Position numbers and translations under genes: made by a program
Source: an uncultured Clostridia bacterium
GTDB taxonomy: Bacteria > Bacillota > Clostridia > Oscillospirales > Oscillospiraceae
Direction: 5' to 3'
Assembly (NCBI GenBank): GCA_946407675.1
Contig: CAMJPK010000002.1
Coordinates: 1-57,490, forward strand
DNA length: 57,490 nt
Notes under the pieces: generated by a model
Told to the model about the DNA's origin: nothing
The model's database searches: none
The model's input: only the letters and a program-made list of their open reading frames with translations
In this document: positions 1 to 57,490 of the stretch, one piece after another
How positions within the stretch are numbered: position 1 is the stretch's first letter
How the letters are laid out: each line of letters begins with the position of its first letter

Positions 1-8
1 GAAAAACC

Positions 9-749
9 ATGAATTTACTGGAGGTCAAGGGCCTTTGCAAGACCTATCCGGGCTTCCGCCTGGACAATGTGAGCTTTTCCGTCGCGCCGGGGAGCATCAT
101 GGGCTTCATCGGGCGCAACGGCGCCGGCAAGACCACGACGCTGAAAAGCCTGCTGCACATCGTCCACCCGGACGCCGGGGAGATCCGCTATTTCGGGCTG
201 GATCTGAACGCGCACGAGCGCGAGATCAAGCAGCGCATCGGCTACGCCGGCGGCGCGGTGGACTTCTACAAGCGCAAGCCCATCCGCGTGCTGGCCGACG
301 TGACGCGCGGCTTTTATGAAAACTGGGACGAGGCGGCCTACAAGCGCTATATGGAGGCCTTCTCGCTCGATGAGAACAAATCGCCTTCGCAGCTTTCCGA
401 GGGCATGCGCGTCAAGCTGTCCCTGACGCTGGCGCTTTCCCACCGCGCGGAGCTGCTGATCCTCGACGAGCCCACGAGCGGGCTCGACCCCGTCTCGCGC
501 GAGGAGCTGCTGGACGCCTTCACGTTTCTGCGCGACAAGGGCGTGGCGATCCTCTTTTCCACCCACATCACCTCGGACCTGGAAAAGTGCGCCGACCACA
601 TCAGCTACATCTCCAAGGGGAAGCTGCTGGCCTCCGAGGGCATGCAGGACTTCCTGAAGCGCTGCGCCGCGGAGGGCGCAGGCACGACGCTGGACGAGAT
701 CATGGTGCATTACGAAAAGGAGACGCTTTATGACAAAATTGCTGACTAA
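9..749 (+). CDS. ABC transporter ATP-binding protein
   Basis: This 246-residue protein is the ATPase of an ABC exporter. The Walker A motif GRNGAGKTT lies near residue 35, the signature is the variant LSEGM near 130, Walker B is LLILDEPTSG near 149, and the H-loop is STH near 184. The next gene encodes an ABC-2 type membrane protein and overlaps it by 20 bases, so the two are translationally coupled and probably form one exporter. The substrate cannot be read from sequence. The short single-domain form resembles the YtrB/BcrA class of Firmicutes, which often handles antimicrobial peptides or cell-envelope stress; that is family knowledge only. The ribosome site and promoter lie at or beyond the window edge. 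Confidence 0.93.
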   Translation: MNLLEVKGLCKTYPGFRLDNVSFSVAPGSIMGFIGRNGAGKTTTLKSLLHIVHPDAGEIRYFGLDLNAHEREIKQRIGYAGGAVDFYKRKPIRVLADVTRGFYENWDEAAYKRYMEAFSLDENKSPSQLSEGMRVKLSLTLALSHRAELLILDEPTSGLDPVSREELLDAFTFLRDKGVAILFSTHITSDLEKCADHISYISKGKLLASEGMQDFLKRCAAEGAGTTLDEIMVHYEKETLYDKIAD

Positions 750-1383
750 GGAATTTCGGCTGGCATGCTCGCCGCTGTCGTGGATCTTTCTCGTGGCCAC
801 GGCGATGACGCTGCTGCCCGGCTACCCGATCCTCATGGGCGCGTTTTTCGTCTGCTTCGGCGTCTTCCACTCCTTCCAGAACGCCCGCGAGGCCAACGAC
901 GTGCTCTATACCGTGCTGCTGCCGGTCCAAAAGCGGGACTTCGTCCGCGCGAAGTTCGCCTTTACCTGCTGCATCCAGATGCTCGGCTTCGTGCTGATGG
1001 CGGCGCTGACCGCCGTGCGCATGACCGCGCTGGCGGACGGGAAGCCATACGTTTCCAACGCGCTGATGAACGCGACGCCGCTGTTTCTGGCCTTTACGCT
1101 GCTGATCTTCACGGCCTTCAACGTCTTCTTCATCGGCGGCTTTTTCCGCACGGCCTATAAGCTCGGCATGCCGTTTCTCTCATTCGGCATCGCAACGCTG
1201 CTGCTGATTATCATCGGGGAGGCGCTGCACTTCTTCCCGGGCATGCAGTTCTTCAACGTTCCCGCGGGGGCGCGGCTGGGGCTGCAATTCACGCTGCTGG
1301 GCGCCGCGGCAATCGTCTACGTGCTCGGCACGGTCCTGAGCTGCCGCGTCTGCATGGCGCGGTTTGAAAAGATCGACCTGTGA
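730..1383 (+). CDS. ABC-2 type transporter permease
   Basis: This 217-residue integral membrane protein has about six hydrophobic segments. It begins MTKLLTKEFRL, the amphipathic start typical of ABC-2 permeases, and carries a charged loop (NAREANDVLYTVLLPVQKRD) between segments that matches the style of the family's cytosolic coupling region. It overlaps the 3' end of the ATPase gene by 20 bases and would form the membrane part of the same exporter. A perfect 20-bp hairpin follows directly, so the pair probably ends here. The substrate is unknown. Confidence 0.88.
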   Translation: MTKLLTKEFRLACSPLSWIFLVATAMTLLPGYPILMGAFFVCFGVFHSFQNAREANDVLYTVLLPVQKRDFVRAKFAFTCCIQMLGFVLMAALTAVRMTALADGKPYVSNALMNATPLFLAFTLLIFTAFNVFFIGGFFRTAYKLGMPFLSFGIATLLLIIIGEALHFFPGMQFFNVPAGARLGLQFTLLGAAAIVYVLGTVLSCRVCMARFEKIDL

Positions 1384-1394
1384 CATACGAACAT

Positions 1395-1436
1395 ACAGCA
1401 GCGGCGGAGACTTGCACAAGTCTCCGCCGCTGCTGT
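1395..1436. terminator. Bidirectional hairpin between convergent genes
   Basis: A perfect 20-bp stem (1395-1414 with 1417-1436) closes on a 2-base loop between the stop codons of the ABC permease (plus) and the small membrane protein (minus). There is no long T-run, so it may act as a transcription barrier or mRNA-end stabiliser rather than a textbook intrinsic terminator. Confidence 0.7.
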
Positions 1437-1441
1437 CGTCT

Positions 1442-1648
1442 TTACTGCTGCTGCCGCCATTTCATATAGGTATACACCATCGCCGCCACGGCGACGATCT
1501 CCGCGCCGCCGAACACGCGCGAGAGCGTGTCGGACAGCTCGACCCCGGCGAAATGGCAGATGACCCGCACCGCCGTGACCGCGAGGACGACGATCAGGCA
1601 GACGACCCAGTAGATCTTCTTGATCTTTCTTTCGGGCTCTTTCTTCAT
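1442..1648 (-). CDS. Small two-segment membrane protein
   Basis: This hypothetical protein of 68 residues starts MKKEPERKIKK. The start at 1648 is chosen because GGGAGGAG lies about 6 bases upstream; an in-frame ATG 60 bases earlier has no such site. A basic cytosolic N-terminus is followed by a hydrophobic segment (about 12-34) and a second one (about 46-62), ending in KWRQQQ. No family is recognised. It is convergent with the ABC exporter and divergent from the DUF2975 gene. Confidence 0.6.
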   Translation of the reverse strand: MKKEPERKIKKIYWVVCLIVVLAVTAVRVICHFAGVELSDTLSRVFGGAEIVAVAAMVYTYMKWRQQQ

Positions 1649-1718
1649 GCTGTGCTCCTCCCAGCGCCGTTTCATGGATGACGACGCAATATTTTTACTG
1701 TTTTTCAATAAATTATTG

Positions 1719-1747
1719 TTGACTTACGGTTATTCCTGTGCTATGGT
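1719..1747 (+). promoter_or_regulatory. Promoter of the DUF2975 operon
   Basis: TTGACT (1719-1724), a 17-base spacer and TATGGT (1742-1747) lie just before the AAAGGAGG ribosome site at 1754-1761. The short leader supports the ATG at 1770 as the start. Confidence 0.65.
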
Positions 1748-1769
1748 GTTCGCAAAGGAGGCGATGGTC

Positions 1770-2222
1770 ATGCATTGGACGCGGGATAAAAGCATCGGGC
1801 TTTCCCTCGTTTGCGTGGGCTTTTTCGCGCTGGCGCTGCTGGCGCTGGACATCGGGATCTACTGGTTTGCGCGGGCGTTCTTTGTGGTGCTGCGGGGCAA
1901 GCCATGGCAGTACGCGGCCTTCACGGTGGCGAGCGTCTACCTCTGCTCGGTCCCCGCGTGGCTGACGCTCTGGTCGCTGTGGCGGCTGCTGCGGAACCTC
2001 CGCAGCGGCGCGGTGTTCACGGAGGAAAACGCGCGCCTTTTGCGCCGGGTGAGCTGGTGCTGCGCGATCGCGGCGGCGATGACGGCGCTCAACGGGCTCT
2101 ACTATCTCCCCTATCTCTTTGTCGCCGTCGCGGAGGGCTTTATGGCGCTGATCGTCCGCATCGTGAAGAACGTCTTTCAGGAGGCCGCCGCCATGCGCAG
2201 CGAGCTGGACCTGACGATCTGA
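1770..2222 (+). CDS. DUF2975 family membrane protein
   Basis: This protein of about 150 residues has four hydrophobic segments. It contains the RNLRSGAVFTEENARLLRRVSW stretch (about residues 73-94), typical of the DUF2975 family. The start at 1770 is 8 bases after AAAGGAGG; an ATG at 1764 sits too close to it. A small XRE-type regulator follows 13 bases later. DUF2975 genes are commonly paired with such a YozG-like regulator; what the pair does is not known, and the arrangement suggests the membrane protein senses or is controlled by its regulator partner. Confidence 0.82.
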   Translation: MHWTRDKSIGLSLVCVGFFALALLALDIGIYWFARAFFVVLRGKPWQYAAFTVASVYLCSVPAWLTLWSLWRLLRNLRSGAVFTEENARLLRRVSWCCAIAAAMTALNGLYYLPYLFVAVAEGFMALIVRIVKNVFQEAAAMRSELDLTI

Positions 2223-2235
2223 CGGAGGCGCGCAA

Positions 2236-2439
2236 ATGGAGATCATCGTCAATCTGGACGTCATGATGGCGAAGCGGAAGATCTCCGGCGGCGAGCTGGC
2301 GGAGCGCATTGGCATCACCCAGGCCAATCTCTCCGTGCTCAAGACCGGCAAGGCCAAGGCCATCCGCTTCTCGACCTTGATGGCCCTCTGCCATGAGCTG
2401 AACTGCCAGCCCGGAGACCTGTTGGAATTCCGGGAGTAA
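2236..2439 (+). CDS. XRE-family HTH regulator (YozG-like)
   Basis: This is a 67-residue single-domain DNA-binding protein. The helix-turn-helix runs about residues 13-40 (SGGELAERIGITQANLSVLK), followed by the conserved C-terminal end NCQPGDLLEF of the Cro/CI-like small regulators. The ribosome site CGGAGG lies about 5 bases before the ATG. It sits between the DUF2975 gene and a large membrane-protein gene with gaps of 13 and 22 bases, so all three are probably cotranscribed. A role in controlling this operon is an inference. Confidence 0.9.
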   Translation: MEIIVNLDVMMAKRKISGGELAERIGITQANLSVLKTGKAKAIRFSTLMALCHELNCQPGDLLEFRE

Positions 2440-2461
2440 ATACGGAGAAGGAGAATCGAAT

Positions 2462-3790
2462 ATGAATGAAAACCTGCCGGGGCGCGAGCGCGTCGGTGAA
2501 TTTGCTGCGCCCAAAATCCCGGAACGGCCCGCGTTTTTGCCGAGCGTTCCGGAAAAAATCGCCGCCTTTGCCCTGTATGTCTTGGCGTATCTCTATGCGC
2601 GGAACCTGTGGACGCTCTTCGATGCCCCGCCGAAGCAGCGGCTGTGGCTGCTCGTCTTCTTCGCGGGCTTCGTGGCGCTGGGCGAGCTGCTGCACCGTGG
2701 CACGCCGCGCGCCGGGGAGAGCTGGGTCTGGCTCGGCTGCGCCGCCGTCTGCCTTGCGTCGCTGCTGCTGGGGCGCGGCAGCGTATGGAATGAACTCTCG
2801 CCCGCCTGCGGCGACGTCACCGTGGTTTTTCTCCACCTGTTTGCCGTGTGGTGGCTGCTCAGCCGCAGCGGACGGCTCAGTGAAGGGCGAAGCGGCCACC
2901 TGCTGCCGCTGGACGCGCTGAACGCGTTCGTGCTGATCCCCTTCCGCCACTTTTTCCTGCGCGTGCGCACGGTGTTCCACACGCTGACGCACCTGCGCCG
3001 CGGGAAGCTGCCGGGGGCGTCGGCGCTGGGCTGGTCTGCCCTGGCGCTGTGCGCGGCGGCAGGGCTGTTCGCGCTGGCGGCGGGGCTGCTCATGGACGCG
3101 GACAGCGGCTTTGCGTCGCTGCTGGAGCGCGTAGCCACTGTATTTCGCTTTGATGTGGACGAGCTGTTTGCGCTCCGGCTCTTATGCAGTCTGCCCGTGG
3201 GCGCTTACCTTTTCGGTCTGCTGGCCGGCTGCGCGCGGACGCAGCCGGAAACGCTGCGGGCGCGCGCAGCGTCTGTCTGCTCGGCGCTGGAGCGGCTGCG
3301 GCGGGTGCCATCCGGAGTCTGGTGCGCGCTGGTCGGGGCCTTCTGCCTGCTCTACGCGGTCTTCTTTGCCGTCCAGTTCCGCTATCTGTTCGGGGCGTTC
3401 ACGCGCTCGCTGCCGCCGGGCTTCATCGTCTCGCAATATGCGCGGGAGGGCTTCTTCGAGCTGTGCAAGGTCATGGCCGTGAATCTCCTGCTGCTCTGGC
3501 TTGTGACGCGCTCCGCGCGCGAGCCGCTGCGGGAACGGCCGTGGCTGTGCGCTCTGACGCTGGCGCTGCTGGCGGAAAGTCTTCTGTTTTCCGTCGTCGC
3601 CGCCTCGAAGCTGCTGCTCTACATCGACTGCTTCGGCTTCACCCCGAAGCGTCTGGCCTCGAGCTGGCTGGTCTGCGTTCTGGCCTGCGCCTGCGTCTGC
3701 GCGGGGCTCCATCTCCTGCGGGGGCGGCGGACCTTCCGCTTCTGGCTGGTCTTCAGCGCCGTGACCGCCGCCGCGCTGAGTCTGTTCTGA
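2462..3790 (+). CDS. DUF4153/DUF4173-like polytopic membrane protein
   Basis: This 442-residue protein has about eleven hydrophobic segments spread over its whole length. The segment SQYAREGFFELCKVMAVNL (about residues 322-340) resembles the conserved patch of the DUF4153/DUF4173 membrane family. The ribosome site GGAGAAGGAG precedes the ATG, and the gene follows the XRE regulator by 22 bases. A strong hairpin with a T-run follows the stop codon. Function is unknown; the family assignment is from pattern memory and not certain. Confidence 0.75.
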   Translation: MNENLPGRERVGEFAAPKIPERPAFLPSVPEKIAAFALYVLAYLYARNLWTLFDAPPKQRLWLLVFFAGFVALGELLHRGTPRAGESWVWLGCAAVCLASLLLGRGSVWNELSPACGDVTVVFLHLFAVWWLLSRSGRLSEGRSGHLLPLDALNAFVLIPFRHFFLRVRTVFHTLTHLRRGKLPGASALGWSALALCAAAGLFALAAGLLMDADSGFASLLERVATVFRFDVDELFALRLLCSLPVGAYLFGLLAGCARTQPETLRARAASVCSALERLRRVPSGVWCALVGAFCLLYAVFFAVQFRYLFGAFTRSLPPGFIVSQYAREGFFELCKVMAVNLLLLWLVTRSAREPLRERPWLCALTLALLAESLLFSVVAASKLLLYIDCFGFTPKRLASSWLVCVLACACVCAGLHLLRGRRTFRFWLVFSAVTAAALSLF

Positions 3791-3809
3791 CGCGCCTTCC
3801 CTCGGGAAA

Positions 3810-3840
3810 ATAAAAAGGCACGCTATGCGTGCCTTTTTAT
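3810..3840. terminator. Bidirectional intrinsic terminator
   Basis: The stem ATAAAAAGGCACGC/GCGTGCCTTTTTAT has a 3-base loop and runs of A and T on its two sides. It can end the membrane-protein operon on the plus strand and the tRNA operon on the minus strand, where CTTTTTATTTT follows. Confidence 0.88.
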
Positions 3841-3842
3841 TC

Positions 3843-3917
3843 TGGAGGCGCCACCCGGAATCGGACCGGGGAATCGCGGATTTGCAGTCCGCTGCCTTAC
3901 CGCTTGGCTATGGCGCC
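3843..3917 (-). tRNA. tRNA-Cys (GCA)
   Basis: This is a 75-nt gene read on the minus strand. Acceptor ends GGCGCC/GGCGCC pair, the discriminator is U, CCA is encoded, and the anticodon GCA lies in the loop CTGCAAA. It is the last gene of a four-tRNA operon and is followed by the terminator at 3810-3840. Confidence 0.95.
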
Positions 3918-4080
3918 GTCGTCGGAGTGGATCTCATGTCCTCGCATTCCCGCAAGCGGAAATGCTCGCTGCATTCGATCACTCCTCCTCTTCAAAACGA
4001 ATCCGCTTCGCTGGGTTTCGTTTTGAGAAACGAGGATTGCTTTTTTGAAATGAAGCCCAGGGGTCTGGGCTTCATTTCCT
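3918..4080 (-). other. tRNA operon spacer with two hairpins
   Basis: This 163-base stretch between tRNA-Gly and tRNA-Cys holds no gene. It contains a 14-bp perfect hairpin (4047-4060 with 4065-4078) immediately after tRNA-Gly and a 10-bp one (3992-4001 with 4017-4026). Neither is followed by a T-run in the direction of tRNA transcription, so they are more likely RNA-processing or stability structures, or decayed repeats, than terminators. Confidence 0.6.
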
Positions 4081-4156
4081 TGGAGCGGCCAACGAGGCTC
4101 GAACTCGCTACCTCCACCTTGGCAAGGTGGCGCTCTACCAGATGAGCTATGGCCGC
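4081..4156 (-). tRNA. tRNA-Gly (GCC)
   Basis: This is a 76-nt gene. It starts GCGGCCATAGCTC, the anticodon GCC lies in loop TTGCCAA, the T-arm is GTTCGAGCC, the discriminator is U, and CCA is encoded at 4081-4083. It is the third gene of the operon and lies 3 bases after tRNA-Phe. Confidence 0.95.
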
Positions 4157-4159
4157 AGA

Positions 4160-4235
<76 letters not shown>

Positions 4236-4245
4236 GTAAGGGGGT

Positions 4246-4322
4246 TGGTGGAGACAACTGGACTCGAACCAGTGACCCCCTGCTTGTAAGGCAGGTGCTC
4301 TAACCAGCTGAGCTATGCCTCC
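4246..4322 (-). tRNA. tRNA-Val (TAC)
   Basis: This is a 77-nt gene. The anticodon TAC lies in loop CTTACAA, the acceptor stem GGAGGCA pairs with TGTCTCC, the discriminator is A, and CCA is encoded. It is the first gene of the tRNA operon, directly downstream of the promoter at 4356-4384. Confidence 0.95.
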
Positions 4323-4355
4323 TTGGAGATGCACCTTCCAAAACAGCGCTTTGTC

Positions 4356-4384
4356 ATTATACTAAAGCCATTTCCCGTTGTCAA
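4356..4384 (-). promoter_or_regulatory. Consensus promoter of the tRNA operon
   Basis: On the minus strand a perfect TTGACA (4384-4379) is followed by a 17-base spacer and a perfect TATAAT (4361-4356). The -35 box overlaps the stop codon of hslO. A full-consensus sigma-A promoter fits high, stable-RNA expression. Confidence 0.93.
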
Positions 4385-5274
4385 GAATTATTCTCTATTT
4401 TTTTGCCGCGCTCCGCCATCGCGCGCAGCTCCTCCGAGGAGAAGGCGTACTGCTTCCCGCAGAACTGACAGTCCACGTCCGCGCCCTTGCCGTCCTCCGC
4501 CATTTCGGCGAGCGCCTGCGCGCCGATGCTCTCCAGCGCGCTTGCGACCCGCTCGCGGCTGCAGGGGCAGCGCCAAACGGCCGCGTGCTGCTCCACAAGG
4601 TGCATATCGAGCCCCTTCAGGACCTGCGCGAGCACCGCCTCCGCCCCGTCCTCGGCGAGGATCGTGGTCAGGGCATCCATATAAAAGATGTTGTCCTCCA
4701 GCGTTTCGATCAGGCCGTCCGGCGCGCCGGGCATGAGCTGTACGAGAAAGCCGCCGGCGGCCTTGATCGTGCAATCCGTGTCCACCAGCACGCCGAGCCC
4801 CACCGCGGCGGGCACCTGCTCGCTCTCCGCGTAGTAGCGCGTGAAGTCGTCGCCGATCTCGCCGGTGACGAGCTGCGTCGAGCCGATGTAGGGCTCCTTC
4901 AGCCCGATGTCCTTGCTGACGACCAGCAGGCCGTTGCGCCCCACCGCGCCGCCGACGTCCAGCTTGCCGTCCGCGCGCAGGGGCAGATCGCAGCCCGGGT
5001 GGTCGACGTAGCCGCGGACGTTGCCGCCGCAGTCGCTGACCGCGACCACGCAGCCGATCGGACCGCCGCCCTCGATGCGGACGGTCACGGCGGCGTTGTC
5101 CTCCTTCATCATGTCGCCCATCATGCTCACGGCGCAGAGCGTCCGCCCCAGCGCGGCGCTCGCCGTCGGGCTCAGATGGTGGATCTGCCGGGCGCTTTCC
5201 ACGATGTCCCGGCCCTCGATCACGCTGATTTTAATGAATTCGTCGCCGCCGACGGCGCGATAAATGGTTCCCAT
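4381..5274 (-). CDS. hslO: Hsp33 redox-regulated chaperone
   Basis: This 297-residue Hsp33 holds unfolded proteins in the cytosol under oxidative stress. The C-terminal zinc redox switch is complete: RCPCSRERV (CxC) followed about 32 residues later by CQFCGKQY (CxxC). The N-terminal domain shows the family patterns SPTASAALGRTL and GNVRGYVDHP. Its ribosome site is GGAGGAAC. It follows the methyltransferase gene by 18 bases and probably shares the transcript starting at yerC. Length is usual for the family. Confidence 0.97.
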   Translation of the reverse strand: MGTIYRAVGGDEFIKISVIEGRDIVESARQIHHLSPTASAALGRTLCAVSMMGDMMKEDNAAVTVRIEGGGPIGCVVAVSDCGGNVRGYVDHPGCDLPLRADGKLDVGGAVGRNGLLVVSKDIGLKEPYIGSTQLVTGEIGDDFTRYYAESEQVPAAVGLGVLVDTDCTIKAAGGFLVQLMPGAPDGLIETLEDNIFYMDALTTILAEDGAEAVLAQVLKGLDMHLVEQHAAVWRCPCSRERVASALESIGAQALAEMAEDGKGADVDCQFCGKQYAFSSEELRAMAERGKKIENNS

Positions 5275-5292
5275 GTCGTTCCTCCGGATCGT

Positions 5293-6030
5293 TTAGTGCG
5301 GCAGGTTTTCCGCACATAGATAGAGCCGCCCCTGCTCATGCATCGGCCCGTCCATTATGAGCCGGACCTTGCAGAAGCCCGCGCGCTCCAGCAGCGCGCG
5401 CAGCGTCTCCGGGCTGTGGGCGTACTCCGTATGCTCCTCCTGCGTGCGCCGCCAGAGCCGCCCGGCGCGCTCGAAGATGTCCATGCCGTAGACGAGGGCG
5501 TTTTCCGTCTCGTCGAATTCGCCGCGCCACAGGCACAGCGCCTCCTCCGTCTCGTCCACAAAAACCTCGCCGTCCAGCGCGCGCAGATGCTCCGGCGCGT
5601 GGAAATCGAAGGCGAAGCGCCCGCCCGGCTCGATAAACAGATGCAGTCGGCGAAAAAGCTCCGGCAGCTCCTCCGGCGGGAGATAATTCATGCCGTCAAG
5701 GCAGCACAGCGCGCCCTGTACGGTCCCATAGAGGTCCAGCTCCGACGCCTCCTGACACAAAAAGAGCGGCGGCGTGATCCCCTGCGCTTCGGCGGCCTTT
5801 TCCGCCGCCACGCTCAGCATCTCCGGCGAGCGGTCCACGCCGATGAGCTCGTGTCCCCGCCGGGCCAGCAGCAGCGTCATTGTCCCGGTACCGCAGCACA
5901 AATCAAGGAGGGTCAGGCGTGCCTGTCCCTCCCGCTGTATCATTTTCTCGTACCAGTCCGCGAGCGCGTCATAGGGCACGTCCCCCGTAAAGCGGTCGTA
6001 CCACGGCGCAAGCGCATCGTAGGCGTTCAT
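5293..6030 (-). CDS. Class I SAM-dependent methyltransferase
   Basis: This 245-residue Rossmann methyltransferase starts NAYDALAPWYDRFTGDVPY, a pattern common to a Firmicutes family often found beside yerC-like genes. The SAM-binding motif LLDLCCGTGTMTLLLARRG lies about residues 41-59, acidic motif II is LIGVDRSPEML, and GALCCLDGMNYL is near motif IV. The ATG overlaps the stop of yerC by 4 bases (6027-6030), which implies coupling. The substrate is unknown. Confidence 0.88.
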   Translation of the reverse strand: MNAYDALAPWYDRFTGDVPYDALADWYEKMIQREGQARLTLLDLCCGTGTMTLLLARRGHELIGVDRSPEMLSVAAEKAAEAQGITPPLFLCQEASELDLYGTVQGALCCLDGMNYLPPEELPELFRRLHLFIEPGGRFAFDFHAPEHLRALDGEVFVDETEEALCLWRGEFDETENALVYGMDIFERAGRLWRRTQEEHTEYAHSPETLRALLERAGFCKVRLIMDGPMHEQGRLYLCAENLPH

Positions 6031-6332
6031 TTCTCCTCCGCGCCCGGGATCCCCAGCCGCTCAAAGGCGAGGGCATAGCCGTCCGCGCCGTATTGCAGGG
6101 AGCGGTTGACACGGCTGATCGTGGCGCTGGACGCGCCGGTGCGCGCCAGAATATCGTTGTAGATCATCCCCTGATGCAGCAGCGAGGCGACCTGATAGCG
6201 CTGCTCCATCGCCTGCAGCTCGGAGACGGTGCACAGATCGTCGAAAAACTTCATGCACTCCTCCACGGTCTGCATCTGCAGGATCGCCTGATACATTTCT
6301 TCGTTGCGCGTTTTCTTGATATGTTTGTTCAT
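6027..6332 (-). CDS. yerC: TrpR-like regulator, YerC/YecD family
   Basis: This is a 101-residue DNA-binding protein of the TrpR/YerC superfamily. The signature FFDDLCTVSELQAMEQR covers about residues 22-38, and the helix-turn-helix RTGASSATISRVNRSL lies about 62-77. The ATG at 6332 is preferred because an upstream in-frame TTG has no ribosome site, and B. subtilis YerC starts at the equivalent position. It is first in an operon with the methyltransferase and hslO. The YerC target is not settled knowledge; an inverted repeat near the promoter (6393-6410) could be an autoregulatory site. Confidence 0.9.
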   Translation of the reverse strand: MNKHIKKTRNEEMYQAILQMQTVEECMKFFDDLCTVSELQAMEQRYQVASLLHQGMIYNDILARTGASSATISRVNRSLQYGADGYALAFERLGIPGAEEK

Positions 6333-6383
6333 GCCTTCCGTACGCTCCTGTATCAAAATGTGATCTCTCTCGGCGAGCTTTTA

Positions 6384-6415
6384 TATATTATAACTTTACA
6401 TCGTAAAAGTAAAGC
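6384..6415 (-). promoter_or_regulatory. yerC promoter with overlapping inverted repeat
   Basis: On the minus strand TTTACT precedes TATAATAT by 15-17 bases. Inside the spacer lies an imperfect inverted repeat ACTTTTAC-GAT-GTAAAGT (6410-6393). A repressor bound there would block the promoter. The assignment is tentative. Confidence 0.4.
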
Positions 6416-6611
6416 CCCTTGCACACTTTCACATGTAAAACTTTCCCGTGCCGTTTTGGTTATTTTGGACAGTGGGTGCAAGGGTTTTTGGGTATTCTGC
6501 GAGCTTCTACCCGGTGGAAGGTCTGCATCGGAAAAAACTTTTACGATTTTTCTTGACTTTCCCCCTGATGGAAGCTGTACGCTGTATGCGAACGGAAAGG
6601 AGGGATACACC

Positions 6612-7070
6612 GTGACCGTCATATTCTGGGCGGTGGCCGTTGTGGCGTTTGTGATCCTCGAGCTCGCCACGGTGGGACTGGCCTCGATCTGGTTTGCACT
6701 GGGCGCACTGTGCGCGCTGATTGCCGCGCTGCTGCACGCGCCGCTCTGGCTGCAGATCGTCTGCTTTGTACTCGTCTCCGCCGCCACGCTGCTGCTCACC
6801 CGCCCGCTGGCGAAGAAGTACATCAACAGCAAAACCATGGCCACCAACGCCGACCGTGTCATCGGCAGCCGCGCCGTCGTGAAGGAGCGCATTGACGAGC
6901 TTGCCGGCTCCGGCGCCGTGCTGGCCGACGGCAAGATGTGGTCCGCCCGCACCGTGGACGGCAGCACCGCCGAGCCGGGGGACGTCGTCATCGTGCGGGA
7001 GATCCGGGGCGTCAAGCTCATCGTGGACCCGAACAGCGCAAGCGCGTCCGAAAAAGAAGCAACCGAGTAA
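6612..7070 (+). CDS. NfeD-like membrane protein
   Basis: This protein of 152 residues starts at a GTG 7 bases after AAAGGAGGG. Two to three N-terminal hydrophobic segments (VIFWAVAVVAFVILELATVG onward, residues 3-70) are followed by a soluble OB-fold type domain (about 80-140) with GSRAVVKERID and PGDVVIVREIRGVKLIVD, typical of the NfeD C-terminal domain. It lies 22 bases upstream of an SPFH/stomatin-like gene, the standard partner. The pair is thought to organise membrane microdomains; the role here is inferred from the family. Confidence 0.9.
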   Translation: MTVIFWAVAVVAFVILELATVGLASIWFALGALCALIAALLHAPLWLQIVCFVLVSAATLLLTRPLAKKYINSKTMATNADRVIGSRAVVKERIDELAGSGAVLADGKMWSARTVDGSTAEPGDVVIVREIRGVKLIVDPNSASASEKEATE

Positions 7071-7092
7071 TTCATAAAGGAGGAACCGAATC

Positions 7093-8046
7093 ATGTTCAA
7101 CATCATCGCAGCATCCTTTCTGAACCCCTCCACCGTCGTGCTGGCGGTCGTGGTCATTCTGATCCTTGTGATCCTTGTGAAGAACATCCGCATCGTGCCG
7201 CAGGCCAAGGCCTTCATCATTGAGCGCCTCGGCGCTTACAGCACCACCTGGAACGTGGGATTGCACCTGAAGGTCCCCTTCATTGAGCGCGTGGCGAAGC
7301 AGGTGTCCCTCAAGGAGCAGGTCGCCGACTTCCCCCCGCAGCCCGTCATCACAAAGGACAACGTCACCATGCAGATCGACACGGTCGTCTTCTTCCAGAT
7401 CACGGACCCGAAGCTCTACACCTATGGCATCGAGCACCCGATGGTGGCCATCGAGAACCTCTCCGCCACCACGCTGCGTAACATCATCGGCGATCTGGAG
7501 CTGGACCAGTGCCTCACCAGCCGCGACATCATCAACTCCAAGATGCGCGCCATCCTCGACGAGGCCACCGATCCCTGGGGCATCAAGGTCAACCGCGTGG
7601 AGCTGAAGAACATCCTCCCGCCCAAGGAGATCCAGAACGCGATGGAGAAGCAGATGAAGGCCGAGCGCGAGCGCCGCGAGGCCATCCTGCGCGCCGAGGG
7701 CGAAAAGAAGAGCGCGATCCTCACCGCCGAGGGCGAAAAGGAATCCGCGATCCTGCGCGCCGACGCGAAGAAGCAGCAGCAGATCCTTGAGGCCGAGGGC
7801 GAGGCCGAGGCCATTTTGAAGGTGCAGACCGCCACCGCCGAGGGCATCCGCCGCATCAACGAGGCCTGCCCGACCGACGCCGTCATCAAGCTGCGCGCGC
7901 TGGAGACCTTTGCCGCCGCCGCCAACGGCCGCGCCACGAAGATCATCATCCCCAGCGAGCTGCAGGGGCTGGCAGGTCTGGCCACCGGCATCCTCGAGGC
8001 CGTCAAGGAGCCCGAGAAGCCCGCGCCCAAGAAGCCCGAAGCATAA
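7093..8046 (+). CDS. SPFH/stomatin-like band 7 protein (QmcA type)
   Basis: This 317-residue protein is anchored by one N-terminal membrane segment (about 12-29). It has the SPFH domain (about 30-190), with AFIIERLGAYSTTWNVGLH and DNVTMQIDTVVFFQITDP as stomatin hallmarks. An alanine/glutamate-rich coiled coil follows (about 190-260, repeats of RAEGEKKSAIL), then a proline/lysine-rich tail. It forms oligomers at the membrane in characterised relatives. It is paired with the NfeD gene just upstream and is followed by a hairpin terminator. Confidence 0.94.
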   Translation: MFNIIAASFLNPSTVVLAVVVILILVILVKNIRIVPQAKAFIIERLGAYSTTWNVGLHLKVPFIERVAKQVSLKEQVADFPPQPVITKDNVTMQIDTVVFFQITDPKLYTYGIEHPMVAIENLSATTLRNIIGDLELDQCLTSRDIINSKMRAILDEATDPWGIKVNRVELKNILPPKEIQNAMEKQMKAERERREAILRAEGEKKSAILTAEGEKESAILRADAKKQQQILEAEGEAEAILKVQTATAEGIRRINEACPTDAVIKLRALETFAAAANGRATKIIIPSELQGLAGLATGILEAVKEPEKPAPKKPEA

Positions 8047-8066
8047 AGCGCACAGCCAACTTTTCC

Positions 8067-8099
8067 GCCGCCGGCACAAAATGTGCCGGCGGCGCTTTC
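8067..8099 (+). terminator. Intrinsic terminator after the SPFH gene
   Basis: A 12-bp stem GCCGCCGGCACA/TGTGCCGGCGGC (8067-8078 with 8082-8093) with a 3-base loop is followed by GCTTTCTTT. Confidence 0.85.
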
Positions 8100-8116
8100 T
8101 TTCGCGCTGCTTTTTC

Positions 8117-8145
8117 TTGCGCTCGGGGCGGCGAACAGTTATAAT
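8117..8145 (+). promoter_or_regulatory. Promoter of the glycogen operon
   Basis: TTGCGC (8117-8122), a 17-base spacer and a perfect TATAAT (8140-8145) lie 27 bases before the glgB ATG, with the ribosome site AAACGGAGG between them. Confidence 0.72.
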
Positions 8146-8172
8146 GAATCGTGAAGAAACGGAGGCTGCCCT

Positions 8173-10035
8173 ATGGACAACTGCAAGGATCTGGATTTCA
8201 GCGCGCTGGAGCGCTTTTGCCGCGGCGAAAGCACCGACGCTTACCGCCTGTTCGGCGCCCACTATGTGGACTGGGACACCTGCCGCTTCACGGTCTGGGC
8301 GCCCCATGCGCAAAGCGTCTGCCTTGTCGGGGATTTCAACGGCTGGCAGCCGCAGCCGATGGAAAAGCTGGACTGCGGCGCTTGGACGCTGGTGTGCACC
8401 GGCGTGCACGACGGGCACGTTTACAAGTACGAGATCACCTCGCCGCAGGGCTGGGTCTGCCAGAAATCCGACCCCTACGCCAGCCATTGGGAGACTTGCC
8501 CGGGCAACGGCAGCAAGGTCTGGGGTATCGACGGCGATTCGTGGAGCGACGCGGCGTATATGGCGCGCCGGCGCGCGCTGGACGCCCCGCACGCGCCGAT
8601 GAGCATCTATGAGGTGCACCTCGGCTCGTGGCGCGCCCCCGCGCCCGGTGCTCGTTACCCGAATTACCGCGATCTGGCCGACGCGCTGGCGGATTACTGC
8701 TGCGACATGGGCTACACCCACGTCGAGCTGCTGCCGATCACGGAATACCCCTACGAGCCCTCGTGGGGCTATCAGGTGACGGGCTATTTCGCCCCCACCA
8801 GCCGCTACGGGACGCCGCAGGACTTCATGGCCTTTGTTGACAAGCTCCACGCCCGCGGCATCGGCGTGATCATGGACTGGGTGCCGGCGCACTTCCCGCG
8901 CGACGACTTCGGTCTGGCGTACTTTGACGGGACGCCAACCTATGAGCGGGATGATCCGTACATGGCCGCGCACCCCGACTGGGGCACGCTGATTTTTGAC
9001 TACGAAAAGCCCGCGGTCCAGAGCTTTCTGCGCTCCTCCGCCGCGCTGTTCCTCGACGTCTACCACGTCGACGGCCTGCGCGTGGACGCGGTGAGCAGCA
9101 TGCTCTACCTCGGCTTCAGCCGCAACGGGAACTTCCGGCACAACCGCTACGGCGGCGACATCGACATCGGCGCGGTGGAGCTGCTGCGGCAGATCAATGC
9201 CGACGCGCACGCGCGCGGCGCGGTCACGGTTGCGGAGGAGAGCACGGCCTACCCGCACGTCACCGGCGACGAGGGCCTCGGCTTCACCTTCAAATGGGAC
9301 ATGGGCTTCATGCACGACATGCTGGAGTACATGTCGCTGGACCCGCTCTGGCGCAGCGGCAGCCACAACAAGCTGACCTTCTCGATGATGTACGCCTACG
9401 CCGAGCGCTTCATCCTCGCCTTTTCCCACGACGAGGTGGTGCACGGCAAGCGGTCCATGCTCGGCAAGATGCCCGGAGAATACGACGACCGCTTTGCCAA
9501 TCTCCGCGTGCTGTACGGGTTTCAGTTCGCCCACCCCGGAAAAAAGCTGACCTTCATGGGCAGCGACTTCGGGCAGTTTATCGAGTGGGACGACCGCAAG
9601 GAGCTGGACTGGCTGCTGCTCGATTACCCCCGCCACGCGGAAATGCAGCGGTGGGTGCGCACGCTCAATCACTTCTACACAAGCCACGGCGCGTTCTGGG
9701 AGCAGGACACGGACTGGCGCGGCTTTGACTGGCTGAACGTGGACGACGCCGGCCGCAGCAGCGTCGCCTTCCTGCGCACCGCCGCAAACGGGGAGCGCAT
9801 CGTCTGCGTGTTCAATTTCACGCCGGTGCAGCAGGAGCTGCAGATTGCGCTGCCCTGCGCCGGTACGCTGCGCCTTGCGCTCGACAGCGACGCGCCCTGC
9901 TTCGGCGGCGGCGGAACGCGCAGCGACGCGCCCGTCCGCTCCGCCCCGGAGCCGTTTCTCGGCCACAGCCATTCGACGCTTTTCACGCTGCCGCCGCTGA
10001 GCTGCGGATACTATGAATTCCTTCCCGACGCTTGA
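8173..10035 (+). CDS. glgB: 1,4-alpha-glucan branching enzyme
   Basis: This 620-residue GlgB makes the alpha-1,6 branches of glycogen. The N-terminal CBM48 domain (about 30-120) contains FTVWAPHAQSVCLVGDFNGW. In the GH13 barrel the nucleophile is D305 in HVDGLRVDAVSSMLYL, the acid/base is the glutamate in TVAEES (E355), and the stabiliser is D420 in FSHDEVVHGK. The length fits the short GlgB form lacking the extra N-terminal module. It begins the operon and lies 18 bases upstream of the glycogen synthase-amylase fusion. No glgC, glgD or glgP is in the window. Confidence 0.97.
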   Translation: MDNCKDLDFSALERFCRGESTDAYRLFGAHYVDWDTCRFTVWAPHAQSVCLVGDFNGWQPQPMEKLDCGAWTLVCTGVHDGHVYKYEITSPQGWVCQKSDPYASHWETCPGNGSKVWGIDGDSWSDAAYMARRRALDAPHAPMSIYEVHLGSWRAPAPGARYPNYRDLADALADYCCDMGYTHVELLPITEYPYEPSWGYQVTGYFAPTSRYGTPQDFMAFVDKLHARGIGVIMDWVPAHFPRDDFGLAYFDGTPTYERDDPYMAAHPDWGTLIFDYEKPAVQSFLRSSAALFLDVYHVDGLRVDAVSSMLYLGFSRNGNFRHNRYGGDIDIGAVELLRQINADAHARGAVTVAEESTAYPHVTGDEGLGFTFKWDMGFMHDMLEYMSLDPLWRSGSHNKLTFSMMYAYAERFILAFSHDEVVHGKRSMLGKMPGEYDDRFANLRVLYGFQFAHPGKKLTFMGSDFGQFIEWDDRKELDWLLLDYPRHAEMQRWVRTLNHFYTSHGAFWEQDTDWRGFDWLNVDDAGRSSVAFLRTAANGERIVCVFNFTPVQQELQIALPCAGTLRLALDSDAPCFGGGGTRSDAPVRSAPEPFLGHSHSTLFTLPPLSCGYYEFLPDA

Positions 10036-10053
10036 GAAAGGGGAATCCCATAT

Positions 10054-13000
10054 ATGAATCAGGAACTGGAAAAACTGTTGATGCTCAAGGGGCTCGACCA
10101 CGCGCCCGCCGTGCTGATCGCCTCGTCGGAGTGTTCGCCGCTGAGCAAGACCGGCGGCCTTGCGGACGTCGTCGGCGCGCTGCCGAAGTCGCTGGCCGCG
10201 CTCGGCATGGACGCGCGGGTCATCACGCCCTATCACCGCTGCATCAAGGACAGATACGCCGACCGCGTCGAGCATCTGGCCTATACCTATGTGGACATGG
10301 GCTGGCGGCACCAGTACGCCGGTCTGGAGAAGTTGGTACTGCCCGGTCTCACGGTCTACCTCGTGGACAGCGAGCAGTACTTCGGCGACAGGATCTACCG
10401 CGGCGGCGACGCGGAGAGCGAGCAATACGCCTTTTTCCAGCGCGCCGTGCTGCAGCTGCTGCCGCTGATTCCGGATTTCCGGCCGGAGGTGCTGCACTGC
10501 AACGACTGGCAGACCGCCATGCTCCCCTTCCTCATCAAGACGCAGTACGCGGGGCAGCCGCAGGGCGCGCTGCGGACGGTGCTCACGATCCACAACATCG
10601 CCTTTCAGGGCAAGATGGGCTTCGAGCTTGCCTGCGACCTGCTGCACATTGACTCCCGCTGGTGCGGGCTCGACGGCATCGCGCACTACGGCTGCGCCAA
10701 CTTCCTCAAGACCGGCATCCTCTACGCCGACCGGATCAACACGGTCAGCCCCAGCTATGCCGACGAGATCCGCACCCCCGCCTTCGGCGAGGGCCTGCAG
10801 GATGTTCTGCTGCTGCGCGGCGCGGATGTCTCCGGCATCCTCAACGGGCTGGACACCGAGACCTACGACCCCGCGACCGACCCGCACATTGCCTGCAATT
10901 ACAGCGCGCAGTGCCCGGAGGTACGGCGCGAAAACAAGCTCGCGCTCCTGCGGGAGCTGGGGCTTGACAAGGTCGGGCCCGACACGCCGCTGATCGCCAT
11001 GGTCACGCGCATGACCGCGCAGAAGGGCTTTGATCTCGTGCTGCAGGGCATGGAGCGCATGATGGAGCAGGACGTCGGCTTTGTCCTGCTCGGCACCGGC
11101 GATCAGAACTACGAGGACGCGATGCGCTATTTCGCCGGGCGCTGGCCCGGACGTCTGGCGGCCTGCCTGCACTACAGCGAGCCGCTCTCCCGCCGCATCT
11201 ACGCGGGCGCGGACTTCCTGCTGATGCCCTCCGGCTTTGAGCCCTGCGGCCTGTCGCAGCTCATCGCCATGCGCTACGGCGCCGTGCCGATCGTCCATGA
11301 GACCGGCGGCCTGCGCGACACCGTGCACCCCTACAACCGCTTCACCGGCGAGGGCAACGGCTTCTCCTTCTACGATTTCAACTGCGGCACGATGCTCGGC
11401 TGCATCGCCTACGCCCTCTCCGCCTATCGCGACAAGGACGTGATGGCGGGGCTGATCCGCGCCGGCATGACCGGGGACTACTCCTTCGACGGTCCCGCGC
11501 TGGACTACGGGCGGCTCTATGTCTCCGTGCTGCCGGAGCATAGCTGCGGCGTGTTCCACGACCCGGCCAACGAGTTTTTCCGCAGCCCCTTCGGCGCGAT
11601 CCGGTGCGGACAGCTTGTCCACCTGCGCCTGAAAACGGCGGATTACGCCGAGGGCGCTTCCTTCGTCACAAACGGCGAGGAACACCCCATGCGCCGCGAC
11701 GACGACGGCTGCTTTGCCGCGGACTTCCTCGCGCCGAAGGAGCCCGGCCTGATCCTCTACTATTTCCGCCTGCCCGGCGGTCTGTCCTACGGCAGCGGCG
11801 GACTGGTCTGCGGCGAGGCCTGCCCCTGGTCGATCACCGTCTACGACGCCGCGTTTGAAACGCCCGCGTGGGCGCAGGGCGCCGTCATGTACCAGATCTT
11901 CCCCGACCGCTACGCCCCCGGCGGCGGCGCGTTTGCCAAGGGCGTCCGCTACCACCGCGCGCTCGGCCGGCACATTGAGGTACATAAGAAGTGGTCCGAG
12001 CCCGTCAAGAGCGCGCCCTCCCCCGGCGCGAAGTATTACTATCCCGACGACTTCTACGGCGGCACCCTGCGCGGCGTCATCGACCGCCTCCCGGCGCTGC
12101 AGGAGATGGGCGTGGAGTGCATCTACCTCAACCCGATCTTTGAATCCGACTCCAACCACCGCTACAACACCGCCGATTACCGCAGCATTGATCCCATGCT
12201 GGGCAGCGAGACGGTCTTCAAGTCCCTGTGCAAAAAGGCGAAGGCGCTGGGCATCCGCGTCGTGCTGGACGGCGTTTTTTCCCACACCGGCGACGACAGC
12301 ATCTACTTCAACCGCTACGGCCGCTACCCGGAGCCCGGCGCGTATCAGAGCCGGGACAGCGCCTACTTCCCGTGGTACGACTTCCGCCGCTTCCCGGACG
12401 AGTACCGCTGCTGGTGGAACTTTGACACGCTCCCGGAGGTGGAGGAGACCAACCGGAAATGGCAGGACTTCGTCGTCAGCGGCGACGACAGCGTGATGAA
12501 GCACTGGATCGCCGCCGGCGCGTCCGGCTGGCGTCTGGACGTTGCCGACGAGCTGCCCGATGAGGTCATCGACCTGATGCGCAAAAGCATCAAGCAAGCC
12601 GACGGCGAGGCGCTGCTGCTCGGCGAGGTCTGGGAGGACGCCACGACGAAGATCAGCTACGGCGTGCGCCGCCGCTACGCGCTCGGCGACGGGCTGGACA
12701 GCGTGATGAACTATCCCTTCCGCGTTGCCATGCTGGACTTCGCGCTGGGGCGCAAGAACGCCCTCGAGTTCCGCGATTTCCTTGTCGGACAGCGGCTGAA
12801 CTATCCCGCCCCGATGTATCGCTGCCTTATGAACCTGCTCGGCAGCCACGACACCGCCCGGCTCCGCTCTGTCCTCGGCAGCGGCATCGACGGCAGCGGC
12901 ATGGCGCGCGAGCAGCAGGCGGAATTCACGCTGACGCCGGAGCAGGACGCGCGCGGCAAAGCGCTGCAGAAGCTCTGCGCGGCGGTGCAGTTTGCCATCC

Positions 13001-13389
13001 CCGGCATGCCCTGTGTCTACTACGGCGACGAGGAGGGCATGCAGGGCCTGCAGGATCCCCTCTGCCGCGGCGCCTACCGGCAAAAAGCGAACGAGCTGCG
13101 GGAATATTACGCCGCGCTCGCCCGCGCGCGCAAGGAGAGCCCGGCGCTGCGCCATGGCGACGCGGCCTACGCCTGCTGGGGCGACGACGTGGTGCTCATC
13201 CTCCGCTACGGCGCGCAGGGCGCGAAGTTCGTCGCCGTGAACCGCGGCGAGCATGACGTTTCCGTCCGCCCGGAGGCCTGGCATTTCCGCCCGCTGCACG
13301 CCGCGGACGCCGCCGCGCTCGGCACGCTGCCGGCGTTCACCGTTCCGGCGCTCGGCGTCGTGACGATGGATCTGCCGTTTCAGGTATAA
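10054..13389 (+). CDS. Glycogen synthase fused to a GH13 alpha-amylase/neopullulanase-like enzyme
   Basis: This is one uninterrupted 1111-residue frame with two enzymes. Residues 17-500 are a GT5 glycogen synthase: KTGGLADVVG at 32-41, HCNDWQT near 149, and SGFEPCGLSQLIAMRYG with E396. A linker and CBM34/48-like beta domain span about 505-600 (SPFGAIRCGQLVHLRL). Residues 610-1111 are a GH13 catalytic module of the neopullulanase/cyclodextrinase type: MYQIFPDRYAPG, nucleophile D829 in GWRLDVADELP, acid/base E858 in LLGEVWED, and D933 in LGSHDTAR. Ordinary GlgA is about 480 residues. Both catalytic sets are intact, so synthesis and trimming or debranching of glucan may be physically linked. The gene is coupled to glgB. 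Confidence 0.93.
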   Translation: MNQELEKLLMLKGLDHAPAVLIASSECSPLSKTGGLADVVGALPKSLAALGMDARVITPYHRCIKDRYADRVEHLAYTYVDMGWRHQYAGLEKLVLPGLTVYLVDSEQYFGDRIYRGGDAESEQYAFFQRAVLQLLPLIPDFRPEVLHCNDWQTAMLPFLIKTQYAGQPQGALRTVLTIHNIAFQGKMGFELACDLLHIDSRWCGLDGIAHYGCANFLKTGILYADRINTVSPSYADEIRTPAFGEGLQDVLLLRGADVSGILNGLDTETYDPATDPHIACNYSAQCPEVRRENKLALLRELGLDKVGPDTPLIAMVTRMTAQKGFDLVLQGMERMMEQDVGFVLLGTGDQNYEDAMRYFAGRWPGRLAACLHYSEPLSRRIYAGADFLLMPSGFEPCGLSQLIAMRYGAVPIVHETGGLRDTVHPYNRFTGEGNGFSFYDFNCGTMLGCIAYALSAYRDKDVMAGLIRAGMTGDYSFDGPALDYGRLYVSVLPEHSCGVFHDPANEFFRSPFGAIRCGQLVHLRLKTADYAEGASFVTNGEEHPMRRDDDGCFAADFLAPKEPGLILYYFRLPGGLSYGSGGLVCGEACPWSITVYDAAFETPAWAQGAVMYQIFPDRYAPGGGAFAKGVRYHRALGRHIEVHKKWSEPVKSAPSPGAKYYYPDDFYGGTLRGVIDRLPALQEMGVECIYLNPIFESDSNHRYNTADYRSIDPMLGSETVFKSLCKKAKALGIRVVLDGVFSHTGDDSIYFNRYGRYPEPGAYQSRDSAYFPWYDFRRFPDEYRCWWNFDTLPEVEETNRKWQDFVVSGDDSVMKHWIAAGASGWRLDVADELPDEVIDLMRKSIKQADGEALLLGEVWEDATTKISYGVRRRYALGDGLDSVMNYPFRVAMLDFALGRKNALEFRDFLVGQRLNYPAPMYRCLMNLLGSHDTARLRSVLGSGIDGSGMAREQQAEFTLTPEQDARGKALQKLCAAVQFAIPGMPCVYYGDEEGMQGLQDPLCRGAYRQKANELREYYAALARARKESPALRHGDAAYACWGDDVVLILRYGAQGAKFVAVNRGEHDVSVRPEAWHFRPLHAADAAALGTLPAFTVPALGVVTMDLPFQV

Positions 13390-13404
13390 AATATATTTAT
13401 ATCT

Positions 13405-13460
13405 TGTTTCAAAATCGCGGATATGCTAAAATCAGAGGGGAAGCTCTCCCCTCTGATTTT
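13405..13460 (+). promoter_or_regulatory. Promoter/leader hairpin between the glycogen operon and lysR
   Basis: TTGTTT (13405-13410), 17 bases and TAAAAT (13427-13432) could drive the LysR gene. A 13-bp hairpin (13428-13440 with 13448-13460) ending in GATTTTGTTTG overlaps the -10 box and would instead terminate the glycogen operon. One stretch seems to serve both purposes; which dominates cannot be told from sequence. Confidence 0.5.
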
Positions 13461-13480
13461 GTTTGCAGGCGGTATTTGTT

Positions 13481-14377
13481 ATGAACATGCTGCAATTCGA
13501 GCTCTTCGCCTCCGTCGCGCGGACGCAGAACATCTCCCGCACCGCGGAGCAATACAGCGTCTCCCAGCCCGCGGTGAGCCACCAGCTCAAAACGCTGGAG
13601 CAGGCCATGGGGCTGGAGCTCATCCACCGCACGAAGCGCGGCGTCGTCCTCACAGACGCCGGGCGCGAGCTGCTGCCCTATGTGCAGGAGATCCTCTCGA
13701 TCAAGGATCGGGCGGAGACGCGCATGCGCAACATGGCCGAGGGCACGGTCGGCCACATCCGCATTGCGGCGCTCTCGTCAGCGAGCAACCAGGTCAGTGA
13801 CTGCCTGCTGCCGCTCTATGCCGAGCATCCGGACATCCAGGTGGATATCAGCTTACTGGAGGGCACCGAGCTCATCGAGGCGCTGCGGCAGAACACGCAC
13901 GATTTCTATTTCGGCGTGGACACCATGACGCCGGACAACATGGGCTATGTCTCCGTGATGATCGCCCGTGGGCAGCTGGAGCTGTTCGTGAACCGCGCCG
14001 TCGCAGACAGCATCGACCTGTGCGACTGGACCACGGTTGCGCGCCAGCCCTTCGTCTCGGTGCCGAAGTCCGACGTCTCGCTGGATAAGAAGATCATGAC
14101 CGTCTGCCGCAACCGCGGCTTCACGCCGCGCATCATCAGCATCTACAACCGCGCCGAGAGCGTCGTCCTGTCCGTGAACGCGGGGCTCGGCGTCGCGATC
14201 CTGCCCGGCGCGCTGCGCGAGCTGTACCAGCGCCCCAACGTCGTCACCTTCCCGATCGACGGCGAGGACGCGCGCGCCGACACGGTGTTCGTCTGGAACC
14301 CCGACCGCCTGAGCGACACCGGCACGCTTTTCCGTGACATTGTGCTGAAGCTCTACGGCAAGCGCCTGCCGGAATAA
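13481..14377 (+). CDS. LysR-family transcriptional regulator
   Basis: This regulator of 298 residues has an N-terminal winged helix (about 3-62, with SRTAEQYSVSQPAVSHQLKTLEQAMGLELIHR split over the HTH). The substrate-binding domain runs about 85-295, with the GLGVAILPGAL patch near the C-terminal end. An upstream in-frame TTG at 13463 lies in the hairpin and is rejected. The gene is flanked by hairpins, so it is monocistronic. No divergent target operon adjoins it; the glycogen operon upstream and the metal-GTPase operon downstream are the nearest candidates. The effector is unknown. Confidence 0.92.
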   Translation: MNMLQFELFASVARTQNISRTAEQYSVSQPAVSHQLKTLEQAMGLELIHRTKRGVVLTDAGRELLPYVQEILSIKDRAETRMRNMAEGTVGHIRIAALSSASNQVSDCLLPLYAEHPDIQVDISLLEGTELIEALRQNTHDFYFGVDTMTPDNMGYVSVMIARGQLELFVNRAVADSIDLCDWTTVARQPFVSVPKSDVSLDKKIMTVCRNRGFTPRIISIYNRAESVVLSVNAGLGVAILPGALRELYQRPNVVTFPIDGEDARADTVFVWNPDRLSDTGTLFRDIVLKLYGKRLPE

Positions 14378-14384
14378 GAAAAAA

Positions 14385-14419
14385 GCAAAAGCCGCGCCCC
14401 AACGGGGCGCGGCTTTTGC
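14385..14419. terminator. Bidirectional terminator
   Basis: A perfect 16-bp stem GCAAAAGCCGCGCCCC/GGGGCGCGGCTTTTGC with loop AAC lies between the convergent lysR and DHH genes. Confidence 0.9.
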
Positions 14420-14432
14420 ATTGGATCGGGGA

Positions 14433-15365
14433 TCAGGCCTTGTTCAGCGCTTCGATGATCTTCGGCAGCTCGGCGTCGACCTTGTCGTTGTCGAGCTGGC
14501 AGGTGCCGGCGTTGCGGTGGCCGCCGCCGCCGTATTGCAGGCACAGCGCGCCGATGTCGGCGTTGGAGGCCTTGTTGACGATGCTCTTGCCGATCATCAC
14601 GGCGGTGTTCTGCTGCTTGAAGCCCCACGCGACATGGATGGAGATCTGCGCCTCGGGATAGAGCGCATAGATCATGAAGCGGTTGCCCGCGTGGATGATC
14701 TCCTCGTTGCGCAGGTCGAGCACGACCACCTTGTCGTAGAGCTTGGCGATGCGCTTGAGCTGCGCCTCAAAGCGCTCGGACTGCTCGAAATACAGGTCCA
14801 CGCGCTCTTTGACGTCGGGCAGCTCCAGGATCTCGTCGATGCTGTGGTCGACGCAGTAGCTGATCAGCTCCATCATCAGGTCATAGTTGGAGATGCGGAA
14901 ATCGCGGAAGCGGCCGAGGCCGGTGCGCGGGTCCATCAGATAGTGCAGCAGCACCCAGCCGGTCGGATGCAGGATCTCGTCCATGCTGAAGTCGGCGCTG
15001 TCGCCCTTGTCGACCGCGGTCATCAGCTCCTCGCTGATCTTGGGGAAGGTCTTTTTCCCGCCGTAGTACTCATACACGACGCGGGCGGCGGAGCGCTTCG
15101 TGGCGTCAATGATCAGCTTGCCGCCGGTCTCCTGCGCCTTCAGGCGGTCCATCTCGGATTCGTGATGGTCAAAGGAGATGCTGACGCGGGGATCATAGGG
15201 CAGGTTGGTGGTGATGTCGTTTTCCGAAAGCGCGATCTTGCCGTCCTGTACGTCCTTGGGATGGACGAACTTGATCTCATCGACGATCCCCAGCTCGCGC
15301 AGCATCATCGCGCAGGCAAGGCCGTCAAAGTCGCTTCGGGTGACCAAACGTTTCTTTTGCTCCAT
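14433..15365 (-). CDS. DHH-family phosphoesterase (exopolyphosphatase-like)
   Basis: This 310-residue DHH/DHHA1 phosphoesterase carries the metal-binding motifs TRSDFDGLACAMML (about 10-23) and SFDHHESEMD (about 66-75). DHHA1 is seen as LQYGGGGHRNAGTCQL near the end. The ATG at 15365 is chosen because GGAGG lies 8 bases upstream; two earlier ATGs lack good spacing. Such proteins cleave phosphodiesters or short polyphosphate; the exact substrate is unknown. It is the last gene of a minus-strand operon with two CobW-type GTPases, 25 bases after the second. Confidence 0.88.
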   Translation of the reverse strand: MEQKKRLVTRSDFDGLACAMMLRELGIVDEIKFVHPKDVQDGKIALSENDITTNLPYDPRVSISFDHHESEMDRLKAQETGGKLIIDATKRSAARVVYEYYGGKKTFPKISEELMTAVDKGDSADFSMDEILHPTGWVLLHYLMDPRTGLGRFRDFRISNYDLMMELISYCVDHSIDEILELPDVKERVDLYFEQSERFEAQLKRIAKLYDKVVVLDLRNEEIIHAGNRFMIYALYPEAQISIHVAWGFKQQNTAVMIGKSIVNKASNADIGALCLQYGGGGHRNAGTCQLDNDKVDAELPKIIEALNKA

Positions 15366-15390
15366 CGTGTGAACCTCCATATCCGTATTT

Positions 15391-16365
15391 TCAATAAAAT
15401 GTTGCAACTTCATCCTCCGGCGGCTGGGCCGGAGCGATCTCTTTGACGGTCAGCACGGGGCCGGCGCGGTTATAGCCCGGGTGACGGCGCACCTTGATCG
15501 ACGCGGTCAGGAGCACCCAGTCTCCGCTGTCCAGATCGCGGCGGGGATTGCCCTCGGCGATCAGACCGGCAAAGGTGATGTCGGCTGCGCAGCAGTTCAT
15601 CATCTGCCGCCCGACGATCACGGTGCCCTCAGCCAGCTCGTCGCTCTTGGCGATCTGCGCCTTGAAGCGCACGGTCTTGCCGTCGTAGCTCTTCAGCTCC
15701 TCGCTGAGGTCGCGGTACCAGATCGCGTAATCCCTGTCCGCGATCTCGATGCACTTCGCGTTCTTGTCAAAGGGCAGCGGGTCCTCGATGTCGTCGTAGC
15801 GCACCTTGCCCTTTTCGTCCTCATAGGCGATGTCGCAGGAGCGGTTGGCGCCGCGCACGATCTTATGATAGGGCAGGATGTCCTGCTTCGGGTCAAAGCG
15901 GTTGAACACGACGAGCTCGCAGCTTTTCAGCTTGTCATAGACGAGCTGGCGCATGTTCGTGTTGTACAGCAGGAAGCTGCCGGCCTCGGCAAACATGAAC
16001 TCCTGCGCGACGATCCAGCGCTCCGGCATCGCCTGATAGAGCGTGTCGAGCATCCACATGCCGTTCCACTCGATCAGCACCCGCTCCGCGCCGGTCTCCA
16101 TCTCCCACTGCTTCAAAAGCGCCTCGGTGAAGCCCTCCTCGCTGTCGGCCAGACGCATCATGACCTTGTTCCCGACGAACTGGTCCGGAGCGTATTCCTC
16201 CTCGCCCTCCTCGCAGACGATCAGCAGCGTCCGCTCGCCGGTGTCGAAGCGTTTGTCCTCCAGCGTCTCCTGAATGAAGCGGGTCTTTCCCGCGTCCATA
16301 AAGCCCGTGAACAGGTAAACCGGGATGTCCGGTGCCTGCTCCATCGGTACCAGATCGTCCTTCAT
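15391..16365 (-). CDS. CobW-like P-loop protein fused to a DUF1980-like domain
   Basis: This 324-residue protein has an N-terminal G3E-type P-loop, TGFMDAGKTRF (about 20-30), and acidic CEEGEEEY where CobW proteins have their metal-site region. It lacks the CxCC motif. The C-terminal third (about 215-320) contains GKTVRFKAQI and VGRQMMNCCAADITFAGLI, resembling the DUF1980/TIGR03943 (YcgQ) conserved patch with CCAAD. In B. subtilis ycgQ belongs to the zinc-starvation (Zur) regulon, which supports a zinc-allocation role by inference. Its start overlaps the stop of the upstream CobW gene by 4 bases. Confidence 0.8.
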   Translation of the reverse strand: MKDDLVPMEQAPDIPVYLFTGFMDAGKTRFIQETLEDKRFDTGERTLLIVCEEGEEEYAPDQFVGNKVMMRLADSEEGFTEALLKQWEMETGAERVLIEWNGMWMLDTLYQAMPERWIVAQEFMFAEAGSFLLYNTNMRQLVYDKLKSCELVVFNRFDPKQDILPYHKIVRGANRSCDIAYEDEKGKVRYDDIEDPLPFDKNAKCIEIADRDYAIWYRDLSEELKSYDGKTVRFKAQIAKSDELAEGTVIVGRQMMNCCAADITFAGLIAEGNPRRDLDSGDWVLLTASIKVRRHPGYNRAGPVLTVKEIAPAQPPEDEVATFY

Positions 16366-17534
16366 GCCGTCTCCAGTCCGAGCAGCGCGCGCAGCGCGTC
16401 CTCTTTCAGCTCGCTTCCGATCACGCACAGGCGGCCGGTGACCTCCGCGCTCCCGCGGCGGATGTCGGTCTCGCCGGGCACGTAGTCGAAGTGGATCCAC
16501 GCGCCGTCGGCGGCGTCCACAATGCCCTTCGCGCGCAGCACCGTGCCGAAGCGCGCTTCATCCTCCAGCGCGCCGAGGATGCGCCGCAGCTCATCCTCCG
16601 TGAATTTCTTCGCGGTCTCCACGCCCCAGCTCACGAAGATCTCGTCGGCGTCGTGGTCGTGGTGATGATGATGGTGGTGCTCATGGTCGTGGTCATGGTC
16701 GTGGCAGCCGCAGGTGCAGTCCGGGCCGTGGTCGTGGTGCTCATGCGCGTCGTCATCGTCATCGTCGTCATCGTCATCGTCGTCATCGTCGTGGTCGTGA
16801 TGGTGATGCTCATCTTCCCCGTGGTCGTGATGGTGATGGTGATGCGCGTGCTCGTGCGCGTCGTCCTCATCGTCGTCGTCATCGTCGTCATGCGCATGGT
16901 GCACCTGCTCGCAGCGCAGCTTCTCCAGCTCATGTGCCAGCGTGTCGGTATGCTGAATGGCGTTTAGGATCTGCTCGCCGCGCAATTCGTCCCACGGCGT
17001 CGTGATGATGAGGGCCTCCGGGTTCACCTCGCGCAGGAGCTTCACGCACTCGGCAAGCTTCTGCGCGTCCATGCCGCCCGTGCGGCTGAGGACGATCGCG
17101 CCCGCGCCGCTGATCTGGTCGTTGTAGAATTCGCCGAAGGCGCGCATATACCGCTTGCACTTTCCCGCGTCCGCGACGACGGTGGCGCTGTTGATCTCCA
17201 GCGCATCCCCGACGTGGCTGACGGCCTTCAGGATGTCGGAGAGCTTGCCGACGCCGCTCGGCTCGATGAGGATGCGATCCGGGTGATAGGTGTCCAGCAC
17301 CTCATGCAGCGCCGCGGTAAAATCGCCCACGAGGGAACAGCAGATGCAGCCGGCATTCAGCTCGTTGACCTGGATCCCGGATTCCTTCATGAACCCGCCG
17401 TCAATGCCGATCTCGCCGAACTCGTTCTCGATCAGCACCAGCTTCTCTCCCTGCAGCGCCTCGGCGATCAGTTTTTTGATCAGCGTCGTCTTGCCCGCGC
17501 CCAGAAAGCCCGAAAAAATATCAACCTTTGTCAT
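16362..17534 (-). CDS. CobW/COG0523 metal-chaperone GTPase with a long His/Asp-rich insert
   Basis: This is a 390-residue G3E GTPase. The P-loop is SGFLGAGKTT (8-17) and the family metal motif CICC lies at 63-66 (GCICCSL). The C-terminal domain runs about 298-390. Between GTPase and C-terminal domains sits an exceptional insert of about 85 residues (about 212-297), almost only His, Asp and Glu, with GPDCTCGCHDHD in the middle. It should bind many zinc, nickel or cobalt ions. Zinc is favoured by the DUF1980-like neighbour. It is first in a three-gene operon; the ATG follows GGAAGGAAA. Confidence 0.93.
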   Translation of the reverse strand: MTKVDIFSGFLGAGKTTLIKKLIAEALQGEKLVLIENEFGEIGIDGGFMKESGIQVNELNAGCICCSLVGDFTAALHEVLDTYHPDRILIEPSGVGKLSDILKAVSHVGDALEINSATVVADAGKCKRYMRAFGEFYNDQISGAGAIVLSRTGGMDAQKLAECVKLLREVNPEALIITTPWDELRGEQILNAIQHTDTLAHELEKLRCEQVHHAHDDDDDDDEDDAHEHAHHHHHHDHGEDEHHHHDHDDDDDDDDDDDDDDAHEHHDHGPDCTCGCHDHDHDHEHHHHHHHDHDADEIFVSWGVETAKKFTEDELRRILGALEDEARFGTVLRAKGIVDAADGAWIHFDYVPGETDIRRGSAEVTGRLCVIGSELKEDALRALLGLETA

Positions 17535-17575
17535 ACGTGTTTCCTTCCGTTCGTACAGAGTATCTCTAACAAAAC

Positions 17576-17584
17576 ATTATACCA
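17576..17584 (-). promoter_or_regulatory. Extended -10 promoter of the metal-GTPase operon
   Basis: On the minus strand TGGTATAAT is an extended -10 element with a perfect TATAAT (17581-17576), 42 bases before the CobW start. No clear -35 box lies at the right distance and no Zur-like box was recognised. Confidence 0.5.
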
Positions 17585-17638
17585 CACGCGTCAAGCGTCT
17601 GCAGCAGGGCATTTGACCCGATTTCGGCGCCGCGGCAC

Positions 17639-17667
17639 TTGCCATGTTGGGAAACTTGTGCTAGAAT
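17639..17667 (+). promoter_or_regulatory. Promoter of the rhomboid gene
   Basis: TTGCCA (17639-17644), a 17-base spacer and TAGAAT (17662-17667). Transcription would start near 17675, so the in-frame ATG at 17677 would be leaderless; the ATG at 17752 is preferred. Confidence 0.6.
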
Positions 17668-17751
17668 GGCTGCTGTATGACCGATCCGGTATGTGCCGGA
17701 CAACTGCGGGCAGGCGCCGTCCCGCCCTGTGCCGAGGCGACTGAAGCTTAC

Positions 17752-18330
17752 ATGAAAAAGAAGAAAAGAACCGCCCTCATTCAATACAATGCGCCGACGA
17801 CGCTGAATTTCGCCCTGATCTCGTTTCTGGTGCTGATCCTCCATTTTGCCACCCGCGGAGAATCCACGGCGAAGTTTTTCTGCGTCTATCGCTCGCCGCT
17901 CACGGATCTGCTGACCTATCCCCGCTTTCTCACCCACGTGCTGGGGCACAGCAGCTTTGCCCACTACTCTGGCAACATCATGATGATGCTGGTGCTCGGG
18001 CCCACGCTGGAGGAGCGCTACGGCAGCCGCACGATTCTGCTCTCCATTGTCTTTACCGCCTTCATTTCCGGTCTGATCCAGTGGCTCCTCTTTCCCGGCG
18101 CCGCGCTGCTCGGCGCCAGCGGCATCGTCTTCATGATGATCCTGATGGCCTCGCTCGGCGGCATGCGCTCCGGCGGCATACCGCTGACGCTGATCCTCGT
18201 GTTCGCCATCTACGTCGGGCAGGAGATCGTCACCGCCGTCACGCAGACGGACAACATCTCCCATCTGACGCACATCATCGGCGGCATCTGCGGCGCGGTC
18301 ATCGGCATCGGGCTGCGGAAGGGCGAATGA
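17752..18330 (+). CDS. Rhomboid-family intramembrane serine protease
   Basis: This 192-residue protein has about six membrane segments. The catalytic serine lies in GASGIVFMMILM (about residues 121-132, rhomboid GxSG) and the histidine partner in HLTHIIGG near residue 170. HSSFAHYSGNIMMMLVLGP (about 64-82) matches the conserved HxxxxHxxxN region. Rhomboids cleave membrane proteins inside the bilayer; the substrate is unknown. The ribosome site before the chosen ATG is weak, so a start at 17677 (25 residues longer) stays possible. The gene is monocistronic with its own promoter and terminator. Confidence 0.88.
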   Translation: MKKKKRTALIQYNAPTTLNFALISFLVLILHFATRGESTAKFFCVYRSPLTDLLTYPRFLTHVLGHSSFAHYSGNIMMMLVLGPTLEERYGSRTILLSIVFTAFISGLIQWLLFPGAALLGASGIVFMMILMASLGGMRSGGIPLTLILVFAIYVGQEIVTAVTQTDNISHLTHIIGGICGAVIGIGLRKGE

Positions 18331-18343
18331 GCGACGCCACAGC

Positions 18344-18375
18344 AAAAAGAACCCGTGATTTCACGGGTTCTTTTT
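18344..18375. terminator. Bidirectional intrinsic terminator
   Basis: A 15-bp stem AAAAAGAACCCGTGA/TCACGGGTTCTTTTT with a 2-base loop lies between the convergent rhomboid and DUF4349 genes. Confidence 0.9.
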
Positions 18376-18390
18376 ATGTGTTATGTGCTT

Positions 18391-19401
18391 TTACTGCTTG
18401 GGGGATTGCGGCTCCTGCGGGGGCTGCGGCGGTGCCTGCGGGGGCGCCTGCGGCGGCACGTAGGCCGGCTGCCGCGCGCTGCGCGCCTTCTGGCGGCGGC
18501 GGATCCTCAAAACGATGAGCACGACCGCGATCACGATGATGAGGAAGATCAGCCAGCCGATCCAGCCGCGCGCCACGCCCAGCAGGAAGCGCTGCAGTCC
18601 GTCCACAAAGCCGGCCGAGCCGGAGCGGAAGGCCTGTCCCAGCTTCGCGCCGAAGCCGATGACCGGCTGCTCCACCTCGGTGAGCTTGTAGACCTCGGTC
18701 AGGCTGATCGTCACCGTGGCGTAGTTCACAAGGGAATCATACTTCCGCAGCGTGCCGGTCAGCTGCTCGATGGCCAGCTCGGTCTCGCTGATGGCGGACT
18801 CCAGCGTGATGATGTCCTCCATGTCCTCCGCCTGCCGCAGGAGATCCTGCAACCGCGCCAGCTTGGTCTTCTGGGTCTCCAGACGCGATTCGGTGTCATA
18901 GTAGCGCTCGCTGACGTCCTCGGCGCTGCGGCTGAGGTTGTTCACCTGGCACAGCTCGCCCACCGCGGACAAAAACGCCTCAAAATGCTCCGCCGGGAGC
19001 CGGACGGTGTAATAGCCGTGGCGGTAGCTGGCATAGTTGTTCAGCTCGCTGTTCTCATAGTACCCGCCGAGGCGCGCCACCAGCTCGTTGAGGCCCTGCA
19101 GGGCCGTGTCGAACTCGGTGCTCTCCATGTCGATGTTGGCGCGATAGATCAGCTTGACGTTCTCGGGCAGGCCGGCGGCGGTCTGCGTGACCGCATTGGA
19201 TTCCTCCTTCATCGCCGGTTCCACGGCGATCTCCGCCGCCCAGCCCGCGCCGTTGTCATACATCGCGCCGCTGCCGCTGGAAGCGGGCTTGGCGCTGTCC
19301 GTGCGCGCGTATTCCGCCTTCGGGCTGCTGCTTCCGCCGCAGCCGCACAGCAGCATGGCCAGCAGCAGGGCCGAAAGGATGAGGCATAAACTCTTTTTCA
19401 T
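18391..19401 (-). CDS. DUF4349 lipoprotein
   Basis: This 336-residue protein has a signal peptide and lipobox (MKKSLCLILSALLLAMLLCG, then CGG), so it is probably lipid-anchored outside the membrane. The DUF4349 domain spans about 80-285: RANIDMESTEFD, the helical pair around DTESRLETQKTKLARLQDLL, and YATVTISLTEV. A C-terminal membrane helix (GWIGWLIFLIIVIAVVLIV, about 279-297) and a proline/glutamine-rich cytosolic tail follow. GGAGGG lies 7 bases before the ATG. DUF4349 function is not known; the coiled coil suggests scaffolding. Confidence 0.88.
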   Translation of the reverse strand: MKKSLCLILSALLLAMLLCGCGGSSSPKAEYARTDSAKPASSGSGAMYDNGAGWAAEIAVEPAMKEESNAVTQTAAGLPENVKLIYRANIDMESTEFDTALQGLNELVARLGGYYENSELNNYASYRHGYYTVRLPAEHFEAFLSAVGELCQVNNLSRSAEDVSERYYDTESRLETQKTKLARLQDLLRQAEDMEDIITLESAISETELAIEQLTGTLRKYDSLVNYATVTISLTEVYKLTEVEQPVIGFGAKLGQAFRSGSAGFVDGLQRFLLGVARGWIGWLIFLIIVIAVVLIVLRIRRRQKARSARQPAYVPPQAPPQAPPQPPQEPQSPKQ

Positions 19402-19514
19402 TGGAAGTCCCTCCGTTTCATCATAATTCGTCCGATTGTCGCAGATCGGGTTTCCTGATTTCTTTGACGCGATACCGTGCAAAAAGTTCCATGCGAAATC
19501 TGCCGTCGCGGGGA

Positions 19515-19546
19515 TTGCGGTATTCGGGTAAAAATGGTAATATAAT
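19515..19546 (+). promoter_or_regulatory. Probable promoter of the PPTase gene
   Basis: TTGCGG (19515-19520) and, after 17 bases, TAATATAAT (19538-19546), which can be read as TAATAT or TATAAT. It drives the phosphopantetheinyl transferase and perhaps the SLH gene behind it. Confidence 0.5.
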
Positions 19547-19606
19547 AAGTTAAGAGTATTCTAACACCGTATGCGCAAAAACGCAAGGACGGAGGGTGGG
19601 CGGCAG

Positions 19607-20236
19607 ATGACCGATATCAGATTCTCGGACGCAGCGCTTCTGGAGGACGCCGCGCGCTTCTTCGACGCCTACGCCGCCGTTCCGGCATCGCGCCGGGAAA
19701 AGGTCGACCGGCTGCGCTCCGGCGCGGCGAAGCGTCTTTCCCTGTGCGCGGGGAAGCTTCTGGCGGACGCGCTGCGCGACCGCGGCGTCGATGCGTCGGA
19801 CATGCTCCTCGCGGAGGGGCCATACGGAAAGCCCTGGCTCCCCCGTCGGCCGGACGTGCAGTTTTCTCTCTCCCACTCCGGCACGCGCGCCATGTGCGTC
19901 ACGGCGGACGTTCCCGTCGGCTGCGACATCCAGCAGATCACGCCGCGCTCGCTGCGCGTCGCCGAGCGCTTTTTCACAGCAGAGGAGCGGCGGTGCATCT
20001 TCGCGCCGGCGGACGAATCAGAGCAGCGGGCGCTGTTTTTCCGCATCTGGACGCTCAAGGAAAGCTTCATCAAATGCGTCGGGCTGGGGCTTTCGCTGCC
20101 GCTGGAATCCTTCTCCGTTTTCCCGGAGGGGGATCGGATCGTTCTCCGGCAAACGTACGACGACGGGCGTTACGCGTTTACGGAGCCGGACGCGGGCGCG
20201 GGCTATTGCAGCGCCGTCTGCCTGCGGGAAGAATAA
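19607..20236 (+). CDS. 4'-phosphopantetheinyl transferase (Sfp type)
   Basis: This enzyme of 209 residues transfers the phosphopantetheine arm of CoA to carrier proteins. The conserved motifs are EGPYGKPWLP (about 74-83), FSLSHSG (about 90-96), VGCDIQQI (about 105-112) and RIWTLKESFIK (about 147-157). The usual GxDIE is GCDIQ here, so one of the metal-ligand acids is a glutamine. The start at 19607 follows GGAGGGTGGGCGG; an upstream ATG at 19571 lacks a site. No polyketide or peptide synthetase gene is nearby, so it may serve fatty-acid carrier protein or a distant cluster. Confidence 0.88.
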   Translation: MTDIRFSDAALLEDAARFFDAYAAVPASRREKVDRLRSGAAKRLSLCAGKLLADALRDRGVDASDMLLAEGPYGKPWLPRRPDVQFSLSHSGTRAMCVTADVPVGCDIQQITPRSLRVAERFFTAEERRCIFAPADESEQRALFFRIWTLKESFIKCVGLGLSLPLESFSVFPEGDRIVLRQTYDDGRYAFTEPDAGAGYCSAVCLREE

Positions 20237-20280
20237 GAATCACATTTCACGATTCCGCGATCTTGGAAGGAGGTGTGCCC

Positions 20281-22425
20281 ATGCTTGATTTTGAACAGCA
20301 GATCTCGCTTGCGCTGGCCGGCGACGCTTCGGCATTGGGCGCGCTCTATTCCGAGACTGTCGCTACGGTCTACTATTCCTCGCTGCGGATCACGGGCGCG
20401 GCCTATCCCGCCCATCTTGTGACGGTCCGCACCTATCGGCTGGCCTTCGCCAACCTCTCGCGCCTGAACCATCCGCAGGCCTTTCCCGTCTGGCTCGACC
20501 GTCTGAGCGTCTATCTGGCTTACCATGCATCTGCCGACCGCTATTCCGGCGCGGAGCTCAGCGCCGCCCGGGAGGATCTGATCGCGTTTCTGCGGGACTT
20601 TCACCGGATGAGCGATGCGGAGATCGCGGCGCTGCTCGCGGTGGAGGAGCAGGCCGTAACGAACTGCGACGCGCAGGCGCAGGGTGCGCAGACCGATGAG
20701 TTTCTCATGGGGAAGGACGCCGTGCTGGGCATTTGGCACGACATCTGCGATTCCGAGGGAACAAACGGACCGGCAGGCGATGTGCCGCTGCCCGCGCCCT
20801 CCGCGCCGGTACGCGGCGAGGACGGGGCGCAGACGCCCGCATCGGCGGCCCGCAAGGACCTCCGGGAATCCGCGGAATACAAAATGAAGCGCACCCGCCG
20901 GCGCGTCCTGCGCATCTGCGCCGCGGCGGCGCTCCTCCTGCTCATCGGCGGGACGGTATACGGCGCGCTGCACGCGCGCAATCCCGAGGAACGCCGCACC
21001 GAGCGCGAGGTCTCGCGCCTTGCGAACAAGCTCTCCGTCCAGCTTTCCGGACAGGTCGGAGAGATCTATCCGATCTCCGAGGACAAGTATTTTGTCTCCA
21101 TCAACCTCGGTTACGGCGGCGTGGAGGGGCTGGTCGTGCAGTACGAGCTTGCGGAAAACGCCATCCGCGTCAGCTCGCCCGACGGCGGCGCGCTGTCGGA
21201 AAGTGAGCTGCAGAAGCTCACCGGCGACCGGTATATGCAGGTGCTTTACAATCCCACAGGCACCGGCAGCGGCGCCGCGCGGGCCGGCGCGCTGGATGCC
21301 AAGCCCGGCGACGTTCTGCCCTCGGCGCAGCCGACGGAATCCCCCGCGCCCACAAAAACGCCCATCGTCTCCGAGAAATATGAGGGCTCCGAGTATGATC
21401 CGCTGGAAAACCGCGGCGACTTCAGCATTTTGCTGCGGATCAACTGCCGCAACGTCGATCTTTCCCGCCCCATGACCATCGTCATGGACTCCGCGATCTC
21501 CAAGGCCATCGGCGATGCCGGCGGGCTGCAGATCGCCCTCAACGACGCGCGCCACTGCATCACGCTCTCCACGGCGCAGCTTCAAAAGCTGTGCAGCGCC
21601 TACGGTTCCGTTACGGTGCGCCTGCATGCGCAGTCCGACCGCCGCTACAGCATCGCCTTTTATTCCGAAACCGGACAAAAGGTCACCGAGCTGTTCAGCA
21701 CGATGACCTTCACGCTCCCGGCGGACGGGCCGATGACCTATGTGTTCGCGGTCTACGACAGCGGGACGGAGAGCCGCGGCGGTATCTATGACAAGGAAAA
21801 TGAGACGATCTCCTTCCCCGTCTATCTCTCCGGCGTCTATGAGCTGATCGGCAGCGAGCGGGAGATCCGCGACAGCGACGCCATGGACGATGAGACCGCC
21901 AAGGCCGCGTATTTCCTCTCGGCGCTGGAATTCATGCCGCCCGACAGCGCGGGCCGCTTCCGTCCGAATGATACGATGACGCGCAACGAGGCCGTCAGCA
22001 TCATCGGGCGCATGTTCCTCGCGACGGATCAAAGCCTCACCTCCGCCTATCCGGACGTCGATTTCAGCGATCCCGCCTATGCGTATATCACCTTCGGCAC
22101 CGCGACGCACATCCTCACCGGCGTCGGGGACGGCACCTTCCGCGGCGAATCGGAGATCAGCCGCGAGGACCTCATCACGATCTGCGGCCGCACGCTGCTC
22201 TACCGTTTCCGCAAGGAAGCGTCGGAGCGGACAGACGCCCCGCTCGGCTTTGACGATGAGTCGCTGCTGTCCGATTACGCCCGCGACAGCGCCGCGCTTC
22301 TGATCGAAAACGGCATCCTCAAGGCCGGCGGCGCGCTCCGGCCGAAGGACGCCGCCACGCGCGGCGAGGCCGCCGTGCTGCTCTACCGGATGTACTGCTG
22401 TCTGTACGGCTACGAGGCGGACTGA
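20281..22425 (+). CDS. Sigma-factor-like / transmembrane / S-layer-homology fusion protein
   Basis: This 714-residue protein begins 4 bases after GGAGGTGTG. Residues 1-130 look like a degenerate ECF sigma region 2 and 4: QQISLALAGDASALGALYSETVATVYYSSLRITG and RDFHRMSDAEIAALLAVEEQAV. A linker leads to a basic stop (KRTRRR) and one membrane helix (209-229). Outside lie a beta-rich region (about 240-530) with a Pro/Thr/Ser linker, then SLH-type repeats (about 541-714, with RFRPNDTMTRNEAVSIIGRM and GGALRPKDAATRGEAAVLLYRM). The layout suggests a cytosolic regulator domain tethered to a wall-binding domain. The sigma-like reading is by pattern only. Confidence 0.82.
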   Translation: MLDFEQQISLALAGDASALGALYSETVATVYYSSLRITGAAYPAHLVTVRTYRLAFANLSRLNHPQAFPVWLDRLSVYLAYHASADRYSGAELSAAREDLIAFLRDFHRMSDAEIAALLAVEEQAVTNCDAQAQGAQTDEFLMGKDAVLGIWHDICDSEGTNGPAGDVPLPAPSAPVRGEDGAQTPASAARKDLRESAEYKMKRTRRRVLRICAAAALLLLIGGTVYGALHARNPEERRTEREVSRLANKLSVQLSGQVGEIYPISEDKYFVSINLGYGGVEGLVVQYELAENAIRVSSPDGGALSESELQKLTGDRYMQVLYNPTGTGSGAARAGALDAKPGDVLPSAQPTESPAPTKTPIVSEKYEGSEYDPLENRGDFSILLRINCRNVDLSRPMTIVMDSAISKAIGDAGGLQIALNDARHCITLSTAQLQKLCSAYGSVTVRLHAQSDRRYSIAFYSETGQKVTELFSTMTFTLPADGPMTYVFAVYDSGTESRGGIYDKENETISFPVYLSGVYELIGSEREIRDSDAMDDETAKAAYFLSALEFMPPDSAGRFRPNDTMTRNEAVSIIGRMFLATDQSLTSAYPDVDFSDPAYAYITFGTATHILTGVGDGTFRGESEISREDLITICGRTLLYRFRKEASERTDAPLGFDDESLLSDYARDSAALLIENGILKAGGALRPKDAATRGEAAVLLYRMYCCLYGYEAD

Positions 22426-22448
22426 TCGGCATCGGCGGAAACAGCGAA

Positions 22449-22476
22449 AGACGGCGCGGGGGAACGCGCGCCGTCT
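22449..22476 (+). terminator. Terminator after the SLH gene
   Basis: The stem AGACGGCGCG/CGCGCCGTCT (22449-22458 with 22467-22476) is followed by CATTTTC. Confidence 0.65.
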
Positions 22477-22493
22477 CATTTTCAATACATTAG

Positions 22494-22532
22494 ATGAAGC
22501 AGGCGCGGCCGCTGCGGCCGCGCCTGCTTCAT
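22494..22532. terminator. Bidirectional hairpin, end of the arginine operon
   Basis: An 18-bp perfect stem (22494-22511 with 22515-22532) with a 3-base loop, 18 bases beyond the argD stop codon. It also backs up the terminator of the convergent SLH gene. Confidence 0.8.
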
Positions 22533-22550
22533 ATTCTTTGAACCTCGTGA

Positions 22551-23720
22551 TCATTCCGCGCAGGCCGCCTTGATGACGGCGACGGCCTTGTGCAAAAGCT
22601 CGGTCGGGATGTTCAGCGCGGGCAACAAACGCACGCGGTCCTTCGCCGTCAGGCACAAAACGCCGTTTTCCATGCAGGTCTTGACGACGTCCGCGGCGCT
22701 TTTGTTCGCCGGCTTGATGCCGATCATCAGCCCCATGCCGCTCACCGACTCCACGCCGGGCGCGCCGGTCAGCGCGCTGAAAATGTAGGCGCTCTTCTCC
22801 CGCACCTCGGCCAGAAGCGCATCGTCGATGCGGCTGAGGATGCTGACCGCGCCGGCGCAGCACACGGGGTTGCCGCCGAAGGTGGAGCCGTGGTCGCCGG
22901 GGGTCAGGACGTCCGCAACCTTTTCTCCCAGCAGTGCGCAGCCCAGCGGCAGACCGCCGCCGAGCCCCTTCGCCGTGGTGACGATATCGGGCTCGATGCC
23001 GTAGTTCATATAGGAATAGAGCTGTCCGGTGCGGCCGTTGCCGGTCTGCACCTCGTCAACGATCAGCAAAATGTCGTTTTCCTTCGCCGCCTGCGCGACG
23101 CCCTTCACAAAGTCGGCGTCCATGACCTTGACGCCGCCCTCGCCCTGAATGCATTCGATGAGGATGGCCGCGCACTTGTGCGACGCCATCTGCGCCTTCG
23201 CATCGTTAAGGTCGTTGGGCTGCACATGCGCGAAGCCCGGCGTCAGCGGCTGAAAGAGCTCGTGGTAGTGGTCCTGCCCCGTGGCCGCCAGCGTCGTGAG
23301 CGTCCGGCCGTGAAAGCTGTTCCACAGCGTGAGGATCGTGCTGTATTCCGGTCCCTTGTGCGCGGCAGCCCATTTGCGTGCGACCTTGATGCCGCACTCG
23401 TTGGCCTCGGCGCCGGAGTTGCCGAAGAAGACCTTTTTCATGCCGGTGCGCTCGCACAGCATCTGCGCAAGCTGGACGCAGGGCTCGGTGTAGTAGAGGT
23501 TGGAGGTGTGCTGCACGCGGTCGAGCTGCGCCGTCACCGCCTGCTTCCAGACCGGATCACCGATGCCGAAGGAGTTCACGGCGATGCCGCTGCCCATGTC
23601 GATGTAGACCTTGCCCTCCGCGTCCGTCAGCGTGCTGCCGTGTCCGGCGACGATCTCCACCGGGAAGCGGGCATAGGTGTTGGCGATATAGGTCTTGTCC
23701 AGCGTTTTCAGATCATGCAT
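22551..23720 (-). CDS. argD: Acetylornithine aminotransferase
   Basis: This 389-residue class III PLP aminotransferase converts N-acetylglutamate semialdehyde to N-acetylornithine. Signature stretches are FFGNSGAEANECGIKVARKW, the PLP lysine K251 in TTAKGLGGGLPLG, DEVQTGNGRTG, and GSTFGGNPV. It is the last gene of argC-argJ-argB-argD and overlaps argB by 8 bases. Length is usual. A succinyl-diaminopimelate side activity is known for the family. Confidence 0.96.
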   Translation of the reverse strand: MHDLKTLDKTYIANTYARFPVEIVAGHGSTLTDAEGKVYIDMGSGIAVNSFGIGDPVWKQAVTAQLDRVQHTSNLYYTEPCVQLAQMLCERTGMKKVFFGNSGAEANECGIKVARKWAAAHKGPEYSTILTLWNSFHGRTLTTLAATGQDHYHELFQPLTPGFAHVQPNDLNDAKAQMASHKCAAILIECIQGEGGVKVMDADFVKGVAQAAKENDILLIVDEVQTGNGRTGQLYSYMNYGIEPDIVTTAKGLGGGLPLGCALLGEKVADVLTPGDHGSTFGGNPVCCAGAVSILSRIDDALLAEVREKSAYIFSALTGAPGVESVSGMGLMIGIKPANKSAADVVKTCMENGVLCLTAKDRVRLLPALNIPTELLHKAVAVIKAACAE

Positions 23721-24594
23721 TGTTCTCGTCTCCGATCACCATGGTACCGGCGCCCTCGTCCGTCAGCAGCTCCATCAAGATCGCATGGGGCACCCGGCCA
23801 TCCATAATTATTACCTTCTTGACGCCCATGTGGATGGCGTCGATGCAGCACTCCACCTTCGGGATCATGCCGCCGGAGATCACGTTCTGGCGGAACAGCT
23901 CCGTGGCCTCCGGGATCGTGAGCGCCGGGATCAGCGTGGACGGGTCATGCGGATCGCGCAGGATGCCCGCGATGTCCGTCATCATGATGAGACGCTCCGC
24001 GCCCAGCGCGCCCGCGATCCATGCCGCGGCAGTGTCGCCGTTGATGTTGTAGGCGTTGCCCTCGTCGTCGCAGCCGATCGTGGAGATGACGGGGATATAA
24101 CCGCGCTCCAGCAGGTCCATGACCGGCTTGATATTGATTTTCGTGATGCTGCCGACATAGCCGAGGGCGGCGTTTTTCATTTTCGCCTCGATGAGCTTGC
24201 CGTCCATGCCGCTCAAACCCACGGCGTTGCCGCCGTTGCGCTCCAGCATCGTCACAAGGCCCTTGTTGACCTTGCCCGCCAGTACCATCTGCACGATGTC
24301 GACGGTCTCACGGTCGGTGACGCGCAGCCCGTCCACAAACTCGGGCTTTTTGCCGAGGCGGTCCATCATATCGCTGATCTCCGGGCCGCCGCCGTGCACC
24401 AGCACGACGCGGATGCCGATGAGCCAGAGCAGCACGATGTCCTCCATGACCTGATGCTTCAGCTCCGCGTTCACCATGGCGTTGCCGCCGTACTTGACGA
24501 CGACGATCTTGCCGCTGTACTTGCGGATGTACGGGAGCGCCTGCGTCAGCACCTGCGCCCGCTGCGCATTGGAGAATTCATGTAGTTCCATCAT
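23713..24594 (-). CDS. argB: Acetylglutamate kinase
   Basis: This 293-residue amino-acid kinase phosphorylates N-acetylglutamate. It shows VVVKYGGNAM (about 30-39), VLVHGGGPEIS (about 63-73), GLSGMDG, NINGDTAAAWIAGAL and GGMIPKVECC. The start at 24594 overlaps the argJ stop by 4 bases; the longer frame upstream lies inside argJ. The N-terminal helix before the kinase core (NAQRAQVLTQALPYIRKY) is typical of arginine-inhibited hexameric enzymes, so feedback inhibition is likely. Confidence 0.96.
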   Translation of the reverse strand: MMELHEFSNAQRAQVLTQALPYIRKYSGKIVVVKYGGNAMVNAELKHQVMEDIVLLWLIGIRVVLVHGGGPEISDMMDRLGKKPEFVDGLRVTDRETVDIVQMVLAGKVNKGLVTMLERNGGNAVGLSGMDGKLIEAKMKNAALGYVGSITKINIKPVMDLLERGYIPVISTIGCDDEGNAYNINGDTAAAWIAGALGAERLIMMTDIAGILRDPHDPSTLIPALTIPEATELFRQNVISGGMIPKVECCIDAIHMGVKKVIIMDGRVPHAILMELLTDEGAGTMVIGDENNA

Positions 24595-25823
24595 GTCCGG
24601 TAATCTCCGTTGATTCTGATATATTCGTAGGTGATGTCGCAGCCCCAGCAGACGCACGCGCCATCGCCCTCGCCCATGGCGATGCGGATGACGATGTCGT
24701 GCTCGGTGAGGATCTTCTTTGCGAGGGCCTCGTCAAAGGCAAGACCGCGCCCGGCGATGCACACCGGGATCTCTCCCGCCGCGCTGGCGAAGCTGACGTC
24801 CACCTTGTCGGGGTCAAACTGCTCGCCGGAATAGCCCATCGCGCACAGCACGCGCCCCCAGTTGGCGTCCGCGCCGAAGATGGCCGCCTTGGTCAGCGTG
24901 GAGGAGATGACCGCCTTCGACAGCGCCTCGGCGCTTTGCTCGCTCGCCGCGCCCGTCACCTCGCAGGTGATGAGGTGCTTTGCGCCCTCGCCGTCGGAGG
25001 CCATCGCGATCGCGAGCGGAATGCAGACCGCCTTGAGCGCCGCGACAAAGGCGGCGTAGTCGGCGTTCTTTTCCGTGATCTCCGCGTTGCCGGCCAGTCC
25101 GTTGGCCATGACGCAGAAGGTGTCGTTGGTGGAGGTGTCGCCGTCGACGCTGATGCGGTTGAAGCTGACCTTCACGGTCTCCAGCAGGGCCTCGCGGATC
25201 ATCGCCGGGGAGATCGCGCAGTCCGTCGTGACGAAGCACAGCAGCGTTCCCATGTTGGGGTGGATCATGCCGGAGCCCTTGGTGACGCCGCCGATGCGGA
25301 CGGTCTTTCCGCCGATCACGGTCTCGACCGCGCCCTCCTTCTTCACGGTGTCCGTGGTCATGATGGCGTGGGCGCAGGCGTCGGAGCCCTCCGGCGTCGC
25401 GGAAAGGGAGGCATACAGCGCGCCGATGCCGTCCGTGATGACCTTTTCATTCAGCTCCTGCCCGATGACGCCCGTGGCCGCGCAGATCACGTCGTCGGCT
25501 GCGCAGCCGACGGCCTGCGCCACGGCGGCGCAGATGGCCTCCGCGTGGGCTTCGCCGTTGGGCGCGCAGGCGTTGGCGTTGCCGCTGTTGATGAACGCGG
25601 CGCGCGCGATGCCGTTGGCCAGATGCGCCTTGTCCACATGGATGTGGGCGGCCTTGACCGCGTTGGTCGTATACACCGCCGCGGTAGCGCAGGGCGTCTC
25701 CGAGACGATCAGCGCGATATCCTTTTTCTCTATGTTGTGGGACTTCACGCCGACGTGGATGCCGCCCGCCTTGAAGCCCTGCGCGGCGCACACGCCGCCT
25801 TCGATCGCTTTCCAGTTGCCCAT
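24591..25823 (-). CDS. argJ: Bifunctional ornithine acetyltransferase / N-acetylglutamate synthase
   Basis: This 410-residue ArgJ recycles the acetyl group from N-acetylornithine to glutamate and usually also makes N-acetylglutamate. It self-cleaves before the threonine in KGSGMIHPNMGTLL (about T193). SVDGDTSTNDT and FGADANWGR are family signatures. The ATG at 25823 lies 8 bases after GAGG; the ATG at 25829 touches that site and is less likely. With argJ present, a separate argA or argE is not needed. Confidence 0.95.
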   Translation of the reverse strand: MGNWKAIEGGVCAAQGFKAGGIHVGVKSHNIEKKDIALIVSETPCATAAVYTTNAVKAAHIHVDKAHLANGIARAAFINSGNANACAPNGEAHAEAICAAVAQAVGCAADDVICAATGVIGQELNEKVITDGIGALYASLSATPEGSDACAHAIMTTDTVKKEGAVETVIGGKTVRIGGVTKGSGMIHPNMGTLLCFVTTDCAISPAMIREALLETVKVSFNRISVDGDTSTNDTFCVMANGLAGNAEITEKNADYAAFVAALKAVCIPLAIAMASDGEGAKHLITCEVTGAASEQSAEALSKAVISSTLTKAAIFGADANWGRVLCAMGYSGEQFDPDKVDVSFASAAGEIPVCIAGRGLAFDEALAKKILTEHDIVIRIAMGEGDGACVCWGCDITYEYIRINGDYRT

Positions 25824-25833
25824 GTTCATTTCC

Positions 25834-26769
25834 TCACAGTACCAGTCCCGCGGTGGGCTCGAAGCCCAGCGCGAGGTTCATATTCTGAATGGCCGCGCCC
25901 GAGGCGCCCTTGCCGAGATTGTCGAAAACCGCCGTGACCGTGCACCGTTCGTCATTGCCCGCAACGACGATCTCCAGCGAATCGCGCCCCGCCTTCGCGT
26001 TGCCGTAGAGCTTTCCGTAGGCCGCGCTCTCCTCGGCGGTGGTCACATGTACGAGCGCGCATCCGGCATAGAACTGCGCGTAGACCGCGCGGAGCTGCTC
26101 CGGCGTCCGTACGCCGTGGAGACATTCGAGATGCAGCGGCACCGTCGTCGCCATGCCCTTGAAATAGTCGTCCACGATCGGGCAAAAGACCGGGGCATGC
26201 TGCAAGCCGCAGACCGCGACCATCTCCGGAATGTGCTTGTGGGCCTGCGACAGCGCGTAGATGCCGGGGCTGTCGAGCAGCCCGTCGCGCGCCGGGGCCT
26301 CATAGTCCGCGATCATGCTTTTGCCGCCGCCGGAATAGCCGGTCAGGGAAAAGCAGCTCAAAAGCGCGTCCGGCTTGAGAAAGCCGCCGGCGACCAGGGG
26401 GTAGACGATGCTGATAAAGCCGGTGGCGTGGCAGCCGGGGTTGGCGATGCGCTTTGCCGACGCGATGGCGTCCGCCTTGCCGAGCTCGGCAAAGCCGTAG
26501 ACCCAGCCCGGATCGACGCGGTGCGCCGTGGAGGTGTCGATGACGCAGGTGTTCGGGTTTTGCACGAAGCCGGCGGCCTCGATCGCCGCGGCGTCCGGCA
26601 GGCAGAGAAAGACGATGTCGGCGCCGTTCATCGCGTCGGCGCGGGCGGCGGGGTCCTTGCGCTGCGCCTCCGGCAGCGTCACGATCGTCAGATCGCTGCG
26701 CGCCGCGAGCCGCTGGCGGATCTGCAGCCCGGTCGTCCCGCTGCTTCCGTCGATGAATACCTTTGTCAT
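25834..26769 (-). CDS. argC: N-acetyl-gamma-glutamyl-phosphate reductase
   Basis: This 311-residue NADP-dependent reductase is of the shorter AGPR type 2. The nucleotide motif GSSGTTGLQI lies at 8-17, the active cysteine in ANPGCHATGFI (about 108-118), and a family histidine in HKHIPEM. It heads the operon, with GGGAGG 8 bases before the ATG. The order argC-argJ-argB-argD with short overlaps is common in Firmicutes. Regulation by ArgR is suggested by the upstream boxes. Confidence 0.95.
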   Translation of the reverse strand: MTKVFIDGSSGTTGLQIRQRLAARSDLTIVTLPEAQRKDPAARADAMNGADIVFLCLPDAAAIEAAGFVQNPNTCVIDTSTAHRVDPGWVYGFAELGKADAIASAKRIANPGCHATGFISIVYPLVAGGFLKPDALLSCFSLTGYSGGGKSMIADYEAPARDGLLDSPGIYALSQAHKHIPEMVAVCGLQHAPVFCPIVDDYFKGMATTVPLHLECLHGVRTPEQLRAVYAQFYAGCALVHVTTAEESAAYGKLYGNAKAGRDSLEIVVAGNDERCTVTAVFDNLGKGASGAAIQNMNLALGFEPTAGLVL

Positions 26770-26793
26770 GCACTTCGCCTCCCAGTTTGAGAT

Positions 26794-26870
26794 TATTGAA
26801 TATTATACATGCTATTCTGAATAAGTCAACAGAATCTGTAGATAATATTCAAATACTGTGAATATTCCGT
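26794..26870 (-). promoter_or_regulatory. argC promoter with ArgR-like ARG boxes
   Basis: On the minus strand TTGACT (26829-26824), a 16-base spacer and TATAAT (26807-26802) form the promoter. TTGAATATTAT occurs twice, once on the plus strand over the -10 box (26795-26805) and once on the minus strand (26852-26842), each extended to an ARG-box-like palindrome. GTGAATATTC (26858-26867) and TATTCTGAATA (26813-26823) add weaker sites. The pattern fits repression by ArgR with arginine; argR itself is not in the window. Confidence 0.78.
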
Positions 26871-26931
26871 AAAAACGATCCCTGTAGTTCCGTTTCGTTG
26901 TCGCTTTTGACAGGGAAGCGTCCGCGCTGCG

Positions 26932-28182
26932 TCAGCGCTTGCGCATTGCCAGCTGGCGCAGCTTCAGATCGGTGCGGTAAAAGTCCTTGTAGGTGCAGCC
27001 GGCACGGCCGCCCCCGGCGCAGGCGCAGGCGCAGGCGCACGCGCACGACGCGCAGGCGCAGGCACAGGAGCTGTGCGCGCAGCCGCCGCCGCGGGAGGAC
27101 CCGCCGCCGCTGCTGCGGGAGGAGACATGGTGCACCACCGGGATGTTGACCACGTTGACGCGGACATAGGTGTCCGGTGCGGAGGAATAGCGGTATTCGC
27201 CCTTGGTCTTGTACTTCAAGGCCTCCTTGTCCTCGTCGGGCACGTTTTCTTCCTTGATGACCTCCTCGCTCTTCACAAAGCTGCGGCCACAGTGGGCGCA
27301 GACGGTCTCCCCCTCGCCGCGGGGCGCGCCGCAGCCCTGGCAGACCGGGTAATAGGTGACCTTGGTGCGGGTGATCTTGGTCTTGGTCTCGCCGCCGAAG
27401 CTCGCGCTGCGGCGGTAGGCCTTCTTTGCCTTGCGGATCAGCAGGATCGGCAGCCCGACGAAGATGAGCAGGAACATCAGCCCGCCGAAGGCGGCCATGC
27501 CGTCATTGTCGGAGCTGTCCTGGTAATCGTAATACTCGCCGCTCCGGTCGCCGGGATTGTAGATGGCCTTGCTGTCGTTGAAGGCGCGGGCTTCGTTGGG
27601 ATAATTGACCGTGATCTGGTACGTGCCGCCGGGGGCGAGCGAGGTCGTCCAGACGTTGTAGCCGTCCTTGACAAGGCAATCCGGCGACCAGCTGGCGAGG
27701 TCCTCGCTGTTCCAGCGCACCGTCAGATTGTCGACCGCGATCTCGTCGAACCAGCCGGGCGTGAAGACATAGGCGGTCTGCCCCTCCTGAAAGAGGTTCA
27801 TCTGATACATATAGTCCTGCACCACGAGATAGTCGAAGCTGACGGTCTCGCCGGCGCGGTAGGACCGGTCGAGGTCGACGCGCACGCTGCTGCCGGATTC
27901 GGTGGAATAGCCGATGGAGGCGATCGTGTCGCTCAAGGGCCGGATCTCCACATACTCCCCGTTCGGGATGCCGACGGTGACCCATTCCAGCGCGCCGATG
28001 TCGTCGCGCAGGACCTTCCAGTCGATGTGGTAGTGCAGATTCACCGTGCCGTCCTCGTTGACATCGGCGGTGATCTCGTAATTGACGATCTCGTCCGTGG
28101 GGTCGGAAGCGCCGGCCGGCGTGCACAGCAGCACAAGGCACAGCAGCAGCGCCAGCGCAAATGCAATGCGGTTGCGTTTCAT
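26932..28182 (-). CDS. Membrane protein with zinc ribbon and cytoplasmic Cys-Ala repeat tail
   Basis: This 416-residue protein has a signal peptide (1-25), an extracytoplasmic beta domain (about 28-215) resembling DUF2207 N-domains, one membrane helix (about 230-250), a zinc ribbon (C281/C284/C295/C298), a Ser/Gly linker, and a striking tail at 368-396: CAHSS, CACACAS, CACACACACA, GGGRAGC. This gives ten cysteines, mostly alternating with alanine. A short basic end follows. The topology puts the tail in the cytosol. The ATG shares one base with the stop codon of the radical-SAM gene, so the two proteins are made together; the tail is a candidate substrate for that enzyme. Function is unknown. 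Confidence 0.85.
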   Translation of the reverse strand: MKRNRIAFALALLLCLVLLCTPAGASDPTDEIVNYEITADVNEDGTVNLHYHIDWKVLRDDIGALEWVTVGIPNGEYVEIRPLSDTIASIGYSTESGSSVRVDLDRSYRAGETVSFDYLVVQDYMYQMNLFQEGQTAYVFTPGWFDEIAVDNLTVRWNSEDLASWSPDCLVKDGYNVWTTSLAPGGTYQITVNYPNEARAFNDSKAIYNPGDRSGEYYDYQDSSDNDGMAAFGGLMFLLIFVGLPILLIRKAKKAYRRSASFGGETKTKITRTKVTYYPVCQGCGAPRGEGETVCAHCGRSFVKSEEVIKEENVPDEDKEALKYKTKGEYRYSSAPDTYVRVNVVNIPVVHHVSSRSSGGGSSRGGGCAHSSCACACASCACACACACAGGGRAGCTYKDFYRTDLKLRQLAMRKR

Positions 28183-29561
28183 CAGCACGCGCCTCCTTCC
28201 GTTCTGCCGCGGCGCAGCGGGCACACGCCGAGCATCTTTGCGCTCTCCGCGCGGCGCGCCCTGCACGCCTCGCTGTCCCAAATGGCAGCCCAGTCGTCCG
28301 TCAGCAGGTTGCCGAGGACGTCGGAGGAAAGCCAGCTCTGGCAGGGCACGACATTGCCGCCGGGCGTCACCGCCATGTTGCTCAGGCAGGCGCCGCAGCT
28401 CGGGACGCTGATGCCCAGCTCCTCGCAGAATTCCGGCTCCACCCAGCCGGGCGATGTGAAGCTGATCTCCATGCCGTTGGCGTAGCAGTATTCCACCGCC
28501 TCGCGCAGCACGGCCTTGATCTCCTCCGTCGTCAGCTGGAGCGCCTCGGAGGGCGCCGTCGCCGCCGCGCCGGTCGTGATGAGCCCGGAGCAGGTGACGT
28601 AGCGCACGCCCTTGCCGTGCAGGAACTCCAGCGTGGCGCGGTAATCCCGGTTCTTCGTGCACAGCGGCGTGTTGACGCTGAGGTTCAGCCCCGCGGCGAG
28701 GGCGTTTTCAATGCCCGCCACGGTATGCGCGTAGCCCTCCGCGCCCACCAGCGCGTTGTGGACCGCCGCATCGGCACTGTAAAAGGTGATCTGTAAGCTG
28801 TCCAGCGAGGCAGCGCGCAGGGCCTCGCACAGCTCGCTCGTCAGCGCAACGCCGTTGGTGTTCAGCCGCGTGACGAACCATGCCGCATGCTCGATGAGCT
28901 CCGGCAGGTCCTCGCGCAGCGTCGGCTCGCCGCCGGTGAAGGTGAGCTGCGGGATGCAGGCCTCCCGGCAGCGGTCGATGATCTGCTTCCACTGTTGCGT
29001 GGAAAGTTCCGTCTCCTCCGCGCAGGGCTGCCCCGCCGCATAGCAGTGGACGCACTTCTGGTTGCAGTGCCACTGTCCGTTGCGTGTCATGGCGCTGACC
29101 ATCAGATCCATGCGGTGCGGCGCGCGCATCTGCGGCGCATAGTCGCCCATGCTCAGGATCGGGATATCCTCATCCGGCATCTCGCCCTTTGCGATCTGGC
29201 GAAACGCGTTCATGATCCGGTAGATGTCCGATCGGATCAGCTTTCCGCTCAAAAGCGGGTAGACCTTCCGGACCTCCTTGATCGTCGCGCGCAGGATCTG
29301 CTCCACGTCATCGTCGCTGACCGGGCGTCCGGCATAGCGGTTGACCTCCTCGATGAAGCAGACGAGCAAAATGCTCCACGCCGTACCGACCGGGATGATG
29401 TCCTGTCCGTTGAGGATCGCGGCGCTCATGCCGTCCCCGTCCGGGCGCGGCGGCACCAGATGGATGCGGACGACGCCGGGGCCCTCCGGGTTCAGCGTCG
29501 TGTGCTGAACGCCGGTGAAGCGTTCCCGCAGAAAGCGCGCCTCGCGCTGTTGAATACTCAC
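28182..29561 (-). CDS. Radical SAM/SPASM protein with an extra N-terminal domain
   Basis: This protein of about 460 residues has the radical-SAM cluster motif WHCNQKCVHCY (C168/C172/C175 counted from the ATG at 29567), TFTGGEPTLRED (about 209-220), and a SPASM-type C-terminus with cysteines near 391, 394, 409, 435, 449 and 461. About 150 residues before the core form an additional helical domain. AAGGAGG abuts the ATG at 29567, so the GTG at 29561, 7 bases downstream of the site, is the likelier start. It is fourth in the aldehyde-oxidoreductase operon. It may modify the Cys-Ala protein, or help mature the tungsten enzyme, as known for some radical-SAM genes beside such enzymes. Confidence 0.88.
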   Translation of the reverse strand: MSIQQREARFLRERFTGVQHTTLNPEGPGVVRIHLVPPRPDGDGMSAAILNGQDIIPVGTAWSILLVCFIEEVNRYAGRPVSDDDVEQILRATIKEVRKVYPLLSGKLIRSDIYRIMNAFRQIAKGEMPDEDIPILSMGDYAPQMRAPHRMDLMVSAMTRNGQWHCNQKCVHCYAAGQPCAEETELSTQQWKQIIDRCREACIPQLTFTGGEPTLREDLPELIEHAAWFVTRLNTNGVALTSELCEALRAASLDSLQITFYSADAAVHNALVGAEGYAHTVAGIENALAAGLNLSVNTPLCTKNRDYRATLEFLHGKGVRYVTCSGLITTGAAATAPSEALQLTTEEIKAVLREAVEYCYANGMEISFTSPGWVEPEFCEELGISVPSCGACLSNMAVTPGGNVVPCQSWLSSDVLGNLLTDDWAAIWDSEACRARRAESAKMLGVCPLRRGRTEGGAC

Positions 29562-29576
29562 AGGCATACCTCCTTT

Positions 29577-31238
29577 TTATGCACGCAGGGAGGCGATCAG
29601 GCGGCGGAAATCCTCTCTGCCCCATACCACCGGCACGGGATAGAGCGGGTTGGCCTCCTTGAGCGCCCAGGTGATGATCTGCTCCACATCCTTGTCCTGG
29701 ATCATGTCCGCGCCGACGGGGATCTCCATTTCGCGCTTCATGTCCTCGATCCAGCGGATGAAGTTTTCCGCCTTTTCCGCGTTGTCCGCCCCGCCGATTC
29801 CGCAGACGTCCGCGAGGTCGGCAAGCTTTGCGTGCGCGGCCGGGCCGAACTGGCGCATGACATGGGGCAGGATAATGCTCATGGCCAGGCCGTGCGGCAC
29901 GCCGTAGAGCCCGCCGAGCGTATGGCCGGTGGCGTGGACGTAGCCGACGCAGCCGCGCGTGAACGCACGCCCCGCGAAGAAGGCAGCGCGCTGCATGCTC
30001 TGTCGCGCCGCGAGATCGCCGCCGTCGTGATAGGCCCGCAGCAGGTTTTCATGGATGAGCTGTACGGCCTCCTTGGCGAGCTTATCCTCCAACGGCGTAT
30101 TGTAGGTGTGGTTCGTATAGGCCTCGACCGCGTGGCACAGCGCGTCCATGCCCGTCGTGGCGGTGACAAAGGGCGGCAGGCCCATGGTCAGCTCCGGGTC
30201 CAGAATGGCGTACTTCGGCAAGATGCTCGGGTCGTTGATGCTGGCCTTGTGATGCGTGGCGCTGTCGGTGATGACGGCAGCCACGGTGGTCTCCGAGCCG
30301 GTGCCGGAGGTGGTCGGGATGGCGAAGAACAGCGGGATCTTGTGATGCACCTTCAGGATGCCCTGCAGCTGCGCAACGCTCTTGCGCGGGTGCACCGCCT
30401 TGGCTGCAATGGCCTTGGCGCAATCCATCGGCGCGCCGCCGCCGAAGGCGACGAGGCACTGGCAGTCGTTCTCCCGCCAGACGCGGAAGCCGGCCTCCAC
30501 GTTGTCGCTCGTGGGGTTCACGGCGATGTCGGAGAAGATGTGGAAATCAAAGCCCGCTTCCCGGAGGGAATCCAGCATCTTATCCAGCAATCCGAGCTTC
30601 ATCAGATTCGCGTCCGTGACGACAAGCACCTTTTCCGCGCCCTTTTCGCGCATGAACTCCGGCAGGCGCCGGATGCTGCCGGGCCCCTCGATGTACTCCG
30701 GCATGCGGTAGCCCATGAAATAGTTGGCGACCTTCATGACCGCTTGAAATGTCCTGCACCATACCTTTGACACGATGCTCGCTCCTTTTCCCCCGATGTT
30801 CTCAAATACGGCGCTCTCGCCGGTCTTTACCATGGTGATCGCGCGGATCGGACAGACCTTCGCGCATGTGCCGCAGCCGATGCATTCCACCGGCGCGCGC
30901 AGCGCCGCGATGGTGCGGATGTCGCCGCGCTTTTTCGGGCGGGTGATCGTCAGGCAGTCCGCCGGACAGTTGGTCACGCACACCGAGCAGCCCGCGCAGC
31001 GCATCGGGTCGATCGCCGGCTTTTCCCAGTCGCTTTTCGGCGTTTTTTTGGCGATATTTCCCGCAGGATCGACGATCGCGCCCTTGGCGCAGAGCCGCCC
31101 GCACAGTCCGCAGCCGACGCATTTGTCCGCGTCGATGCGGTGGCGCTCCTTCAGCGTGCCGCTGATCGCGCCGACCGGGCAGTTCTTCGCGCACAGCGTA
31201 CAGCCGATGCAGTTTTCGTTGATCGAATAAGCTCCCAT
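29577..31238 (-). CDS. Polyferredoxin-iron alcohol dehydrogenase fusion
   Basis: This 553-residue fusion has four ferredoxin motifs in its first 135 residues: CIGCTLCAKNCP, CVGCGLCGRLC, CAGCSVCVTNCP and CIGCGTCAKVCP, enough for four [4Fe-4S] clusters. After a linker, residues about 170-553 are a group III iron-dependent alcohol dehydrogenase with GGGAPMDCAKA (nucleotide binding), TTSGTGSE, and the metal site MDALCHAVE plus GHTLGGLYGVPHG. The frame is continuous with no sign of error. It sits 4 bases after the MoaD-like gene. With the neighbouring aldehyde oxidoreductase it could link ferredoxin electrons to alcohol/aldehyde interconversion. Confidence 0.93.
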   Translation of the reverse strand: MGAYSINENCIGCTLCAKNCPVGAISGTLKERHRIDADKCVGCGLCGRLCAKGAIVDPAGNIAKKTPKSDWEKPAIDPMRCAGCSVCVTNCPADCLTITRPKKRGDIRTIAALRAPVECIGCGTCAKVCPIRAITMVKTGESAVFENIGGKGASIVSKVWCRTFQAVMKVANYFMGYRMPEYIEGPGSIRRLPEFMREKGAEKVLVVTDANLMKLGLLDKMLDSLREAGFDFHIFSDIAVNPTSDNVEAGFRVWRENDCQCLVAFGGGAPMDCAKAIAAKAVHPRKSVAQLQGILKVHHKIPLFFAIPTTSGTGSETTVAAVITDSATHHKASINDPSILPKYAILDPELTMGLPPFVTATTGMDALCHAVEAYTNHTYNTPLEDKLAKEAVQLIHENLLRAYHDGGDLAARQSMQRAAFFAGRAFTRGCVGYVHATGHTLGGLYGVPHGLAMSIILPHVMRQFGPAAHAKLADLADVCGIGGADNAEKAENFIRWIEDMKREMEIPVGADMIQDKDVEQIITWALKEANPLYPVPVVWGREDFRRLIASLRA

Positions 31239-31242
31239 CTCT

Positions 31243-31497
31243 TTACCCTCCGCACACCGGCGACATGAGCCAGACCTCGTCGCCGTCGGAAAGGCGGCTC
31301 GTTTTTTTCCCCTGTTTGCCGTTGATGACCACGATGCAGCCGTCGATGTCCGCCGCCGTGATCTTCGTGTCTGGGTTGGCGCGCTTCGCCGCGTCCAGCA
31401 GCGCCGGATACAGCGTTTTCACATCGCCGGCCTCGGCGTCGAGCTCCTTTAAGCCCGTGTCCAGCCGCAGGAGGCCGAACAGCTTCACATGCACCAT
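31243..31497 (-). CDS. MoaD/ThiS-family sulfur-carrier protein
   Basis: This 84-residue ubiquitin-like protein ends in SPVCGG, the C-terminal Gly-Gly that is activated to a thiocarboxylate in MoaD. GDEVWLMSPVCGG and VVINGK fit the family. Its ribosome site GGAGGAAC overlaps the stop codon of the aldehyde oxidoreductase, so translation is coupled. The likely job is to donate sulfur for the dithiolene of the tungsten-pterin cofactor used by that enzyme. Confidence 0.92.
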   Translation of the reverse strand: MVHVKLFGLLRLDTGLKELDAEAGDVKTLYPALLDAAKRANPDTKITAADIDGCIVVINGKQGKKTSRLSDGDEVWLMSPVCGG

Positions 31498-31510
31498 GCT
31501 TTGTTCCTCC

Positions 31511-33442
31511 TCATGCGATGATTTTCAGTTTTTTCAGCGTCCGCTGCGTCGGAATGCCGTTCGCATCCCAGCCGCGGGCGCGGTAATAGGTCTTCTTCAT
31601 CTGTTCCAGCGGCACCTTCGTCTTCGGGTCATTGGGGTCCTGCGGCACGTCGGTCAGGCGCTTGGGCAGTGTGTCGACCTTCGCGCTTGCGCCGAAGCGG
31701 ACATCCACCCAGCGCTCCAGCGTATAGCCCCGCTCCCCGCAGCGCATGTACTTGCCGAAGGTCATCGGCATGCCGGTGGCGTACTGCACGCCGCGCGTGT
31801 GGTGGAAGACCGGGAGGTGCAGCGCCAGCGCCAGCGGGAACTTGTTCATCGCGCGCACGGCCCAGCCGATGAAGGGGATCGCAGCGTTGGCGACGCGGGT
31901 GATGGCCCCGTTGGGGCGCGTGATGAGGATGCCGGGGAAGAAGGCGTAGGAGGTAAAGAGGCACTGGCCTGTCGCGGAGATCATCTCCATGAGGTCCTGG
32001 AACATCATCGTGAAGTCCGCCTTCGCGTGGGGCGTCTGCGCGTTTGTATTGAGGCCGAGGCCCTCCAGTATAACGAGGTAGCCGCCGTTGAGGTGGCAGC
32101 CGCCGCGGTTCGAGACCGCGTAGCCGAGGCCCTGCCCCACGGCGCGCCGCGGCTCGTAGGCCGCGAGCTCCAGCCCCTTGGACTGGATCGCGAATTCCAG
32201 CCCGCCGTATTTTTCGGCCAGCCGCTTGCTGCCGAGCGCCAGCTCGGCGCCCACGCCGCGGCGATAGGCGATGTCCTCAAACAGCCGGCTCAGGCCGTCG
32301 GTTTTGCCGAAGGCTAGGCCATTGTCCCAAAGCCCCTTCTCATTGGCCTCCATCGCCCACGCGACGGTGCTGGCGCAGGAGATCGTGTCCATGCCCAGCT
32401 CGTCAAGCTCGTTGTTCCAGCGCAGGATCTTCTCCAGATCGTTGTTCAAAATGCCGCCGCCGAGCAGGCCCAGCGTCTCCAGCTCCGGGCCCTTGACCTC
32501 GCGCCCGTCAACGCTGACGGTGCGCGCGCACTTGATCGGGCAGGTCAGGCAGCCCTTGTTGACGATGTTCTGCTCCTCGGCCAGCGTCTCGCCGTTGACC
32601 AGCTCGAAGTCGTCATAGCGGCCGTAGGTATAATTCTTCGTGGAGAGCATGCCGCGCATCTGCATCGAGCTCACGAGCCCGGCCGTGCCGAGGCGCGGGA
32701 GCTGGTTGCCGGTCAGCGGATGGCGGCGCAGATAGTCGAACCACTTGGCGTTCCAGCGGGCGTTCTTTTCCGGGTTGAACACGCGAAATTCGTGGTTGCC
32801 CGTGACGGCGATGCCCTTGAGGTTCTTCCAGCCGAACACGGCGCCCACGCCGGTGCGTCCCGCGGCGCGCTCGCCGCTGATGACCGCGCTGTAAAGCACC
32901 TGGTTCTCCCCCGCCGGGCCGATCACCATCTGCCCAAAGCCGCGCACCTTGCCCCACGCGGCGGTCAGGAGCTCCGTGATCTTCTCCTGCGCGGGCGTGA
33001 CCTTCAGCCCCCACAGCCCGTCCTCGTCCGCGCTGCGGAAGGTGAAGCGGTCGTTCTCGATGACAAGCCAGCTGCGCGCGGCGCAGCGTCCCTTGAGGAT
33101 CAGCGCATCCAATCCGGCGCGCTTGAGGTAATAGCCGAAGCTGCCGCCGCAGTTGGAGGAGGTGATGTAGCCGGTCTGGGGCGAGAGCGTGGAGAGGTTG
33201 AAACGCCCGGACGACGGCGCGCCGGTGCCGGTCAGCGGCCCGGTCGTGATGACGATGAGGTTCTCCTCGGAAAAGGGCGTTTCCGCCCCGGTCAGGTTGT
33301 CACAGAGGATCTTCGCGGCCATGATCTTGCCGCCGATAAACAGCTTGCGCTGCGCATCGGTCCACGGATATTCGCTGACCGTCTGCGCCGTCAGATCGAC
33401 GAGCGCGACCTTTCCCATATAGCCGCCGAGGGATGTGGACAC
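31511..33442 (-). CDS. aor: Tungsten-dependent aldehyde:ferredoxin oxidoreductase
   Basis: This enzyme of 643 residues oxidises aldehydes to acids with ferredoxin, or reduces acids under strong reducing conditions. Features are GPLTGTGAPSSGRF (pterin binding), the cluster cysteines C298/C301/C305 (KGCLTCPIKC) and C494 (TGQCLFT), and GPELETLG. The start is a GTG 9 bases after AGGAGG, although most of these genes use ATG. It is first of five genes transcribed together and has a strong promoter. The substrate range cannot be told from sequence. Confidence 0.95.
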   Translation of the reverse strand: MSTSLGGYMGKVALVDLTAQTVSEYPWTDAQRKLFIGGKIMAAKILCDNLTGAETPFSEENLIVITTGPLTGTGAPSSGRFNLSTLSPQTGYITSSNCGGSFGYYLKRAGLDALILKGRCAARSWLVIENDRFTFRSADEDGLWGLKVTPAQEKITELLTAAWGKVRGFGQMVIGPAGENQVLYSAVISGERAAGRTGVGAVFGWKNLKGIAVTGNHEFRVFNPEKNARWNAKWFDYLRRHPLTGNQLPRLGTAGLVSSMQMRGMLSTKNYTYGRYDDFELVNGETLAEEQNIVNKGCLTCPIKCARTVSVDGREVKGPELETLGLLGGGILNNDLEKILRWNNELDELGMDTISCASTVAWAMEANEKGLWDNGLAFGKTDGLSRLFEDIAYRRGVGAELALGSKRLAEKYGGLEFAIQSKGLELAAYEPRRAVGQGLGYAVSNRGGCHLNGGYLVILEGLGLNTNAQTPHAKADFTMMFQDLMEMISATGQCLFTSYAFFPGILITRPNGAITRVANAAIPFIGWAVRAMNKFPLALALHLPVFHHTRGVQYATGMPMTFGKYMRCGERGYTLERWVDVRFGASAKVDTLPKRLTDVPQDPNDPKTKVPLEQMKKTYYRARGWDANGIPTQRTLKKLKIIA

Positions 33443-33496
33443 AGCGTCTCACCTCCTGTGAATTCTTCGGATCGCATAGATACCCATATTAAAAGT

Positions 33497-33525
33497 ATTA
33501 TAATGTTTGCCCGCAGCAAAGACAA
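33497..33525 (-). promoter_or_regulatory. Promoter of the aldehyde-oxidoreductase operon
   Basis: On the minus strand TTGTCT (33525-33520), a 17-base spacer and a perfect TATAAT (33502-33497). It should drive all five genes down to 26932. Confidence 0.78.
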
Positions 33526-33631
33526 TAGGGTTTTCCTTTTTTGCGCTGAATTTCGTGTTTGTCTTGATTTTCTGCAAAAAATGTTATATGTTGTATGCAG
33601 CGGACTTTATGATTTACGGAGGTATATCATT

Positions 33632-34006
33632 ATGGGTAAATTTGTGATCAAGCAAGTCAAAACCGGTTTCATGTTCAACCTGAAGGCGGGCAACGGCGAG
33701 GTCATCGCCACCAGCGAGATCTACACCACGCTGGACGCCTGCAAGAACGGCATTGCCAGCGTTCAGAAGAACGCTCCCATTGCCGCCATCGAAGACCAGA
33801 CCGCCAAGGACTTTGAAACCCAGAAGAACCCGAAGTTCGAGGTCTATGCCGACAAGCGCGGCGAGTTCCGCTTCCGTCTGAAGGCCGCCAACGGCCAGAT
33901 CGTCGCCGTGGGCGAGGGCTACAAGGCCAAGGCCAGCTGCCTCAACGGCATCGCCTCCATCGTCAAGAATGCGCCCGACGCCGCCATCGTGGTCGAGGAA
34001 GCATAA
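33632..34006 (+). CDS. YegP/DUF1508 family protein
   Basis: This 124-residue protein is made of two repeats of the DUF1508 motif: GKFVIKQVKTGFMFNLKAGNGEVIATSE with NGIASVQKNAP (1-50), and PKFEVYADKRGEFRFRLKAANGQIVAVGE with NGIASIVKNAP (about 68-117). GGAGG lies 9 bases before the ATG. YegP proteins are small, abundant and of unclear function. It is divergent from the aldehyde-oxidoreductase operon and monocistronic. Confidence 0.93.
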   Translation: MGKFVIKQVKTGFMFNLKAGNGEVIATSEIYTTLDACKNGIASVQKNAPIAAIEDQTAKDFETQKNPKFEVYADKRGEFRFRLKAANGQIVAVGEGYKAKASCLNGIASIVKNAPDAAIVVEEA

Positions 34007-34020
34007 GCGATTCCACAATC

Positions 34021-34055
34021 AAAAATGCGCTGCCCGAATCGGGCAGCGCATTTTT
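34021..34055. terminator. Bidirectional terminator
   Basis: A 16-bp stem AAAAATGCGCTGCCCG/CGGGCAGCGCATTTTT (34021-34036 with 34040-34055) lies between the convergent yegP and csoR-like genes. Confidence 0.92.
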
Positions 34056-34065
34056 GTTCATTAAT

Positions 34066-34452
34066 TCAGCAAAACTTTTCGATGGCCTTCTGGAATTCCT
34101 CGATGGCCTGCATATCCCCGTCCTGCACCGCGTGGGTAATGCAGTGGGTGATGTGCTCGTTGATGATCTCCTTGCCGAGCCCCGTCAGGGCGCTGCGCGT
34201 GGCGGACAGCTGCATCAGCACGTCCGCGCAGTCCTGATCCTCCTCGATCATCCGCTTGACGTGCTGCAGGTGGCCGATGACGCGGGAAAGGCGGTTGAGC
34301 TGCCGTTTCTTCTCCTCCGGGGAATGGTGGTGCGAGAGGTGGTGGTGGTGCGCCGCCTCCGCCTCCGCGCGGTCCAGCTCGTCGAACTCGTCTATGTGCG
34401 TGTGCGTATGCTCATGCGCGTGGTCATATGCGTGTTCATGTTCGTGTTCCAT
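34066..34452 (-). CDS. csoR: CsoR/RcnR-family metal-sensing repressor with a His-rich N-terminal arm
   Basis: This 128-residue DUF156 repressor shows the copper-site pattern C-x24-H-x3-C (from QDCADVL to NEHITHC), as in CsoR. The core begins at EEKKRQLNRLSRVIGHLQHV. Ahead of it is a 45-residue arm rich in His and acidic residues (MEHEHEHAYDHAHEH and AAHHHHLSHHHS), unusual for CsoR and more like a nickel or cobalt buffer. Autoregulation is likely because a C6G6 palindrome abuts its promoter. No copper ATPase gene is adjacent. The metal could be copper or nickel. Confidence 0.9.
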   Translation of the reverse strand: MEHEHEHAYDHAHEHTHTHIDEFDELDRAEAEAAHHHHLSHHHSPEEKKRQLNRLSRVIGHLQHVKRMIEEDQDCADVLMQLSATRSALTGLGKEIINEHITHCITHAVQDGDMQAIEEFQKAIEKFC

Positions 34453-34478
34453 CGGTCCACCGCCTTTCGATTTGAAAC

Positions 34479-34520
34479 AGTATAGTGGATTTCCCTGCGT
34501 TTCGCAAGCCCCCCGGGGGG
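34479..34520 (-). promoter_or_regulatory. csoR promoter with GC-rich operator
   Basis: On the minus strand TTGCGA (34507-34502), a 17-base spacer and TATACT (34484-34479). One base upstream of the -35 box lies CCCCCCGGGGGG (34509-34520), flanked by TAA and CTT. It resembles the G-tract palindromes bound by CsoR/RcnR repressors and touches the stop codon of the DUF3786 gene. Confidence 0.75.
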
Positions 34521-35129
34521 TTACCATCTCCCCTTCATCGCGTTTAAGAGCACGTCGCCGACGACGGCGATGTCCTCCGCGCTGAAGGCCGAAGAGAAGT
34601 TGTCGGAAAAGAGGATCTGCGCCGCGGCACGGAACTCCTCGTCCCCCTCCCAGAGGATGAGGCGGACGGTGAGCCCTTCGAGAAACGGCAGGTCGTAGGA
34701 GCGGTCGCCGCTGTCGGCTTTGACGCCCGCGACACGCGCCGCGGCGGCGTCAAAGCCGGGGAGATTGCTGCCGTAGGTCCCGGCCAGCCGCAAAATGCAG
34801 CGGCCGCGGAACTGCTGCGCGTAGACGTTGCCCCAGGGCATGTCCGTGTAAGCCAGCAGCTTCCCCGCGGAGGCCACCAGCGTGCCCTCCAGAATGAGGC
34901 GGGCCAGCAGAATGCGCGTGTTGGAGGCAGTCTGCGTCCCGTCATCGGCAAAGCGGGATTCCATCTCCGGCCACGAAACCGTCACCGGGCGGCCCAGCAG
35001 CGTCAGAGAAAACTTTCCATCCGCATAGGGCACGCAGCTGCGCTGCGAAAGCGCCTCCGGGTCCGCCGCCGCGAAGACGGCCTTGTAGTGCTCCATCGGC
35101 ACACCGACCTTGTTGTCGACAACTTCCAT
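34521..35129 (-). CDS. DUF3786 protein
   Basis: This 202-residue soluble protein has conserved DUF3786-like stretches: GRPVTVSWPEME, ARLILEGTLV, FRGRCILRLAGTYG and LWEGDEEFRAAAQILFSDNFSSAFSAEDIAVVGD. The family is commonly found near corrinoid or Wood-Ljungdahl genes; its role is not defined. It lies 19 bases after the ASKHA corrinoid activator and is the last gene of the acs operon. Confidence 0.8.
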   Translation of the reverse strand: MEVVDNKVGVPMEHYKAVFAAADPEALSQRSCVPYADGKFSLTLLGRPVTVSWPEMESRFADDGTQTASNTRILLARLILEGTLVASAGKLLAYTDMPWGNVYAQQFRGRCILRLAGTYGSNLPGFDAAAARVAGVKADSGDRSYDLPFLEGLTVRLILWEGDEEFRAAAQILFSDNFSSAFSAEDIAVVGDVLLNAMKGRW

Positions 35130-35148
35130 TGAATCTCGTTCTCCTGTG

Positions 35149-36822
35149 TCAGTCGAAAAGATGCGCGTCCGTGTGCGGCACGAAGCAGGCCGCGACGAAC
35201 TCGTCCATATAGCCGGGGTGGGTAGACAGCTCGATGTAGGTCATGTTCCGCCCGATCTCGAAGACCTTCTCCGCGGCCTCGTCGGACAGGAGCATCGCGC
35301 AGGCGCCGGTCAGGGAGGAGTTGCCGATGTAGCTGTACTTCGTGAGCTCCTGGCGCGGCAGCATGCCGATGGAGATGGCCTTGCCGATGTCGATGCCGCT
35401 GCCGATGCCGCCGGCGATGATGATCTTGTCGATGTCGTCGACCGTCATGTCAAGCGATTTCAGCATCGTGCGGATGGCGGAGAAGATGGCCGCCTTGGCG
35501 CGGATGAAGTTGTCCAGATCGCTCTCGTCCAGCGTGATGTCGCTGCCCGTGGCGCTCTCGTCGGCAAAGGCGAGGACGTAGGCCGCGCCGCCGTACTGGT
35601 CGTAGCGCACGCGCTTCCCCTCGCGGACAAACTTGCCCTGCGCGTTGATGATGCCGCAGCGGAACAGCTCGCTGATGATGGCGATGAGGCCGCTGCCGCA
35701 AAGGCCCATCGGCTTGTCGCCGTCGATGATGGAGAGCGTCGGCTCCATGGTCTCGGGGTCGATGGTGCAGGAATCCACCGCGCCGTGGGTGGCGCGCATG
35801 CCGCAGCTGATGTCGCCGCCCTCAAAGGCAGGGCCGGCGGAGCAGGCGCAGCAGAGCATGTAGTCCTCGTTGCCGAACACCAGCTCGCCGTTGGTGCCCA
35901 GGTCGATGAACAGCGCCATCTCGCCGGAATGCCACAGCATGGCCGGCAGCACGCCCGCGCTGATGTCGCCGCCGACGTAGCTGCCGACGTTGGGCGCGAA
36001 GATCACCGGCGCGTCCGCCTTTGCGGGCAGGCCGAGCTCGCCCGCCGTTTTGCCGTGCAGCTCCAGAAACTCCGGCACGTAGGGCTCCAGGCGGATGGTC
36101 TGCGCATCCGCGCCGACGAAGAGGTGCTCCATCGTGGTGTTGCCCGCGATGACGATGCGGCTGATGTCCTCCGGCTTTTTGTCCGCGCCGCGGCACAGGC
36201 TTTCAAAAATGGGGATCAGCGTCTCCTCGCGGACGGCGTGGCGCAGCCGCTCGACGCCGCCGGGTTTTGACTGCTGGATGATACGGTTGATGACGTCCGC
36301 GCCGAAGCGGATCTGCCCGTTGCCCATGCTGGCCTTGGCCAGCACATGGCCGGTGGCGAGGTCGAGCATGGCGGCGGTGACCGTCGTGGTGCCGATGTCG
36401 ACCGCGACGCCGACGCCGGTCTCCTGCACGCCGCGGGCGATCCCGGAGGAAAAGATTTCCTCCGTCATGGCCTCGTAGCGGGCCAACTCCTCCGGGGAGC
36501 TGAGGTCGGCGGTCTTGATGTTGTTGCGGAAGGCGCTGGCGGACATGGGCACCCAGATCACGGCGTCGCCGTGCACCTTGCTCTGGCAGGCCAGGCGCCA
36601 CTGGGCGTCAAAGTCCTCCTGCGAAAGGTGCGGGTTTTTCTCCACCTCCAGCGCGCCGGAGATCAGCTTCACGCGGCATTTGCCGCAGGTACCGTTGCCG
36701 GCGCAGGGCGCGTCGATGGCGACGCCGATGCGGCGTGCCAGCTCCAGCAGGTTTTCGCCCTGTTCGGCCTGCGTCTTGACGTCCGCGCCGCCCTCTACCT
36801 TAAACACAATCGTATATGCCAT
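35149..36822 (-). CDS. acsV: Corrinoid-protein reductive activator (ferredoxin + ASKHA domain)
   Basis: This 557-residue protein has an N-terminal [2Fe-2S] ferredoxin domain (about 1-95) with CAGNGTCGKC and a later CQSK, then an ASKHA ATPase core (about 140-555) with VAVDIGTTTVTAAMLD, IAGNTTMEHLFVG, FIDLGTNGELV and AGGIGSGIDIGKA. Such activators (RACo/AcsV/RamA type) use ATP to drive reduction of inactive Co(II) to Co(I) in the corrinoid iron-sulfur protein, whose subunit genes lie upstream in this operon. AAGGAG precedes the ATG. The symbol is assigned by context. Confidence 0.92.
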   Translation of the reverse strand: MAYTIVFKVEGGADVKTQAEQGENLLELARRIGVAIDAPCAGNGTCGKCRVKLISGALEVEKNPHLSQEDFDAQWRLACQSKVHGDAVIWVPMSASAFRNNIKTADLSSPEELARYEAMTEEIFSSGIARGVQETGVGVAVDIGTTTVTAAMLDLATGHVLAKASMGNGQIRFGADVINRIIQQSKPGGVERLRHAVREETLIPIFESLCRGADKKPEDISRIVIAGNTTMEHLFVGADAQTIRLEPYVPEFLELHGKTAGELGLPAKADAPVIFAPNVGSYVGGDISAGVLPAMLWHSGEMALFIDLGTNGELVFGNEDYMLCCACSAGPAFEGGDISCGMRATHGAVDSCTIDPETMEPTLSIIDGDKPMGLCGSGLIAIISELFRCGIINAQGKFVREGKRVRYDQYGGAAYVLAFADESATGSDITLDESDLDNFIRAKAAIFSAIRTMLKSLDMTVDDIDKIIIAGGIGSGIDIGKAISIGMLPRQELTKYSYIGNSSLTGACAMLLSDEAAEKVFEIGRNMTYIELSTHPGYMDEFVAACFVPHTDAHLFD

Positions 36823-36904
36823 GGGAACAACTCCTTTTTCCAAGGATGATCGCACATGCCGCCTTCCCCCCTGGCATGTGCCGTCATCCTTTTCAGTTTT
36901 GAAA

Positions 36905-36936
36905 TGCCCCGGGAAAGCCGGTGCTTTCCCGGGGCA
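36905..36936 (-). terminator. Hairpin after acsB (partial terminator or processing site)
   Basis: The 13-bp stem TGCCCCGGGAAAG/CTTTCCCGGGGCA with a 6-base loop lies in the 134-base gap between acsB and acsV. Only a weak T-run (ATTTC) follows, so it may reduce rather than stop downstream expression. Confidence 0.6.
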
Positions 36937-36956
36937 AACGCTGTTTTCAGGTTCGA

Positions 36957-39095
36957 TCACATGATGGGATCCATGTTCAGGACGGGATGGCCCTTCTCGG
37001 TCAGGAAAGCGACCAGCTCCTCCGGATCCGTGGTGATGGTCTCATCGGCGATCATGTCGGTGAAGTTGTCGATGCCGTAGAGCTCCTTGGCGGTCTTGTT
37101 GATCTTCGGCGCCAGATCGTCCTTCAGCTCCTTGGTCATCCACACGATGCGCTCGAGGCCGCCCTCGGCGCGGATGAACTTCTTCGACGCGACAAAGTTG
37201 CGGCCGTGGCCCATGAAGCCCGGGGTCTGAACGCCGCCGCCGGTCATGCTCGCGAGCTCGCCGAAGGGCATGCCCGTGGGCGTCATGCCCGTGTACTCAC
37301 GGTTGACGATCACGACGCCGCCGCTCATCGGCTCAATGCCGCAGATGCACTCGAAGCAGCCGCAGGAGGTCATCGGGTCCTCGATCAGCGAGTACAGCGT
37401 GACCTTCTCCATCGCGCCGTGGGTCGCCTCTGCGACGGCCTGGTTGACAGTCTCGTAAGCGCCGAGGCGCTCGTCCGTGCAGCCGGTCTTGGCGATCGGA
37501 CGGCTCGGGCCGGTCGGGGCCAGCTGGTAGGACGCCTTGGCGTCCAGCCAGGAAACGGCGCCGCACAGGCCGAGGCGCTCCGGGGTGACCACGCAGCAGT
37601 GGCTCGGGGCAAAGCTCTGGCACAGCGTGCAGGTGTAGAAGGTGTCGACGCTCTCGTCGGTCAGTGCGGCGAGACGGTCGTCACGCGCGCGGTAGCGCGG
37701 GAAGCAGACCTCGTCCAGCGCCTTCTCGACCGCGGCGGTGTCGGTGCAGATGGTGATCTCGCACTTGTCGACGACCTCGCCGAAGTCGGTGCGGATCATG
37801 GAATAGAGCACCTCGCCGAAGTCCTTCAGACGCAGGCCGCGCTCCCAGCTCGACTTGCTGATGCGGATGCGCAGCAGGTTGCGCTGGCCGGTGTGCATGA
37901 CGCCTTCCATATAGTTGTACCAGGTGTGGATCTTGCGCTCGATGACGGGCTCAAAGTCGGGCTGCATCTTGGCGCCGCCGACGTTGACCAGCGTGGCGAT
38001 GGACATGCGGATCAGCTCATCGCTCGTCTCGGGAACCTCCGGTCCGAGAATGGTGATCTTGTGGTCCTCGATCTCTTCGACCGGCTTCATGGTGACGAGC
38101 TCGGCGGTCTTGCTGTGGTCGGAATCGAACTCGACGTAGGTGTCCTTCTTGCGGATGATCTCGCCCTCGAAGGCGGCGGCGAAGCCGACCGGCAGAGAGA
38201 CGGCCTTGGGCTTGACGTGGATGTTGCGCAGCTCGAGGGACTTCTCGACCATCTTGCTGTGGTCGGTCTCGGAGACCAGCGCGCCGGGGACCTGCAGGTC
38301 GCCCAGGTCGATGTCGGGGATCACGGGGAAGCCGAGGGCGATGGCGCCCGCACCGGCGGAGACCGTGATGGCATCCAGTGCGCCGAAGGTGTTCACGAAG
38401 GCGGGCACGCGGTCCTTGGTGTACTGCAGCAGCGCACCGAGATCGCCGGGCGTCACGGCGCCGAAGATCAGCGCCGCGCGGACCGCGACGGTCACGACGT
38501 GGATGACGCTGGTGATGCCGTGGCCCAGGGGCACGACACGGAACTCAAGGCCCATGCGGACGCCCTGCTCCGCCAGCTGCTCGATGACGTCGCCGACCAG
38601 GAAGGACAAAATGCCCTTGTCCTGATAGTCGCGGACGACGGCAGCGGCGTCGGCGGCGTTGTCGGCCTTGCCGATGACGACGGCCACGCCGGGGATATCG
38701 CCGGTGACGAGGGGGACGCCGAGGGAACGGATGACGGCGTCGGGCACGAAGCCGATGCCGCTCTCGTTCTCGTACGGGTTCGGGCTCTCAACATACTTCA
38801 GCAGCTCAAGGATCTCCGCGCCGACGGCGGTGGCCAGGCCGGCGTTCAGCGCCGCGCCCAGGTCCTCCTGCCCGGTGATGAGGCTCTTGAGCACACCCAC
38901 ACAGGCGGGCAGGTCGCCCAGCGTCTTTACCTTTACGCCGGTGGCGGCGTAGATGGTCGGGGCAAAGTAGCCGGTCTCGGGGAATGCCGCTCTCGCGTCC
39001 GCGCCGTACTTTTCGATGGCGGCGTTGACGCTCTGCTCGGTCAGGTCAGCGACCGTGTTGGAACCCTGGTAAATCAAATCAATCAGTGCGCTCAT
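36957..39095 (-). CDS. acsB: Acetyl-CoA synthase, catalytic subunit of the CODH/ACS complex
   Basis: This 712-residue enzyme builds acetyl-CoA from CO, a methyl group and CoA. The A-cluster ligands are all present with the spacing of the Moorella enzyme: C489, C492, C501 and C511 in YTCTLCQSFAPSHCC and LGLCG for the cubane, and C578-G-C580 in SCGCFEC for the distal nickel. The partner CO dehydrogenase gene (acsA) is not within the window. It is fifth in the operon starting at acsF. Length is slightly below the 729 residues of the Moorella protein. Confidence 0.97.
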   Translation of the reverse strand: MSALIDLIYQGSNTVADLTEQSVNAAIEKYGADARAAFPETGYFAPTIYAATGVKVKTLGDLPACVGVLKSLITGQEDLGAALNAGLATAVGAEILELLKYVESPNPYENESGIGFVPDAVIRSLGVPLVTGDIPGVAVVIGKADNAADAAAVVRDYQDKGILSFLVGDVIEQLAEQGVRMGLEFRVVPLGHGITSVIHVVTVAVRAALIFGAVTPGDLGALLQYTKDRVPAFVNTFGALDAITVSAGAGAIALGFPVIPDIDLGDLQVPGALVSETDHSKMVEKSLELRNIHVKPKAVSLPVGFAAAFEGEIIRKKDTYVEFDSDHSKTAELVTMKPVEEIEDHKITILGPEVPETSDELIRMSIATLVNVGGAKMQPDFEPVIERKIHTWYNYMEGVMHTGQRNLLRIRISKSSWERGLRLKDFGEVLYSMIRTDFGEVVDKCEITICTDTAAVEKALDEVCFPRYRARDDRLAALTDESVDTFYTCTLCQSFAPSHCCVVTPERLGLCGAVSWLDAKASYQLAPTGPSRPIAKTGCTDERLGAYETVNQAVAEATHGAMEKVTLYSLIEDPMTSCGCFECICGIEPMSGGVVIVNREYTGMTPTGMPFGELASMTGGGVQTPGFMGHGRNFVASKKFIRAEGGLERIVWMTKELKDDLAPKINKTAKELYGIDNFTDMIADETITTDPEELVAFLTEKGHPVLNMDPIM

Positions 39096-39148
39096 TGAAT
39101 CCTTAATCCTTTCGTTTCAGATATGTTTCCGATTCAATGTGGAGCCGG

Positions 39149-39934
39149 TCACAGCTCCAGGAAGGAGTCGGCATACAGGGAGTTGCCCTTGATGATGTCG
39201 GCGGACTTGATGGTCTCCATCAGTCGCGCGTCGCAGGGGTTGGCGATCGCGGAGGTCAGGCCGTTGTACATCGCCATTGCGACGGTGGTGCTGTCGAGGA
39301 TGGGACGGATGTGCTTCGGGGTCATGTTGGAGACGTTGCTCAGACCGCCGGTGGAGTTGAAGCCCATGTCAGACAGCTGCTTGATGAACTCGAGAACGTC
39401 CATCTGCTTGTCCTGCATGCCCTTGATGACCAGGAACAGGGGGTCGAACCAGAGGTCCTCGGCCTCCATGCCCAGGCTCATGCCGCGCTCGAGCATCTCC
39501 TGGCAGTACATCATGCGCTCGTCGTTGTCGGAAGGGATGCCGGCCTTGGCGCACAGCGCGATCGCGATGGCGTCGTTGGCGGCGGCGAGGTCGATGTTCT
39601 CGATGCGGTCGCCGGCGTCGGCAGAGTTCACGATGGGCTTGCCCTTGCTGCGGTTGTAGACGGAGATGCCGGCCTCGATGGCCTTGCGGTTGGCCGTGTC
39701 AAGGCAGAGGGGGACGTTGTCGAAGTTCTCCTGCAGGAGCTGAACAGCCCACTTCATGAGCTCAACGCCGGTCTTCTCCGCAGGCCCGATGTTGACGTCC
39801 AGATAGGTGGCGCCGGCGTCGAGCTGCTCCTTGGCACGCTTCAGGATGGGTTCGGGGTCCTTCTCCTCCATGGCCTTCTTGATGACCGGGGAGATGCAGT
39901 GGATTCTTTCACCGATGACGATAAATCTTCCCAT
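39149..39934 (-). CDS. acsE: Methyltetrahydrofolate:corrinoid protein methyltransferase
   Basis: This 261-residue pterin-binding TIM barrel moves the methyl group from methyl-THF to the cobalt of the corrinoid iron-sulfur protein. The start FIVIGERIHCISPVIKKAM, the motif LDVNIGPAEKTGVELM, LCLDTANRKAIEAG and FNSTGGLSNVSNMTP match AcsE. GGAGG precedes the ATG. It lies between acsC and acsB in the operon. Confidence 0.96.
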   Translation of the reverse strand: MGRFIVIGERIHCISPVIKKAMEEKDPEPILKRAKEQLDAGATYLDVNIGPAEKTGVELMKWAVQLLQENFDNVPLCLDTANRKAIEAGISVYNRSKGKPIVNSADAGDRIENIDLAAANDAIAIALCAKAGIPSDNDERMMYCQEMLERGMSLGMEAEDLWFDPLFLVIKGMQDKQMDVLEFIKQLSDMGFNSTGGLSNVSNMTPKHIRPILDSTTVAMAMYNGLTSAIANPCDARLMETIKSADIIKGNSLYADSFLEL

Positions 39935-39977
39935 GTGTTCTGCCTCCTAGTTAAATGATTTGTTATTCTGAAAATGC

Positions 39978-41312
39978 TTATGCGTTCAGATCCTTCATGA
40001 ACTTGACCAGGCCGGTGGCCTCGTTGGGGGCGACGATGATCTTCCAGCCAGGCAGCTGCTCCTCAAGCTCGCCCTTCAGGACGGCGGCCTTGCCGGGGAT
40101 GATGAGGTCGCGGCTGGCGATCTTGCTCTCGATGTCGTTCTCCTTGAAGAAGCGGGCGATGGAGCCGGCGCTGAACTTGCCGGCGGCCCACGCCGTCAGA
40201 ACGGAATAACCGCCGGCGTCGGAGATCAGCAGGTTCACGGGAACGCCGGAGCGCTCCAGCTCGCCGGAGACGATGAAGTAGGTCAGCGCGAAGTCGACGG
40301 TGGTGGCGCAGGGGGAGTTCGCGTCGGCGCCGTTCAGGGCATAGATGCCCGGCTCGACCTTCATCGGCTTCTGCGGGTCGGTGAAGATGTTCTGGCGCAG
40401 GCCGAACAGCGGCAGCGCCTGGGCATAGCTCATGCCGTCCATCAGGACGATGGAGCCGTACTTCAGAATGAACATGCTCGCCAGCGCGGTCTGCTTGGTG
40501 GTGTCGCCGCCGGCGATCTTGCTCAGGTTGACGATGGAAGGATAGCCGAAGGTGCGGTCCTTGTCCTTCAGCGCGGCGCGGCGCACCTGGATGGCGTTGG
40601 CATAGGTATCCTTCACGTTGGCGCCGGTCACGTCCAGCACGAGGTCCTTGTAGCCCAGCGCCTCAATGGCGGCGGTCGTGTCATACAGCGCGTCCAGATC
40701 GGGGGCGGAAACGCCCAGCAGAACGCCCTTGGCCTTGGCCAGCTCGGCCATCTCCTTGTAGTTGTCGGGGGTCGCGCCGTTCAGGATGGGCTTCTCGGCA
40801 GCGCAGACATCCAGCGCGGCAGCGGCGGCCGCGGCGTCGGTGCACTCGAGAATGAGCGCGCGGCCGTGGCCCATGGCCTTCTTCACCAGCTCGACATAGG
40901 CGGCCTGATCGCCCTTGAAGGTGAGGTTCAGGACCTCGGTGTACATATGCTCGCCGATGCGCTCATAGCTGACCTTCTCGACCTCGGTGATCACCGCGTC
41001 GAAGTCGCACTTGGTGCAGATGTTCACGCCGAAGAGGGTGTGGGCGACGAAGGTCTTGTCGTGGCGGAAGAGAACGGTCTCGCCGCCGATGGCGTGCTCG
41101 GTCTCGCCGGCGCCGAACTTGAAGGACTTCATCGGGGGCGCAGTGGCCTCGCTGAGCGTTGCCTTCGCTTCGTCGGACATATGGGGGCACTTGTCGATGG
41201 GGATCGCGCCCTGCGCGACCTTCATGGCGAACGCCATGCAGGTGGGGTTGCCGCATTCCTTGCAGTTGGTCTTGGGGGTCAGCTTGAAAATATCAAGTCC
41301 TTTGAGTGCCAT
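39978..41312 (-). CDS. acsC: Corrinoid iron-sulfur protein, large (gamma) subunit
   Basis: This 444-residue subunit has an N-terminal [4Fe-4S] domain with C17, C20, C25 and C42 (TNCKECGNPTCMAF and DKCPHM), a TIM barrel (about 95-320), and a C-terminal cobamide-binding region with LISDAGGYSVLTAWAAGKFS. With AcsD it carries the methyl group to acetyl-CoA synthase. AAAGGAGG precedes the ATG. Confidence 0.97.
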   Translation of the reverse strand: MALKGLDIFKLTPKTNCKECGNPTCMAFAMKVAQGAIPIDKCPHMSDEAKATLSEATAPPMKSFKFGAGETEHAIGGETVLFRHDKTFVAHTLFGVNICTKCDFDAVITEVEKVSYERIGEHMYTEVLNLTFKGDQAAYVELVKKAMGHGRALILECTDAAAAAAALDVCAAEKPILNGATPDNYKEMAELAKAKGVLLGVSAPDLDALYDTTAAIEALGYKDLVLDVTGANVKDTYANAIQVRRAALKDKDRTFGYPSIVNLSKIAGGDTTKQTALASMFILKYGSIVLMDGMSYAQALPLFGLRQNIFTDPQKPMKVEPGIYALNGADANSPCATTVDFALTYFIVSGELERSGVPVNLLISDAGGYSVLTAWAAGKFSAGSIARFFKENDIESKIASRDLIIPGKAAVLKGELEEQLPGWKIIVAPNEATGLVKFMKDLNA

Positions 41313-41330
41313 GATGAACTTCCTCCTTTC

Positions 41331-42272
41331 TTAGGTCAGGTCCGCAATGAGCTCGGAAATGGTTTTTACGGACGCGGGGTGCCGGAGAATGACGGCGTTG
41401 GAACCGCCGGCCAGGCAGGCGGCAGCGGTGGAAACCTCCATCTGCACGCCGCGATTCTCGCGGGGGCCCCACTCGGGGAAGTCTTCCTCAGAAACCACGG
41501 ACTCCTTGACGGCCCACGCATCGTCGGCCACGGGGGTCACGATGGGCATCTGGAGCATGGCGTCGTTCTGGCTGAGCGCAGCGCCGCGGACGCGGTCGAG
41601 CGTGGAGGCCACATACTCAAAGCCGTAGCCGGCGGCGGCGGAGCCGACGTTCATGACATAGCTGTCGGCGGCCACGCCCATCTGGGAGATCAGGACGTTG
41701 AGCTGCTTGGCCAGGTTGATGTCCACGGCGGACTCGGCAGAGATCTTCTGGCCGTAAGCCATGACGGCGCCGGCGGCGATCTGCTTGTAGTCCTCGGTGC
41801 GGGCGGAGATCAGCAGGATGTTCTTGCCCTGCAGGGCCTCGGCCAGCTTGTTGAACATCTCGGCGTCCTTCTCGATGTTCTTGCAGCCCTGGATGGCCAG
41901 AGGAACATCGATGGCGTCGGCGACCTCTTTTGCGATGGCGACGCACTCGTCGATGGGCTTGTTTGCGCCATTGGGGTCGGCGCCCTCAAGGGTGAGGACG
42001 ACGAAATCGCCGCCGGGCATCTCGGATGCGCGCTTGGCGATCTCCCCGATGGTCTCAGCGCCGGCGTAGAATGCGGCGATGCCGGGGACGGTCTTGTCAT
42101 AACCGGAATCGGTGATCTCAACGCCGATCTTGACCCGGTTGGTGATGGGAGCGTCAAAGCTGTACAGCGGCATCACGTTCTCGCCGCCCAAAACAATTGC
42201 TTTGTCGCCCGTACCGATGGTCACTTCATTGACCGATGCGGTAAACTTCTGGGGTACACGCTTGAATGCCAT
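41331..42272 (-). CDS. acsD: Corrinoid iron-sulfur protein, small (delta) subunit
   Basis: This 313-residue TIM-barrel subunit is the partner of AcsC. Family stretches are VLGGENVMPLYSFDAPITN, GADPNGANKP and MQMEVSTAAACLAGGSNAVILRHP (here GVQMEVSTAAACLAGG). It lies 18 bases upstream of acsC. Two AcsD and two AcsC form the complex in characterised acetogens. Confidence 0.96.
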   Translation of the reverse strand: MAFKRVPQKFTASVNEVTIGTGDKAIVLGGENVMPLYSFDAPITNRVKIGVEITDSGYDKTVPGIAAFYAGAETIGEIAKRASEMPGGDFVVLTLEGADPNGANKPIDECVAIAKEVADAIDVPLAIQGCKNIEKDAEMFNKLAEALQGKNILLISARTEDYKQIAAGAVMAYGQKISAESAVDINLAKQLNVLISQMGVAADSYVMNVGSAAAGYGFEYVASTLDRVRGAALSQNDAMLQMPIVTPVADDAWAVKESVVSEEDFPEWGPRENRGVQMEVSTAAACLAGGSNAVILRHPASVKTISELIADLT

Positions 42273-42328
42273 AAAGTTTTTTCTCCCTTCGTGCTTGTCT
42301 TTTTCTATTCAAAATCATTTTGCCATGA

Positions 42329-43099
42329 TTAAGAAAACAGTTTTTTCGCGATCTCGACGACCGCGCGCTTGGCCGGGTTGGTCTCCGCCAGGCCGGTGGT
42401 GGGTTTTCCGCTGCAATCGTATTCGTACACCGTCTGGTCCTGCGGGATCACGCCGATGAGCTCCAGCCCGTGCCGCTCGATCTCCTCGCGAACGCCGTCG
42501 TTCAGTACGCCGTCCGGCGCGCGGTTCACGACGAGGACCAGCTTCTTCGGGTGCATGTTCATCTCCCCCACAAGCTCGGCGATCCGGGCGACCGCCTGGA
42601 TGCCGCGGCGGGAGCAGTCGGACACGAGGACGATGTAATCCACCGAGGGCAAAATGCCGCGGCTGATGTGCTCCATGCCGGCTTCGTTGTCCACGACCAT
42701 CCATTTGTAGGCGCTCTCCAGCTTTTGCAGCTGGGTCTGCAGCAGGCCGTTGACGTAGCAATAGCAGCCCTTCCCCTGCGTCCGTCCCATGACGAGCAGG
42801 TCAAAATCGTCCTCCTCGACCACCGCGGAGCGGAACTTGCAGTCGATGTAATCCTGCTTGGTCATTCCGGCGGGAATGGGGCTTGTCTCCACGAGGTCCG
42901 CCGACGCGACCTCCTCGCGGATGTCGCCCAGCGTGGTCTCGACCTCGACGCCGAGGACCTCATTCAGGTTGGAATTTGCGTCCGCATCCACCGCGAGGAC
43001 CGGGCCCATGTTCTGCTTGCACATCCAGTCGATCAGCATGCCGCAGAAGGTGGTCTTTCCGGTGCCGCCCTTTCCGGCGACGGCAATGGTGTTTGCCAT
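42329..43099 (-). CDS. acsF: CooC/AcsF-type nickel-insertion ATPase
   Basis: This 256-residue MinD/ParA-like ATPase has the deviant Walker A GKGGTGKTTF (9-18), DADANSNLNEVLG, and the CxC motif in GKGCYCYVNG that binds metal in CooC proteins. It helps load nickel into CO dehydrogenase or acetyl-CoA synthase. The ATG at 43099 follows GGAGG by 9 bases; the longer frame has no support. It is the first gene of the acs operon, with a leader of about 100 bases. Confidence 0.94.
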   Translation of the reverse strand: MANTIAVAGKGGTGKTTFCGMLIDWMCKQNMGPVLAVDADANSNLNEVLGVEVETTLGDIREEVASADLVETSPIPAGMTKQDYIDCKFRSAVVEEDDFDLLVMGRTQGKGCYCYVNGLLQTQLQKLESAYKWMVVDNEAGMEHISRGILPSVDYIVLVSDCSRRGIQAVARIAELVGEMNMHPKKLVLVVNRAPDGVLNDGVREEIERHGLELIGVIPQDQTVYEYDCSGKPTTGLAETNPAKRAVVEIAKKLFS

Positions 43100-43236
43100 A
43101 TCTGTGTTTCCTCCATTCGTTTTGCTCGGATGCCGCCGCCGCGCAAGCGCGCGACAGCACACCGGACCGCTTCCGATCCGGTGTGGGGGGATACCCGTGA
43201 ACGATTTATTTTACATCCGCCGCACGGGAATTACAA
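43100..43236 (-). promoter_or_regulatory. Promoter and structured leader of the acs operon
   Basis: On the minus strand TTGTAA (43236-43231), a 17-base spacer and TAAAAT (43213-43208). The leader contains a 9-bp hairpin CACACCGGA/TCCGGTGTG (43158-43185) and a second GC-rich one (GCCGCGCAAGCGCGC region). No T-run follows either, so they may affect mRNA stability or bind a regulator. No known riboswitch was recognised. Confidence 0.65.
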
Positions 43237-43295
43237 GGGGAAGTTGTTAAACATTTCGCACGCCCCTGTTCCCCTGCGGTACGTCCGCGCCCCGG

Positions 43296-43517
43296 TCAGT
43301 CCTCCGTGAAGCTGAAGCGCTGGTGCAGCCCGTCCGTCACGACATCGTAGATCACGCCGTCGCGCGTCTGCGTGGCCTCCACGCTGATCTCCGTGCCGAC
43401 GAGCTGAGAGCGGAGATACGCCTCGGTGTCGTCCGTCTCGACGGTGCTGACGAACACGTCGCGCATCTGGTTGCCGGAGCACTTGTTGAAGATCTCGCGG
43501 ATGAGCTCGTATCTCAT
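43296..43517 (-). CDS. Hypothetical protein of the nickel-handling trio
   Basis: This 73-residue protein starts MRYELIREIFNKCSGNQMRD and contains single cysteine and scattered acidic residues. Its ATG overlaps the cooT stop codon by 4 bases, which argues that it is real and coupled. No family is recognised. The position between cooT and the acs operon suggests work on nickel or the CODH/ACS complex. Confidence 0.7.
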   Translation of the reverse strand: MRYELIREIFNKCSGNQMRDVFVSTVETDDTEAYLRSQLVGTEISVEATQTRDGVIYDVVTDGLHQRFSFTED

Positions 43518-43708
43518 TGCCGCGTCCCTTCGATGACGATCTGGTTCTGTACCAGATCGACGCTTTTGAGCGTCCCGTACACGACGGTCTCCAGCCCCAT
43601 GATGTCGGTCAGCGTGATCTTGTCGCCCTCGGCACGCACGCCGCTGACATACTCGGCGAGCTTCGTGCGCTCGCTGCCGTCCGCCTTATAAACCGTAGAA
43701 AGGCACAT
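43514..43708 (-). CDS. cooT: CooT-family nickel-binding protein
   Basis: This 64-residue protein begins MCLSTVYKAD. The N-terminal Met-Cys is the signature of CooT, and Cys2 is the nickel ligand in the Rhodospirillum protein. The rest (VRAEGDKITLTDIMGLETVV, TLKSVDLVQNQIVIE) fits the short beta fold. It lies 6 bases downstream of the His-rich gene and overlaps the next one. It probably helps supply nickel for CODH/ACS. Confidence 0.9.
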   Translation of the reverse strand: MCLSTVYKADGSERTKLAEYVSGVRAEGDKITLTDIMGLETVVYGTLKSVDLVQNQIVIEGTRQ

Positions 43709-43714
43709 GGCGCA

Positions 43715-43984
43715 TCACGCTTTCAGCGCTTCCAGCGCCTTCGCCAGAAGCTCGTTGCCCGCGCCGAAGCTTTCCACCGCTTCGTCGATGAGCCTGGCCG
43801 CCTCGCCCTTGCCGCTGGCCTCCAGCTTGTGGCAGAGCTCATGCAGCTCCTCGGCGTGGTGGCGGTTGTGGTCCAGCATATAGCTCATCAGCGCCTCGGC
43901 CTGCTCGATGCTGTCAAACGCGGAGACGGGGCCGTGGGTATGCACATGGCCGTGGCCATGCTCGTGTTCATGCTCATGCATCAT
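43715..43984 (-). CDS. Small His-rich metal-binding protein
   Basis: This 89-residue protein has the N-terminus MMHEHEHEHGHGHVHTHG followed by two amphipathic helices (about 22-89) with DHNRHHAEELHELCHKL. The His run should bind nickel or cobalt. AAAGGAG lies 5-6 bases before the ATG. It is first in the trio with cooT, upstream of the acs operon, so a nickel store or carrier is likely. No named family is certain. Confidence 0.78.
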   Translation of the reverse strand: MMHEHEHEHGHGHVHTHGPVSAFDSIEQAEALMSYMLDHNRHHAEELHELCHKLEASGKGEAARLIDEAVESFGAGNELLAKALEALKA

Positions 43985-43999
43985 AATCGCTCCTTTCCG

Positions 44000-44115
44000 G
44001 TATGCATACTGCTTTACTATAATGTACCATGCAGCGGCCGAAAATGCAATCGCACCGCTTTCGTTGGTAATGCAAATTAGTTGAAACGGAAATTTTGGTT
44101 ATGCAAATAAGTTAA
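44000..44115 (-). promoter_or_regulatory. Putative control region of the nickel trio: direct repeats and palindrome
   Basis: ATGCAAATTAGTTGA (44070-44084) is repeated as ATGCAAATAAGTTAA (44101-44115) at a 31-base period, about three helical turns. A possible -10 box TATAGT (44021-44016, minus strand) lies between the repeats and the gene but has a poor -35 box, as expected for an activated promoter. A 10-base palindrome GTATGCATAC (44000-44009) follows before the ribosome site. Confidence 0.45.
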
Positions 44116-44131
44116 CGATCTCCGCTGCGCG

Positions 44132-45601
44132 TCACACGCGCTTCCACTTCGCGCCGCCGGGGATGTCGGTGATCTCAATGCCCTCCGCCTTCAGCTCGTC
44201 GCGGATGCGGTCGGCCACTTCAAAGTTCCGCTCCCTTTTCGCACGCTGGCGCTCATGGATGCGCGCGGTGATCGTGGGATCCTCCACGCCGTCCTCCGGG
44301 ATGACCGCGAACTGCGCGTTGGCCTTCGCCTGCTCTGCGGCCGCCTTCTCCGCCGCGTCGGCGGCGCGCTTTTCGATGGCCTTGTCGATGAGATTCAGCC
44401 CCAGCACGTTGTCAATGTGGTCGAGGGCGGCAAGCTTGGTGTCGTCCGTGGTCTTCGCCTTGAGGATGTCATAGAGCACCGTGACCGCCAGCGAGGTGTT
44501 CAGGTCGTTGTCCAGCGCGGCGGTGAACTTGTCGCGCAGCTTGAAGAAGTCCTCCTGCACGACGACGCTGCTGCCCGGCTTGAGCGCGGCGATCTTCGCG
44601 ATCAGCTTGAGATATGCGCCCTGCGCGTTGTCGAGGTTCTCCCAGGAGAAAACCAGCGCCTTGCGGTAATGGCTCTGCAGGCAGAAGAAGCGGTACGCCA
44701 GCGGGTCATAGCCCTTTTCCTCCAGCAGCGAGAGCGTCAAAAACTCGCCGCTGCTCTTGCTCATTTTTCCGGAGGTGGTGTTCAGGTGGTGAACGTGCAT
44801 CCAGAAATTGCACCATTTGTGGCCCAAATAGCTCTCGGACTGGGCAATTTCATTCGTGTGGTGGGGGAAGGCGTTGTCGATGCCGCCGCAGTGGATGTCC
44901 AGATCCTCGCCGAGGTGCTTCATGCTGATGCCGGAGCATTCGATGTGCCAGCCGGGATAGCCGACGCCCCAGGGGGAATCCCATTTCAGCGCCTGATCCT
45001 CAAACTTGCTCTTGGTAAACCAGAGGACGAAGTCGTTCTTGTTGCGCTTGTTGGCGTCGGCCTCCACGCCCTCACGGACGCCCTCGGCCAGATCCTCGGC
45101 GTTGAAGTCGTTGAAGACATAGTAGCGCGCAAGCTTGCTGGTGTCGAAGTAGACGTTGCCGCCCGCGAAGTAGGCGTAGCCGGTGTCCATCAGCCTGGTG
45201 ATGATCTTGATATACTCGTCGATGCAAGCCGTGGCGGGCTCCACGACGTCCGGACGGCGGATGTTGAGCTTGCGGCAGTCTTCAAAGAAGGCGTCGGTGT
45301 AAAACTGCGCGATCTCCATGACGGTCTTGTGCTCGCGCTTGGCGCCCTTGAGCATCTTGTCCTCGCCCTCGTCGGCGTCGCTGGTCAGGTGGCCGACGTC
45401 GGTAATGTTCATGACGCGCTTGACGTTGTAGCCGGTGAAGCGCAGGTATTTGTCCAGCACGTCCTCCATGATATAGGTGCGCAGGTTGCCGATGTGGGCG
45501 TAATGGTACACGGTGGGGCCGCAGGTGTACATCTTCACGATGTCCTTGTGCAGCGGCACGAACTCCTGCCGCGTGCGGGTGGCGGAATTGTAAAGCAGCA
45601 T
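44132..45601 (-). CDS. cysS: Cysteinyl-tRNA synthetase
   Basis: This class I synthetase of 489 residues has the HIGH motif as HIGN (YTCGPTVYHYAHIGNLRTYI) and KMSKS as GKMSKSSGEF. The zinc ligands are C27, the cysteine in WHIECS, and H/C in HHTNE. The ATG at 45601 follows AAGGAG by 8 bases and lies one base after the cysE stop. It shares the T-box leader with cysE. Confidence 0.97.
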   Translation of the reverse strand: MLLYNSATRTRQEFVPLHKDIVKMYTCGPTVYHYAHIGNLRTYIMEDVLDKYLRFTGYNVKRVMNITDVGHLTSDADEGEDKMLKGAKREHKTVMEIAQFYTDAFFEDCRKLNIRRPDVVEPATACIDEYIKIITRLMDTGYAYFAGGNVYFDTSKLARYYVFNDFNAEDLAEGVREGVEADANKRNKNDFVLWFTKSKFEDQALKWDSPWGVGYPGWHIECSGISMKHLGEDLDIHCGGIDNAFPHHTNEIAQSESYLGHKWCNFWMHVHHLNTTSGKMSKSSGEFLTLSLLEEKGYDPLAYRFFCLQSHYRKALVFSWENLDNAQGAYLKLIAKIAALKPGSSVVVQEDFFKLRDKFTAALDNDLNTSLAVTVLYDILKAKTTDDTKLAALDHIDNVLGLNLIDKAIEKRAADAAEKAAAEQAKANAQFAVIPEDGVEDPTITARIHERQRAKRERNFEVADRIRDELKAEGIEITDIPGGAKWKRV

Positions 45602-45602
45602 A

Positions 45603-46247
45603 TCAATTCTCCTTCTCATCAGAAGTATTGTGTTCCAGTTTGTCAAGGCGCTCGCGCAGCGCGGCGAGCTCCGCGGTGATCGGGTCGAGGATGTGGATCT
45701 GGTCGACCTCGGCGGCGTAGTTGACCTTCTCGCCGGCGATCTTCACGACGCGGGCGGGAACGCCGACGGCGGTGGCGTTGTCCGGGATCTCGCTGAGCAC
45801 GACGGCGTTGGCCGCGATGCGGACATTGTCGCCCACGCGGAAGGGGCCGAGCACCTTCGCGCCGGTTGCGATCATGACGTTGTTGCCGATGGTCGGGTGG
45901 CGCTTCCCGTTTTCCTTGCCGGTGCCGCCGAGCGTCACGCCGTGGTAAATGAGGCAGTCGTCCCCGACCTCGGCGGTCTCACCGATGACGACGCCCATGC
46001 CGTGGTCGATGACGAGGCGCTTGCCGATCTTCGCGCCGGGGTGGATCTCGATGCCCGTGCGGCGGCGGGACGCCTGCGAGATCCAGCGGGCGAGGAAAAA
46101 CAGCCCGTGCGTATAACACCAGTGCGCCTTGCGGTGCGCGCGCACGGCCTTCACGCCGGGGTACAGCAGCAAAATCTGCAGCGTGCTGCGCGCCGCGGGG
46201 TCGCGCGCCTTGTATGCCGCGATGGTTTCGCGCAAATCTTTGAACAT
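45603..46247 (-). CDS. cysE: Serine O-acetyltransferase
   Basis: This 214-residue left-handed beta-helix acetyltransferase makes O-acetylserine for cysteine synthesis. The N-terminus DLRETIAAYKARDPAARS, the catalytic IDHGMGVVIGETAEVG with the active histidine, and HGVTLGGTG are typical. It is the short (EpsC-like) form of Gram-positive bacteria. It is the first gene behind the cysteine T-box, so both the amino acid and its tRNA synthetase respond to uncharged tRNA-Cys. Confidence 0.96.
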   Translation of the reverse strand: MFKDLRETIAAYKARDPAARSTLQILLLYPGVKAVRAHRKAHWCYTHGLFFLARWISQASRRRTGIEIHPGAKIGKRLVIDHGMGVVIGETAEVGDDCLIYHGVTLGGTGKENGKRHPTIGNNVMIATGAKVLGPFRVGDNVRIAANAVVLSEIPDNATAVGVPARVVKIAGEKVNYAAEVDQIHILDPITAELAALRERLDKLEHNTSDEKEN

Positions 46248-46281
46248 AAAACCCTTTCCGTGCCGGGAGAAGCTGTCCGGC

Positions 46282-46530
46282 AAAAAACGCCTCCCATGCT
46301 TTCGCATGAGAGGCGTTTGCATCCGAACGCGGTTCCACTCCCGTTTGTCACTTTGCGGCGCGCTTTGCGCACCGCTTTCCGCCTTAACGCGGCGGGGTAC
46401 GCGGGGGCATTTCCTCCCCCGTCGGCTCCCGGGCGCATTTCGGGCTTCCCTTCCGCAACGCCGCTTGCAGCTTACCGCGGCGTCTCTCTGTCCGGCGGGT
46501 CTTTGCCCTACTTTTCCCGTTCATCGCCAG
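46282..46530 (-). ncRNA. T-box riboswitch, cysteine-specific
   Basis: On the minus strand the leader begins with GATGAACGGGAAAAGTAGGG (stem I base with the AGTA motif) and contains CAGAGAG and GGGAGCC. The probable specifier TGC sits at 46437-46435 in GAAATGCGCC. The T-box motif TGGAACCGCG lies at 46337-46328. The terminator stem AAACGCCTCTCATGC/GCATGGGAGGCGTTT with a T-run ends near 46282, 35 bases before cysE. Uncharged tRNA-Cys should pair and prevent termination. Confidence 0.92.
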
Positions 46531-46551
46531 ATTTCCAATTCAATAACCAGT

Positions 46552-46580
46552 ATATTATCACCGGGGCCCTGCGGTGTCAA
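46552..46580 (-). promoter_or_regulatory. Promoter of the T-box/cysE/cysS operon
   Basis: On the minus strand perfect TTGACA (46580-46575), a 17-base spacer and TAATAT (46557-46552). The -35 box overlaps the end of pgsA. Confidence 0.85.
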
Positions 46581-47101
46581 GATTTCCCGGCGAATACCGC
46601 CTTGTTTTTGATGAAATACTCCACGCCGGAGTAGACCGTCGTGCCCAGAATCACGATCTGGCAGAGGATGTTCAGCCACGCAGCGTCGAACACGAGCATG
46701 AAGCAGATGCACACCATCGTCGCGGCGGTCTTGACCTTGCCGCTCCACGCGGCGGCGATCACCTGCCCCTGCTCCACGGCGACGAGCCGCAGCCCACTCA
46801 CCGCGAATTCGCGCAGCAGCACGGCGGCCAGCACCCACGCCCACATCTTCCCGCAGCCGACGAGCCAGCACATGGCCGCGGCGACCAGGATCTTATCCGC
46901 CAGCGGGTCGAGGAATTTCCCGACGTTGCTGACCTGATTGTATTTCCGCGCGACGTAGCCGTCCAGCGTGTCGGTCACGCTGGCGAGGATGAAAACAGCG
47001 AGCGCCACCCAGTTCGCGCCGGGGAAGCCCCAGTATAAAATGACCAGAAACACGGGGATCAGCGCGATGCGTGCAAGCGTCAGTTTGGTTGCCGTGGTCA
47101 T
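46577..47101 (-). CDS. pgsA: CDP-diacylglycerol-glycerol-3-phosphate 3-phosphatidyltransferase
   Basis: This 174-residue membrane enzyme makes phosphatidylglycerol phosphate. The CDP-alcohol phosphotransferase motif DTLDGYVARKYN plus GKFLDPLADK (about 43-69) is complete. About five membrane segments are visible. It overlaps rimO by 4 bases; the rimO-pgsA order is common in Firmicutes. Confidence 0.95.
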   Translation of the reverse strand: MTTATKLTLARIALIPVFLVILYWGFPGANWVALAVFILASVTDTLDGYVARKYNQVSNVGKFLDPLADKILVAAAMCWLVGCGKMWAWVLAAVLLREFAVSGLRLVAVEQGQVIAAAWSGKVKTAATMVCICFMLVFDAAWLNILCQIVILGTTVYSGVEYFIKNKAVFAGKS

Positions 47102-48435
47102 TGCAGTTCCCCCTCCTCCTGCTCGCCGGTCAGCTCGCCGTCCATCACGCCGGTGATGCGCACGTCGGCGAAGCTGCCGGGCAGGCAGTCTCCTTCAAAG
47201 TACACCGTCCCGTCGATGTCCGGGGAATCCGCCCAGCTGCGCCCGGTGCGGTACGCCCCGTCCCCGTCGAAGCCGGTGCACAGCACACGCAGCGTCTTCC
47301 CGACGCACGACGCGTTGAAGTCGTCCATGATGCGGTCCTGGATCGCCATGATCTGCTCCGCGCGCTTTTGCGCCGTCTCGCTGTCAACGCGGTCGGGCAT
47401 GCTGGCCGCGGGCGTCCCCTCCTCCGGAGAATACGGGAATACGCCGGCGCGCTCGATGCGTGCCTGGCGCAGAAAGTCGCACAGCTCCTCAAATTCCGCC
47501 TCGCCCTCGCCGGGCAGGCCGGTGATGAGACTTGTGCGCAGCACCAGGCCGGGGATCTCCCGGCGCAGACGCGCAAACAGCGCGCGGATCATCTCGCCGC
47601 TGCCGCGGCGGTTCATGCGTTTCAGGATCGCAGAGTTGATGTGCTGGATCGGGATGTCCAGATACTTGACGATTTTCGGGTTGTCCGCGATCTCGCGGAT
47701 CAGTTCGTCGTCGATGAGCTCCGGGTAGAGATAGTGCAGGCGGATCCACGCCAGCCCTTCAATCTTCGAAAGCGCCCGGCACAGCTCGGCCAGCCGCGGC
47801 GCGCCGTACAGGTCCGTGCCGTAGCGGGTGATGTCCTGCGCGATGACGATGAGCTCCTTGCAGCCGGCGGCGACCAGATCGGCGGCCTCGGCGAGCACGT
47901 TTTCCATCGGGCGGCTGCGGAAGCGCCCGCGGATGTCCGGGATGGCGCAGTAGGCGCAGCGGTTGTCGCAGCCCTCCGCGATGCGGAGATAGGCCCAGCC
48001 GGGCCCCGTGGTCAGGTAACGCCCGAGCTCCTCCACCGGCGCGTTGCGGTCACCGAAGCGGTCCGCCGGCGCATCGGCCAGCGTGCTGCGCAGCACCTCG
48101 ACGATCTCGCCGAAGCTGCCCACGCCCACGAGCGCGTCCACCTCCGGCAGTTCGGCGCGCACCTCCTCGCGGTAGCGCTCGGTCAGGCAGCCCGTGACGA
48201 TGATTTTCCGCAGACGCCCCGCCGCCTTGAGCTGCGCCATCTCGAGGATGTTGTCGATGGCCTCGCTCTTCGCCGCGTCGATGAAGCCGCAGGTGTTGAT
48301 GATGACGGCGTCCGCCCCGTCCGGGTCCGGCACGAGGGTGTAGCCCGCGTCGGAGAGCAGGCAGAGCATCTGCTCGCTGTTTACCAGATTCTTTGCACAG
48401 CCCAGAGAAATGAGGGCCACTGTTTCGTTTGCCAT
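47098..48435 (-). CDS. rimO: Ribosomal protein S12 methylthiotransferase
   Basis: This 445-residue radical-SAM enzyme adds a methylthio group to an aspartate of ribosomal protein S12. It has the N-terminal UPF0004 domain with SLGCAKNLVNSE, NTCGFI and VTGCLTER (three cluster cysteines), the SAM cluster CDNRCAYCAIP, and a C-terminal TRAM domain (about 375-445). IDAAKSEAID and HYLYPE favour RimO over MiaB. The ATG at 48435 follows AGGAG; an earlier ATG at 48453 has no site. Confidence 0.95.
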   Translation of the reverse strand: MANETVALISLGCAKNLVNSEQMLCLLSDAGYTLVPDPDGADAVIINTCGFIDAAKSEAIDNILEMAQLKAAGRLRKIIVTGCLTERYREEVRAELPEVDALVGVGSFGEIVEVLRSTLADAPADRFGDRNAPVEELGRYLTTGPGWAYLRIAEGCDNRCAYCAIPDIRGRFRSRPMENVLAEAADLVAAGCKELIVIAQDITRYGTDLYGAPRLAELCRALSKIEGLAWIRLHYLYPELIDDELIREIADNPKIVKYLDIPIQHINSAILKRMNRRGSGEMIRALFARLRREIPGLVLRTSLITGLPGEGEAEFEELCDFLRQARIERAGVFPYSPEEGTPAASMPDRVDSETAQKRAEQIMAIQDRIMDDFNASCVGKTLRVLCTGFDGDGAYRTGRSWADSPDIDGTVYFEGDCLPGSFADVRITGVMDGELTGEQEEGELQ

Positions 48436-48470
48436 AGGATTCTCCTGTATCATTACGGCGGCTGTGTAAA

Positions 48471-48568
48471 ACCCCTCAGTCGCCTGCGGCGACAGCTCCC
48501 CTTTCGGGGGAGCTTTCTGCGCCGCGTTCCCTTTCGGCTCCCCTGCAAGGGGAGCTCGACCGAGGGGT
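48471..48568. repeat. 98-bp palindromic MITE-like repeat element
   Basis: The ends ACCCCTCAGTCG and CGACCGAGGGGT are inverted repeats with one mismatch. Inside are two hairpins, AGCTCCCCTTTCGGGGGAGCT and GGCTCCCCTGCAAGGGGAGC, around a GCGCCGCG centre. No open frame exists. The structure fits a small non-autonomous or REP-like element of the kind dispersed in intergenic regions of gut Clostridia. It sits between recX and rimO. Confidence 0.8.
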
Positions 48569-48586
48569 CCCAGCGCTTTCCTTCCG

Positions 48587-49075
48587 TCATTCTGTCTGCT
48601 CCGCTTTCAGCCGCTCCACGGCGGCGCTGATCTCGTCCCAGCCGTAGCCGCGGCGCAAAAGCGCGTCCGTCGCGCGCTTGAGCGCGGTGCGGTCGTCGGG
48701 GTCCGCCCCCTTCAGCCGCGCGCGCAGCAGGCGGTCGACGGTCTCGTCCTGCGCCGGCATCTCCGCCATCGCCGCGTCCCAGAGCTCCTTCGGAATCCCG
48801 CGGCGGCGCAGCTCGCCCCGGATGCGCTGCGCGCCGTAGCCCTTGGCGGCATAGTGCCGCACGACGATGGGGGCGTAGCGCGCATCGTCCACGAAGCCGA
48901 GCTCCACCAGCCGGTCCACCGCGTCCGCCGCGGCGGCGTCGGTGTAGCCCTTTTCCGCCAGCTTTTGCAGCAGCTCCGCGCGGGAATAGTCCCGCCGGTC
49001 GAGCAGGGACAGCGCTTTGCGCTTTGCCGCCTCGACGGAGCCGGGGGCAGATTCGCTCTTATCCCTCGAAGTCAT
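48587..49075 (-). CDS. recX: RecA regulator RecX
   Basis: This 162-residue all-helical protein has RecX repeats: [26 protein letters not shown] (about 20-45), [16 protein letters not shown] (about 54-69), and [20 protein letters not shown]. RecX limits RecA filament growth. The ATG lies inside the last codons of recA (17-base overlap) with no good ribosome site, so translation is probably coupled to recA; a GTG at 49096 is an alternative start. Confidence 0.92.
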
Positions 49076-50162
49076 CGGCCGAAACGTCCACCGCACGGCC
49101 CGCGGCCTGCGCGGCCTTGAGCGCCTGCGGCGTCATGAGCTTGTAGGCGTTGTCGCGGATCTGCTGCTCCAGCGCCTCGCAGACATCCGGGTGGCTGTTC
49201 AGGTAATCCTTCACACCGTCGCGCCCCTGGATGCGCTCGCCGGCCACGGTGAACCACGCGCCGGCCTTGTCGATGAGCTCCAGCTTGCAGCCCAAATCGA
49301 TGATCTCGCCGACGCGGGAAATGCCCTCGCCGTAGATGATGTCGAACTCCGCCTCCTTGAACGGCGGCGCGACCTTGTTCTTGACGATCTTCGCGCGCGT
49401 GCGGTTGCCGACCATCTCGCCGTTGACCTTCAGGGTCTCGATGCGGCGCACGTCGATGCGCACGGAGGAGAAATACTTCAGCGCGCGGCCGCCGGGCGTC
49501 GTCTCCGGGTTGCCGTACATGACGCCGATCTTCTCGCGCAGCTGGTTGATGAACACGACGATGCAGTTGGTCTTGGAGATCGTGCCGGCCAGCTTGCGCA
49601 GCGCCTGGCTCATGAGGCGCGCCACGACGCCGACGCTGCTCTCGCCCATCTCGCCCTCGAGCTCGCTGCGGGGCAGCAGCGCGGCCACGGAGTCCACGAC
49701 GACGACGTCGATGGCGCCGGAGCGCACCAGCGCCTCGCAGATGTCAAGCGCCTGCTCGCCGGTGTCCGGCTGGGAAATCAGCAGGGAGTCGATGTCCACG
49801 CCGAGGGCGCGGGCATAGGCCGGCTCCAGCGCGTGCTCCACGTCGATGAAGGCGACCTCGCCGCCCTTTTTCTGCGCGGAGGCCAGAATGTGCAGAGCCA
49901 GCGTGGTTTTGCCGGAGGATTCCGGCCCGTAGATCTCGACGATGCGGCCGCGGGGAACGCCGCCGACGCCCAGCGCCAGATCCAGCGAGAGCGAGCCGGT
50001 GGAGATCGCGTCCACGTTCACCGGGATGTCCTCGCCCAGGCGCATGATCGCGCCCTTGCCGTAATTCTTCTCGATCTGCGCCAGCGCGGTCTCCAGCGCT
50101 TTCTTCTTGTCGCTCGCCACACCGGGCGCGGTCACGGGGGCTTTGGTCGTCTTTGCTGCCAT
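49059..50162 (-). CDS. recA: Recombinase RecA
   Basis: This recombinase of 367 residues has Walker [10 protein letters not shown] (about 77-85), [17 protein letters not shown] (L1 region), [27 protein letters not shown] split over the L2 loop, and a C-terminal domain ending in acidic VSADDFEG. The ATG at 50162 lies 8 bases after AGAGGTG. No LexA box was recognised directly upstream. It follows prmC by 43 bases. Confidence 0.98.
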
Positions 50163-50205
50163 ATCAAACACCTCTGTCAGTATAGTTTTCGTTTTCTTTC
50201 CTTTG

Positions 50206-51063
50206 TTACTGCCGTCCGTAGACGACGCGGTCCCAGCCGGCGGTGTCCTTCGCGCGGCCGAGCGAGCGGAGCCCGGCGAGGCGCATCAGCTTCTCCACCT
50301 CGTCGGCCTGCGTCTCCCCGACCTCAAAGAGCATCCAGCCGCTCTGCCGCAGCAGGCTCTTCCAGCCGCCGAGGATCGCGCGGTAGAATTTCAAGCCGTC
50401 GTCCCCGCCGTCAAGCGCGAGCCGCGGCTCGTAGTCGCGCACCGAGCTGTCCAGCGCCGCGATCTCCCGCGCCGGGATGTAGGGCGGGTTGCAGACGATG
50501 AAATCAAAGCTGCCGAGATACTGCGACGGCAGCGTCAGTGCGTCGGCCTCGACGCACACCGCCCGCGCGCCCAGGCCGCAGCGCTGGACGTTCTCCCGCG
50601 CGATGCGCAGCGCCTGTGGGCTCACGTCTGCCAGCACCACGCGGCTTTTCGGCAAAAAGTGCGCCAGCGCAACGCCGATGCATCCGCTCCCTGTGCACAA
50701 GTCCAGGATACGCAGTTCACTGTCCGTTTTCCCGGACAGTTTCAGCGCGGTTTCGACCAGGATCTCCGTATCCGCGCGCGGGATCAGCACGTTGGCGTCG
50801 ACCGCGAGATCCAGTCCGCAGAAGCCCCAGCTTCCGATGATATAGGCCGCGGGCTCGCCGGACAGACGCCGCTGCGCCAGCGCCTCCACGCGCGCTTCCA
50901 CCTCCGGGGAGGTATAGAGCCGCAGATCCGCCATGAGCTTCGCGTAATCCTTCCCTGCGGCGTGCGCCACAAGCAGGGCGGATTCCAGCATATCCGCCTC
51001 CACGCCGGCATCGCGCAGGCGGCGGCGCAGGTCGATATACAGTTCGTTGTACGTTTTCGGCAT
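50206..51063 (-). CDS. prmC: Peptide chain release factor N5-glutamine methyltransferase
   Basis: This 285-residue enzyme methylates the GGQ glutamine of release factors. SAM motif I is [15 protein letters not shown] (about 120-134) and the catalytic NPPY lies in [13 protein letters not shown]. The N-terminal helical domain (1-80) contacts the release factor. In many Firmicutes prmC sits behind a DUF1385 gene as here. Confidence 0.95.
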
Positions 51064-51105
51064 CGTGTACGTTCCTGTCTGATTTCGGATCGGGCACTTG
51101 TCAGC

Positions 51106-52080
51106 TTACCATTCGTCCAGTCCCTTGACCTCCGGGATCACGAGCTTCACGGCCTCGATCGCACATTCGATCATGCCGTCGTCCGGCTCGCGCGTCGTCA
51201 GGTGCTGGATCTGCTTGCCCGGCCACGCCACCGCGCGGGCGACGGGATTCTCGTCATGCCGTCCGACCCAGCGGTTGAGCTCATAGGTCACGCCGACGAT
51301 GATCGGCAGCAGAATCAGCTTGCCGACGATGCGCACAAGCGCCGCAAGGATTTTCGGCAGCGCCGCGATGCCCGGGATCAGGCTCAGCACCCATGTCATA
51401 AAGGACACGACGAAGATGCTGATGATCATGATGACCACGAGGAAGCTCGTGCCGCAGCGGGGGTGGAAGCGGCTTTGCTCCCGCACGTTCTCCACGGTCA
51501 GCTCCAGCCCCTTCTCGTAGCAGAAGATCGTCTTGTGCTCGGCGCCGTGGTAGGAAAAGACGCGCTTGATCTCCTTCATCCGCGCGGCCAGCCACAGATA
51601 GACGAGGAAGATCACGATGCGGATGAGGCCCTCAAGGATGCAGCGCACCACGAGGTTGATGCCCTCCGGCAAAAGCTCAAAGAGGAAGGCCGGCAGCAGC
51701 ACGAAGAGCCCCACCGCCAGCGCGATGCCGAGGATCACGGCAATGGCGATCACGACCTTTTCCGCCGCCTCCACGCCGATCTTCTTCTCCAGCCACATGT
51801 CGAATTTGCTCGGCTCGTCCTGCGACTCCTCCGGCTGTAAGCTCGCGGAATAGCTCAGCGCGTTCATGCCGTTGAACAGCGAGCTGATGAAGATGGAGAT
51901 GCCGCGCACAAAGGGGGTTTTCGGGACCGGCTTGACGTCCTCGACCTTGGTTTTCAGCGTTCCGTCCGCCAGACGGCAGACGATGGACTGCTTTTCCGGC
52001 CCGCGCATGAGGATGCCCTCCATGAGCGCCTGGCCGCCGATGCTGGTTTTGAACCCGCCCGACTTATTTTTCTTTGCCAT
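51106..52080 (-). CDS. DUF1385 membrane protein
   Basis: This 324-residue protein starts with the conserved block SIGGQALMEGILMRGPEKQSI (about 13-33). Another signature is FSYHGAEHKTIFCYEKG with RFHPRCGTSFLV. Four to five membrane segments are seen. The family is widespread in Clostridia and Bacilli beside prmC; its function is unknown, and the conserved His, Glu and Cys suggest metal binding or catalysis. It lies 13 bases after the histidine kinase gene. Confidence 0.92.
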   Translation of the reverse strand: MAKKNKSGGFKTSIGGQALMEGILMRGPEKQSIVCRLADGTLKTKVEDVKPVPKTPFVRGISIFISSLFNGMNALSYSASLQPEESQDEPSKFDMWLEKKIGVEAAEKVVIAIAVILGIALAVGLFVLLPAFLFELLPEGINLVVRCILEGLIRIVIFLVYLWLAARMKEIKRVFSYHGAEHKTIFCYEKGLELTVENVREQSRFHPRCGTSFLVVIMIISIFVVSFMTWVLSLIPGIAALPKILAALVRIVGKLILLPIIVGVTYELNRWVGRHDENPVARAVAWPGKQIQHLTTREPDDGMIECAIEAVKLVIPEVKGLDEW

Positions 52081-52093
52081 AGTGTTTGTTCCT

Positions 52094-53152
52094 TTACTTG
52101 TGAGATCCGTTCAGCGGCAGCAGCACGGTTGCCAGCACGCCGCCGTCCGGCGCATTTTCAATCGTAAGGGTGCCGCCGTGCCGGGTGACGATCTCCTCGC
52201 AGACCGCCAGGCCGATGCCGCTTCCCCGTGCCTTGCCGGAGCCCTTGTAGAATTTTTCCTTTACATGCGGCAGCTCGGTCTCCGGGATGCCGGGCCCGTG
52301 GTCGCGCACGGCGATGCGCACCCGGTTTTCCAGCTTCCCGAGCGTCACCTCGATGGCGCCTCCCTCGCTGCCGTACTTTGCCGCGTTGTCCAGCAGGTTC
52401 AAAAGCACCTGCCGCAGCCGCTCGGGATCGCCCTCGATCGCGGGCAGGTCCTCCGCCCCGCCGTCATAGTGCAGGGCAATGTTTTGCTGCTGGAACAGCC
52501 GGCTGTAGGTAAAGATGGCGTCCTCCACCTCGGCGGCGAGGTCCACGCGCTCCATGTTCAGGCGGAAGCGCCCGTCCTGTATGCGCGTGAATTCCAGAAG
52601 CTCCTCCACCATCTTGCTGAGCCGTCCGGTCTCGCGCGCGATGATCTCCACGCCGCGGCGGCTCTCGCCCCGGATCGCCTCGTCAAAGGTCAGCGTCTCC
52701 GCCCAGCCGCCGATGGCGGTCAGGGGTGTGCGCAGCTCGTGGGAAACGGAGGAGATGAACTCCGTCTGCAGCTTCCCGCTGCGGGCGACCTCCTCACTGA
52801 GCGTGTTGATCTCCTGTGCGAGCTTTCCCAGCTCGTCGCCGCCGGGCGCGTCCATCTGCGCGCCGAAGCTGCCGTCGCTGATGCGCTGCGCAAAGGCGTT
52901 CAGCGCCGAGAGGGTGTCTGTCACATAGCGGACATAGGCGCTGCCGAGCAGCCATAGCGCAAGGATGGCCGCCGTGCCTGCGCACGCGGAGAAAATTATC
53001 GCCGTCGCTGCGGCGTCCTTCAGCGCAGTGTGCGCGTACAGGGCAAGGGCCGCGGCCGCGGCCGCAATGCACCCCGCCGCCGGAAGAAACACCCGCAGCG
53101 TCCAGCGGCGCTTCAGGCTCTGCGCCGCGCCCGATGCCTTCACGCGTTCCAT
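52094..53152 (-). CDS. Sensor histidine kinase
   Basis: This kinase of about 352 residues has two membrane segments near the N-terminus separated by only a few residues, so it has almost no extracellular sensor and probably senses within the membrane or through a partner. HAMP-like linker and coiled coil (about 80-130), H-box SSVSHELRTPLTAIGGW, N-box LLNLLDNAAKYG, G1 VRDHGPGIP and G2 GSGIGLAV are intact. The start at 53152 overlaps the response-regulator gene by 13 bases; a GTG at 53143 is a possible alternative. Confidence 0.93.
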   Translation of the reverse strand: MERVKASGAAQSLKRRWTLRVFLPAAGCIAAAAAALALYAHTALKDAAATAIIFSACAGTAAILALWLLGSAYVRYVTDTLSALNAFAQRISDGSFGAQMDAPGGDELGKLAQEINTLSEEVARSGKLQTEFISSVSHELRTPLTAIGGWAETLTFDEAIRGESRRGVEIIARETGRLSKMVEELLEFTRIQDGRFRLNMERVDLAAEVEDAIFTYSRLFQQQNIALHYDGGAEDLPAIEGDPERLRQVLLNLLDNAAKYGSEGGAIEVTLGKLENRVRIAVRDHGPGIPETELPHVKEKFYKGSGKARGSGIGLAVCEEIVTRHGGTLTIENAPDGGVLATVLLPLNGSHK

Positions 53153-53829
53153 TGATAGCCGAAGCCCCATACGGTGCTGAGATACTGCGGCGCCGTGGAA
53201 TCCTCCTCCAGCTTGATGCGCAGCCGGCGGATGTTCACGTCCACGACCTTGTCGTCTCCGTCATAGTCCCTGCCCCAGACGTCGGACAGCAGCTCCTCGC
53301 GGGAAATGGCCGTTCCGGGGTTGAGCATGAAGATCTGCATCAGGGCATATTCGGTCTGCGTGAGCTTGATCCGCTCCCCGTTCTTCTCCAGCACGCGGGT
53401 GCGGGTGTTCAGCAGGAACGGTCCCTGCCGCAGCTCGTCGGTGCGTACAGGCGCGGGCTCCTCCCCCGTGCGCCGGTAGAGCGCGTCGATGCGCGCGGTC
53501 AGCTCCGCCGTGGAAAACGGCTTCGTGACATAGTCGTCCGCGCCGCTGACGAGCCCCGTGATCTTGTCCATCTCCTGTCCGCGCGCGGAGAGTATGATGA
53601 TGCCGACGTTTTTGTCCTCCGCCCGGATGCGGCGGCAGACCTCAAAGCCGTCGATGTCCGGGAGCATCACGTCCAGCAGCGCGACGCGGATCTCCGGATC
53701 GGCCCGCAGCGCGTCCAGCGCCGCCTGCCCGGTCGCGGCCTCCACCGGCTCAAAGCCCGCGCGGCGCAGATTGATGACGACGAAGCTGCGGATGCTGTCC
53801 TCGTCCTCCAGTATCAGTACCTTTTTCAT
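53140..53829 (-). CDS. OmpR/PhoB-family response regulator
   Basis: This regulator of 229 residues has a receiver domain (1-115) with acidic pocket EDED, phospho-acceptor D in VALLDVMLPDIDG (near residue 50), T/S in IILSARG and K in VTKPF. A winged-helix domain follows (about 135-229; LTQTEYALMQIFMLNPG, VVDVNIRRLRIKLE, TVWGFGYQW). The ATG at 53829 follows AGGTG; an upstream GTG is unlikely. It is cotranscribed with its kinase. The regulon is unknown. Confidence 0.95.
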   Translation of the reverse strand: MKKVLILEDEDSIRSFVVINLRRAGFEPVEAATGQAALDALRADPEIRVALLDVMLPDIDGFEVCRRIRAEDKNVGIIILSARGQEMDKITGLVSGADDYVTKPFSTAELTARIDALYRRTGEEPAPVRTDELRQGPFLLNTRTRVLEKNGERIKLTQTEYALMQIFMLNPGTAISREELLSDVWGRDYDGDDKVVDVNIRRLRIKLEEDSTAPQYLSTVWGFGYQWNA

Positions 53830-53948
53830 GCGCCGCACCTGCTTTCTCTGTCTTATGGGTCATACGCATAGTTTGACAAATAGATTGTAGCACATTGCGC
53901 AAAAAAATGGTAGTCTTGATTTTTCTCCGGCGCTGCCCGTATTTTTTC

Positions 53949-53977
53949 TTGAAAATGCGGAACGCATCCTGTATAAT
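53949..53977 (+). promoter_or_regulatory. Promoter of tRNA-Leu
   Basis: TTGAAA (53949-53954), a 17-base spacer and perfect TATAAT (53972-53977), 13 bases before the tRNA. Confidence 0.88.
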
Positions 53978-53990
53978 ACCCCTTGCATCG

Positions 53991-54077
53991 GCCGGTGTGA
54001 TGGAATGGTAGACGTGACGGACTCAAAATCCGTTGGGCGAATAACCCGTGTGGGTTCGAGTCCCACCACCGGCACCA
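53991..54077 (+). tRNA. tRNA-Leu (CAA)
   Basis: This is an 87-nt gene with a long variable arm (TGGGCGAATAACCCG). The anticodon CAA lies in loop CTCAAAA, the acceptor stem GCCGGTG pairs with CACCGGC, the discriminator is A, and CCA is encoded at 54075-54077. It stands alone with its own promoter and terminator. Confidence 0.96.
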
Positions 54078-54113
54078 GCAAAAAAGACTTGCCCTCGGGC
54101 AAGTCTTTTTTGC
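54078..54113 (+). terminator. Terminator of tRNA-Leu
   Basis: A perfect 17-bp stem GCAAAAAAGACTTGCCC/GGGCAAGTCTTTTTTGC with a 2-base loop directly follows the CCA end. Confidence 0.93.
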
Positions 54114-54160
54114 TGCTGCAAAGGATTCCAACGGCAAGGGGGCTCCGATATAAAAACCTG

Positions 54161-54189
54161 TTGACACTTCGCGCCTCCCATCGTAAAAT
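54161..54189 (+). promoter_or_regulatory. Promoter of azlCD
   Basis: TTGACA (54161-54166), a 17-base spacer and TAAAAT (54184-54189), 31 bases before the azlC start. Confidence 0.85.
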
Positions 54190-54220
54190 TTATTGCATCA
54201 CTTTGAAAAAGAGAGGGCCT

Positions 54221-54952
54221 ATGGCAAACCGGGCAACAACCAAATCCCCGTTCCTCGAGGGCGTGCGCGACGGCGTCCCCATCGCGCTGGGCTATTTTGC
54301 CGTGGCCTTTTCCCTCGGCATCGCCGCGCGCAACGCGGGGCTCACGGCCTTTCAGGGCTTCTTCGCGAGCATGCTGTGCGTGGCCAGCGCGGGCGAGTAC
54401 GCGCTGTTCACGCTGATCGGCGCGGGCGCGACGTATCTGGAGGTCGCGCTTTTGACGCTCATCACCAACGCGCGCTACTTCCTGATGAGCTGCGCGCTGA
54501 GCCAGCGCATCGACCCGCGGATGAAGGGCATCCACCGCTATCTGGTCGGCGCGGTCGTGACCGATGAGATCTTCGGCATCACGATCGCCCGCCCCGGCTA
54601 TATGGAGCCGGCGTACAACTACGGCGCCATCGCGGTCAGCGTGCCCGCGTGGGCGATCGGCACCGCGCTGGGCATCCTCATGGGCAACCTGCTGCCCGCG
54701 CGCATCGTCAGCGCGCTGAGCGTCGCGCTTTACGGCATGTTCCTTGCCATCATCATCCCGCCCGCGAAAAAGAGCGTCGCCGTGGCGCTGTGCGTCGTTG
54801 TCGGCTTTGCCTGCTCGTGGGCCTTCGGCGCCGTGGACGTGCTCGCCGCGGCGATCTCCCCCGGCACGCGCACGATTTTGCTGACGGTGCTGCTCTCCGC
54901 CGCCGCCGCGCTCATCTTCCCGCGGAAGGAGGACGAGACCGATGCGCAATAA
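54221..54952 (+). CDS. azlC: AzlC-family branched-chain amino-acid exporter subunit
   Basis: This 243-residue membrane protein has about seven segments. GVRDGVPIALGYFAVAFSLGIAARN at the start and LLTLITNARYFLMSCALSQ (about 85-103) are AzlC signatures. With AzlD it exports branched-chain amino acids (4-azaleucine resistance in B. subtilis). The ATG at 54221 follows AGAGAGG; the longer frame upstream runs through tRNA-Leu and is not coding. The azlD start overlaps its end by 11 bases. Confidence 0.94.
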   Translation: MANRATTKSPFLEGVRDGVPIALGYFAVAFSLGIAARNAGLTAFQGFFASMLCVASAGEYALFTLIGAGATYLEVALLTLITNARYFLMSCALSQRIDPRMKGIHRYLVGAVVTDEIFGITIARPGYMEPAYNYGAIAVSVPAWAIGTALGILMGNLLPARIVSALSVALYGMFLAIIIPPAKKSVAVALCVVVGFACSWAFGAVDVLAAAISPGTRTILLTVLLSAAAALIFPRKEDETDAQ

Positions 54953-55247
54953 CTATCTCTACATCCTGATCGCCTTCGCGGTGATCTACCTCATCCGCGT
55001 CCTTCCGCTGACGCTCATCCGCAAGCCCATCCGCAGCCGCTTTGTGCGCTCGTTCCTCTACTACGTCCCCTATGTGACGCTGGCCGTGATGACCTTCCCC
55101 GCCATCGTACAGGCCACGACCGCCCCCATTGCGGGCGTCGCCGCGCTCGTCGTCGGCGTCGTCGCCGCATATCTGGGCGGCAGTCTGCTCACCGTCGCGG
55201 GCGCCTGCTGCGCCGTGGTCTTTCTGTTAGAGCTGATTCTCGTTTGA
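54942..55247 (+). CDS. azlD: AzlD-family exporter subunit
   Basis: This 101-residue protein has three to four membrane segments. LYILIAFAVIYLIRVLPL and the YYVPYVTLAVMTFPAI block are typical of AzlD. It overlaps azlC by 11 bases and forms the small partner of the exporter. A strong terminator follows. Confidence 0.93.
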   Translation: MRNNYLYILIAFAVIYLIRVLPLTLIRKPIRSRFVRSFLYYVPYVTLAVMTFPAIVQATTAPIAGVAALVVGVVAAYLGGSLLTVAGACCAVVFLLELILV

Positions 55248-55257
55248 ATTTGAACAG

Positions 55258-55289
55258 GAAACTCCCCCGCCTGTCGGCGGGGGAGTTTC
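55258..55289. terminator. Bidirectional terminator
   Basis: A 14-bp stem GAAACTCCCCCGCC/GGCGGGGGAGTTTC with a 4-base loop lies between the convergent azlD and glpK genes. Confidence 0.88.
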
Positions 55290-55311
55290 GTTGTATATGC
55301 AGCAGGCGCGA

Positions 55312-56799
55312 TCAGCCCGCCCAGCCGGCGGCGCGCTCCACGGCGCGGTGCCAGTCGCGCAGGATGCGCTCTCTGTGCTGCGTGTCGAGCTCCGGGACGA
55401 AAACGCGGTCCGGGCTCCAGATGTCCTTGAGCTCCTCCACGTCCTTCCAGACCCCGGCGGCGAGCCCCGCGAGGCAAGCCGCGCCCAGCGCGGTCGTCTC
55501 GCCCACGGCGGAGCGGCAGACCTTCTTGTCAAGCACGTCCGCCTGGAACTGCATGAGGAAGTTGTTGCGCGAGGCGCCGCCGTCCGTGCGCAGCTCGGTG
55601 AGCGAAACGCCGGTGTCCTTCTCCATCGCCGCCATGAGGTCGGCGGATTGGAGCGCGATGGACTCCAGCGCGGCGCGGATGATGTGCTCGCGGCTGGTGC
55701 CGCGCGTGAGCCCGACGAGGACGCCGCGGGCGTACATATCCCAGTAGGGCGCGCCGAGGCCGGTGAACGCCGGGACGAGGTAGACCCCGCCGGTGTCCGG
55801 CACCTTGTGGGCAAAGTACTCGCTGTCCGAGGCGGAGCGGATGAGCCCCAGCTCGTCGCGCAGCCATTGGATCACGGCGCCGCCGGCGAATACGCTGCCC
55901 TCCAGCGCGTACTGCACGCGCCCGCCGGCGAAGGCGGCGACGGTGGTGACAAGGCCGTTGCGGCTGACGACGCGCTCGCTTCCGGTGTTCATCAGCAGGA
56001 AGCAGCCGGTGCCGTAGGTGTTCTTGGCCTGCCCCTTGTCAAAGCAGCTCTGGCCGAACAGCGAGCTCTGCTGGTCGCCCGCGATGCCGCAGATGGGAAT
56101 CTCCCCGGTCAGCACCTGCGCCCTGCCGTATTCCTCGCTGCTGGAGCGCACCTCGGGCAGCATGCTCATCGGGATGTCCAGCGCCTTGCAGATGCGCTCG
56201 TCCCATTGCAGCGTCTCGATGTTGAAGAGCATCGTGCGCGAGGCGTTGGTGTAGTCCGTGACGTGCACCTTGCCGCCGGTCAGCTTCCACACGAGCCATG
56301 TATCGACGGTGCCGAAGAGCAGGCGGCCCTGCTCGGCCTTCTTGCGCGCGTCGGGCACGTTGTCGAGGATCCATTTGATCTTCGTCGCGGAGAAATAGGC
56401 GTCGACAAGCAGGCCGGTGCTGCGGCGGATGTACTCCGTGAGCTCGGCGTCGCGCTTGATCTCCTCGCAGTATTCCGCCGTGCGGCGGCACTGCCACACG
56501 ATGGCGTTGCACACGGGCGTGCCCGTGTCGCGATCCCAGACGATGGTGGTCTCGCGCTGGTTCGTGATGCCGATGCCCGCGATGTCCTCCGCGGTCAGGC
56601 TGCACGTGGCCAGCACCTCCGCCATGACGGAGACGATGCTGGAATAGATCTCGGTGGCGTTGTGCTCCACCCAGCCCGGCTGGGGATAGTACTGGGTAAA
56701 CTCCTTCTGGGCCACGCCGAGGATGTTCTGCTTTTTGTCGAACACGATGGCCCGGCTGCTGGTCGTTCCCTGATCCAGCGCGATCAGATACTGCCGCAT
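55312..56799 (-). CDS. glpK: Glycerol kinase
   Basis: This 495-residue FGGY kinase phosphorylates glycerol to glycerol 3-phosphate. The start [56 protein letters not shown] and [17 protein letters not shown] are typical. The stretch before GIAGDQQ shows no histidine where HPr-phosphorylated GlpK of enterococci has one, so PTS activation at that site seems absent. No glpF or glpD is adjacent. It has its own promoter. Confidence 0.97.
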
Positions 56800-56839
56800 C
56801 GCTGTGTCCTCCTGCTGTTGAAATTGTATGCTTCAATTC

Positions 56840-56868
56840 ATTATTGCAAAGTCTTCCGCGCGTGTCAA
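56840..56868 (-). promoter_or_regulatory. Promoter of glpK
   Basis: On the minus strand perfect TTGACA (56868-56863), a 17-base spacer and AATAAT (56845-56840), followed by the ribosome site AGGAGGAC before the ATG. Confidence 0.85.
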
Positions 56869-56884
56869 TCGGTTTTTACGCAAA

Positions 56885-56912
56885 GCGGCAGGGGGCCTGC
56901 GCTCCCTGCCGC
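56885..56912 (-). terminator. Hairpin after the aminotransferase gene
   Basis: A 9-bp stem GCGGCAGGG/CCCTGCCGC with a 10-base loop lies 16 bases beyond the stop; on the minus strand TTTGCG follows, so it is a modest terminator. Confidence 0.55.
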
Positions 56913-56927
56913 GAATGTTTGCTTGCC

Positions 56928-57490
56928 TTACGCCTCCGTTTGATTCAGCGCCTCCAGCGCGGCGATCTTCTGGCAGATGCAGAAGACGTTGACGCTCTGG
57001 TAAAGCTGCTCGGTGGAGGGATAGCTCGGCGCGATGCGGATGTTCTTGTCCTCCGGGTCGATGCCGTAGGGGTAGACGCTGCCCGCCGCGGTGAGCTTGA
57101 CGCCCGCCTCCGCACACAGCTCCACACAGCGCTTCGCCGTGCCCGGCAGGCCCTCATAGCTGATGAAGTAGCCGCCGTTGGGGTTCGTCCACTCGCCGAT
57201 GCCGAGGCCGCCGAGCCCGTGCTGCAGGCCCGCCAGCGCCACGTCGAATTTCGGGCGCAGGTAGTCCGCCTGCTTGCGCATGTGGCGCTTCAGGCCGTCC
57301 ACGTTCTTGAAATAGCGCACGTGGCGCAGCTGGTTGATCTTGTCGTAGCCCAGCGTCTGCACGGCCATCTGCTTCGTGAGGAACTCGATGTTGCCCTTGC
57401 TGGCCGCGAAGACCGCGACGCCGGCGCCGGAGAACGTGACCTTGCTGGTGGACATGAACTCGTAGACCATATCCTCGCTGCCGTACTTCT
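56928..57490 (-). CDS. PLP-dependent aminotransferase, C-terminal part (cut by window edge)
   Basis: Only the last 187 or so residues are present; the gene continues upstream past 57490. The PLP lysine lies in MSTSKVTFSGAGVAVFAAS, followed by QMAVQTLGYDKINQLRHVRYF and WTNPNGGYFISYEGLPGTAKR, the pattern of the MocR-like aminotransferase class I/II group (Aminotran_MocR). ENVRIAPSYPS is replaced here by DKNIRIAPSYPS near the end. The amino-acid specificity cannot be told. It lies upstream of glpK but the glpK promoter separates them. Confidence 0.87.
   Translation of the reverse strand, partial: KYGSEDMVYEFMSTSKVTFSGAGVAVFAASKGNIEFLTKQMAVQTLGYDKINQLRHVRYFKNVDGLKRHMRKQADYLRPKFDVALAGLQHGLGGLGIGEWTNPNGGYFISYEGLPGTAKRCVELCAEAGVKLTAAGSVYPYGIDPEDKNIRIAPSYPSTEQLYQSVNVFCICQKIAALEALNQTEA

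Follow-up and report, generated by a model that had tools for sequence, protein, structure and literature searches.

What does a run of alternating cysteine and alanine do at the end of a bacterial membrane protein, and is the radical-SAM gene beside it part of the answer? The question is raised by a 416-residue protein encoded in the window, by which we mean the whole 57,490-nucleotide stretch of DNA analysed here. Its predicted cytoplasmic tail is CAHSSCACACASCACACACACAGGGRAGC, in which residues 368-396 read CAHSS-CACACAS-CACACACACA-GGGRAGC. This segment holds 10 of the 17 cysteines of the protein (positions 368, 373, 375, 377, 380, 382, 384, 386, 388 and 396). The features of the protein and of the adjoining enzyme are the following.

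26932-28182, minus strand: coding sequence of the (Cys-Ala)n-tailed membrane protein, 416 aa (sequence and homologues)
28105-28182, minus strand: signal peptide, about residues 1-26 (MKRNR...AGAS), with an inferred cleavage site (hydrophobic stretch at residues 6-24 and alignment)
27598-28095, minus strand: beta-rich outer domain, about residues 30-195, DUF2207-like (AlphaFold; Pfam DUF2207 below threshold)
27436-27492, minus strand: single transmembrane helix, residues 231-249 (C-terminal side positively charged; AlphaFold helix 235-258)
27289-27342, minus strand: zinc-ribbon-like CxxC-CxxC, C281/C284/C295/C298 (alignment; many homologues are without it)
26995-27081, minus strand: Cys-Ala tail, residues 368-396, ten Cys (sequence and conservation)
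26935-26994, minus strand: C-terminal follower TYKDFYRTDLKLRQLAMRKR after the tail (alignment)
28182-29567, minus strand: radical-SAM/SPASM enzyme, 461 aa (Pfam Radical_SAM 4.2e-19, SPASM 5.1e-7; co-occurrence; fold)
29190-29510, minus strand: N-terminal domain of the enzyme, about residues 20-126, four strands then three helices (secondary structure)
29043-29066, minus strand: CX3CX2C radical-SAM cluster motif, C168/C172/C175, invariant (alignment)
28221-28397, minus strand: shortened SPASM domain with invariant C391/C394/C409/C435/C449 (Pfam, residues 391-449, and alignment)

The first-pass annotation had placed a ten-cysteine Cys-Ala tail at 26990-27078. The tail is real, and its exact span (26995-27081, minus strand) is only a few bases off. 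The signal peptide, the single membrane helix and the zinc ribbon that it had described are present as well, the ribbon with Cys 281, 284, 295 and 298 in the window protein; the location of the tail inside the cell is predicted from the charges that flank the helix (-5 before, +6 after) together with the signal peptide. A Ser/Gly linker separates the CxxC/CxxC ribbon from the tail. The ribbon is missing in many homologues and is not essential; in the homologue L009 Pfam gives a sub-threshold match to Zn_ribbon_3. The follower contains an (S/T)xKDFY motif, kept in most homologues of the alignment, and this motif is possibly a recognition element. With DUF2207 (PF09972) the window protein reaches E 0.081 and 13.6 bits, below the cut-off of 24.4, it has no match to TIGR04222 in NCBIfam, and neither Pfam nor NCBIfam has a specific model for the membrane protein or for its enzyme. 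Fold matches of the outer domain to aminopeptidase N-terminal domains and oligosaccharyltransferase subunits were weak (query TM 0.22-0.33) and were set aside.

Conservation of the Cys-Ala pattern

Taken alone, the tail in the window could be a DNA repeat, since its alanines are encoded by a mix of GCC and GCG and nine of its ten cysteines by TGC. The first-pass annotation had proposed, as a check, to ask whether the pattern is conserved despite varied codons, and the answer is clear: across 22 homologous tails, with a sequence GC content of 31-65%, all six Cys and Ala codons are used (TGC 104, TGT 70, GCC 88, GCG 32, GCA 25, GCT 23). The amino-acid difference was 0-5% in the tail versus 18-64% in the remainder in seven of eight homologue pairs, and the tail difference was 16% in the eighth (L034/L035). 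Synonymous codon differences, tail versus remainder, were 28 v 27, 33 v 30, 42 v 54, 41 v 52, 59 v 59, 56 v 49 and 67 v 54%; the exception is the G440 tandem pair, in which the synonymous difference was lower in the tail (11 v 51%). The homologues differ in the length of their longest CA run (3 to 6 units); one copy has Tyr replacing Cys and one carries a Gly insert. Because the amino acids are nearly fixed while the synonymous differences are similar in both parts, these alignments indicate that the Cys-Ala pattern is held at the protein level, far beyond chance. We also considered, and rejected, that the genome of the window holds a paralogue of the tail: its only other (CA)4 match, on contig C40, falls at the beginning of a 90-codon frame and is overlapped by larger frames on both strands.

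The radical-SAM/SPASM enzyme as partner of the tail

The start codon of the membrane-protein gene shares its A with the TGA stop codon of the radical-SAM gene (TGATG). How constant is this partnership? A tail profile and a full-length enzyme profile were run over the identical set of 391 Clostridia genomes, many of which are draft assemblies. The two profiles matched exactly the same 11 genomes, from eight families (G000, G327, G395, G434, G440, G498, G509, G517, G547, G559 and G577), with enzyme scores of 216-809 bits. By a hand estimate (1/391-choose-11) the chance of such agreement is about 1 in 10^21, the true figure being weaker since the genomes are related. The link to a radical-SAM enzyme, suggested in the first-pass annotation, is therefore borne out by this set, in which the enzyme is the constant partner of the tail. 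The family to which the window belongs and Lachnospiraceae MAGs from the rumen hold further pairs of tail and enzyme. A scan of genome contigs confirmed only four loci, perhaps as a result of tblastn re-scoring, and the searches therefore relied on profiles run over whole genomes.

Where the tail and enzyme genes share a contig in the loci read, they are adjacent, in either order, except in G517 (L036), where they lie about 2.3 kb apart on the same strand with other ORFs between them. The two matches are on separate contigs in G395, G434 and G577; in G434 the enzyme is followed by the gene for a relative that the contig end truncates within its Gly-rich linker. The first-pass annotation had named homologues beside the same enzyme without tail cysteines as a refutation of its reading; a search for them found none wherever the tail was readable. 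Two loci have two tail proteins beside one enzyme gene (L033:7782-9709 and L012:4444-7081), and in L012 a 246-codon ORF without family match lies between them.

We also scanned 399 genomes of the phylum for a (Cys-Ala)4 DNA pattern, independently of the enzyme, and 17 of them contained it. Fourteen listed loci were read in all frames and other f134 tails separately, several places in G710, G765 and G961 being left out. Among the loci examined, the in-frame C-terminal tails of long ORFs adjoin the enzyme family; the remaining matches consist of TGTGCY/TGCGCY repeats and nothing else, or lie in frames that hold no credible gene. BLAST gave no match to the tail on phages or plasmids, a search in which the low-complexity filter may hide it. 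Plasmids gave no match to the enzyme either.

Only the enzyme and the tail protein, among the genes of the window, recur across families. The genes upstream of the enzyme (31243-33442 and 29577-31238) encode an aldehyde ferredoxin oxidoreductase, a MoaD/ThiS-like protein and a ferredoxin-fused Fe-alcohol dehydrogenase, and a consensus promoter-like site is found at 33525-33497 (minus strand). This operon was considered as a functional partner and rejected; in the loci read it adjoins the pair only in the window's genus, and its genes are therefore placed outside the system. Positions 34066-36960 encode a CsoR/RicR-type metal-sensitive repressor, a DUF3786 protein and an AcsV-like protein, the last with 772.6 bits in the AcsV corrinoid-activation model, just under the cut-off of 800. 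Among the loci compared, the CsoR gene and the other neighbours are seen again only within the genus of the window.

The enzyme belongs to the radical-SAM superfamily with a SPASM domain (PF04055, 69.8 bits against a cut-off of 29.5; PF13186, 30.3 bits against 21.5). A SPASM domain usually has seven cysteines, in the canonical arrangement CX9-15GX4C...CX2CX5CX3C...C. The window enzyme departs from it: C394-x9-G404-x4-C409 is present, and otherwise only C391, C435 and C449 are invariant. The closest folds to its AlphaFold model (mean pLDDT 82) are SuiB, then SkfB and CteB. All three are peptide maturases, of which SkfB and CteB form thioether links and SuiB makes a C-C bond. The best NCBIfam models are NirJ2 at the top, followed by a pseudo-SAM family, AhbD, archaeal MoaA and PqqE, all far below their cut-offs; the position of the enzyme in its family thus does not, by itself, indicate a peptide maturase. 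The N-terminal domain is possibly a peptide-recognition (RRE-like) domain, judging by the structural model, and a sequence search of solved structures with this domain gave no significant match.

The enzyme profile, run over the 399 phylum genomes, reached further enzyme groups, the (ACHS)n group having first been seen in the class search. These related enzymes adjoin related membrane proteins with other Cys repeats, namely CVSCACACVSCACACACA, SSCACACACACASSGGCT and (ACHS)n, and the profile scores by tail type are 336-362 bits for CVSCACACVSCACACACAGG, 190-211 bits for SSCACACACACASSGGCT and about 140-165 bits for (ACHS)n. Enzymes of groups f134/f197 pair with tails such as GCYCVSCACACVSCACACACAGGRGAGC. 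In loci L066-L068 and L070-L074 the enzyme adjoins the CVSCACACVSCACACACAGG tail protein, and both the N-terminal enzyme domain and the outer domain are homologous to those of the main group (hhalign E 4.4e-26 for the enzyme domain); the tails of L069 (masked by N) and L075 (contig end) were not fully readable. Enzymes of f93/f98 pair with proteins ending GGSSCACACACACASSGGCT or GGSCACACACACAGGGGCT, and the N-terminal domain of the f93 enzyme is more weakly homologous to that of f134 (73% probability); in L076, L077, L078 and L079 the extreme C-terminus of the partner is CACACACACASSGGCT (or ...GGGGCT), with no follower. Finally, f11, f53, f57 and f152 enzymes pair with (ACHS/ACHD)n...ACVSGGAR tails. 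Where the neighbours of low-scoring enzyme matches were read (5 of 14 at class level and two at phylum level), an (ACHS)n tail was found in seven of seven. Five other low-scoring phylum matches (L081, L082 and L084-L086) have no such tail; being shorter and lacking the N-terminal domain, they seem to belong to another radical-SAM family. By hhalign, the partner proteins are homologous to each other (main-f134, E 1.2e-49; main-f93, E 4.9e-21; f93 partner versus full (ACHS)n protein, E 1.5e-9 over 356 columns). Since each enzyme group pairs with its own tail and the partner proteins are related, the comparison indicates that enzyme subgroup and tail repeat vary together.

Several observations were made in passing at these loci. 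Of the four f93/f98 loci, three contain an additional ORF downstream, with VENVTGLVTIDSD-type sequence. In L118, a radical-SAM/SPASM enzyme lies beside a membrane protein ending (ACHS/ACHD)nACVSGGAR (L118:1907-3637 and L118:3541-4962); the same pair is seen in L119, L120, L052, L053, L056, L057, L060, L080 and L083, and a third conserved membrane-protein gene lies downstream of it in the loci read.

Possible modification of the tail

If tail and enzyme belong together, what does one do to the other? From their partnership, the conservation of the tail and its co-variation with the enzyme, we infer that the tail is probably the substrate of the enzyme. The two genes would then form a system in which the radical-SAM/SPASM enzyme (28182-29567) serves as a maturase dedicated to the adjoining membrane protein, and modifies the cysteines of the cytoplasmic Cys-Ala tail while the protein stays anchored in the membrane. 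The fixed pattern of the cysteines makes them the most likely residues to be modified. Thioether links would join the sulfur of Cys to backbone positions of Ala, Ser or Gly within the tail, and the product would be a compact or rigid sulfur-rich cap below the membrane. We favour thioethers because a known sactisynthase forms them between Cys and Ala (PMC8188230) and Ala alternates with Cys here, and we propose this specific chemistry tentatively; the strict C-A alternation, which does not point to a particular cross-link register, counts against it. As for the role of such a cap, one might guess at a sensor, or at a metal or redox site coupled to the outer domain.

The tail might also be modified without thioethers, for example by another Cys-derived heterocycle, by epimerised Ala or Ser, or by a C-C link. 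This reading overlaps with the previous one, and we regard it as a real possibility, though not as the likelier outcome. SPASM enzymes catalyse many reactions, and the fold search gave SuiB besides SkfB and CteB. TIGR04222 proteins with Cys-rich ends have moreover been proposed as substrates of MNIO enzymes (PMC12452194). Nothing specific argues against it, except that invariant Cys and Ala suit thioether donors and acceptors.

We consider it unlikely that the tail is left unmodified and, being rich in thiols, stores metal or sulfur (Zn, Cu or an Fe-S precursor) at the cytoplasmic side of the membrane, with the enzyme acting elsewhere in the same pathway or drawing sulfur or clusters from the tail. 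Its CxC runs do resemble metallothionein motifs, the same protein contains a CxxC/CxxC ribbon, and the gene for a CsoR-type metal-sensitive repressor lies in the window at 34066-34527. However, no partner other than the enzyme was seen to be constant, and a different type of tail repeat comes with a different enzyme subgroup, whereas CsoR and its neighbourhood stay confined to one genus among the loci compared. More improbable again is a tail that serves as a RiPP core and leaves the cell as a peptide once it has been cut off the membrane protein. For RiPPs it is usual to find a Cys-rich core next to a radical-SAM gene, and this arrangement is matched here, but the precursor would be a full-size protein with a signal peptide, a conserved outer domain and a membrane helix, and of the genes in the window only those for enzyme and tail protein recur across families. 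Neutral expansion of a DNA repeat, for which one could cite the TGCGCC-like units in a GC-rich genome and the non-coding (TGYGCN)n repeats found in other genomes, is refuted by the codon comparison, in which synonymous sites vary freely at 31-65% GC while the amino-acid pattern is almost fixed.

Radical-SAM maturases are known mostly from small peptide products. The likely substrate here is the tail of a full-length membrane protein, near letter-for-letter constant across families while the remainder diverges, and its modification would, if true, be a little-explored way to alter cysteines in a full-sized membrane protein. Our literature search on Cys-Ala repeats and radical-SAM enzymes found nothing relevant; most subscription papers lay outside it, and a prior description is possible. 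A radical-SAM maturase with a Cys-rich substrate is a known kind of system, and what is most likely new is that the substrate is a whole membrane protein. The set of CACACA, CVSCACACVSC, SSCACACACACASSGGCT and ACHS provides matched pairs of enzyme group and repeat for studying how repeats are read. It also suggests that anaerobes, including some that live in the rumen, have a function for modified proteins that is still unexplored.

Comparison with known systems

Among the closest named NCBIfam models are the heme-synthesis enzymes AhbC, AhbD and NirJ, with NirJ2 at the top. However, NirJ2, AhbD and AhbC score 79-95 bits against cut-offs of 500-650, the window enzyme has an extra N-terminal domain, and no heme genes were seen beside it. 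The DUF2207 predicted membrane proteins (PF09972) share a weakly similar N-terminal outer domain, but the similarity stays below the cut-off and their definition includes neither a Cys-Ala tail nor an enzyme partnership. The ACGX system (TIGR04340) likewise has a radical-SAM/SPASM enzyme, paired by its name with a Cys-containing repeat; with 45.5 bits against a cut-off of 400, the window enzyme falls far short of that model.

A further comparison is with the sactipeptide and ranthipeptide maturases (SkfB, CteB, RumMC, PapB). They too combine a radical-SAM domain with a SPASM-type auxiliary cluster domain, their dedicated gene lies beside that of a Cys-rich candidate substrate, as it does here, and the best folds for the window enzyme (SuiB, SkfB, CteB) come from peptide maturases. 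In contrast to their small leader-plus-core precursors, the candidate substrates here are about 300-440 aa long, with a signal peptide and a membrane helix; the window enzyme, moreover, has fewer SPASM cysteines and no specific NCBIfam model.

The nearest published parallel is found among the TIGR04222 proteins and MNIO, an oxygen-using iron enzyme. Part of the TIGR04222 membrane proteins, which have an outer domain, membrane helices and, at the C-terminus, a low-complexity sequence that contains Cys, with tails predicted to be periplasmic, have been proposed as substrates of MNIO (DUF692) enzymes, and these enzymes change cysteines in bufferins (PMC12452194). The likeness extends to the large outer domain, the membrane helix, the Cys-bearing low-complexity C-terminus and the adjacent gene for a Cys-modifying enzyme, and an (ACHS)n relative weakly matches TIGR04222 (24.1 bits, cut-off 43). 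The systems differ in that the enzyme here is a radical-SAM protein and the tails are predicted to be cytoplasmic, not periplasmic. The MNIO family (PF05114) is absent from 16 of the 17 genomes that carry the systems described here, the sole match being L117 (G498:C11:6374-6934). It is an attractive idea, by analogy, that radical-SAM enzymes fill the role of MNIO in anaerobes. One may even speculate, with some reserve, that a DUF2207/TIGR04222-like superfamily carries C-terminal Cys-repeat tails that enzymes turn into a special sulfur structure, radical-SAM enzymes doing so in anaerobic Bacillota and MNIO in other bacteria. If so, it would be a protein modification of a general kind, through which a membrane protein gains a sulfur cofactor or polymer of its own, and not a natural-product pathway.
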